Shown: piece after piece, positions 1-34,351 of the stretch
Layout: each line of letters begins with the position of its first letter
How positions within the stretch are numbered: the stretch's first letter is position 1
NCBI GenBank assembly: GCA_018262475.1
Contig: JAGSYW010000009.1
Span: forward strand, 1-34,351
Direction: 5' to 3'
Length of the DNA: 34,351 nucleotides
Source: Burkholderiaceae bacterium
Lineage (GTDB): Bacteria > Pseudomonadota > Gammaproteobacteria > Burkholderiales > Burkholderiaceae_D
Position numbers and translations under genes: made by a program
Notes under the pieces: model-generated
What the model was told of the DNA's origin: nothing
Database searches by the model: none
Seen by the model: the letters and a program-made list of their open reading frames with translations, nothing else

Positions 1-96
1 TTCCGCCATCACGGTCATGTTGCCGGAATCGTCGATAATCCGGCGCAATCCTTCCCGCATCATCGCGTGGTCATCGGCAATCACTACCTTGAGCAT
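1..96 (-). CDS. Response regulator, NarL/LuxR type (N-terminal part only)
   Basis: Only the first 32 codons lie in the window; the gene runs off the left edge. The visible start reads MLKVVIADDHAMMREGLRR, the usual opening of a NarL/FixJ-type receiver domain with the acidic DD pair that binds Mg2+. The phospho-acceptor Asp and the DNA-binding domain are outside the window. The start ATG (94-96) lies 9 nt after the stop of the histidine kinase gene and has a GGATAAG-like ribosome site inside that gap. The pair is therefore co-transcribed, and this protein should be the kinase's cognate regulator. The NarL assignment rests on the N-terminus and on the HisKA_3 type of the neighbouring kinase. 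Confidence 0.85.
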   Translation of the reverse strand, partial: MLKVVIADDHAMMREGLRRIIDDSGNMTVMAE

Positions 97-105
97 CTTA
101 TCCAA

Positions 106-2997
106 TCAGTGCAAATTTTGATCTAGCGTGATGGTCAATCTTACGGTTGTCCCATGTCCCGGCGTGCTCACAAACTCGATGGCCCCGCCCAGCATGGTGG
201 TTCGCTCGCGCATGCCTGCCAGACCAGTAGATCGTGACTTGCGTTGCTGCGCCGGATCGAAGCCGATGCCATTATCCATGATTTCCATAACCAAATTGCC
301 ACTTTGCTGCGTCAGCGTCACTTCGACACAACTGGCTTGGGCGTAGCGCGCAACATTGGTCAACGCTTCTTGCAGGATGCGGAACACGCCGGTCGAGCGC
401 TCATCTGGCAAATTGAATCCCTCCTGCATGCGATTATCGAGCCTGCATTCGATGCCGGTATTGGCGCGGAAATTCTCAATTTGCCACTGAACCGCCATGA
501 TGAACCCCATGTCCAGCGTGGCCGGACGCAAGTTGGTCGAAATGTTTCTGACCACCGAGAGGATGTGTTCGACAGACTCCTTCATCCGCTCAACCGCATC
601 GGCTATCTGCTCCGGCTGCCTGCTGACAAGTTTCGGCAACAGGGCCAGATTCATGCGCAACCACGACAGACGCTGGCCCAAATCATCATGGATTTCACGC
701 GCAATTCTCCTGGCCTCTTCTTCCTTGGCCATGATCAGGCTGGTGGTGAGCGCACGGATGGTTTCCTCGTCTTCTTTTTGCTTGCTGATATCGCGAGAAA
801 TCGACACATACCGCGTCATCATGCCTTTGTCATCGTAGATCGCATGCAAACTCAACCACGTAATCGAACGCCCCCCGTTCTTGCGTACGCGGATAAACTC
901 GCCCTGCCAGCGCCCGGTGCTGAAAAATTCTTTCTGCATCGCCGCATAAAATTCCGGACTGTACTGTTCCGGGCGCAGTATGTCAGGCCCCTGCCCGATC
1001 ACTTCATCGCGCGCATAACCTGTTACAGACGTAAACGCCGGATTCACGTCTACAACCTTAGACGTATGATTCTTCGGATCTATGTCAAACACCATCATCG
1101 CATCGCTGCTGTTCTGGTACACCAGCGCAGCCAGGCGCAGCTCCTCTTCGGTTGCTTTCTGTTCGGTGATGTCGCGAAAAATGGATACGTATTTGCACAT
1201 CCTACCTTTTTCATCGAAGATGGCCGAGATAATCAGCCACCCCAAACGGGTCGCACCATTTTTGCACAACGCATAGTATTCCCCCTGCCAGCCACCTGCC
1301 TCTCTGACAGAACTTTCCATTGATTCAAAAAATGCCTGATCATGCTTGTCTGAACGCAACAGCTTTGTATTCTTGCCGATGATTTCATCTGGAGCGTAAC
1401 CAATCAGTGAGGTAAATGCCGGATTGATATCAGCCACAACCGACTCTCTGCTCGCTGCATCGATGTCTGCGATCAGCATCACTTCGCTACTGTTTTGAAA
1501 CATCAGTGCTGACTGGGTCAGTTTTTCTTCCGCCTGCTTGCGCGCAGTAATGTCGATGGCCGATCCGATCAGCCCCAGGAATTCGCCCTCATCGTTGAAA
1601 CGGGGAAGCGCTGCGCTCATCAGCCAGCGGTACTGACCATCATGACTGCGCACCCGATATTCCGAGTTGAACGGTTCGCGCCTTTCGTGCGCGGCGCTAC
1701 GTATCGCCTCGTACTCGTTGGCATCATCCGGATGGATGCAGGTTTTCCATCGGCGGTTGAAATCGTCGAGGTTGATGGCCCCGACGAAATCGAGCCAGCC
1801 GCGATTCACCCACAGTCGCTTGCGATTGGCATCGGACATCCAGATCATCGCCGGAGCCGCATCGGCCATCAAACGGAACCGGCTTTCACTTTCCTTCAGG
1901 TCAGCCGTCAGCTGATGTGCCTGTTCCTGCGCATGCGCCCGACCGGTACCCAGTAGCCATGTCAAGATCGCCAGCAGCACGCTCAACGCCAAACCTATGC
2001 CGAGGATCAGATGCGGCTTGACGTTGTTTAGCCTGGCCTCGAACGCCGGAATCGAGTGCATCACCAGCGTCCAGGTGCTGCCACCAAATTCGACTTTCCG
2101 GATGATCCTGAAACCGAGCACCCCTTCCTCATGGGAACCGGACGGCAGGTCGGTTGAGTCGAACAGACGGGTTTTATCCGAGATTTCGCCGTCGTATATT
2201 TCGACACCGAGATTGGCGGTAATTTCGTCCGCCATGCCCGTCATCGCATCGTTCATGTATAGCGGCGCAAAAACCCAGCCGGTGACATTCGTTCTCCGTT
2301 CCTCCACGGTTTCATGCGGCACGCCATTGCGGTAAATTGGCAGGAACATCAGGATGCGGGCACCATTTTCAACTGTCGTTCGCCCCTGCAAATCGACCTT
2401 GCCGGTCAGGGCAATCGCATTGCTGTCGCGCGCCTTTTCCATCACAGCCCTGCGTTCTGGATCGCTGAATTGGTCGTAACCGAGTACGTTAACCTTCGGC
2501 TCCTGCTTCACCTGCTCATGCTGCGCGACCACGGCAAACACCGGCCGTCGCCCCTCCGGCCGGATGACATAATCCAGCAAGCCTTGCCGCCGCATCTCGG
2601 CCACATGCTGCGCCAGGCGTTCCGCCGGCACCAGCATCGTCAATCCGACGTAGTGCACGCCGCGATACAGCTGTCGGTCATTTATTGCCGCGATAAATGC
2701 CTTGAGTTCATGCCGTTCGACCTTATCGCTCCCCTCATACAGGGCCTGCACGCTGTGCAATGCCTGGCCGTAATGACTGATGCGCTCCTTGATATGGTTC
2801 TCAATCCGAACGACGCGGAAATCAAACTCCGCCTTCAATTCCGCGATAGCTGCCTGGCGCGCATTTACCCAGAGCCAGGTTGTAAAGAGCAAACCCAGCG
2901 ACAAGACAAGCGCCGCCAAACCCCAAGGATGTAGGCCAAACCTATTCATCTGCTTTTGAGTTTCCCCCCCATCTGAAACCTTATTCAATTTGCTCAT
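106..2997 (-). CDS. Membrane sensor histidine kinase: CHASE, three PAS, HisKA_3, HATPase
   Basis: A 963-residue inner-membrane sensor kinase. A first membrane helix (about 25-45) and a second (about 330-350) bracket a periplasmic CHASE domain, with typical features around VHYVGL and the Asp/Arg-rich FSDPERR segment. Three PAS/PAC modules follow (about 370-490, 497-620 and 625-745); the last two resemble each other closely, suggesting internal duplication. The dimerisation domain is HisKA_3 with EIHDDLGQR, phospho-acceptor about His770. The ATPase domain has the N-box ALTNVARYA (Asn about 881) and G1 box DNGIGFD (about 908). This is the NarX/DegS-like architecture that pairs with LuxR-type regulators, as found immediately downstream. 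CHASE domains usually sense small extracellular molecules; the ligand cannot be read here. A run of seven G (minus strand; plus 2964-2970) lies in codons 9-12, upstream of a second in-frame Met at residue 17. Confidence 0.93.
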   Translation of the reverse strand: MSKLNKVSDGGETQKQMNRFGLHPWGLAALVLSLGLLFTTWLWVNARQAAIAELKAEFDFRVVRIENHIKERISHYGQALHSVQALYEGSDKVERHELKAFIAAINDRQLYRGVHYVGLTMLVPAERLAQHVAEMRRQGLLDYVIRPEGRRPVFAVVAQHEQVKQEPKVNVLGYDQFSDPERRAVMEKARDSNAIALTGKVDLQGRTTVENGARILMFLPIYRNGVPHETVEERRTNVTGWVFAPLYMNDAMTGMADEITANLGVEIYDGEISDKTRLFDSTDLPSGSHEEGVLGFRIIRKVEFGGSTWTLVMHSIPAFEARLNNVKPHLILGIGLALSVLLAILTWLLGTGRAHAQEQAHQLTADLKESESRFRLMADAAPAMIWMSDANRKRLWVNRGWLDFVGAINLDDFNRRWKTCIHPDDANEYEAIRSAAHERREPFNSEYRVRSHDGQYRWLMSAALPRFNDEGEFLGLIGSAIDITARKQAEEKLTQSALMFQNSSEVMLIADIDAASRESVVADINPAFTSLIGYAPDEIIGKNTKLLRSDKHDQAFFESMESSVREAGGWQGEYYALCKNGATRLGWLIISAIFDEKGRMCKYVSIFRDITEQKATEEELRLAALVYQNSSDAMMVFDIDPKNHTSKVVDVNPAFTSVTGYARDEVIGQGPDILRPEQYSPEFYAAMQKEFFSTGRWQGEFIRVRKNGGRSITWLSLHAIYDDKGMMTRYVSISRDISKQKEDEETIRALTTSLIMAKEEEARRIAREIHDDLGQRLSWLRMNLALLPKLVSRQPEQIADAVERMKESVEHILSVVRNISTNLRPATLDMGFIMAVQWQIENFRANTGIECRLDNRMQEGFNLPDERSTGVFRILQEALTNVARYAQASCVEVTLTQQSGNLVMEIMDNGIGFDPAQQRKSRSTGLAGMRERTTMLGGAIEFVSTPGHGTTVRLTITLDQNLH

Positions 2998-3332
2998 AAA
3001 TCATGGCCGTTAGATATAGTGTGAATGACATCACAACAAGATGATGCCATTCTAATTGACAGCGGATCGAGTTCAAGAACCAATCAATCTGATGTGTATC
3101 AACCGCAAAAGTAGAGCCATTGTCCATCATGCCCCCAATTGAATGGCGCTCAAATCCCCTAACAAAGTCACACCACCAGCGCCGAAGTCGTAACATCTCT
3201 AACCGAAAAAAAACCCCGCAATCTGAAAAATGCGGGGTTTTCCGTTCGGCAAACGGGGGACGGAATGTGCCCAGTTTCCTTTCTTGTACTTTAGCGGCAC
3301 CTACTGGCTTTTCAGCCCGCAGGGCGAGAGGC
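2998..3332. other. Intergenic region between kinase and asparaginase genes
   Basis: A 335-nt stretch with no convincing gene. It must hold the promoter of the sensor kinase (minus strand), near 3000-3150, but no strong -35/-10 pair stands out. It also holds the asparaginase terminator at 3206-3245. Short open frames crossing it have no ribosome site and no recognisable protein. Confidence 0.6.
3206..3245 (-). terminator. Intrinsic terminator, end of asparaginase transcript
   Basis: A perfect 10-bp inverted repeat, AAACCCCGCA at 3211-3220 and TGCGGGGTTT at 3231-3240, with a 10-nt loop. Read on the minus strand the stem is followed by eight T (plus-strand A run 3206-3213), the classical layout for the minus-strand asparaginase gene ending at 3333. 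The plus strand also has a run of five T, so it may stop transcription both ways. Confidence 0.9.
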
Positions 3333-4424
<1,092 letters not shown>

Positions 4425-4508
4425 CTATGAGTGGTTAAGGGTGATATCACACGGTGTATAACAAAATAACGAGGACCCGAAAAGCCGATGGCAGGCCGTC
4501 CGGCTTCA

Positions 4509-5804
4509 TCAGGCTTCGGTCGAATCATCAGGAACTGGCAGCGCTTCATCCACCTCGGCTAACGCATAGTCCACCGGTTCAATAGCGCCCTCCCATTTCG
4601 CAACCACTGCCGTTGCGATCGCATTGCCCAAGACATTGGTTGCTGAACGGCCCATATCTGCAAAATGGTCGATACCGAACAGCAGCAACAGCCCAGCTTC
4701 GGGAAGGTTAAACATCGGAAGGACGGCTGCAATAACGACAAAAGAGGCACGGGGAACGCCAGCAATCCCCTTGCTGGAAACCATCAGAACCAGCAGCATG
4801 ATGAACTGGTCACCAAGGGAAAGCGGTATGTTGTAAGCCTGGGCAATAAAAAGGGCGGCAAAAGTCGTAAACATCATTGAGCCATCCAGATTGAATGAAT
4901 AGCCCAGCGGCAATACAAAGCCAGTGACACGATCTTTAACGCCAAATTTCTCCAGCTGCTCCATAAGCTTGGGGTAGGCAGCTTCGCTGGTGGCGGTCGA
5001 AAATGCCAGCAGCATGGGGGCTCGCACCAGCCTGAGCAAAGAAAAAACGTCTTTCCCCATGACAAAAAAGCCTGCGAATATCAGCACACACCACAAAACC
5101 ACCAGCGCAAAATAAAAACACAGGAGGAATTTGCCGAATGTAATAACTATGCCAATACCCTGAAGCGTGATGGCTCCGGCGACAGCGGAAAAAACGCCGA
5201 TAGGCGCAAAACGCATGACGTAATCGGTGACACGAAGCATCGTATACATAACGTCGTTCATGACCGCGACGAGGGTTCGCGCCGCCTTATTATGAATATG
5301 GCCAAGAGCCAGGCCAAAGAAAATGGCAAAAACGAGAATCTGCAGGATTTCGTTTGCGGCCAATGATTCAAAAATGCTTTTCGGGAAAATGTGAGTGACA
5401 AAATCCTTGATGTTGAGCGCACTAGTCTTTAGGTTGGTTGCTGCACCAACATCTGGCAACGGAACATTGAGTGATGCTCCCGGCTGAAACAGGTTCGCCA
5501 ACACGAGGCCGATGAGCAAAGAGCAGAATGATGCTCCAAGGAACCAGCCCAAAGCCCTGCCCCCGATACGTCCAACGGTGCTGCCATCGCCCATGCCCGC
5601 AAGACCGACTATCAAGGTGGACAAAACCAGCGGCGCAATAATCATCTTGATCAAGCGCAAGAAAATGTTGGTAACCAGACTGAAGTAGGAAGCGAGTTCT
5701 TTCGCGAACTCAGCTGTCGGCGCGAAGGTATTGCACAAGAAACCGACAACGATGCCGAGGATCATGGCGACAACAATCATTGTCGCTAATCGATTCATTT
5801 TCAT
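4509..5804 (-). CDS. Dicarboxylate/amino acid:cation symporter (DAACS family)
   Basis: A 431-residue polytopic inner-membrane transporter of the GltP/DctA family. Visible signatures are the N-terminal helix pair with PLVLSTLIVGLAGMG, the re-entrant hairpin region FSTATSEAAYP, the substrate/cation-binding segment LGYSFNLDGSMM, and SSKGIAGVPRASFVV. Length matches the family (420-440). The exact substrate (aspartate, glutamate or C4-dicarboxylates) cannot be set from sequence alone, so no symbol is given. The asparaginase gene downstream on the same strand makes aspartate a reasonable guess. In the gap a weak hairpin (AGCCG 4483-4487 with CGGCT 4501-4505) followed by T on the minus strand could attenuate read-through. 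The start has an AGGG about 13 nt upstream, so it is weakly supported; a second in-frame Met lies two codons on. Confidence 0.9.
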   Translation of the reverse strand: MKMNRLATMIVVAMILGIVVGFLCNTFAPTAEFAKELASYFSLVTNIFLRLIKMIIAPLVLSTLIVGLAGMGDGSTVGRIGGRALGWFLGASFCSLLIGLVLANLFQPGASLNVPLPDVGAATNLKTSALNIKDFVTHIFPKSIFESLAANEILQILVFAIFFGLALGHIHNKAARTLVAVMNDVMYTMLRVTDYVMRFAPIGVFSAVAGAITLQGIGIVITFGKFLLCFYFALVVLWCVLIFAGFFVMGKDVFSLLRLVRAPMLLAFSTATSEAAYPKLMEQLEKFGVKDRVTGFVLPLGYSFNLDGSMMFTTFAALFIAQAYNIPLSLGDQFIMLLVLMVSSKGIAGVPRASFVVIAAVLPMFNLPEAGLLLLFGIDHFADMGRSATNVLGNAIATAVVAKWEGAIEPVDYALAEVDEALPVPDDSTEA

Positions 5805-6034
5805 TTGAGTGGTATATCCCTGGAAAAATATTCAGTGCTCACTAGCCTTGATGCAGAAAAATTGAGCAGAGATACACTCTGAATGCCCAGCCATTACCAC
5901 AAAGCAAGGTTTTTTAAAAGGCGACATTTTAATGGCATTTCGCTATTTTCAGCCAGAAACATGAGCCAAATCTTTCCAAATGCGTCTTTTCCCTTAAAAA
6001 AGGCACTAATCGAAACGACTGAAAGAATCATGCA

Positions 6035-6091
6035 AACAGGTTGATTCATCAGAAAATCCGAGAGCATCGGTTTGAATCAACGCATCCTGTT
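6035..6091. promoter_or_regulatory. Interrupted inverted repeat upstream of bcsE
   Basis: AACAGG directly followed by TTGATTCA (6035-6048) is mirrored by TGAATCAA (6073-6080), five extra bases, and CCTGTT (6086-6091). All 14 arm bases pair; the loop is 24 nt. It lies about 66-122 nt upstream of a sigma-54-like promoter element, where an enhancer-binding protein would be expected. It could also form a hairpin in a symporter leader. The function is inferred. Confidence 0.4.
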
Positions 6092-6156
6092 AATAAAATC
6101 AAGGAATAACCATTTCCCGCTGCTCCCAACAGGAACCGGGGTAGTCCAATCGTGAC

Positions 6157-6173
6157 TTGGGCAAAGTGTTGCA
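6157..6173 (+). promoter_or_regulatory. Possible sigma-54 promoter of the bcs operon
   Basis: The sequence TTGGGCAAAGTGTTGCA has GG and GC dinucleotides exactly 12 bases apart, as in -24/-12 promoters, with a perfect TTGCA at -12. The -24 box (TGGGCA instead of TGGCAC) is poor. The start of bcsE is about 180 nt downstream, leaving a long leader. Tentative. Confidence 0.35.
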
Positions 6174-6351
6174 TGAATGCCTGTTCTTCCCATTTGCTTG
6201 CGCAATATCACAACATAAAACCCAGAACTGGCTCACGATAGACTGTAATCAACACCAATTCGTGTTTAAATGCAGCAAACGGTTGTCGTTTTGACACTTG
6301 ATACCTGCTTCAGTCCGAATAAACACGGGTTGTTCGTCATGTGAGGCGCAA

Positions 6352-8085
6352 ATGGGAATACTCGACCGGCTGATGATGCCGTTTCGCCGCCAGCCTGCCA
6401 CCAGCATTCCTCTCGGCATTCCCGGTCTGCCACCAGATGCCGGGCTTTGCCCAGCAGGCTCACTATCCGTGCTGCTGGTGCGTGAACCGAAATCGGCCAA
6501 GCAGACCGCTCTGGCCACCGCCCTGCAATTCCTCCAGACAATGCCAACCGTCATTGCAGCCGCCAGCCCGGCGTATATGGATCGTGTTGCGCGCTTTGCC
6601 TGCGGCATGGAGGGAGTTTTCCTGCAACTTTCAAGCACTTGCCAGCAAGCAATTACCGAACGCGGCATGATGCGCTTCTTCAACGAAGTGGATGCATGCG
6701 GCACAACGGAAAAGCACGCGCTGCTGGTGCGCGACGGCCAAATGCTGTTCGACTGGCGCAATCATGAAACGCTGTTCGAGCAATGGCGCGCATGGAAACA
6801 CTGGGCTGAAACAAGGCAGGCGCCAGTGCTGGTGATAATCGAGGATATCAATGGCGCGCATGGGATGCTGCCGCTGTTGCACGGCCTGGGCAACCTGCTG
6901 CCCAACATGGCGCTGCTGGACGCTACCGGCAATACTGGCTTTCTGACATTGGAACGATGGGCCGGGCAAGATGAGGCCGATCAGCGCCAATTCGGTCTGA
7001 CGCGTCTTCCGGATGAAGATACGCTGATAGCCGACGGCTCCGAAATCAGCCGCGACCGGCAACTAATCCTTGACGCGCCGGATCAGCGGCTGGTCATTGC
7101 AACAACTGCCACGCTCGAAGGCTCATCTGGCGTGCCGGATGGCTGGACCGTCGTGAGCAACCTGGCTGAAATGGAAGCGGCCTGTACCAGCCTGGTCGCA
7201 GCCACGCTGCTGCTGCATACCGACGGCGATGGCGATTTTGATGATGTTTCGCGCTTCATTTATACGATGCGCAAAGCGCGCCCGCATACGCTGAAGATCA
7301 TTGTGCGCGAAACGCGCAACAAACTCCGATACAGCAATGAACTGGCGTTTCTGCGCCTTGGCGCGAACCGGGTGGTATATCGCGAAGTATCGTTCTCGCG
7401 GCTACTACAACTGCTCGACGAGATCGCGGATCAGGCATTCAACCGGCCACTAATCGACGATTATGCGCTAGCAATGAAAGCCATCGCGCCAAACCGCGTC
7501 TGCGGCTATCTCCCCCCCACGGCATTCTGCGACGAAGTCGAGGCCATGCTGGCACGTTCTGAACACATTCATCTGATGCACTGCCTGGTAAGGCTGCCAT
7601 TGCTGTCGCGCGTACCCCATCTGGTTGCGTTGCAGGCCTGCCGCGTGCAGCGACCGGGCGATGTATTCACTGCCGACCACGGCAACCTTTACCTGTTCGT
7701 GTATGCTTGCCGCGAGCAGGACCTGGCTCAGATTCTCGGCCGGCTGTTTACATTGCCGATTACAGAACTCTTCTCGGCGCAAATCATCAAGCCGACCAAC
7801 AATCTCATCCTCAGCGTACTGCAGCGCCTGCGACGCATCAACGATGCTGAAGCCCTGCAGGATTATTCGCTCCTGATCCCAGCAAAACCCGCTTCGAACG
7901 GTCAGGCCGCACCTGCCATTACCACGCAACCCGCGTTGAAAACTGCGGCCGATATCCTGCCACTGTCAGCCGATGCTGACGATGAAAATCAAACTGCCAC
8001 GGCCAGCCACAGAATCGTGCGCCCTGCGCCATTGCCGCACCGCGCTGACAGCAATAGCGGTTACGAAAGCAAGAGGAGTATATGA
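6352..8085 (+). CDS. bcsE: Cellulose biosynthesis protein BcsE (c-di-GMP binding)
   Basis: A 577-residue cytosolic regulator that in E. coli binds c-di-GMP and enhances cellulose secretion as part of the Bcs macrocomplex. The degenerate N-terminal ATPase-like region, receiver-like middle part and C-terminal GIL domain can be followed along the length. The GIL I-site motif RxGD appears as RPGD at residues 434-437. The receiver-like segment has LRYSNE (Arg326), near the place where E. coli has a second Arg-based c-di-GMP contact (RATD); the Asp is Asn here. The start at 6352 was chosen over an upstream in-frame ATG (6298) because GAGG (6343-6346) sits five bases before it. It opens the operon; its last codons contain the ribosome site for bcsF. 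Confidence 0.88.
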   Translation: MGILDRLMMPFRRQPATSIPLGIPGLPPDAGLCPAGSLSVLLVREPKSAKQTALATALQFLQTMPTVIAAASPAYMDRVARFACGMEGVFLQLSSTCQQAITERGMMRFFNEVDACGTTEKHALLVRDGQMLFDWRNHETLFEQWRAWKHWAETRQAPVLVIIEDINGAHGMLPLLHGLGNLLPNMALLDATGNTGFLTLERWAGQDEADQRQFGLTRLPDEDTLIADGSEISRDRQLILDAPDQRLVIATTATLEGSSGVPDGWTVVSNLAEMEAACTSLVAATLLLHTDGDGDFDDVSRFIYTMRKARPHTLKIIVRETRNKLRYSNELAFLRLGANRVVYREVSFSRLLQLLDEIADQAFNRPLIDDYALAMKAIAPNRVCGYLPPTAFCDEVEAMLARSEHIHLMHCLVRLPLLSRVPHLVALQACRVQRPGDVFTADHGNLYLFVYACREQDLAQILGRLFTLPITELFSAQIIKPTNNLILSVLQRLRRINDAEALQDYSLLIPAKPASNGQAAPAITTQPALKTAADILPLSADADDENQTATASHRIVRPAPLPHRADSNSGYESKRSI

Positions 8086-8086
8086 C

Positions 8087-8263
8087 ATGGGATTCCGTCT
8101 TTTGCTGGCCATTCTGCTAGGCGTACTGCTGGCCTGGCCGATTTACCGATTGGCGACATGCCGCTGCTGGCGCAGGATGTTCTATCGCCAGAATCTGCAA
8201 TGCGTGAAACCGTATCAACCGCGGCTGGAAGACCATCCGCCAGCCAGTCACGACAGGGGATGA
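8087..8263 (+). CDS. bcsF: Small single-pass membrane protein, BcsF position
   Basis: A 58-residue protein beginning with a hydrophobic helix (about 4-22, LLLAILLGVLLAWPIY) followed by a short Arg/Cys-rich cytosolic tail. E. coli BcsF is also about 60 residues with one N-terminal helix; it recruits BcsE and works with BcsG. The gene starts one base after the bcsE stop, behind AGGAG inside bcsE, and its stop overlaps an ATG of bcsQ. The assignment rests on size, topology and position between bcsE and bcsQ; the sequence is too short for certainty. Confidence 0.72.
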   Translation: MGFRLLLAILLGVLLAWPIYRLATCRCWRRMFYRQNLQCVKPYQPRLEDHPPASHDRG

Positions 8264-8265
8264 GC

Positions 8266-9048
8266 ATGTTCACGGTTGCCATCATTTCAGCTGCCGGCGG
8301 AAGCGGAAGAAGCACGCTCGCAGCCAACCTCGCCTCGCTGCTGGCCCAACGCGGGATGCCACCGTTCGCACTAGAATTCGACCCGCAGAACCTGCTGGCA
8401 ACACTGCTTGGCAGCGAGGCGCCCCCTGACGACGGTTTGCTGACCGACTTCATGGGCAACAAACCATTTGGCGCCAGTGCATTATGCAATTCGGATAATG
8501 TCGGCTTCCTGCCTTTTGGCCATGCAAACAAACAGGACGCGGCCGGATTTGAACAGCAGCTCCGTTCAACGCCAGGATGGCTGCGCAATTGCCTGGCGCA
8601 AATCGATTTTGCCGATGACACGATACTCCTGATCGATACTCCGCGCCTGCCGTCGATCCATGCCTGTCAGGCTGTCGAGGCGGCCGATCTGGTGCTGTCA
8701 GTGCTGATGCCAGACGTTCGCTCCATGACTTTGCTGCCAGCTGCGCAGGCTACAGCACTGACTGACTGCGGCCGCCAGAAGCCGCTGCTGCATGTGATCA
8801 ATGCCCTCGACAGCACCCGCGAACACCATAACCGGCTGGCGGCTGAACTGCGGGCTCGGCTACGGCAGGATCTCGTGCCTGAAATCGTGCATCGCGACAC
8901 GGCGATTGCGCAAGCGCTAGCCAATTCCGTCAGCGTGATCGACGCCAGCCCGGATTCGCTAGTCGTGCATGACATGAACGGCGTAGTCAACGCATTGCTG
9001 GCGCGGCGCGCAGCCGCCAGCGGAAAGGCTTGCCAATGTCACGCATAA
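8266..9048 (+). CDS. bcsQ: BcsQ-like ParA/MinD-family protein with degenerate P-loop
   Basis: A 260-residue SIMIBI-class protein in the bcsQ position. BcsQ helps assemble and localise the cellulose synthase complex. The fold is recognisable from an N-terminal beta strand, a glycine-rich loop, and LLIDTPRLPSIHA in the Walker B/switch region. The P-loop reads AAGGSGRST (residues 9-17): the MinD-type signature lysine is Ala10 and the Walker A lysine is Arg15. The Walker A-prime Asp region reads LEFDPQ. E. coli BcsQ also departs from the consensus here, so the protein may bind nucleotide weakly or act structurally. The start at 8266 is preferred over ATG 8260 because the AGGGG site would abut the latter. 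The 3' end overlaps bcsA by 13 nt. Confidence 0.82.
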   Translation: MFTVAIISAAGGSGRSTLAANLASLLAQRGMPPFALEFDPQNLLATLLGSEAPPDDGLLTDFMGNKPFGASALCNSDNVGFLPFGHANKQDAAGFEQQLRSTPGWLRNCLAQIDFADDTILLIDTPRLPSIHACQAVEAADLVLSVLMPDVRSMTLLPAAQATALTDCGRQKPLLHVINALDSTREHHNRLAAELRARLRQDLVPEIVHRDTAIAQALANSVSVIDASPDSLVVHDMNGVVNALLARRAAASGKACQCHA

Positions 9049-11444
9049 AACAATGGTTGGCAAGGCAATGGGGCGTTGACGACCCGGACAACCCGCGGCT
9101 GTGGCTGAAAAGACTATTCTGGCTACAGCTGGAAACGGCGCCAGCTGAGGCCAAGCCTACCTGGCGCCGGGTGCTGACATGGCCACTGACCATCATCGGC
9201 GTAGCGCTTTCGGCAAGCATCTGGGTTTTGCAGAAAGCTGGCCACGCGTTGCGCCGACTACTGCCGTCAGTCGATCATGCGGCATTGGGGCGACGCATGA
9301 TCGCGTGGACAGATTCGCCGATTTTCCGTTTCGCGCCGATACGCTCGGCGCTGCTGCTAGCTGCCATCGTCGTCTTCGTGATTGCCGCCACCACACCATT
9401 CGACTGGCCCGGACAGGCGCTGTTCGCGCTGTTGCTGTGGTGCTGCGCAATGTTTGCGCGCCAGATTGTCGGCAACATGACCAACCTGATCATGGTGCTG
9501 CTGTCGCTGCTGGCGACCTTACGCTACGCCTGGTGGCGGGTCACGCAAACGATCCCGGAGGGCACAGGCTGGGAGTTCATTCTCGGCATTGTGCTGCTGG
9601 CCGCAGAAGCCTATTGCTGGCTCATCCTCATTTTTGGCTACCTGCAAACGGCCTGGCCACTGAAACGCGCACCCGCAGCACTGCCGTCGGACATGGCCGC
9701 ATGGCCGACGGTCGATGTGTTCATCCCGACCTATAACGAGCCGCTTGCCGTGCTCAAGCCGACCGTGCTGGCGGCGCTGGCGCTCGACTGGCCGCGCGAC
9801 AAACTCAATGTGTATGTGCTTGATGACGGGCGGCGCGAAGAATGCCGGCAATTCGCAGCAGCAGCCGGCGCGCACTACATCACGCGCCCGAACAACGCGC
9901 ATGCCAAAGCCGGCAACCTGAACCATGCGCTAGCGCAGACGCAAGGCGAGTTCGTTACGGTATTCGACTGCGACCATCTGCCAACCCGCTCATTCCTGAA
10001 AACAACGATGGGCTGGTTCCTGAAGGATCCGCGCTGCGCAATCCTGCAAACGCCGCATCATTTTTTTTCGCCCGATCCTTTCGAGCGCAACCTGAATACC
10101 TTCCGCCGCGTGCCAAACGAAGGCAACCTGTTCTATGGCCTGATTCAGGACGGCAACGACTTCTGGAATGCCACTTTCTTCTGCGGCTCGTGCGCCGTGC
10201 TGCGCCGCAAGGCGCTGGACGATATCGGCGGGGTGGCGATCGAAACCGTAACCGAGGATGCGCACACCGCGCTGAAGATGCACCGCCTGGGCTACACCTC
10301 AGCCTACATCAACATCACACAGGCAGCCGGTTTGGCAACCGAGAGCCTGTCCGGCCATGTCGGGCAACGCATCCGCTGGGCGCGCGGCATGGCGCAGATA
10401 TTCCGCATCGACAATCCGTTCCTCGGACGGGGGCTCGATTTCTTCCAGCGAATCTGCTACGGCAACGCGATGCTGCACTTCTTCTACGGCATTCCGCGGC
10501 TGATCTTCCTGCTCGCGCCGATGGCTTTCCTGTATTTCGAAATCCACATCTTCCATGCCGCCGCCAGCATGGTTGCACTGTACGCGCTGCCGCACATCTT
10601 GCTGGCGAACCTGACAAATGCCCATATCCAAGGCAAGCACCGCCATTCGTTCTGGTCCGAAATCTATGAAACCGTGCTCGCCTGGTACATCATGCTGCCA
10701 ACCACGGTGGCCTTTATCAACCCCAAAGCCGGCAAGTTCAATGTCACCACCAAGGGCGGCACCGTCGAACAGGCTTATTTCGACTGGACCATTTCAAAGC
10801 CATATATCGCACTAGTCTGCGTCAATCTGATCGGGCTGGCGCTCGGCCTGGTGCGGCTGTTTTTCTGGAACCCGCATGAAACCGGCACGGTCGTGCTGAA
10901 CCTTGCCTGGACCAGCCTGAACCTGGTAATTCTCGGCGCCGCGATCGGCGTAGCCACCGAAAGCCGTCAGGTGCGCATCGCGCACCGTGTTTCGACCAGG
11001 CTGAAAGCCGCGTTGCATTTTGCCGACGGCAACAGCGCCATCTGTCACACCGAGGACTATTCGATGAGCGGTCTTGGCCTTCAACTCGAACGCGGACGGC
11101 GTCTGCCAGCTGGCGAAAAGCTCTTGGTCTCGCTGTGGGACGGCTTGCAGGAACATGTTTTTCCGGCGCGGGTGATCGTCTGCCGGGGCAAACGGATGGG
11201 CGTGCAGTTCGAGTCTTTATCGCTGGCACAGGAGTCGGAACTGATTCAATGCACGTTCGCCCGGGCCGATGCCTGGGCCAACTGGAAAAGCCGGCATGAC
11301 GGCGACCATCCGCTGCATGGCCTACGTGAAATCGTTGATGCCGGCATCAACGGTTATGCGACGCTGATGCGTCACATGATTGCTACGTACCAAAACCGGA
11401 AAAAACAGTCTGCAGGCAGCACGCCGGGACGAAAAGCTATCTGA
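9036..11444 (+). CDS. bcsA: Cellulose synthase catalytic subunit, c-di-GMP activated
   Basis: Polymerises UDP-glucose into beta-1,4-glucan and threads the chain through its own membrane channel. The 802-residue protein has membrane helices before and after a GT2 domain with all expected motifs: YVLDDG (Asp near 263), FDCDH (DxD, 311-313), TED (406-408) and QRIRW (444-448). The C-terminal PilZ domain keeps the c-di-GMP motifs RIAHR (RxxxR, 647-651) and DYSMSG (DxSxxG, from 674), so allosteric activation should be intact. The ATG at 9036 has AAGG seven bases upstream; a TTG two codons earlier is less likely. It overlaps bcsQ by 13 nt and lies 31 nt before bcsB. Confidence 0.97.
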   Translation: MSRIKQWLARQWGVDDPDNPRLWLKRLFWLQLETAPAEAKPTWRRVLTWPLTIIGVALSASIWVLQKAGHALRRLLPSVDHAALGRRMIAWTDSPIFRFAPIRSALLLAAIVVFVIAATTPFDWPGQALFALLLWCCAMFARQIVGNMTNLIMVLLSLLATLRYAWWRVTQTIPEGTGWEFILGIVLLAAEAYCWLILIFGYLQTAWPLKRAPAALPSDMAAWPTVDVFIPTYNEPLAVLKPTVLAALALDWPRDKLNVYVLDDGRREECRQFAAAAGAHYITRPNNAHAKAGNLNHALAQTQGEFVTVFDCDHLPTRSFLKTTMGWFLKDPRCAILQTPHHFFSPDPFERNLNTFRRVPNEGNLFYGLIQDGNDFWNATFFCGSCAVLRRKALDDIGGVAIETVTEDAHTALKMHRLGYTSAYINITQAAGLATESLSGHVGQRIRWARGMAQIFRIDNPFLGRGLDFFQRICYGNAMLHFFYGIPRLIFLLAPMAFLYFEIHIFHAAASMVALYALPHILLANLTNAHIQGKHRHSFWSEIYETVLAWYIMLPTTVAFINPKAGKFNVTTKGGTVEQAYFDWTISKPYIALVCVNLIGLALGLVRLFFWNPHETGTVVLNLAWTSLNLVILGAAIGVATESRQVRIAHRVSTRLKAALHFADGNSAICHTEDYSMSGLGLQLERGRRLPAGEKLLVSLWDGLQEHVFPARVIVCRGKRMGVQFESLSLAQESELIQCTFARADAWANWKSRHDGDHPLHGLREIVDAGINGYATLMRHMIATYQNRKKQSAGSTPGRKAI

Positions 11445-11475
11445 ACTGAAAACTTGGTCAACTGGGGGAATGATG

Positions 11476-13710
11476 ATGTCACGCCTGATTAAATCTTTCA
11501 TGCTGCTGGCAGCCCTGTGGCTCGCTCCTGGCCTGCATTCGCTGGCCGCACCGGACAGCGCGAATGCGGTTCGCCGCTCGACGATGCAGTTCAGGGAAAT
11601 GGGCGCGTTCAAGCCAATTGAATTGCGCGGTGTCGAGGGCAACGCCAACTTCCCGTTTGGGGTCAGGCTGGATGAAGTCGTCACCCGGGCCAAGCTGTCC
11701 ATCGAGTACACGCTGTCACCGGCACTGCTGCCTGACGTGTCGCACGTGAAGGTCTATCTGAATGACGATGTGCTAGCGACGATTCCCGTCACGAAAGAAA
11801 ACACCGGTATGCCGAAAAAGCTAGAACTGGCGCTCGATGGACGGCACTTCACCGACTTCAACAAGCTACGGCTGCAATTGATCGGCCACTACACCAAGGA
11901 GTGCGAATTCCCGTACCACACCAGCCTGTGGGCGAACATCAGTCAGGCCAGCACGCTAGAGCTGGAACTCAAGCCGGTCGCGCTGAAGAATGACCTCGCG
12001 CTGTTGCCAGCGCCATTTTTCGACCACCGCGACAACCGTCAGCTAAAACTGCCGTTCGTGTTTGCCGCCAAGCCATCGCTCGACACGCTGCGCGCTGCTG
12101 GCGGACTGGCATCGTGGTTCGGCGCGCTGGCATCGTACCGCGGCGCGCGCTTCCCGACGCACCTGAACGCGCTGCCGGAACGCCACGGCATCGTCTTTGC
12201 CACGAACGCCGAGCGACCGGATTTCCTTTCCATGATCGAAAAAGTCGAAGCGCCGACCATTTCGCTGATCACGCACCCATCGAACCCGACCGGCAAGCTG
12301 CTGCTGATCCTCGGCCGCGATGCCGCTGACCTGAAAATTGCCGCCGATGCGCTGGCGCTTGGCAAGGCCAGCCTGTCCGGCCCATCGGTCACGGTCAAAT
12401 CGCTCGACTATCCGGCAAAACGCGCCGCCTACGATGCGCCAAACTGGCTGCAGCCAGGACGCCCCGTTCCTCTGGGCGAGCTGGTCGGCAGTCCGGCAGA
12501 CCTGCAACGCAAGGGTTACACACTCGACCCGATCCGCGTCAACGTCCGCCTGCCGGCCGACCTGTTCACCTGGGGCAACAAGGGCTTGCCGCTGGATCTG
12601 AAATATCGCTATTCGCAGCCGGCTGATGAAGCGAATGCCAGCCTGAACATCGAGCTGAACAATGAATTCGTCGAATCGCTGCCACTGACCTCGGCCAACG
12701 GTAGCAAGGGCAAGAACCGGATCACGCTGCCGGTAATGGAGGACGGTTTCGTGCGCGACATCAGCGGCGTGATGCTGCCGGCATTCCTGCTCGGCAGCAA
12801 TAACCAGCTGCAATTTTCGTTCTACCTGCCAACCGCCGATTCAGGCCATTGCCGCACGGTGCTGCCACCAGACATGCGCGGCTCGATCGATCCCGACTCG
12901 ACGCTCGACATCAGCGGCATGCATCACTACGCGGCGATGCCCAACCTGGGGTTCTTCGCCAGCAGCGGCTATCCGTTCACCAAATATGCGGATCTGGCAG
13001 AAACCGCGGTGGTGCTGCCGGAGCAACATGGCCGTTTCGAGATCGAGACGATGCTGACGATGCTCGGCCACATGGGGCGCTCGACCGGCTTCCCGGGACT
13101 GCACTTCAAGCTGGTTTCGGGCAACGCAGCCAAGCAGTTGAAGGATGCGGATCTGCTGCTTATCGACAGTGGCGGCATCGAAGACCTGTCCGGCCTATGG
13201 GGCAAGTCGCTGCCGGCGATGATTGATGCGGCCAAGCGCACCTTTAGCAGCATAAGCAAACCGCTCGACATGGCATACGAATGGTTTGGCCTTGCGCCGA
13301 AAAAAACCGCCGCGCCAGCCGCGAACAGCGTGCTGCTCGGCTCCGGGCCTCTGGCGGCATTCATGGGATTCGAGTCGCCATCAGGCCCATCGCGCAGCGT
13401 GGTCGTCGTTTCGGCCAACGCGCCTGAAGCCCTGCCAATAGCGATCGACGGCCTGCTCGACAACGCCAAAGTCACCTCGATCCGCGGCGACCTGACGCTG
13501 CTGCGCGGCGAGCAAGTCGAAAGCTTCCGCGTAAATGACGTGTATTACGTTGGCCGGCTGCCGTGGTGGAGCAGGGCATGGTTCCATCTGCAGAATTATC
13601 CGCTGCTGCTGACTATCGCTGGCATAGCAGTCGGGCTGTTCATCGCGCTCGCGCTGTTTGCCATGTTGCGCGCAAGGGCGGCGCGGCGCCTGTCTGAACC
13701 GAAACAATAG
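11476..13710 (+). CDS. bcsB: Cellulose synthase periplasmic subunit BcsB
   Basis: A periplasmic, membrane-anchored partner of BcsA that guides the nascent glucan. The protein of about 744 residues has an N-terminal signal sequence (hydrophobic FMLLAALWLAPG), a long region with the carbohydrate-binding and flavodoxin-like repeats of the family, and one C-terminal membrane helix (LLLTIAGIAVGLFIALAL) ending in a basic tail. Three consecutive ATG codons (11470, 11473, 11476) are possible starts; 11476 has the best spacing to GGGGGA at 11464-11469. It lies between bcsA and bcsZ in the usual order, six bases before bcsZ. Confidence 0.95.
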   Translation: MSRLIKSFMLLAALWLAPGLHSLAAPDSANAVRRSTMQFREMGAFKPIELRGVEGNANFPFGVRLDEVVTRAKLSIEYTLSPALLPDVSHVKVYLNDDVLATIPVTKENTGMPKKLELALDGRHFTDFNKLRLQLIGHYTKECEFPYHTSLWANISQASTLELELKPVALKNDLALLPAPFFDHRDNRQLKLPFVFAAKPSLDTLRAAGGLASWFGALASYRGARFPTHLNALPERHGIVFATNAERPDFLSMIEKVEAPTISLITHPSNPTGKLLLILGRDAADLKIAADALALGKASLSGPSVTVKSLDYPAKRAAYDAPNWLQPGRPVPLGELVGSPADLQRKGYTLDPIRVNVRLPADLFTWGNKGLPLDLKYRYSQPADEANASLNIELNNEFVESLPLTSANGSKGKNRITLPVMEDGFVRDISGVMLPAFLLGSNNQLQFSFYLPTADSGHCRTVLPPDMRGSIDPDSTLDISGMHHYAAMPNLGFFASSGYPFTKYADLAETAVVLPEQHGRFEIETMLTMLGHMGRSTGFPGLHFKLVSGNAAKQLKDADLLLIDSGGIEDLSGLWGKSLPAMIDAAKRTFSSISKPLDMAYEWFGLAPKKTAAPAANSVLLGSGPLAAFMGFESPSGPSRSVVVVSANAPEALPIAIDGLLDNAKVTSIRGDLTLLRGEQVESFRVNDVYYVGRLPWWSRAWFHLQNYPLLLTIAGIAVGLFIALALFAMLRARAARRLSEPKQ

Positions 13711-13716
13711 GATGGG

Positions 13717-14907
13717 ATGATGACGTTTCCAGCAAGCAAGCAAGCCATCTTCGCCAGCCTGCGGTGGCGGCGGCGCTGGCTCCTGCTTGCGCTGTTGTGC
13801 TGCTGCCTGGGCAATGCGCATGCGGCGCGAAGCCTCTGCCAGGCACCACCTTGGCCGCAATGGGAAGCGTTCAAGACCAGTTTCATCAGCCAGGATGGCC
13901 GCGTAATCGACCGCAGTACGCCCCAACAGCAAACCGTTTCCGAAGGGCAGGCGTACGCGCTGTTCTTCGCGCTGGTAGCGAACGACCGGCCGGCTTTCGC
14001 GCGCATCCTGAAATGGACCGAAGACAACCTGGCAGGAGGCGATCTGACCGCTCGGCTGCCGGCCTGGCACTGGGGCAAAAAGGATAACGGCAGCTGGGGC
14101 GTACTTGATGCCAACCCAGCTTCGGATGCCGATCTGTGGCTGGTATATGCGCTGGGCGAGGCGGGGCGGCTATGGCAGGAACGGCGCTACGTCGCGCTGT
14201 CTTCACTGCTGGCTAACCGCACCCTGGCGGAAGAAACCGCGAACCTCCCTGGGCTGGGGCTGACCCTGCTACCAGCGCCGCACGGCTTTCATCTAGGCCA
14301 ATCGGTCTGGCGGCTGAATCCTAGCTACCTCCCAATGCAGCTGTTCGACTGGCTGGGCAGCAGAAGCAGCGACGCTCGATGGCGCGCGCTCGCTGCCTCG
14401 TCGCTGCGCGTCCTGCTCGAATCGGCGCCTCGCGGCTATGCGCCCGACTGGATCCTGTACGAAGCTGGCAAGGGATTCCGCATCGACCACGATGGCGAAG
14501 GCAACGGCAAGGGCGGTTACAACGCAATCCGTGTCTATCTGTGGGTCGGCATGTTGCCACCGGAATCGGCCGCCCGAACCAGGCTGCTGACCGCGTTCGC
14601 CCCGATGAGCGATTTCGTCGCTCGCCACGGCTATCCGCCGGAACAGATCGACATCCACACAGGCCGCGCCAATGGCCCGGGGCCATCCGGCTTTTCCGCC
14701 GCGCTGCTGCCTTTCCTGTCGGTGCAAAACAACACTGCTGCCTTGAACACACAAATCGATCGGATAATCACCCGACCGCCGCGTGCCGATGCCTATTACG
14801 AACAAGCGCTGATGCTGTTCGCGCTCGGCTGGCGCGATGGACACTATCGCTTTGCCAAAGACGGAAGCCTGCAGCCATCCTGGAAAATAACATGCAACCA
14901 CGCCTGA
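13717..14907 (+). CDS. bcsZ: Periplasmic GH8 endoglucanase BcsZ, catalytic base replaced
   Basis: A 396-residue glycoside hydrolase family 8 protein; BcsZ cleaves beta-1,4-glucan in the periplasm and tunes cellulose output. A basic N-terminus and hydrophobic stretch (about 21-36) form the signal peptide. The general-acid motif SEGQ is present (Glu76, matching E. coli Glu55), as are LPAWHWGKK, WRLNPSYLP and GPSGFSAALLPFL. Where E. coli has YDAIRVY with the catalytic base Asp243, this protein has YNAIRVY (Asn269, codon AAC at 14521-14523). An acidic stretch (Asp257, Asp259, Glu261) lies just before it. Either hydrolysis is weakened or another residue serves as base. The gene overlaps bcsC by 16 nt. 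Confidence 0.94.
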   Translation: MMTFPASKQAIFASLRWRRRWLLLALLCCCLGNAHAARSLCQAPPWPQWEAFKTSFISQDGRVIDRSTPQQQTVSEGQAYALFFALVANDRPAFARILKWTEDNLAGGDLTARLPAWHWGKKDNGSWGVLDANPASDADLWLVYALGEAGRLWQERRYVALSSLLANRTLAEETANLPGLGLTLLPAPHGFHLGQSVWRLNPSYLPMQLFDWLGSRSSDARWRALAASSLRVLLESAPRGYAPDWILYEAGKGFRIDHDGEGNGKGGYNAIRVYLWVGMLPPESAARTRLLTAFAPMSDFVARHGYPPEQIDIHTGRANGPGPSGFSAALLPFLSVQNNTAALNTQIDRIITRPPRADAYYEQALMLFALGWRDGHYRFAKDGSLQPSWKITCNHA

Positions 14908-17900
14908 ACCGGATCACTGCCGCACTGATTCTCGCAGGAATCCTGTGCATTCCCGCCCACGCGGAAACCGACAGCAACGCGCCACGCGACCTGATGCGCA
15001 GCGCGCGTCTGTGGGATGCGAAGGAACGTCCCGATCTGGCGAAATCGATTCTGGAAAAACTGCTGAAGCTCGAAACCAGCCCTGAAGTGCTGCTGATGCT
15101 GGGCGACCTTGAGACACGCCTTGGCAACCAGAAGCGTGCCGAGGTATACCTGCAGCAACTCGAACAACAATTTCCGAAGCATCCGCATGGCCGCAAGCTG
15201 CGCAACCTGATCGCGGCCAACACCAGCGGCAAGGAAATGCTGACGCAAGCACGGCTGGCGGCGCGCGCCGGCAACAACGATACCGCGGCGCAACTGCTGC
15301 ACCGGCTGTATCCGGACGGTGCGCCGCCGGGCGAAGCGGGCGTTGAATACCATCTGGTCACCGGTAGCACCGCAAAGGGTTTTGCAGCCGCATCGTCCGC
15401 ACTGGCCAGCCTGTACCGCAGCACCAACGAGTCCCGCTACCGACTCGCATGGCTCAAGCTGCAAAGCGACCGCAGCGTCACGCCAGAACTGCTGCAAGGT
15501 TTCGAAACGCTGACCAAGGCATCCGATGTCCATCGCCCCAAGCTGCAGGATTACTGGTGGCAGGCGATTGTGCGGCAGGCCGACGGCCCCACCAAGATGA
15601 ACTGGGTCAGCCGCTACCTTAAGAAGTTCCCGGACGACCGAAATGCCAGCAACTATCTGGCCGAACTGCAAAAGCTGAACGAGGAAGCGCAGCGCATTGC
15701 CAGCGACCCGGCGGTGCGCGCACGCCGCGCCGGCCTAGCGTGGCTGGAAAAGGGACAGCTCGCGCGTGCGGAACACAATTTGCGCATCTCGCTGGCGCAA
15801 CGGCCGCAGGATGCCGAGGTACTCGGCGGCATCGGCCTGATCAGGCTGCGGCAGGAACGATTCGGTGAAGCTGAAAGCTGGTTCCGGCGGGCAGCAAAGG
15901 CCGCGCCAGACAACAAGCGCTGGCCGGGGCTGGTGCGCAGCGCGCGCTTTGGCGCAGAAATGAAACGGGTTGACGGCCTGATCGCGGCCGGCAAGCTGCA
16001 TGAAGCGCAAAAAGCGGCGAAGGGTGCGCTGAAGATCGATCCGAGCGCCGACAGTCTGGCGCAAATTGCCACCGCGCTGGCAAAGAGTCAGGAACCGGCT
16101 GAAGCGGAAACCTACTATCGAAATGCGTTGAAAATCGAACCCGGCAACCGCTCGGCGCTGCGCGGCTTGCTCGGGTTGCTGATCCAGAACAACCGCCGCG
16201 ACGAAGCGCAGGCACTGATTGCGCAATTCCAAAAAAGGAATCCGAAGGAAGCGCAAAGCCTGAATGAAGACCGTGCGCGCCTGATGCGAGATGAAGCGAA
16301 GGATTATCTGGCGGCGAAACAGCACAGCCAGGCGATGCTGACGCTTGAATCGGCGCTGCTGCTGGCACCGAAGGATGCGTGGATACGCTACGACCTTGCC
16401 AGCCTGTACGACGAACTCGGCTTGCGGCCGCTGAGCCAGAAAGTGATGGCCGACGGGCTGGCGCTGGCGCCGAACGATGACGACATGAATTTCGCCGCCG
16501 CACTGCTGCTGACGTCACAGGAGCGCGAACAGGAAGCGCTGGATCGGCTGGCGCGCGTGCCGCAATCGGCGCGCACCACAGGCATGAAGGAACTTGAAAC
16601 CCGTGCACGCATCAACCTGCTGGTGCGCCAGGCGAAGGCGCAGCAGGCCAGCGGCAATACCGCCGAAGCGCAGCGCCTGACGGAGCAGGCCGAGCGGCAT
16701 GCAGACGGCAATCCGAAAGCGATCGAACAGGTGGCCGAAGGCTGGTTCGGCATCAACCAGCGCGAGCGCGGTCTGGCATTGATGCGGCGCTATCTTGCGG
16801 CCGAGGCGAACGCGCCGCTGGCTACCCGGCTGTATTACGCTTCGCTGCTGAACCGTGCGCGCGATGATGCCGCGCTGTCGGCGCTACTGCCGGATTTGCA
16901 GCAACGCGCCGACTGGACCGATACTCAGCGCGACGCGCTGCTGGAAATAGAAACCGACCTGGCGGTGCGCAGGATCGACGAATTGCAAACACGCGGCAAG
17001 TTTTCCCGCGCCCGCGTGCTGGCCGACCAGCCCGCTGCGTTCAGCAAACCAGACACCGTGCCAGCACTGAAATCCCGCGCGCGGCTGAAGCTCGAAGCGG
17101 GACAGCCGAAGGAAGCGCTGCCGCTGTTGCAACAGGCGCTGAAGAAATCGCCGAACGATGTCGAAGCAAGGCTGCTGCTGGCGCGCGCTCATGAACAGGC
17201 TGGCGATGCGGCGGCTGCAATGAAAACCATCGATGAACTATGGCCGAAGCTGCCGCCAAATGACATCGAAGCGCATCTTGCGGTCACGCGGATCGAGCTG
17301 CGGATGCGCCAGTTCGAGCGCGCCCGCCGGCAAATAGCCGAACTGAAACAACGCTTCCCGAATGAGGCCGACGTCCTGATTCAGGCAGGCCGAATCGAGC
17401 GCAGCGCCGGCAACTATCCTGCCGCGCTGGAACAGTTCAGGCTAGCCCAAACGCTGGAGCAGCGCACCACGCCTGCTGCCGAGCAAGTGCCGGTGCTTGA
17501 AGCGAATGCCAAGCTCGCGCCGCCAGCCGGCCTGACGCTGAAACCGGCGGATACGGTCGGCGCTACGCCCACAACTCAGACGCCGTCTGCGCCATTCAAG
17601 GCGGCGTTGCGCCAGCCGACCACAGCCGAGCGCGAAATCGCCAGCATCGAGGCACGGCGCGATCCGCGCATCGAAACCGGCTTCGATTACTTCAGCAAGA
17701 GCGCCACCGACGGCATGTCATCGTACCGCGGCCATGAAATCCCGCTGGTTGCGTTCTGGCCAGTCGGCTACAGCGGCCATGCGTTCGTGCAGACCGACCG
17801 CGTCAGCATTGACGCCAGAAACCTGTCGCCAGACAAGGACACGTCATTCCTGTTCGGCCAGCTCGGTGCGCGCCAGTACCGGCTGTCGGCGCCGCTGTCG

Positions 17901-18818
17901 CAAACTGCCGACGGCCAGTCGGTCGCAGTCGGTTATCGCGGCGATGACTTGCGCTGGGACATCGGCATGATCGGACTGGGCTTCCCGGTGCAAAACGTCG
18001 TTGGCGGCGTGCGCAAGAGCTGGGAAGTGGACAAGGTCGATTATTCGCTCGAACTGGCGCGCCGGCCAGTCACCAGCAGCCTGCTGTCGTATGCCGGCAC
18101 GCGCGACCCGGCCACCGGCAAGGTCTGGGGCGGCGTGACCAACACCAGCATCAGCGCGCGCGCCGGCACCGATTTCGGCCCGTATTACGGCTACGCCAGC
18201 GCCGAATTTGGCCTGCTGCGCGGCGAAAACGTGCTCGACAATCAGCGGCTGATGCTGCGCACCGGCGTCAGCCGCGATTTCATCCGCCAGCCGGACATGC
18301 GGCTGAACCTCGGGCTGGCGCTGAGCCACTGGCGTTACAAGGAGAACGAGGATTTCTTTACCTATGGCCACGGCGGCTATTACAGCCCGCAGCAATACAC
18401 CGCGCTGGCGCTGCCGTTCGACTGGTATGGCCGCAGCGGCAAGCTGACTTATCTGGTGCGCGGCTCGGTGTCGTATTCGAAGGCGCGGCTGAAAGGGATG
18501 CCGTTCTACCCGACCGATGCAAGCCTGCAGGCAATGGCGGCCAGCAGTTTCGCCCTCGGCCCGCAGAACTACCCGGCCGGGTATCCGTCGCCGTACTATC
18601 CGGCTGACAACAATGGCGGCGGTTTTGGCAAGGCTTTGCGGCTGGCAGCCGAATACCAGCTGACGCCGCATCTGGCGATTGGCGGGGTGTTCGACATCGA
18701 ACGCTCATCCTATTACGCGCCTAATTCGATGATGCTGTACCTGCGCTACCAGTTCGAACCGGTGTACCGGCCGACGCACCTGCGTCCGGTGCCTGTCGTG
18801 CCGTACTCGCGCTTCTGA
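14892..18818 (+). CDS. bcsC: Cellulose export protein BcsC: TPR scaffold and outer-membrane barrel
   Basis: A 1308-residue export component. A signal peptide (1-22, ending IPAHA) leads into a long periplasmic array of tetratricopeptide repeats (about 30-880), a Pro/Thr/Ala linker, and a C-terminal beta-barrel from about residue 920 that ends in Arg-Phe, the terminal aromatic typical of BAM-inserted porins. Size and order match E. coli BcsC (about 1160) with a somewhat longer TPR part. The start at 14892 lies inside the 3' end of bcsZ, suggesting translational coupling; the open frame extends further upstream inside bcsZ, but only this ATG gives a signal peptide. It is the last gene of the plus-strand bcs operon and faces bcsG. 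Confidence 0.95.
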   Translation: MQPRLNRITAALILAGILCIPAHAETDSNAPRDLMRSARLWDAKERPDLAKSILEKLLKLETSPEVLLMLGDLETRLGNQKRAEVYLQQLEQQFPKHPHGRKLRNLIAANTSGKEMLTQARLAARAGNNDTAAQLLHRLYPDGAPPGEAGVEYHLVTGSTAKGFAAASSALASLYRSTNESRYRLAWLKLQSDRSVTPELLQGFETLTKASDVHRPKLQDYWWQAIVRQADGPTKMNWVSRYLKKFPDDRNASNYLAELQKLNEEAQRIASDPAVRARRAGLAWLEKGQLARAEHNLRISLAQRPQDAEVLGGIGLIRLRQERFGEAESWFRRAAKAAPDNKRWPGLVRSARFGAEMKRVDGLIAAGKLHEAQKAAKGALKIDPSADSLAQIATALAKSQEPAEAETYYRNALKIEPGNRSALRGLLGLLIQNNRRDEAQALIAQFQKRNPKEAQSLNEDRARLMRDEAKDYLAAKQHSQAMLTLESALLLAPKDAWIRYDLASLYDELGLRPLSQKVMADGLALAPNDDDMNFAAALLLTSQEREQEALDRLARVPQSARTTGMKELETRARINLLVRQAKAQQASGNTAEAQRLTEQAERHADGNPKAIEQVAEGWFGINQRERGLALMRRYLAAEANAPLATRLYYASLLNRARDDAALSALLPDLQQRADWTDTQRDALLEIETDLAVRRIDELQTRGKFSRARVLADQPAAFSKPDTVPALKSRARLKLEAGQPKEALPLLQQALKKSPNDVEARLLLARAHEQAGDAAAAMKTIDELWPKLPPNDIEAHLAVTRIELRMRQFERARRQIAELKQRFPNEADVLIQAGRIERSAGNYPAALEQFRLAQTLEQRTTPAAEQVPVLEANAKLAPPAGLTLKPADTVGATPTTQTPSAPFKAALRQPTTAEREIASIEARRDPRIETGFDYFSKSATDGMSSYRGHEIPLVAFWPVGYSGHAFVQTDRVSIDARNLSPDKDTSFLFGQLGARQYRLSAPLSQTADGQSVAVGYRGDDLRWDIGMIGLGFPVQNVVGGVRKSWEVDKVDYSLELARRPVTSSLLSYAGTRDPATGKVWGGVTNTSISARAGTDFGPYYGYASAEFGLLRGENVLDNQRLMLRTGVSRDFIRQPDMRLNLGLALSHWRYKENEDFFTYGHGGYYSPQQYTALALPFDWYGRSGKLTYLVRGSVSYSKARLKGMPFYPTDASLQAMAASSFALGPQNYPAGYPSPYYPADNNGGGFGKALRLAAEYQLTPHLAIGGVFDIERSSYYAPNSMMLYLRYQFEPVYRPTHLRPVPVVPYSRF

Positions 18819-18851
18819 TGCCGCTGACACTTCAGGCGCCGCCGTCGCGCT

Positions 18852-18872
18852 GGCGCCCGGAGTGCGCTTTTT
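18852..18872 (+). terminator. Weak terminator candidate after bcsC
   Basis: GCGC (18853-18856) can pair with GCGC (18864-18867) across a 7-nt loop, plus a G-T pair, directly followed by a T run to 18872. A second 6-bp GGCGCC pairing (18835-18840 with 18852-18857) competes with it. A short stem, so tentative. Confidence 0.35.
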
Positions 18873-18948
18873 CAGTTGGTCCGCCACGGCGGCTACTGGC
18901 TGGCAGCCGGAATAAGTGACTCCGCCGGCAATTTCGTTCTATCAGCTC

Positions 18949-18982
18949 AAAAATAACTGACCGAAATGACTTTTTGGTCAGT
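18949..18982 (-). terminator. Hairpin terminator for bcsG within repeat A
   Basis: ACTGACCGAAA (18956-18966) faces TTTTGGTCAGT (18972-18982) over a 5-nt loop, ten of eleven positions pairing. On the minus strand the hairpin is followed by TA and then five T, which fits an intrinsic terminator for the minus-strand bcsG ending at 19090. Confidence 0.6.
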
Positions 18983-19066
18983 AAGGCAGAAAATATACTC
19001 CAACCAGTATCTAAAATCAGCCAGTAAAAACGTGGCCCAGCAGCATGTTTTGACCACATACCCCAA
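18949..19066. repeat. Dispersed intergenic repeat, copy A (bcsC/bcsG junction)
   Basis: About 118 nt that align by eye with 21816-21936 at roughly three-quarters identity with few gaps. Shared blocks include ACTGACCGAAA, GGTCAGT, CCAGTAT, ACGTGGC and CCACATACCCCAA. It begins with an A run and a hairpin and ends 23 nt from the bcsG stop. Same orientation as copy B. Identity was judged by hand, so the figure is approximate. Confidence 0.85.
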
Positions 19067-19089
19067 AGAAATACCGACCTGGCTGCCAA

Positions 19090-20658
19090 TCACGGCTTGA
19101 ATGCGGTCCAATTGCCGGATGGCGAGCGCATCAGGTAACCATCGCCACGACGCATTACGACGATGTTGGCGTTCTCGCTCACGAACGGCGTTTCCGGCAA
19201 TGCCTGCAGCCGTTGCGCCAGCGGCTTGCCGCCATCGCCTTCGAACGGGTTGTCGGCGATGAATCCGGCCAGCAGCGTGCCCAGCGCAAAGTGGCTCAGC
19301 GGCTTGTCCACCACCTCCGTTTTTGCCGCCTCAGCGCCCTTCACGCCTATCAATTTCACCGCCGCCGGCACCAGCGTCACGGCCGGACTGGGAATTTCGC
19401 GCATGCCGGCGATCTGCATCTTGTCGCCGCGCAAGCCGGCGCCATGCTCGGGCACAAACAGTACCACCGTCGGGCGGCCGCGCTGCTCCAGCAGGCTGAT
19501 GAAGCGATCCAGGTCAGCCAGCAGCTTGCCAAGCCGCGGCTTGAACGTGACCAGGCTGGAGGACGAATTCGCGCCAGGAACGCGGTTGCCGTCATGCAGC
19601 GTGATGGTGTTGTAGTACAGCGCCATCGGCCGCGACGTGCCCGCGTGCCGTTCGAGCCAGCCGGCCAGGAGCGGCCCGTCTGCATATACCGGCGAATTGT
19701 CAAACGCGCGCATCGCCACCGGCGCAAAGCGGTTGTCGTCCAGCGCCTGGCTGAGGCTGCCATAACCGCGCAAGGTGCGGGCAAAATTGTCGAACGCGCC
19801 ATCGTGATTCAGCAAGCCATGCACCTCGAAACCGGCACGTTCGAAATGATGAAACAGGTTGCATTCGTTCGGCGCGCCCTGGTACATCTCGTCATGCTTC
19901 GCCTGGCCGCAAGTGCTGCGCAGCACCCGCATCACCGACGGGCCGCTGTAAGTCGAGGCGGCATTGAAATTGCGGAACACCGCATCGAACCGGTTCAGCA
20001 GCGGCTGGCCGGTTTCGCCGAGATATGCCAAGTCGTCCCACGACAGCGAACACACATGCAGCAGTACCACATCGAACGGCGCACGGCTGCCCAGGATCGA
20101 AGGCAGCGCGACCCGCTTTTTTTCCTCGGCGGCGTAAAACGCTTCGAGCTGCGCTGACGGCTCCAGCGCCACGGCTGCATTCGCGCTGGCTGAAGCGGCA
20201 ACGCTGGCAGCCGGCCTGTCAGCCTCCTGCGAACTGCCGGTTTGCCAGCCAGCGACCAATGATGCCAGCGGCACGCTCAGGATGCCGGCGAAGGCAAACG
20301 TCGCCAGCCGCACTCGCTGCCGCAACAGCAGATGCGCAACCGCCAGGAAAATCATGCCGGCCAGCACATACGGGTTGGCGAAGCGGCCCAGCAATTCAAG
20401 CAGATAGGCGCGGTCAAATTCCAGCAGCGCGCCAGCCTGCGACACCACCCGCCCAAACGACGGCAGCCAGGAATCGTAATACAGCAGCACGATCGCCAGC
20501 GGAATGGCCAGCACGGTGCGCGCACGGCGCACCAGCGGCACTTCCAGCGGAAACGCCAGCACAATCGCGAACACCAGGTTCGGCAGCCAATGAAAACCGA
20601 TGAAGCCACCATAGTACAGGCACAGTTTCGCGAAGAAATACAGGCTCCAGTCGCCCAT
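19090..20658 (-). CDS. bcsG: Cellulose phosphoethanolamine transferase BcsG
   Basis: Transfers phosphoethanolamine from phosphatidylethanolamine to cellulose in the periplasm. The 522-residue protein has an N-terminal membrane domain of about five helices (to about residue 137), an Ala/Ser-rich linker, and an alkaline-phosphatase-fold domain. The active-site nucleophile motif TYSGP is present (Ser238, matching E. coli Ser278). Likely zinc ligands are Cys203 (HVCSLSWDDL), Glu404-His405 (VPEHGAG) and His355 (LHDGN). Cys250 and Cys266 match the known disulfide pair. The start has a G-rich ribosome site. It converges on bcsC rather than sitting in an operon with bcsE-bcsF as in E. coli, so its expression is probably separate. 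Confidence 0.95.
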   Translation of the reverse strand: MGDWSLYFFAKLCLYYGGFIGFHWLPNLVFAIVLAFPLEVPLVRRARTVLAIPLAIVLLYYDSWLPSFGRVVSQAGALLEFDRAYLLELLGRFANPYVLAGMIFLAVAHLLLRQRVRLATFAFAGILSVPLASLVAGWQTGSSQEADRPAASVAASASANAAVALEPSAQLEAFYAAEEKKRVALPSILGSRAPFDVVLLHVCSLSWDDLAYLGETGQPLLNRFDAVFRNFNAASTYSGPSVMRVLRSTCGQAKHDEMYQGAPNECNLFHHFERAGFEVHGLLNHDGAFDNFARTLRGYGSLSQALDDNRFAPVAMRAFDNSPVYADGPLLAGWLERHAGTSRPMALYYNTITLHDGNRVPGANSSSSLVTFKPRLGKLLADLDRFISLLEQRGRPTVVLFVPEHGAGLRGDKMQIAGMREIPSPAVTLVPAAVKLIGVKGAEAAKTEVVDKPLSHFALGTLLAGFIADNPFEGDGGKPLAQRLQALPETPFVSENANIVVMRRGDGYLMRSPSGNWTAFKP

Positions 20659-20859
20659 TTGCCCCCCATCTACGCACTCATAGTGCGATGCTGCCAGCTT
20701 GTGCCTGCCGTGTAAACTCTGCGTTGACGATGGTCAATCCATGGTCATTCGATATTCAACCGCCAGTCTTTCAATCGCCATTGGTTTGCCCGCCGGGCAC
20801 ACCATTGCATTGGCACGGCGGAAGGTGCACACTGTCATCCCCGTTTCAGGAATCATGCG

Positions 20860-21759
20860 ATGAACGACACTTCCAGCAAACTCGTGATCGGCATCGCGTC
20901 GCGCGCGCTGTTCGACCTAGCTGACAGCCATCAGGTATTCGAGCAGCAGGGCGTCGATGCCTACTGCCGCTACCAGATCGCGCACGAAGACGTGCCGCTG
21001 GCGCCGGGGGTCGCGTTCAGTCTGGCGCGCAAGCTGCTGGCGCTCAATGATGCCGATCCGGCCAACCCGCGGGTCGAGGTGATTTTGCTGTCGAGGAACA
21101 GTTCCGACACCGGCCTGCGCATCTTCAATTCGATCCGGCATCACGAACTCGACATCAAGCGGGCAGTGTTCACCAGCGGCCAAAGCCCGTTCCGCTACGT
21201 GCCGGCGTTTGGCGCGCACCTATTCCTGTCGGCCGATCCGGACGACGTGCGCCAGGCGCTCGAAGCCGGCTACGCGGCCGCGACCATCCTGCCATCGAAC
21301 CTCGGCGCGAATGAAACCGACCAGCTGCGGATCGCGTTCGACGGCGATGCGGTGCTGTTCTCGGACGAGGCCGAGCGCGTGTTCAAGGAAAACGGCTTGC
21401 AGGCATTCGCCCAGAGCGAAGTGGAAGCGGCGCGAAAACCCTTGCGCGGCGGGCCGTTCAAGACCTTCCTGGCGATGCTGCACCGCATCCAGTCCGATTA
21501 TCCGGCCGAAAACTCGCCCATCCGCACTGCGCTGGTAACCGCCCGCGGTGCGCCGGCGCACGAGCGTGTGATCCGTACGCTGCGCGACTGGGGCATCCGC
21601 ATCGACGAATCGCTGTTTCTGTCCGGCATGGACAAGGGGCCGTTCCTGCAGGCGTTCGGCGCCGACATCTTCTTCGACGACCAGCGCAAGCATTGCGACT
21701 CGGCCAGCCAGCATGTCGCCACCGGCCACGTGCCGCATGGGGTGGCGAACGAAGCCTGA
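20860..21759 (+). CDS. Cytosolic 5'-nucleotidase (NT5C1-like family)
   Basis: A 299-residue protein of the 5'-nucleotidase family Pfam PF06189, related to animal cytosolic nucleotidase I; it would dephosphorylate nucleoside monophosphates. Family features visible are the N-terminal IASRALFDL, the central LLSRNSSDTGLRI and SGQSPF segments, and the C-terminal ARGAPAHERVIRTLR followed by GADIFFDDQRKH. The family is HAD-like. AGGA lies eight bases before the start. It is a single gene between bcsG (divergent) and comM (convergent). A functional link to cellulose, for example clearing nucleotides, is possible but unsupported. Confidence 0.85.
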   Translation: MNDTSSKLVIGIASRALFDLADSHQVFEQQGVDAYCRYQIAHEDVPLAPGVAFSLARKLLALNDADPANPRVEVILLSRNSSDTGLRIFNSIRHHELDIKRAVFTSGQSPFRYVPAFGAHLFLSADPDDVRQALEAGYAAATILPSNLGANETDQLRIAFDGDAVLFSDEAERVFKENGLQAFAQSEVEAARKPLRGGPFKTFLAMLHRIQSDYPAENSPIRTALVTARGAPAHERVIRTLRDWGIRIDESLFLSGMDKGPFLQAFGADIFFDDQRKHCDSASQHVATGHVPHGVANEA

Positions 21760-21815
21760 CGGGTTACGGGCGGCAGCCGGCAAACGAGTTTGTGCCGCCC
21801 GGCCAGCAACAGCCC

Positions 21816-21851
21816 AAAAAATGACTGACCGAAAAGTCACTTTCGGTCAGT
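21816..21851 (-). terminator. Hairpin terminator for comM within repeat B
   Basis: A perfect 11-bp stem, ACTGACCGAAA (21824-21834) with TTTCGGTCAGT (21841-21851), 6-nt loop. On the minus strand it is followed by CA and six T (plus-strand A run 21816-21821), a good intrinsic terminator for comM ending at 21947. Confidence 0.75.
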
Positions 21852-21936
21852 TAGAACAGAAAGCATGCTCCACCCAGTATTTAAAAACCGCCAGCAAATA
21901 CGTGGCACAATGAGTCATTTTGGCCACATACCCCAA
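21816..21936. repeat. Dispersed intergenic repeat, copy B (5'-nucleotidase/comM junction)
   Basis: About 121 nt aligned with 18949-19066 (copy A), same orientation, 2.87 kb apart. The right half (21872-21936) aligns without gaps over 65 nt with 16 mismatches. Copy B ends 10 nt from the comM stop. Like copy A it lies between two convergent genes. No open frame spans it. Confidence 0.85.
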
Positions 21937-21946
21937 CCCAAACAGC

Positions 21947-23470
21947 TCACTGCTCGCGCAACGCCCGCCTGTACTGGATCGCTTCGGCGATGTGCGCCTG
22001 CCCGACTGTGTCTGCACCCGCCAGATCGGCCACGGTGCGCGCCACCTTCAGCACGCGATGGTAAGCGCGCGCCGACCAGTTCAGCCGCGCCATGGCGCCG
22101 CGCAGCAACTGTTCGCCCACCGCATCGGGTCGGCAAAGCTGGTCGATTTCCTTCGTCGTCAGCAGGTTGTTCGCCTTGCCCTGTCGCCGCTGCTGCAGCG
22201 CGAACGCGCGCTCGACCCGGGCCGCAATCGCCGCCGAGGGTTCGCCGTCGGATTGCTGCATCAATTCATCCTGCGCCACCGCGCCGACCTGGATTTGCAA
22301 ATCAATCCGATCCAGCAGCGGGCCAGAAATGCGGCCCTGATAACGCGCCACGCCATCCGGCGTGCAGCGGCATTTGCCGGATGCATGGCCGAGGTAGCCG
22401 CACGGACACGGGTTCATCGCCGCGATCAACTGGAAGCGCGCTGGGAAATCGGCCTGGCGCGCGGCGCGGGAGATGGTGATCTGACCCGATTCGAGCGGCT
22501 CGCGCAGCACTTCGAGCACCTTGCGCTCGAACTCCGGCAATTCATCCAGAAACAGCACGCCGCAATGGGCGAGCGAAATTTCGCCCGGCCGCGGGGATCC
22601 GCCACCGCCAACCAGCGCCACCGCGGAAGCTGTGTGATGCGGTGATCGATATGGCCTAACCTTCCAGCGAGCAGGATTGAAACTGCCTGCCAGTGATTGC
22701 ACTGCTGCCGATTCCAGCGCTTCACCGTCGGTCATCGGTGGCAGGATGCCGGCAAAGCGCGAGGCCAGCATCGTCTTGCCGCTGCCGGGCGGGCCGACCA
22801 TCAGCACGCTGTGGCCGCCAGCTGCGGCGACTTCGAGCGCCCGTTTCGCCTGCTGCTGCCCCTTCACTTCGGCGAAATCGGGATACGATGGGCTGACCGC
22901 GCCCACCTCCGATTTCATCCGCGCCAGCCTTGAATCTTCTGCCGTGGCAGCGAAGTGAGCGCAAACTTCCAGCAGCGAACCGGCCGGCAACACGGCGGCG
23001 CCGGAGACCAGCGCCGCTTCGTCAGCGCTGCCGCGCGGCAGAATGAACGCGCGCGCCTTGCCCTGGCGGGCGGCGCTTTGCTGCATCGCGTAAGTCATCG
23101 CCAGCGCGCCGCGAATCGGCAGCAGCTTGCCCGAGAGCGACAGTTCGCCCGCGAACTCATATTCGTCCAGCCGTTCCATCGGAATCTGGCCGGATGCGGC
23201 CAGAATGCCAAGCGCGATCGGCAAATCGAAACGACCGGATTCCTTCGGCAATTCGGCCGGCGCCAGATTGACGGTAATCCGCCGCGCCGGAAATTCAAAG
23301 CGCGAATTTTGCAACGCTGCGCGCACCCGGTCGCGCGCTTCTTTCACTTCGGTTTCGGGCAAACCGACAATGGTCAGCCCCGGCAGGCCGTTGGCCAGAT
23401 GGACCTCGACCGTGACTTCAGGTGCATGCATGCCGGCCAGCGCACGGCTTTTGAGGATGGCGAGGGTCAT
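21947..23470 (-). CDS. comM: ComM/YifB family AAA+ ATPase (Mg-chelatase-like)
   Basis: A 507-residue hexameric AAA+ helicase of the ComM/YifB family, which promotes branch migration during natural transformation in Vibrio and Haemophilus and is widespread outside competent species. The N-terminal domain is S5/Lon-like (VHLANGLPGLTIVGLPE). Walker A is GPPGSGKT (226-233) and Walker B VLFLDE (305-310). MNPCPCGYLG with further Cys residues is a family signature, and the C-terminal lid ends in the Mg-chelatase-type helix with YHRVLKVARTVADL. The start at 23470 (MTLAILKSRAL) is the family start; longer in-frame extension upstream overlaps the lipoprotein gene. It follows that gene by 10 nt and is probably co-transcribed. 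Confidence 0.94.
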   Translation of the reverse strand: MTLAILKSRALAGMHAPEVTVEVHLANGLPGLTIVGLPETEVKEARDRVRAALQNSRFEFPARRITVNLAPAELPKESGRFDLPIALGILAASGQIPMERLDEYEFAGELSLSGKLLPIRGALAMTYAMQQSAARQGKARAFILPRGSADEAALVSGAAVLPAGSLLEVCAHFAATAEDSRLARMKSEVGAVSPSYPDFAEVKGQQQAKRALEVAAAGGHSVLMVGPPGSGKTMLASRFAGILPPMTDGEALESAAVQSLAGSFNPARWKVRPYRSPHHTASAVALVGGGGSPRPGEISLAHCGVLFLDELPEFERKVLEVLREPLESGQITISRAARQADFPARFQLIAAMNPCPCGYLGHASGKCRCTPDGVARYQGRISGPLLDRIDLQIQVGAVAQDELMQQSDGEPSAAIAARVERAFALQQRRQGKANNLLTTKEIDQLCRPDAVGEQLLRGAMARLNWSARAYHRVLKVARTVADLAGADTVGQAHIAEAIQYRRALREQ

Positions 23471-23480
23471 CGGTATCCGA

Positions 23481-23927
23481 TCAATCCTTGCCGACAAAAA
23501 CAGTGCGGACAAACAGCCTGTCGTTGGTGAATTGCGGACACGCCCTGGCCGATTCCGGCCCCAGACGCGGCAGGATGTCTCCGCCGCGGCGCAAATAGGA
23601 CACATAGGTGCCGAGGGTCTTGCCATCGCTTTCGCGCACGATGGTATAGGTCGTCTTGTCTATCGTGGGCGAGCTGGTTTTGATCTTTTCATTTTTGCCG
23701 ATGAACAGGTAATCGCCGCCGTCTTGATTCCACGACTTGAAAAATGTCGGGTCGCCGTGCGGTGTCAGCAATCCTCTAGGCAGCGGCACTTTTTCCTGCA
23801 CCTTTATCCCGCCGTCCTGCCGGCACAGGGCCTCCATCTGTTCGTCAACATTCATCTGCTCGCAGCCGGCGAGCATCAGCGCAACCACAGATATTCCAAC
23901 AGCTGACAGCATATTTCGGCAGATCAC
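23481..23927 (-). CDS. Small lipoprotein of unknown function
   Basis: A 148-residue predicted lipoprotein. The GTG at 23925-23927 was chosen because AAGGAG (23935-23940) sits seven bases upstream; the internal ATG at 23912 has no such site. The N-terminus has a basic start, a hydrophobic core and the lipobox LAGC, with the lipidated Cys about residue 22. The mature part has no domain I recognise; it contains two further Cys (in LCRQDGG and ACPQF) that may form a disulfide, and mixed polar beta-like segments. It lies upstream of comM with a 10-nt gap, so the two are likely one transcript, but no shared role is evident. Confidence 0.75.
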   Translation of the reverse strand: MICRNMLSAVGISVVALMLAGCEQMNVDEQMEALCRQDGGIKVQEKVPLPRGLLTPHGDPTFFKSWNQDGGDYLFIGKNEKIKTSSPTIDKTTYTIVRESDGKTLGTYVSYLRRGGDILPRLGPESARACPQFTNDRLFVRTVFVGKD

Positions 23928-24237
23928 TTTCAATCTCCTTTGGAAAACGATGTGCTTGTCACCGCCGCCGCATCGACAATAACACCGGCAACGGTTGCCC
24001 CCCATGCACGACACTTTAAGTTCTCCATGTTCAAACGGAAGATCAATCTAAAGCTCGCCGCATCGTCACCATTGCCAGCCACAGTATGAAATATACAAGA
24101 TGTACGCCTCCCCGAGCCAATCTTGTCGACACGTCGCGAAAGAAAGGCAAAGGTAGCCGTTTGCCTGTAAACTTATTGCCCTGAACCAACGCGCCAACCT
24201 GATACCAACTTCACACTGTCATTATCCATTTTCGCTC
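23928..24237. other. Divergent intergenic region, lipoprotein gene / GGDEF gene
   Basis: A 310-nt stretch with no convincing gene. It must hold promoters for the lipoprotein-comM genes (minus) and the GGDEF gene (plus). A perfect 7-bp inverted repeat, AGGCAAA (24145-24151) and TTTGCCT (24160-24166) with an 8-nt loop, lies 72 nt before the GGDEF start and could be an operator or leader hairpin. No clear sigma-70 pair is visible. Confidence 0.5.
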
Positions 24238-25257
24238 ATGCGCCCAGAACGCCAGCAGCTGATTCGCTCGCTGTTTGATGAATACATAGAAATGTATGCG
24301 TCGCGCGACGACCGTCTGACGACGCGCTTCAGCCACAATTTCAGCGGTTATGCCGGCAGCAGCAATATCCTGGTCAAGGATAGGGACGAATGGATCAAGG
24401 TCACCCGGCAGGATTTTGCGCAAGTGCCCGGACGGATCCAGATCGAAATGCTGGACTTGTCGATGCAGGATATCAGCGACGATGTTGTCATCACCACCGC
24501 CTTCTTCCATATTCACCTGCCGATTCCCGATGCCTTCCTGTCACGCGAAACGGCGCGGCTGGTGCTGGTTTTCCGGCTTGAGGACAAAGAATGGAAAATC
24601 GCGCACAGCGGCATTTCGATTCCCTACCGGCAGGCCACCCCTGGCGAAGTGTACCCGCTCAAGAGCCTGCAGCAACGAAACCGTGAGCTGGAAGAACTGG
24701 TCGAACAGCGCACCCTGGCGCTGAAAGACGCCAACCAGCAACTGGAGAAACTGAGCAACACCGATGGGCTGACCAACATCGCCAACCGGCGCTCCTTTGA
24801 TCATCAGTTGCAGCAAGAGTGGAATCGTGCCCGACGCGCCGGCTTACCACTGTCACTGCTGATGCTGGACGTTGACCATTTCAAACACTATAACGACTTG
24901 TACGGCCACCTGGCCGGTGATGCCTGCCTGCAAACGCTAGCGGCGACACTTACCGCCACCATGCGACGCGGCGGAGAACTAGTGGCGCGATATGGCGGCG
25001 AAGAATTTGTGGCCCTGCTGCCAGGAATGAATGAAAGCGAAGCGGAGGAGGTGGCCAAACGAATTCAGCAGGCGGTCTGGTCGCTGGCACTGCCACACAC
25101 GCAAAGCTCGCCCGGCATCATTACCGTCAGCATCGGCGTAGCCAGCATCGTGCCTTCACACGACAACTCCGCCGAAGACTTGTTGCGGCAAGCGGACTGG
25201 GGGCTGTATCGCGCCAAGCAAATGGGGCGCAACACGCTGCAATCGTCGCCCGAATAG
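24238..25257 (+). CDS. Diguanylate cyclase with N-terminal NTF2/SnoaL-like domain
   Basis: A 339-residue soluble protein predicted to make c-di-GMP. Residues about 5-130 form an NTF2/SnoaL-like fold of the kind related to ketosteroid isomerases, probably a ligand-sensing module. A coiled-coil linker (about 142-172) joins it to a GGDEF domain with LDVDHFKHYND and active-site GGEEF (253-257). At the inhibitory I-site position the sequence is RGGE (244-247) rather than RxxD, so product inhibition may be reduced. No membrane segment. The ribosome site is weak. It is close to the bcs genes, whose BcsA and BcsE bind c-di-GMP; supplying that pool is plausible but inferred. Confidence 0.88.
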   Translation: MRPERQQLIRSLFDEYIEMYASRDDRLTTRFSHNFSGYAGSSNILVKDRDEWIKVTRQDFAQVPGRIQIEMLDLSMQDISDDVVITTAFFHIHLPIPDAFLSRETARLVLVFRLEDKEWKIAHSGISIPYRQATPGEVYPLKSLQQRNRELEELVEQRTLALKDANQQLEKLSNTDGLTNIANRRSFDHQLQQEWNRARRAGLPLSLLMLDVDHFKHYNDLYGHLAGDACLQTLAATLTATMRRGGELVARYGGEEFVALLPGMNESEAEEVAKRIQQAVWSLALPHTQSSPGIITVSIGVASIVPSHDNSAEDLLRQADWGLYRAKQMGRNTLQSSPE

Positions 25258-25392
25258 GCAGCATTGCGCCATCCGGAATCGGTATCACATCACCAGGCGC
25301 AAACAGTGATGTTTGAGCCGTTCATCTCATGCATTTGAACCTGCAGCGCCAAGCGCCGCAGTCCCCTTGGGTGCATCGGCCAGACGCTCTGT

Positions 25393-25647
25393 TCAATGCC
25401 GCACTTGGGCCTGTCGCAGTTGCGCTTCCAGTTCCTCGATGCGCTTTTCCAGCTTGTCGAGCCTTGCGCGGATGTTCGTCAGTTGCAGTGCCTGCGCATC
25501 AAATTCCTCGCGCGTGACCAGATCGAGCTTGGCGAATCCCTGCGTCAGCAAGGCCTTGACATTCTTTTCAATATCCTTCGCCGGCGACTCATCCAGCACC
25601 TTGCCAAGCTTAGCCTGCAGGTCATCGAAAAACTGTTTCGTTTCCAT
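25393..25647 (-). CDS. ubiK: Ubiquinone biosynthesis accessory factor UbiK
   Basis: An 84-residue protein of the UbiK/YqiC (BMFP) family, an accessory factor needed for efficient aerobic ubiquinone synthesis that works with UbiJ. The N-terminal half has FFDDLQAKLGKVL and the family pattern up to VTREEFDAQ; the C-terminal half is a coiled coil (RLDKLEKRIEELEAQL) that drives trimerisation. The start at 25647 is set by a strong GGAGG ribosome site a few bases upstream; an in-frame extension to 25809 has no family similarity. It is divergent from the porin-glnK-amtB operon, and the NtrC-like site lies 13 nt upstream of its start. Confidence 0.92.
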   Translation of the reverse strand: METKQFFDDLQAKLGKVLDESPAKDIEKNVKALLTQGFAKLDLVTREEFDAQALQLTNIRARLDKLEKRIEELEAQLRQAQVRH

Positions 25648-25659
25648 GCGCCTCCTTCG

Positions 25660-25676
25660 CGCACCATCTTGATGCA
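25660..25676. promoter_or_regulatory. NtrC-like binding site
   Basis: CGCACCATCTTGATGCA matches the NtrC consensus TGCACCA-N3-TGGTGCA at 12 of 14 arm positions with correct spacing. It lies about 120-140 nt upstream of the sigma-54 promoter at 25797, a normal enhancer distance. Two more half sites TGGTGCA occur at 25698-25704 and 25772-25778. Confidence 0.65.
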
Positions 25677-25796
25677 TCGCAATGCAGGCATTCAATTTGG
25701 TGCATATTTTTTCAATTGTGCCCCCCCCATCATAGCCGCCACTATGCCTGCTGGCAAAGTTTTCTTCATTATGGTGCACACCCACCTCAATGCAGC

Positions 25797-25812
25797 TGGC
25801 ACGAGTCATGCT
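25797..25812 (+). promoter_or_regulatory. Sigma-54 promoter of porin-glnK-amtB operon
   Basis: TGGCACGAGTCATGCT matches the -24/-12 consensus TGGCACG-N4-TTGCW with one mismatch; GG (25798-25799) and GC (25810-25811) are 12 bases apart as required. The first gene starts 71 nt downstream. With the NtrC-like site upstream, this predicts induction under nitrogen limitation. Confidence 0.8.
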
Positions 25813-25883
25813 TTAACCATGCTGAAACCAGCGCGGTTCCAAATTTTCATCATTCAAACAAGTAAACGAGAGGAAATAACGAT

Positions 25884-27021
<1,138 letters not shown>

Positions 27022-27030
27022 GAGAGTGAA

Positions 27031-28557
27031 ATGAAAAAGATTATCGCAAGCATGGCCGCAATCTTTGCGCTCGTGGCCGCTCTTGGATTCTCGCTGCCGG
27101 CTCTGGCAGCCGATGCACCGTCAACGCCATCGGCTTCGGCAGTCGCATCCGCGCCTTCGGCTTCCGCTTCTGCATCGGCAGCCGCCACGGCCGCCGCGCC
27201 GACCGCTGCGGCCGAAGCGCCGGCACCAACCCCGAACAAGGCCGACACCGCCTGGATCATGGTCTGCACCATCCTGGTGATCCTGATGAGCCTGCCTGGC
27301 ATCGCGCTTTTCTATGGCGGTTTGGTTCGCTCGAAAAACATGCTGTCGGTGCTGATGCAATCGTTCTCGATTTTCGCGCTCATCATCGTGCTATGGTGCA
27401 TTTACGGCTACTCGCTGGCCTTCACCGAGGGCAACAGCTTCATCGGCGGGTTTGACCGTTTGTTCCTGAACGGCATCTTCGATTCGGCCAAGGCATCGTT
27501 CTCGACCGCCGCCACCTTCAGCAAGGGCGTGGTTCTGCCTGAGTATGTGTATGTCGTATTCCAGGGCGCATTTGCTGCCATCACCTGCTGCCTGATCATC
27601 GGTTCGTTCGCCGAACGCATCAAGTTTTCCGCACTGATGGTATTCGTCATCCTGTGGTTCACGTTCTCGTACCTGCCGATGGCGCACATGGTCTGGTTCT
27701 GGACCGGTCCGGATGCAATCACCAGCGCCGCAACGCTTGAAATTGAAACCGCCAAAGCTGGCCTGCTGTTCCAGAAAGGCGCGCTTGACTTCGCTGGCGG
27801 CACCGTGGTTCACATCAACGCTGCTATCGCCGGCCTGATTGGTTCCTACTTTGTTGGCAAACGCGTCGGCCTGGGCAAAGATTCGATGGCGCCGCACTCG
27901 CTGACGATGACGATGATCGGCGCTGCGCTGCTGTGGGTGGGCTGGTTCGGTTTCAACGCCGGTTCCGCACTGGAAGCAAACGACACCGCTGCGCTGGCTT
28001 TCGTCAATACGCTGCTGGCAACCGCTGCCGCTACCTGCTCGTGGGTCATCGGTGAATGGTTCATCAAGAAACATCCGTCGATGCTCGGCGGCGCATCCGG
28101 CGCAGTAGCCGGCCTGGTGGCCGTCACTCCGGCTTGCGGCTTCATCGGCCCGATGGGTGCGCTGATCATCGGTCTGCTGGCTGGTCTGGTCTGCCTGTGG
28201 GGCGTCACCGGTCTGAAGAAACTGCTGGGCGCAGACGACTCGCTCGATGTATTCGGCGTGCATGGCGTCGGCGGCATCATGGGCGCACTCTTGACCGGCG
28301 TGTTCGCCGCACCGTCACTCGGTGGCCAAGGCATCTTCGACTACGTGATTAACAAGATGTCCACCGATCCGTACTCGATTGCCAGCCAAGTGTGGGTACA
28401 GTTCCAAGCCGTGATCATCTGCGCCATCTGGTCGGCTGTGGTTTCGATCATCGCCTACAAGCTGATCGACATGGTCATCGGCCTGCGCGTGTCGGAGGAC
28501 GAGGAGCGCGAAGGTCTGGACATCACCACCCACGGCGAATCCGCCTACAAGCTGTGA
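27031..28557 (+). CDS. amtB: Ammonium transporter AmtB
   Basis: A 508-residue ammonium channel with eleven predicted helices. The N-terminus is a cleavable signal peptide (about 1-27) followed by an Ala/Ser/Pro low-complexity stretch (about 28-68) not found in E. coli AmtB, which explains the extra length. The pore twin histidines are His261 (VVHINAAIAGL) and His411 (VFGVHGVGG). The vestibule region keeps FQGAFAAITC and HMVWFW, and GGLVRSKNMLS is present near the first helix. Ten nt after glnK. A UUCG-loop terminator follows at 28615, ending the operon. Confidence 0.96.
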   Translation: MKKIIASMAAIFALVAALGFSLPALAADAPSTPSASAVASAPSASASASAAATAAAPTAAAEAPAPTPNKADTAWIMVCTILVILMSLPGIALFYGGLVRSKNMLSVLMQSFSIFALIIVLWCIYGYSLAFTEGNSFIGGFDRLFLNGIFDSAKASFSTAATFSKGVVLPEYVYVVFQGAFAAITCCLIIGSFAERIKFSALMVFVILWFTFSYLPMAHMVWFWTGPDAITSAATLEIETAKAGLLFQKGALDFAGGTVVHINAAIAGLIGSYFVGKRVGLGKDSMAPHSLTMTMIGAALLWVGWFGFNAGSALEANDTAALAFVNTLLATAAATCSWVIGEWFIKKHPSMLGGASGAVAGLVAVTPACGFIGPMGALIIGLLAGLVCLWGVTGLKKLLGADDSLDVFGVHGVGGIMGALLTGVFAAPSLGGQGIFDYVINKMSTDPYSIASQVWVQFQAVIICAIWSAVVSIIAYKLIDMVIGLRVSEDEEREGLDITTHGESAYKL

Positions 28558-28614
28558 GTCTGAGGCAAGGTTTTTTCATGCTGTAATCCCCTAACCTGTG
28601 TGAGCAGGTCTTGC

Positions 28615-28641
28615 AAGCGCCTCTTCGGGGGCGCTTTTTTT
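28615..28641 (+). terminator. Strong intrinsic terminator after amtB
   Basis: AAGCGCCTC (28615-28623) pairs with GGGGCGCTT (28628-28636), including one G-T pair, closing a TTCG tetraloop, followed by five more T. Ends the porin-glnK-amtB transcript. Confidence 0.92.
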
Positions 28642-28691
28642 AGGGGGAGCACACGGCAAGTTACCAGGCTTGAAGAAGGTCTGAGTAACCG

Positions 28692-29147
28692 CTAGCTCAT
28701 CCAGGAGCCGATAATCGGATGGGCTTCGTCGTATTCATGGTACGAATGCTGAACCCGCTTCAGCGCTTCCGGCTCGGTAGCGCAGATAGCCAGCATTGCC
28801 TCGGCCTCGCTGTAGGTCAGCATCCTTCCCTGCTGCTTCACCTTGTTGCAATACGCGACCACGGCCGGAATGCCGGAACAGATCAGCGCATCCGGGGTTT
28901 CCGGTCCGCAGGCGTCAACCCACCGCACCTGTTTCATCAACCGCACGGAACCAAGTAGGCAAAATAGTACGATGCCTGCCGACACCATCCACCAACCTTG
29001 CTCCAGCCTGTCACGCATCAGACCGAAAAACAGGAAGGCACCAACACAACCGACAAAGCAGGCAAACAGCTTGGCACTGTTATTCCGGCGCCAGGATTCC
29101 AGTTGCGCCTGCGTGGCCGGCGCAGCATAGATGTTAATGTTTCGCAT
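28692..29147 (-). CDS. Small membrane protein of unknown function
   Basis: A 151-residue protein I do not recognise. Two hydrophobic helices (about 26-44 and 52-71) separated by a short charged loop make an integral inner-membrane hairpin; the N-terminal 25 and C-terminal 80 residues are soluble and probably cytosolic. The C-terminal part is mixed helical with four Cys and an acidic end. No strong ribosome site precedes the ATG at 29145-29147, though the frame is clean and codon use resembles neighbouring genes. It is divergent from gshA. It probably is a real gene, lineage-specific, with no function to assign. Confidence 0.6.
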   Translation of the reverse strand: MRNINIYAAPATQAQLESWRRNNSAKLFACFVGCVGAFLFFGLMRDRLEQGWWMVSAGIVLFCLLGSVRLMKQVRWVDACGPETPDALICSGIPAVVAYCNKVKQQGRMLTYSEAEAMLAICATEPEALKRVQHSYHEYDEAHPIIGSWMS

Positions 29148-29185
29148 TATCAGAAGATCGGAGCTGATTTTGCTTGCTACTTTAA

Positions 29186-29211
29186 CACGCGGCTCTTTTC
29201 ACGCGGCTCTT
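29186..29211. repeat. 12-bp direct repeat between gshA and the membrane-protein gene
   Basis: CACGCGGCTCTT occurs at 29186-29197 and again at 29200-29211, a period of 14. The second copy overlaps a weak sigma-70-like -35 (TTGATT 29210-29215; CATCAT 29233-29238 at 17-bp spacing) for gshA. It could be paired operator half-sites or a simple duplication. Confidence 0.6.
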
Positions 29212-29270
29212 GATTAATACCTCATTCGACCGCATCATTTGCAAATCACGCTCACAATAACAAGGATCAT

Positions 29271-30566
29271 ATGGTTCCCCATCTCGTTACGGCGCTCAAC
29301 GGCCCGCTGCTCGACCTGGAAAAGAAAATCATCGACGCAACGCCCGCCATTGAGCGCTGGTTCCGTCTTGAATGGCAGGATCACACACCTCCGTTTTACT
29401 GTTCAGTCGATCTGCGCAATGCCGGCTTCAAGCTGGCACCGGTCGATACCAACCTGTTCCCCGGCGGCTTCAACAACCTCGCGCATGAAATGCTGCCGCT
29501 GACAGTGCAGGCGGCGATGGCGGCGATCGAAAAATACTGCCCGGATGCGAAAAACCTGCTGCTGATCCCAGAGAGCCACACGCGCAACACGTTCTACCTG
29601 CAAAACATTGCGAGACTAATCAAGATTTTCCGCCAGACCGGGCTGAACGTCCGCCTCGGTTCGCTTTCACCAGACATCAAGCAGCCGACCACGGTCACGC
29701 TGCCGGACGGCTCTACCATCCTGCTGGAACCGCTGGTGCGCTCGAAAAATGGCCGCCGCCTCGGGCTGAAGGATTTCGACCCGTGCACCATCCTGCTGAA
29801 CAATGACCTGAGCGGCGGCATTCCGCAGATTCTGCAAAACCTGCACGAACAGACGCTGTTGCCGCCACTGCATGCGGGCTGGGCCGTGCGCAGAAAGAGC
29901 AACCACTTTGCCGCCTACGATGAAGTCGCGCGCCGTTTTAGCCGGCTGATCGGCGTCGACCAATGGATGCTGAACCCATTCTTCGCCCGCTGCGGCGAGA
30001 TCAACTTTGCCGAACGCAGTGGCGAAGAATGCCTGGCAGCGCAGGTGAATGCGGTGCTGGCCAAGATTCGCCGCAAATACAAGGAATACAAGATCAACGA
30101 AACACCGTTCGTGATCGTCAAGGCCGATGCCGGCACCTACGGCATGGGCATCATGACTGTCAAGGACGCAAGCGAAGTCAAGGATCTGAACCGCAAGCAG
30201 CGCAACAAGATGGCGGTGGTGAAGGATGGCTTGCAGGTGAATGACGTCATCATCCAGGAAGGCGTGCATTCATTCGAGCGCATCAACGACGCCGTGGCCG
30301 AGCCGGTGGTGTATATGATGGATCGCTACGTGGTCGGCGGTTTCTACCGCGTGCATGCTGAGCGCGACATCGATGAAAACCTGAACGCGCCGGGCGCTCA
30401 TTTCGTGCCGCTGGCTTTCGCGCAGCAGCATGCAATTCCGGATTTCCGCGCCGCGCCGGGCACAAATGCGCCGAACCGGTTCTACATGTATGGCGTGGTG
30501 GCGCGTCTGGCCTTGCTGGCAGCAGCCGTCGAACTCGAAAAAACCGACCCGAATCCGGAAACCTGA
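29271..30566 (+). CDS. gshA: Glutamate-cysteine ligase, proteobacterial GshA type
   Basis: Makes gamma-glutamylcysteine from glutamate, cysteine and ATP, the first step of glutathione synthesis. The 431-residue sequence belongs to the GshA family seen in beta- and some other proteobacteria (PF08886/TIGR02049), distinct from E. coli GshA. Recognisable segments are [28 protein letters not shown], and the C-terminal [17 protein letters not shown], a nucleotide-binding-like loop. AAGGA lies five bases before the start. The stop codon overlaps the gshB start by one base, so the two are translationally coupled. Confidence 0.94.
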
Positions 30567-31513
30567 TGAAAATCGCGTTCCTTGCCGATCCGCTGTCCAG
30601 CTTCAAGATCTGGAAAGACTCGACCTTCGCCATGATGGCCGAGGCGGCGAAGCGCGGCCATGAAATTCATGCCTTCGAACAGCAGCACATGGCGATGGAC
30701 AACGGTACCATCGTCGCCAACGTGTCGAGAATCGCGCTCACCGGCAGCGAGCATCCTGACGAAGACTGGTACGTGGCCGATGCGCCGGTGGCGCAGCCAT
30801 TGACTGCGTTCGACGCCATCGTCAAGCGCAAGGATCCGCCGTTCGACATGGAATACGTGTATTCGACCTATCTGCTCGAACTGGCCGAACTGCAGGGCGC
30901 ACGCGTATTCAACCGGCCGGCGGCGATCCGCAACCACAATGAAAAGCTGGCGATTGCACAATTCCCGCAGTTCACCGCGCCAACGCTGGTCACCTCCGAC
31001 GAGGCACGGCTGCGTGCATTTCATGCCGAGCATCGGGACATCATCCTCAAGCCGCTGGACGGCATGGGTGGCAGCGGCGTGTTCCGCGTGCGTGAAGATG
31101 GCATCAACCTTGGCGCGATCATCGAAACGCTGACCGTCAACGGTTCGCGCACCATCATGGCGCAGCGCTATATCCCCGAAATCGCGCTCGGTGACAAACG
31201 CATCCTGCTGATCGGCGGCGAAGTAGTGCCATACGCACTGGCACGCATTCCGCAGGCAGGCGAAGTGCGCGGCAATCTGGCCGCCGGCGGCACCGGCGTG
31301 GCGCAGCCGCTGTCGGCGCGCGACCGCGAAATCGCCGAAACGCTGGCACCAATCCTGTTCAAGCGCGGACTGCTTCTGGTCGGGCTGGACGTGATCGGCG
31401 ATTGGCTGACTGAAATCAACGTCACCAGCCCGACCTGCTTCCGCGAAATCACACAACAGACCGGATTCGATGTCGCCGCCATGTTCATCGATGCGCTCGA
31501 ACGCGCCGTTTGA
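30566..31513 (+). CDS. gshB: Glutathione synthetase
   Basis: Adds glycine to gamma-glutamylcysteine, the second step of glutathione synthesis. A 315-residue ATP-grasp enzyme of normal GshB length. Clear motifs: [10 protein letters not shown] at the N-terminus, [15 protein letters not shown] (ATP-binding loop), [11 protein letters not shown], and [10 protein letters not shown] with Mg-binding Glu/Asn. The ATG shares one base with the gshA stop. It is followed after 25 nt by an EIIA gene. Confidence 0.96.
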
Positions 31514-31538
31514 ACGCCTAGCCGTTACAATACAAACC

Positions 31539-31928
31539 ATGATCGGCATACTCTTAATCATGCATGCACCGCTCGGGCAGGCCTTCATGGCCACGGCCAC
31601 GCATATGTTTTCCGGCAAACTTGAACGGGTCGAGGTGATCGACGTGATCGCCGATCAGGATCCATTCGAAGTCAACAAACAGGCCCGGCAGGCGATCGAA
31701 CGGCTGGATGACGGCACTGGCGTGCTGGTGCTGACCGACGTGATCGGCGGCACGCCATCGAACTGCTGCCACACGCTGTTTTCCAACACCCACGTCGAGG
31801 TCATTGCTGGCGGCAGCCTGCCTATGCTGTTGCGCGCACTGACCTACCGCGACAGCGATCTGGAAACCGTGGTTGAAAAGGCGCTGGCTGGCGGCAAGAG
31901 CGGCGCAGTCAGAATCGATCATTGCTGA
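31539..31928 (+). CDS. PTS system EIIA component, mannose/fructose family
   Basis: A 129-residue EIIA of the mannose-type family. The N-terminus MIGILLIMHAPLG places the phospho-acceptor at His9, and VLTDVIGGTPSNCC is a family signature. Upstream in-frame sequence belongs to the end of gshB and is not part of the protein. No ribosome site is obvious. There is no EIIB or EIIC in the window, and the next genes are HPr and EI, so this is probably a regulatory phosphorelay rather than a sugar importer, as known for similar clusters in betaproteobacteria. Confidence 0.9.
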   Translation: MIGILLIMHAPLGQAFMATATHMFSGKLERVEVIDVIADQDPFEVNKQARQAIERLDDGTGVLVLTDVIGGTPSNCCHTLFSNTHVEVIAGGSLPMLLRALTYRDSDLETVVEKALAGGKSGAVRIDHC

Positions 31929-31987
31929 CCATGCCCAATAATCAACCAGCGGTAGCCACCATCCGAATCACCCAACATCAGACAAGA

Positions 31988-32257
31988 ATGGCAAAAATCG
32001 ACATCGAAATCATCAACAAGCTCGGCCTGCATGCGCGCGCATCGGCCAAACTGACGCAACTGGCGGCAAGATTCAAGAGCGAAGTCTGGATGAGCCGCAA
32101 CAAGCAGCGCATCAACGCCAAATCGATCATGGGCGTGATGATGCTGGCCGCAGGCAAGGGCGCCATCGTCACCATCGAAACAACTGGCGAGGATGAAAAC
32201 GAATGCCTGGCTGCGCTGCAAGGCTTGATCAATGACAAATTTGGGGAAGATGAGTAA
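31988..32257 (+). CDS. ptsH: Phosphocarrier protein HPr
   Basis: An 89-residue HPr that takes phosphate from EI and passes it to EIIA. The motif KLGLHARASAKL places the phospho-acceptor at His15. NAKSIMG places a serine at position 46, the site used by HPr kinase/phosphorylase in organisms that have it; no such kinase is in the window. The start at 31988 gives the standard length; a longer frame from 31931 would add 19 residues unlike HPr. Ribosome site weak. Between EIIA and EI in one transcript. Confidence 0.95.
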   Translation: MAKIDIEIINKLGLHARASAKLTQLAARFKSEVWMSRNKQRINAKSIMGVMMLAAGKGAIVTIETTGEDENECLAALQGLINDKFGEDE

Positions 32258-32347
32258 TTCAGCCCCATCCAAAGCGGGTAAGATCATCATTTAAGGCTCC
32301 CCGCTTCAGACGCAGCAGCGCCGATTCATCATCCCTCGATCCAGATC

Positions 32348-34099
32348 ATGGCTTATTCATTCACTCTGCACGGCATTCCGGTATCACGCGGCATCGCAAT
32401 TGGCCGCGCGCACCTGATCGCGCCGGCGGCGATGGATGTGCAGCACTACCTGATAGAGCAGGAACAGGTGGAAGCCGAGGTGCAACGACTGGAGAATGCG
32501 ATCACCACCGCGCACAAAGAACTGGAAAACCTGTGGGCCGATTTGCCGAAGGATTCGCCGGTCGAACTCGGCGCATTCCTCGACGTGCATGCGATGATCC
32601 TGTCCGACCCGCTGATTTCAGAAGCACCGCTCGACATCATCCGAAAGCGGCGCTACAACGCCGAATGGGCGCTGGTAACGCAACTGGAAGAACTGACCGA
32701 ACATTTCGACGGCATCGATGACGCCTACCTGCGCGAGCGCAAGGCCGACATCCAGCAGATTGGCGAACGCGTGCTGAAAGTGCTGACCGGCACCGCCAGA
32801 ACGCTTCTGCCGACAAGCGCCGATCATGACCGGACGCACATGATCGTGGTCGCGCACGACATTTCGCCAGCCGACATGATTCAGTTCCGCGAACACACGT
32901 TCAGCGGCTTCCTGACCGACCTCGGCGGGCAGAACTCGCACGCGGCCATCGTCGCCCGCAGCCTCGACATTCCGGCGGTGGTCGGCATGTCGCACGCGTC
33001 TGATCTGATCGAGCAGGACGACTGGGTGGTGATCGATGGCGATGCCGGCGTGGTAATCGTCGATCCGTCGCCGCTGGTGCTCGATTACTACCGCAACCGC
33101 CAGACAACGCTGCTGAAAGCCAGAAAAAAACTCAGCAAGCTGAAAAAGGCGGCCGCCATCACGCAGGATGGCACCCCGATCACCCTGTTGGCCAACATCG
33201 AATTTCCCGAAGATTGCCCGACCGCGCTCGATGTCGGCGCGCAAGGCGTTGGCCTGTTCCGTTCCGAATTCCTGTTCATGAGCCGACCGCTCGGCGCCCC
33301 CAAGATGCCGGGCGAGGAAGAACAGTTCGAGGCCTACCGGAAGGCGGTAGTTGCGATGCGCGGCCGGCCGGTGACGATTCGCACGCTCGACATCGGCGCC
33401 GACAAGCAGATCGAAGCCATTGAGCAAAACGCACTCAATCCGGCGCTCGGCTTGCGCGCAATCCGTTACTGCCTGAGCGAACCGAAACTGTTTCTGGCGC
33501 AATTGCGCGCAATCCTGCGCGCGTCGGCCTTCGGCAAGGTGAAACTGCTGGTGCCGATGATCGCGCACGCGTTCGAAATCGATCAGACACTGGCGATGAT
33601 CGAACAGGCGAAAACGCAATTGCGCAATACCGGCCACAAATTCGATGCCGACATCGAAGTCGGTGCGATGATTGAAATCCCGGCAGCGGTGCTGGCCTTG
33701 CCGATGTTTATCAGCCGACTCGATTTCCTGTCGATCGGCACCAATGATCTGATCCAGTACGCGCTGGCGATCGACCGCGGCGACCATGAAGTCGCGCACC
33801 TGTACAACCCGCTGCATCCTGCCATCCTGCAAATGCTGTCGATGACCATCCGCGCCGGCGCGAAATCCGGCATCCCGGTTTCGATGTGCGGCGAAGTGGC
33901 CGGCAATACGAAACTGACGCGGCTGTTGCTCGGCATGGGCTTGCGCGAATTCTCGATGCACCCGTCGCAACTGCTGGCCGTGAAGCAGGAAATCCTGAAT
34001 TGCGACTTGCAGCAAATCGCTTCACGCACGAAAAGGATCGTCAACCTGTACGAACCTTCAGCCATCGAGCACGAGATGGAACAGTTGCAGGCGATGTAG
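32348..34099 (+). CDS. ptsI: PTS enzyme I (phosphoenolpyruvate-protein phosphotransferase)
   Basis: Starts the PTS relay by transferring phosphate from phosphoenolpyruvate to HPr. The 583-residue protein has the HPr-binding helical domain, the swivelling His domain with GGQNSHAAIVARSLDIPAV (His198 as acceptor), and a C-terminal PEP-binding barrel with FLSIGTNDLIQYALAIDRGD and PVSMCGEVAGN. Length and motifs are complete, so it should be active. It lies 90 nt after ptsH without an obvious promoter between, and ends just before the metX promoter. Confidence 0.97.
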   Translation: MAYSFTLHGIPVSRGIAIGRAHLIAPAAMDVQHYLIEQEQVEAEVQRLENAITTAHKELENLWADLPKDSPVELGAFLDVHAMILSDPLISEAPLDIIRKRRYNAEWALVTQLEELTEHFDGIDDAYLRERKADIQQIGERVLKVLTGTARTLLPTSADHDRTHMIVVAHDISPADMIQFREHTFSGFLTDLGGQNSHAAIVARSLDIPAVVGMSHASDLIEQDDWVVIDGDAGVVIVDPSPLVLDYYRNRQTTLLKARKKLSKLKKAAAITQDGTPITLLANIEFPEDCPTALDVGAQGVGLFRSEFLFMSRPLGAPKMPGEEEQFEAYRKAVVAMRGRPVTIRTLDIGADKQIEAIEQNALNPALGLRAIRYCLSEPKLFLAQLRAILRASAFGKVKLLVPMIAHAFEIDQTLAMIEQAKTQLRNTGHKFDADIEVGAMIEIPAAVLALPMFISRLDFLSIGTNDLIQYALAIDRGDHEVAHLYNPLHPAILQMLSMTIRAGAKSGIPVSMCGEVAGNTKLTRLLLGMGLREFSMHPSQLLAVKQEILNCDLQQIASRTKRIVNLYEPSAIEHEMEQLQAM

Positions 34100-34108
34100 C
34101 CCGCAGAT

Positions 34109-34137
34109 TTGACGGCTCTGCCCGAGTTGGTTATGCT
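34109..34137 (+). promoter_or_regulatory. Sigma-70 promoter of metX
   Basis: TTGACG (34109-34114), a 17-bp spacer and TATGCT (34132-34137) give a good -35/-10 pair. The expected start of transcription, about 34144, coincides with the first base of the riboswitch helix, which supports both calls. Confidence 0.7.
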
Positions 34138-34143
34138 AGGCAC

Positions 34144-34210
34144 TCGCGCCGATTTGAACTGAACAGCTTGCGGGCGCGTGGGGATTTCCCCGAATAAATG
34201 CGGCTAAAGC
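34144..34210 (+). promoter_or_regulatory. SAM-II (SAM-alpha) riboswitch aptamer upstream of metX
   Basis: Helix P1 is CGCGCC (34145-34150) with GGCGCG (34173-34178). The loop GATTTGAAC (34151-34159) and the conserved 3' block AATAAATGCGGCTAAAG (34193-34209) match the SAM-II class as I know it. AGCT (34165-34168) can pair with GGCT (34202-34205) as the pseudoknot, one pair being U-G. An extra hairpin GGGG-ATTT-CCCC (34180-34191) is inserted between P1 and the 3' block. The gene downstream is metX, the most common SAM-II target. SAM binding should lower metX expression. The class was recognised from memory of its consensus, not searched. Confidence 0.85.
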
Positions 34211-34219
34211 GAGCTTTAC

Positions 34220-34258
34220 AGCCCGACATGCCCGCCGCGTTCGGGCTTTTTGTTTTTT
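34220..34258 (+). terminator. Riboswitch-controlled terminator before metX
   Basis: AGCCCGA (34220-34226) pairs with TCGGGCT (34241-34247), followed by T5-G-T6. A competing antiterminator can form: GGCT (34202-34205) with AGCC (34220-34223) and AAAGC (34206-34210) with GCTTT (34213-34217). GGCT is also the pseudoknot strand of the aptamer, so SAM binding and antitermination exclude each other. Confidence 0.8.
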
Positions 34259-34270
34259 GAACTGAACATC

Positions 34271-34351
34271 ATGGCTTCCATCGGTATTGTTTCCGCCCAG
34301 GCGATGCACTTCGCCGACCCGCTGCCGCTGCAAGGCGGCGCGAGCATTGCC
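34271..34351 (+). CDS. metX: Homoserine O-acyltransferase MetX (N-terminal part only)
   Basis: The first 27 codons (MASIGIVSAQAMHFADPLPL and onward) match the N-terminus of MetX, the alpha/beta-hydrolase that acylates homoserine in methionine synthesis; the catalytic residues lie beyond the right edge. The assignment is strengthened by the SAM-II riboswitch directly upstream. Whether it uses acetyl- or succinyl-CoA cannot be told from this fragment. Confidence 0.85.
   Translation, partial: MASIGIVSAQAMHFADPLPLQGGASIA

Follow-up and report, generated by a model that had tools for sequence, protein, structure and literature searches.

A chromosome-wide family of intergenic repeat elements in a Burkholderiaceae genome: candidate multi-dyad DNA sites with an optional terminator-like tail

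Two diverged repeats lie at two convergent gene junctions in a 34,351-nt stretch of DNA from a Burkholderiaceae bacterium (hereinafter referred to as the window), which raises the question of whether they represent a shared stop signal, a local duplication or something wider. Both copies (copy 1, 18949-19066; copy 2, 21816-21936) are on the minus strand and align in the same orientation, with 79% mean column identity and 78.7% identity over 122 columns by blastn, close to the roughly 75% estimated by hand in the first-pass annotation. Their positions confirmed that each lies 3' of a minus-strand gene (bcsG and comM) and between convergent genes. Each copy consists of a core and a tail hairpin of approximately 40 nt, as listed below; the gene at 21947..23626 is presumably comM, a name that goes beyond its Pfam matches. 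Hereafter, G000 denotes the window's own genome, G002 the sister genome CTSoil_111, G001 a congener, and G169 and G119 genomes of other genera.

14379..18818, plus strand, bcsC-like gene (Pfam BCSC_C), convergent neighbour of copy 1
18910..18948, minus strand, degenerate second tail unit of copy 1, recognised by eye
18950-19065, match of copy 1 to the R1 model in the sequence-model search of G000
18956..18982, minus strand, tail hairpin of copy 1, ACTGACC..GGTCAGT and then TATTTTT (31-copy alignment, fold)
18990..19064, minus strand, core of copy 1, 75 nt (HMM 57.4 bits), 25 nt past the bcsG stop codon; orthologue at G002:C22:18144-18070
18995..19010, minus strand, right dyad of copy 1, ATACTGGTTGGAGTAT, a rigid ATACT-N6-AGTAT, read from the sequence
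19090..20658, minus strand, bcsG (Pfam CBP_BcsG, 3.4e-171), stop at 19090
20860..21759, plus strand, 5'-nucleotidase gene (Pfam 5-nucleotidase), convergent neighbour of copy 2
21824..21851, minus strand, tail hairpin of copy 2, 12 pairs and then CATTTTTT (terminator-like scan, fold)
21862..21934, minus strand, core of copy 2 (HMM 48.4 bits), 12 nt past the comM stop codon; orthologue at G002:C22:21046-20972
21865..21880, minus strand, right dyad of copy 2, ATACTGGGTGGAGCAT, with one departure from AGTAT, read from the sequence
21947..23626, minus strand, comM (Pfam Mg_chelatase, ChlI), stop at 21947

In the G002 orthologues, copy 1 has a single tail unit only (pairwise alignment), and the right dyad of copy 2 is ATACTGCACCCAGTAT.

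The two copies were the sole significant HMM matches in the window; genome-wide, they are not a special pair. Copy 1 matched at least 39 other places in G000 (best 40 of 122 candidates scored; best E 3e-29), and a sequence model gave at least 150 matches, 111 near full length and 39 partial. The suggestion that the repeats are more than a shared stop signal was thus upheld by a dispersed, genome-wide family. Its architecture comprises a 75-nt core and, in some copies, a tail of approximately 40 nt with a terminator-like hairpin. Within an alignment of 146 copies, columns 55-58 and 67-70 of the right dyad were invariant or near-invariant. Exact matches to the dyad AATAC-N8-GTATWTTT numbered 135 in G000, 166 in G002 and 0 in G001, compared with 0-1 for a reversed-pattern control. 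The G002 family was extrapolated to roughly 255-270 copies.

Related cores with genus-specific sequence were found in two further genera. Consensus sequences for G169 and G119 were obtained by iterative refinement starting from the G002 model; the consensus starts with GGGGTAT in the window's genus (g1) and with ATATACTCCCC in G169. A model then built from the G169 copies themselves yielded 77 copies in 740 kb of this near-complete genome, and only 16 were detected in 400 kb of G119. Every contig sampled carried copies, the one exception being a piece of 60 kb from the second G169 contig. Most of the carriers belong to g49, the genus of G169: the R3 model matched at least 19 of 392 genomes of the bacterial family, 14 of them in g49. 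Most sampled genomes of that family had no detected copy (283/294 and 373/392, both under stricter filters), and repeated model and pattern searches detected none in the congener G001. Searched in distant mode with copy 1, collections of phages and plasmids gave no match, and neither did three exact-pattern scans of viral sequences. Separately, a 20-kb piece of a 171-kb G169 contig gave 16 plasmid matches at 60-80% identity, of which those listed contained a stretch of Tn3-type transposase. Among the matches listed in open-access literature searches, the family was undescribed.

Placement was almost exclusively intergenic (85/87 copies in the G002 sample and 76/77 in G169, with genes called by our own codon-usage caller). 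The G002 sample consisted of seven long contigs chosen for holding matches, not at random. In neither genome was orientation significantly biased relative to transcription: copies between codirectional genes numbered 32 with and 22 against in G002 and 19 with and 25 against in G169. Orientation relative to replication was likewise rejected as an explanation (47 with the local G-rich strand, 37 opposed). Spacing was more even than chance in G002 (83 sites; CV 0.676 vs null means of 0.86-0.95, P 0-0.005) and in G169 (77 sites; CV 0.641 vs 0.923, with 0/5000 null draws as even). No evenness was found for the 16 sites of G119 (CV 0.88 vs 0.89) or for the 30 sites of a REP-like family in G001 that served as a control (CV 1.03 vs 0.86). 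Mutual exclusion over 2-3 kb reproduced the observed evenness, and such exclusion could equally come from transposon target immunity.

Comparison of G000 with G002, covering G000 copies whose two flanks each had a match in the G002 sample, gave 25 rows representing 24 distinct sites. Every one of these sites is also occupied in G002, with matching orientation, although one of them rests on a weak G000 match (18.4 bits). In reverse, 23/23 sites were occupied, a weak test because the G000 DNA compared is enriched in element sites. Over 20 gapless orthologous pairs, only 15/520 cells differed (2.9%) in 26 conserved core columns, which were picked on the 146-copy alignment that includes these pairs, compared with 183/440 (42%) in 22 variable columns and 497/1545 letters (32%) in the aligned upstream flanks. 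Per-column differences correlated with entropy over the same copies (0.92). Such column-specific constraint at orthologous sites is what a protein-bound chromosomal site would be expected to show. Across genera, 46 gene pairs were shared between G002 and G169 (both occupied, 2; G002 only, 1; G169 only, 3), numbers too small for a judgement on conserved position, and none of the pairs shared by G002 and G119 (7) or by G169 and G119 (6) was occupied.

We regard it as close to evenly balanced that the copies are chromosome-wide intergenic DNA sites in which the core is a multi-dyad site for a candidate sequence-specific DNA-binding protein and the tail an optional terminator-like hairpin. The putative protein would use sites every few kilobases and would most simply be a nucleoid-organising or domain-forming factor; we infer both its binding and its role in chromosome organisation. 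The approximately 40-nt tail, where present, would serve as an optional intrinsic-terminator-like hairpin. Counting against chromosomal sites of this kind are the lack of detected copies in G001 and in most sampled genomes of the bacterial family, and the even spacing that mutual exclusion reproduces. Moreover, density and spacing vary between carriers (G119 is sparse and uneven), and 27/77 G169 copies have mobile-element-like inverted ends at a fixed distance.

It is possible, if somewhat doubtful, that the family is instead a REP/REPIN- or MITE-like non-autonomous element moved by a putative transposase, its conservation reflecting the ability to transpose and its even spacing a mutual exclusion that stems from target immunity or from selection removing closely spaced pairs. 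Consistent with this are the numerous sharp-edged intergenic copies, the avoidance of divergent gene pairs by tail copies, and the inverted ends ATATACTCCC..GAGTATAT, 83-85 bp apart, in the 27 G169 copies mentioned above. Moreover, at 10/10 conserved gene pairs holding the element in G002, no copy was detected in G001 (nor any of G001's own REPs, 0/10), and the G002 gap was the longer in 8/10, for example 130 vs 10 bp. However, no empty site was seen in either direction between G000 and G002, and the constraint is present at sites that have not moved between them. In the 27 G169 copies, target duplications were not in excess (2 bp, 5 vs 4.3 expected; 3 bp, 2 vs 3.5; 5 bp, 1 vs 0.55), and within the 740 kb of G169 no larger element shared these ends.

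REP/REPIN elements with RAYT transposases resemble the family in their hundreds of short, modular, palindrome-bearing and almost wholly intergenic copies, and the family exceeds 100 intergenic copies per genome. It differs in lacking a GT[A/G]G head beside the palindrome. Mobilisation by RAYT was rejected, since the sole RAYT-like (PF01797) gene found in G000 and G002 bears inverted GGGGTCGGAGT, a different REP, at both ends rather than two inverted family copies. One family copy lies approximately 0.8 kb upstream of the PF01797 gene, beyond a gene that by eye resembles hsp20. According to PMC2817692, REPs and BIMEs are bound by proteins, and it has been suggested that they help to organise the chromosome and to terminate transcription. 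REP doublets of SBW25 are described in PMC3116915 as randomly distributed in extragenic space, whereas the copies of the present family are spaced more evenly than random in both G002 and G169. MITEs are similar in small size, in the inverted ends at a fixed distance of part of the G169 copies and in the absence of detected copies at matching G001 junctions, but target duplications do not exceed chance in the family, the 740 kb of G169 held no parent element, and no site differences were seen between the sister genomes. Terminal inverted repeats of the MITE type were absent from both window copies, and in g1 the left end GGGGTAT is not inverted relative to the right end. The earlier proposal of a REP/MITE-like element or protein-binding site stands as a plausible origin or role, and its small-RNA alternative is unsupported as the main role.

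An improbable explanation is that the mid-element inverted repeat (GTCCA..TGGAC, GGCCA..TGGC) is recognised as a folded single strand, either RNA or extruded DNA. Both arms change together between G000/G002 and G169, T.G plus G.T cells outnumber A.C plus C.A cells in G169 (18 vs 10), and the covariation score was reached by 16/500 (A4) and 3/500 (A3) shuffles. Two-sided changes were few, however (7 and 13 cells), and scores of this size can arise from relatedness alone. Two-sided change is absent from the right dyad, whose spacer avoids stem extension: columns 60/65 are G..G in 82 and C..C in 26 copies and complementary in 19/146, a pattern that speaks against a longer hairpin having been selected. 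As RNA structure, the element found weak or nil support from RNAalifold, mutual information and pair counts.

It is very unlikely that the copies are 3'-UTR elements acting as RNA, whether as intrinsic terminators, as 3'-UTR-derived small RNAs or as both. A hairpin with a T-rich end was found in tail copies only; that of copy 2 was detected by the terminator-like scan, which gave 6 matches over the whole region vs 5.0 in shuffles, and that of copy 1, missed by the scan, was recognised by eye and fold. In G002, tail copies were enriched at convergent pairs (15/36 vs 43/323 slots, p=9e-5, Fisher, taken over 37 tail copies), and 0/38, the count in the G002 table, lay at divergent pairs. Against this, orientation between codirectional genes was mixed (11 with and 10 against for tail copies, 21 and 12 for core-only copies), rather than directed to end the upstream gene. 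The tail is missing from 49/87 G002 copies (by a simple string test) and from the G169 consensus, and covariation of the RNA type is weak. Rfam at gathering score gave no element match in 18000-23000 of the window or in four loci with copies.

A local duplication bracketing bcsG and the 5'-nucleotidase gene as an inserted block, which the copies do flank, is practically negligible given the matches across G000 and the identical arrangement in G002, where elements at both junctions likewise lie approximately 2.9 kb apart. The first-pass annotation had held that an absence of further copies and of covariation would leave a single local duplication; further copies were found, and covariation is weak, not absent.

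Among other conserved intergenic elements, ERIC, of approximately 127 bp and with no known function, is similar in description but belongs to an unrelated lineage, the enterobacteria. The logic of dispersed chromosome-organising sites such as matS and parS would be shared if a single protein recognised the family's numerous intergenic dyads, although the present sites are 75-96 nt with several dyads and their reader is only putative. More specifically, several hundred multi-dyad sites, kept about 9 kb apart by mutual exclusion, might let a putative dedicated architectural protein divide the nucleoid into regularly sized domains, as a lineage-specific system shared by related genera; this we consider rather unlikely.

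Dispersed intergenic repeats are usually regarded as selfish or decaying, and the family instead shows signs of function, namely that all comparable orthologous sites are kept, that constrained columns stand amid drifting DNA, and that sites are even in two genera and not in the control family. We infer that the family arose from a small mobile element that has since stopped spreading in the G000/G002 pair, and that selection maintains its copies, probably in the role of docking points for the putative protein. Since it was not detected in G001 or in most sampled genomes of the bacterial family, such bacteria can do without it. With carriers and a non-carrier within one genus, the effect of such repeats on a bacterial chromosome is directly testable.

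Two copies of the element lie in the window, each between convergent genes:

18949-19066, minus strand: copy 1, with its core beginning 25 nt past the bcsG stop
21816-21936, minus strand: copy 2, with its core beginning 12 nt past the comM stop

The first-pass annotation had aligned these two stretches and placed them between convergent genes, 3' of bcsG and comM; both points were borne out, the latter by a Pfam check of the neighbours (bcsC-like, bcsG, 5'-nucleotidase, and comM). The further copies that would make the repeat more than a local duplication were present in the window's genome (G000; 2.18 Mb, 91% complete). A search with copy 1 found at least 40 places including itself (best 40 of 122 candidates), together with six short matches on the opposite strand, and a sequence-only model of 31 copies found at least 150 matches (best 150 of 875 candidates), comprising 111 near full length, 38 limited to the first ~75-105 positions, and one covering the 3' part. 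The family alignment had sharp edges on both sides and contained a 75-nt core (GGGGTATATnGnnAAAAnnnnnnGCTGGGCCACATnTTTnCTGGCTGTTTnnAAATACTGnnnGGAGTATATTTT) and a tail of ~40 nt (CTTACTGACCnAAAAGTCATTTCGGTCAGTTATTTT). By eye, copy 1 carried a second, degenerate tail unit, and its orthologue in the sister genome (MAG CTSoil_111; G002) carried one unit. In G002, comM matched as two parts that are separated by 27 kb and overlap by 7 bp on the query (G002:C22:22489-49877), which suggests a large insertion in this gene, and its end lay ~780 bp from the element (G002:C22:21047-21827), compared with 12 bp in the window.

The exact dyad pattern AATAC-N8-GTATWTTT had 135 occurrences in G000, 166 in G002, and none in the congener G001, with 0 to 1 matches for the reversed-pattern control. 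In a strict exact-pattern scan of 84,980 species, a collection that may omit near relatives of the window and a pattern that diverged copies escape, 22 stretches matched, all from CTSoil_111.

In 780,943 bp of G002, 87 core matches were detected (83 sites of at least 25 bits after merging; one per ~9.3 kb), 85 of them outside called genes; scaled to 2.4 Mb, this extrapolates to roughly 255-270 elements. Directly after a core, 37 tail matches were found in this 781-kb sample, and the other 24 were the palindrome read on the opposite strand next to a core; no tail without a core was thus found.

Gene context of core matches in G002
Tail copies (n = 38): convergent pairs, 15; codirectional pairs, 11 along transcription and 10 against it; divergent pairs, 0; one neighbour outside the sampled DNA, 2
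Core-only copies (n = 49): convergent pairs, 7; codirectional pairs, 21 along transcription and 12 against it; divergent pairs, 9

Tail copies were significantly missing from divergent gene pairs (p = 0.009) and enriched in convergent ones (p = 9e-5); the tail thus acts as if harmful before a gene, as a terminator would, and an optional terminator is its best-supported reading. Codirectional orientation was not significant in G002 (32:22, p = 0.22), and neither core nor tail is directed at the upstream gene. Two same-orientation copies 1 kb apart bracketed a low-GC stretch (0.49 vs 0.585) with a lone 195-codon frame (G002:C25:36108-37543).

At all 24 distinct G000 sites with both flanks in the G002 sample (25 rows, one being a weak reverse reading of another), a same-orientation element was present in G002. 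In the opposite direction, 23 of 23 sites were occupied, although the G000 DNA compared is enriched in elements. Over 23 aligned orthologous pairs, identity was 79% in the element and 65% in each flank. In the 20 gapless pairs, 15 of 520 cells differed in the 26 conserved columns, 183 of 440 in the 22 variable columns, and 497 of 1545 aligned letters in the upstream flank. The conserved columns were chosen on a 146-copy alignment that includes these pairs, and the contrast is therefore partly built in; what counts is the existence of such columns at sites that stayed put. Orthologue differences per column tracked across-copy entropy (r = 0.92), the pattern that putative binding sites evolving singly under a common constraint would leave.

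Small RNAs derived from 3'-UTRs had been among the initial proposals, with covariation as a check. By pair counts, covariation was weak in the middle inverted repeat, and the right dyad showed no two-sided change. Mutual information among the 146 copies reflected mostly neighbouring-column and subfamily signals. Evidence against a longer hairpin came from spacer columns 60 and 65, which carried the same letter as each other (G..G in 82 copies, C..C in 26) and were complementary in 19. In G169 (4.9 Mb in two contigs; genus g49, a label from the search tool, as are the other genus labels), T.G plus G.T cells exceeded A.C plus C.A cells (18 vs 10), a possible hint of one-strand pairing. No element in the window region or the searched loci with copies matched Rfam. 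A 6S RNA gene (Rfam, 79 bits) lay a few hundred bp from one copy (G169:C1:358915-359093).

The full-length model matched in 11 of 294 family genomes, and a model of G169 copies in 19 of 392, within 3 of 44 genera: the window's g1 (2), g13 (3), and g49 (14). With the core model at E 0.01 (best 150 candidates scored per genome), matches, many of them weak, numbered at least 60 in G169, at least 100 in G119, at least 113 in G080, and at least 84 in G110, and none was found in G001. Three dyads made up the G169 consensus. Its left end is ATATACTCCCC, replaced by a GGGGTAT-type end in 7 of 36 aligned copies; ATTGTCCA-N9-TGGACAAT forms the middle dyad and ATATAC-N8-GTATAT the right one. One copy folded, as single-stranded DNA, into three tandem hairpins.

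Gaps between G002 elements had a CV of 0.676, against averages of 0.86 to 0.95 in five null models (P 0 to 0.005), and a hard 2-3 kb exclusion reproduced this value, indicating mutual exclusion rather than strict periodicity. In G169, 77 sites in 740 kb gave 0.641 vs a null of 0.923 (0 of 5000), with 4 gaps <3 kb vs 18 expected; 60 kb of its second contig held no sites. For a REP-like control family in G001, with 30 sites across 400 kb, the CV was 1.03 vs a null of 0.86. G119 counts against even spacing, having shown none, with only 16 sites detected in 400 kb.

Copies excluding each other are also part of the main rival explanation, a still-selfish REP/MITE-like element. Inverted ends 83-85 bp apart occurred in 27 of the 77 G169 copies; target duplication there was not above chance, and no longer element with the same ends was found in the 740 kb. 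Distinct from this family, an element of ~100 bp bounded by the inverted ends GGACTTACGCAAAA..TTTTGCGTAAGTCC (G169:C1:359133-359236), which looks like an ordinary MITE, had many copies in G119, G080, and G050 and 27 matches in the 740 kb of G169, some places being counted on both strands. At ten conserved gene pairs holding the element in G002, no copy was detected in G001, and the gap was longer in G002 in eight (e.g., 130 vs 10 bp, 92 vs 23) and shorter in two. G001 has a palindrome of another kind, the REP-like GGGGTC[AG]G..AGT, with 35 pattern matches per 400 kb vs 3 per 781 kb in G002. The REP-like palindrome GGGGTCAGcAGTTTT..ACTCTGACCCC of G001 (e.g., C9:84827-84920) occurred about once per 11 kb, unevenly spaced.

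A pair of inverted REPs is reported to flank RAYTs in every case (PMC2817692). PF01797 had a single match each in G000 and G002, adjoining a gene judged by eye, on its translated start, to be glutamate-synthase-like. Inverted GGGGTCGGAGT flanks the match in both genomes, and the match hence belongs to that other repeat family. This lone Y1_Tnp/RAYT-like gene (L101:1471-2193, G000:C136; L100) reads PNQVH and is possibly inactive; active HUH transposases carry PNHVH.

Among the open-access papers listed, none described the element family, which is not proof of absence. We infer a binding protein and its role, as well as a mobile origin. The best-supported reading is that the element is a chromosome-wide, multi-dyad, putatively protein-read DNA site, probably a former small mobile element that is now fixed and maintained in the G000/G002 pair.
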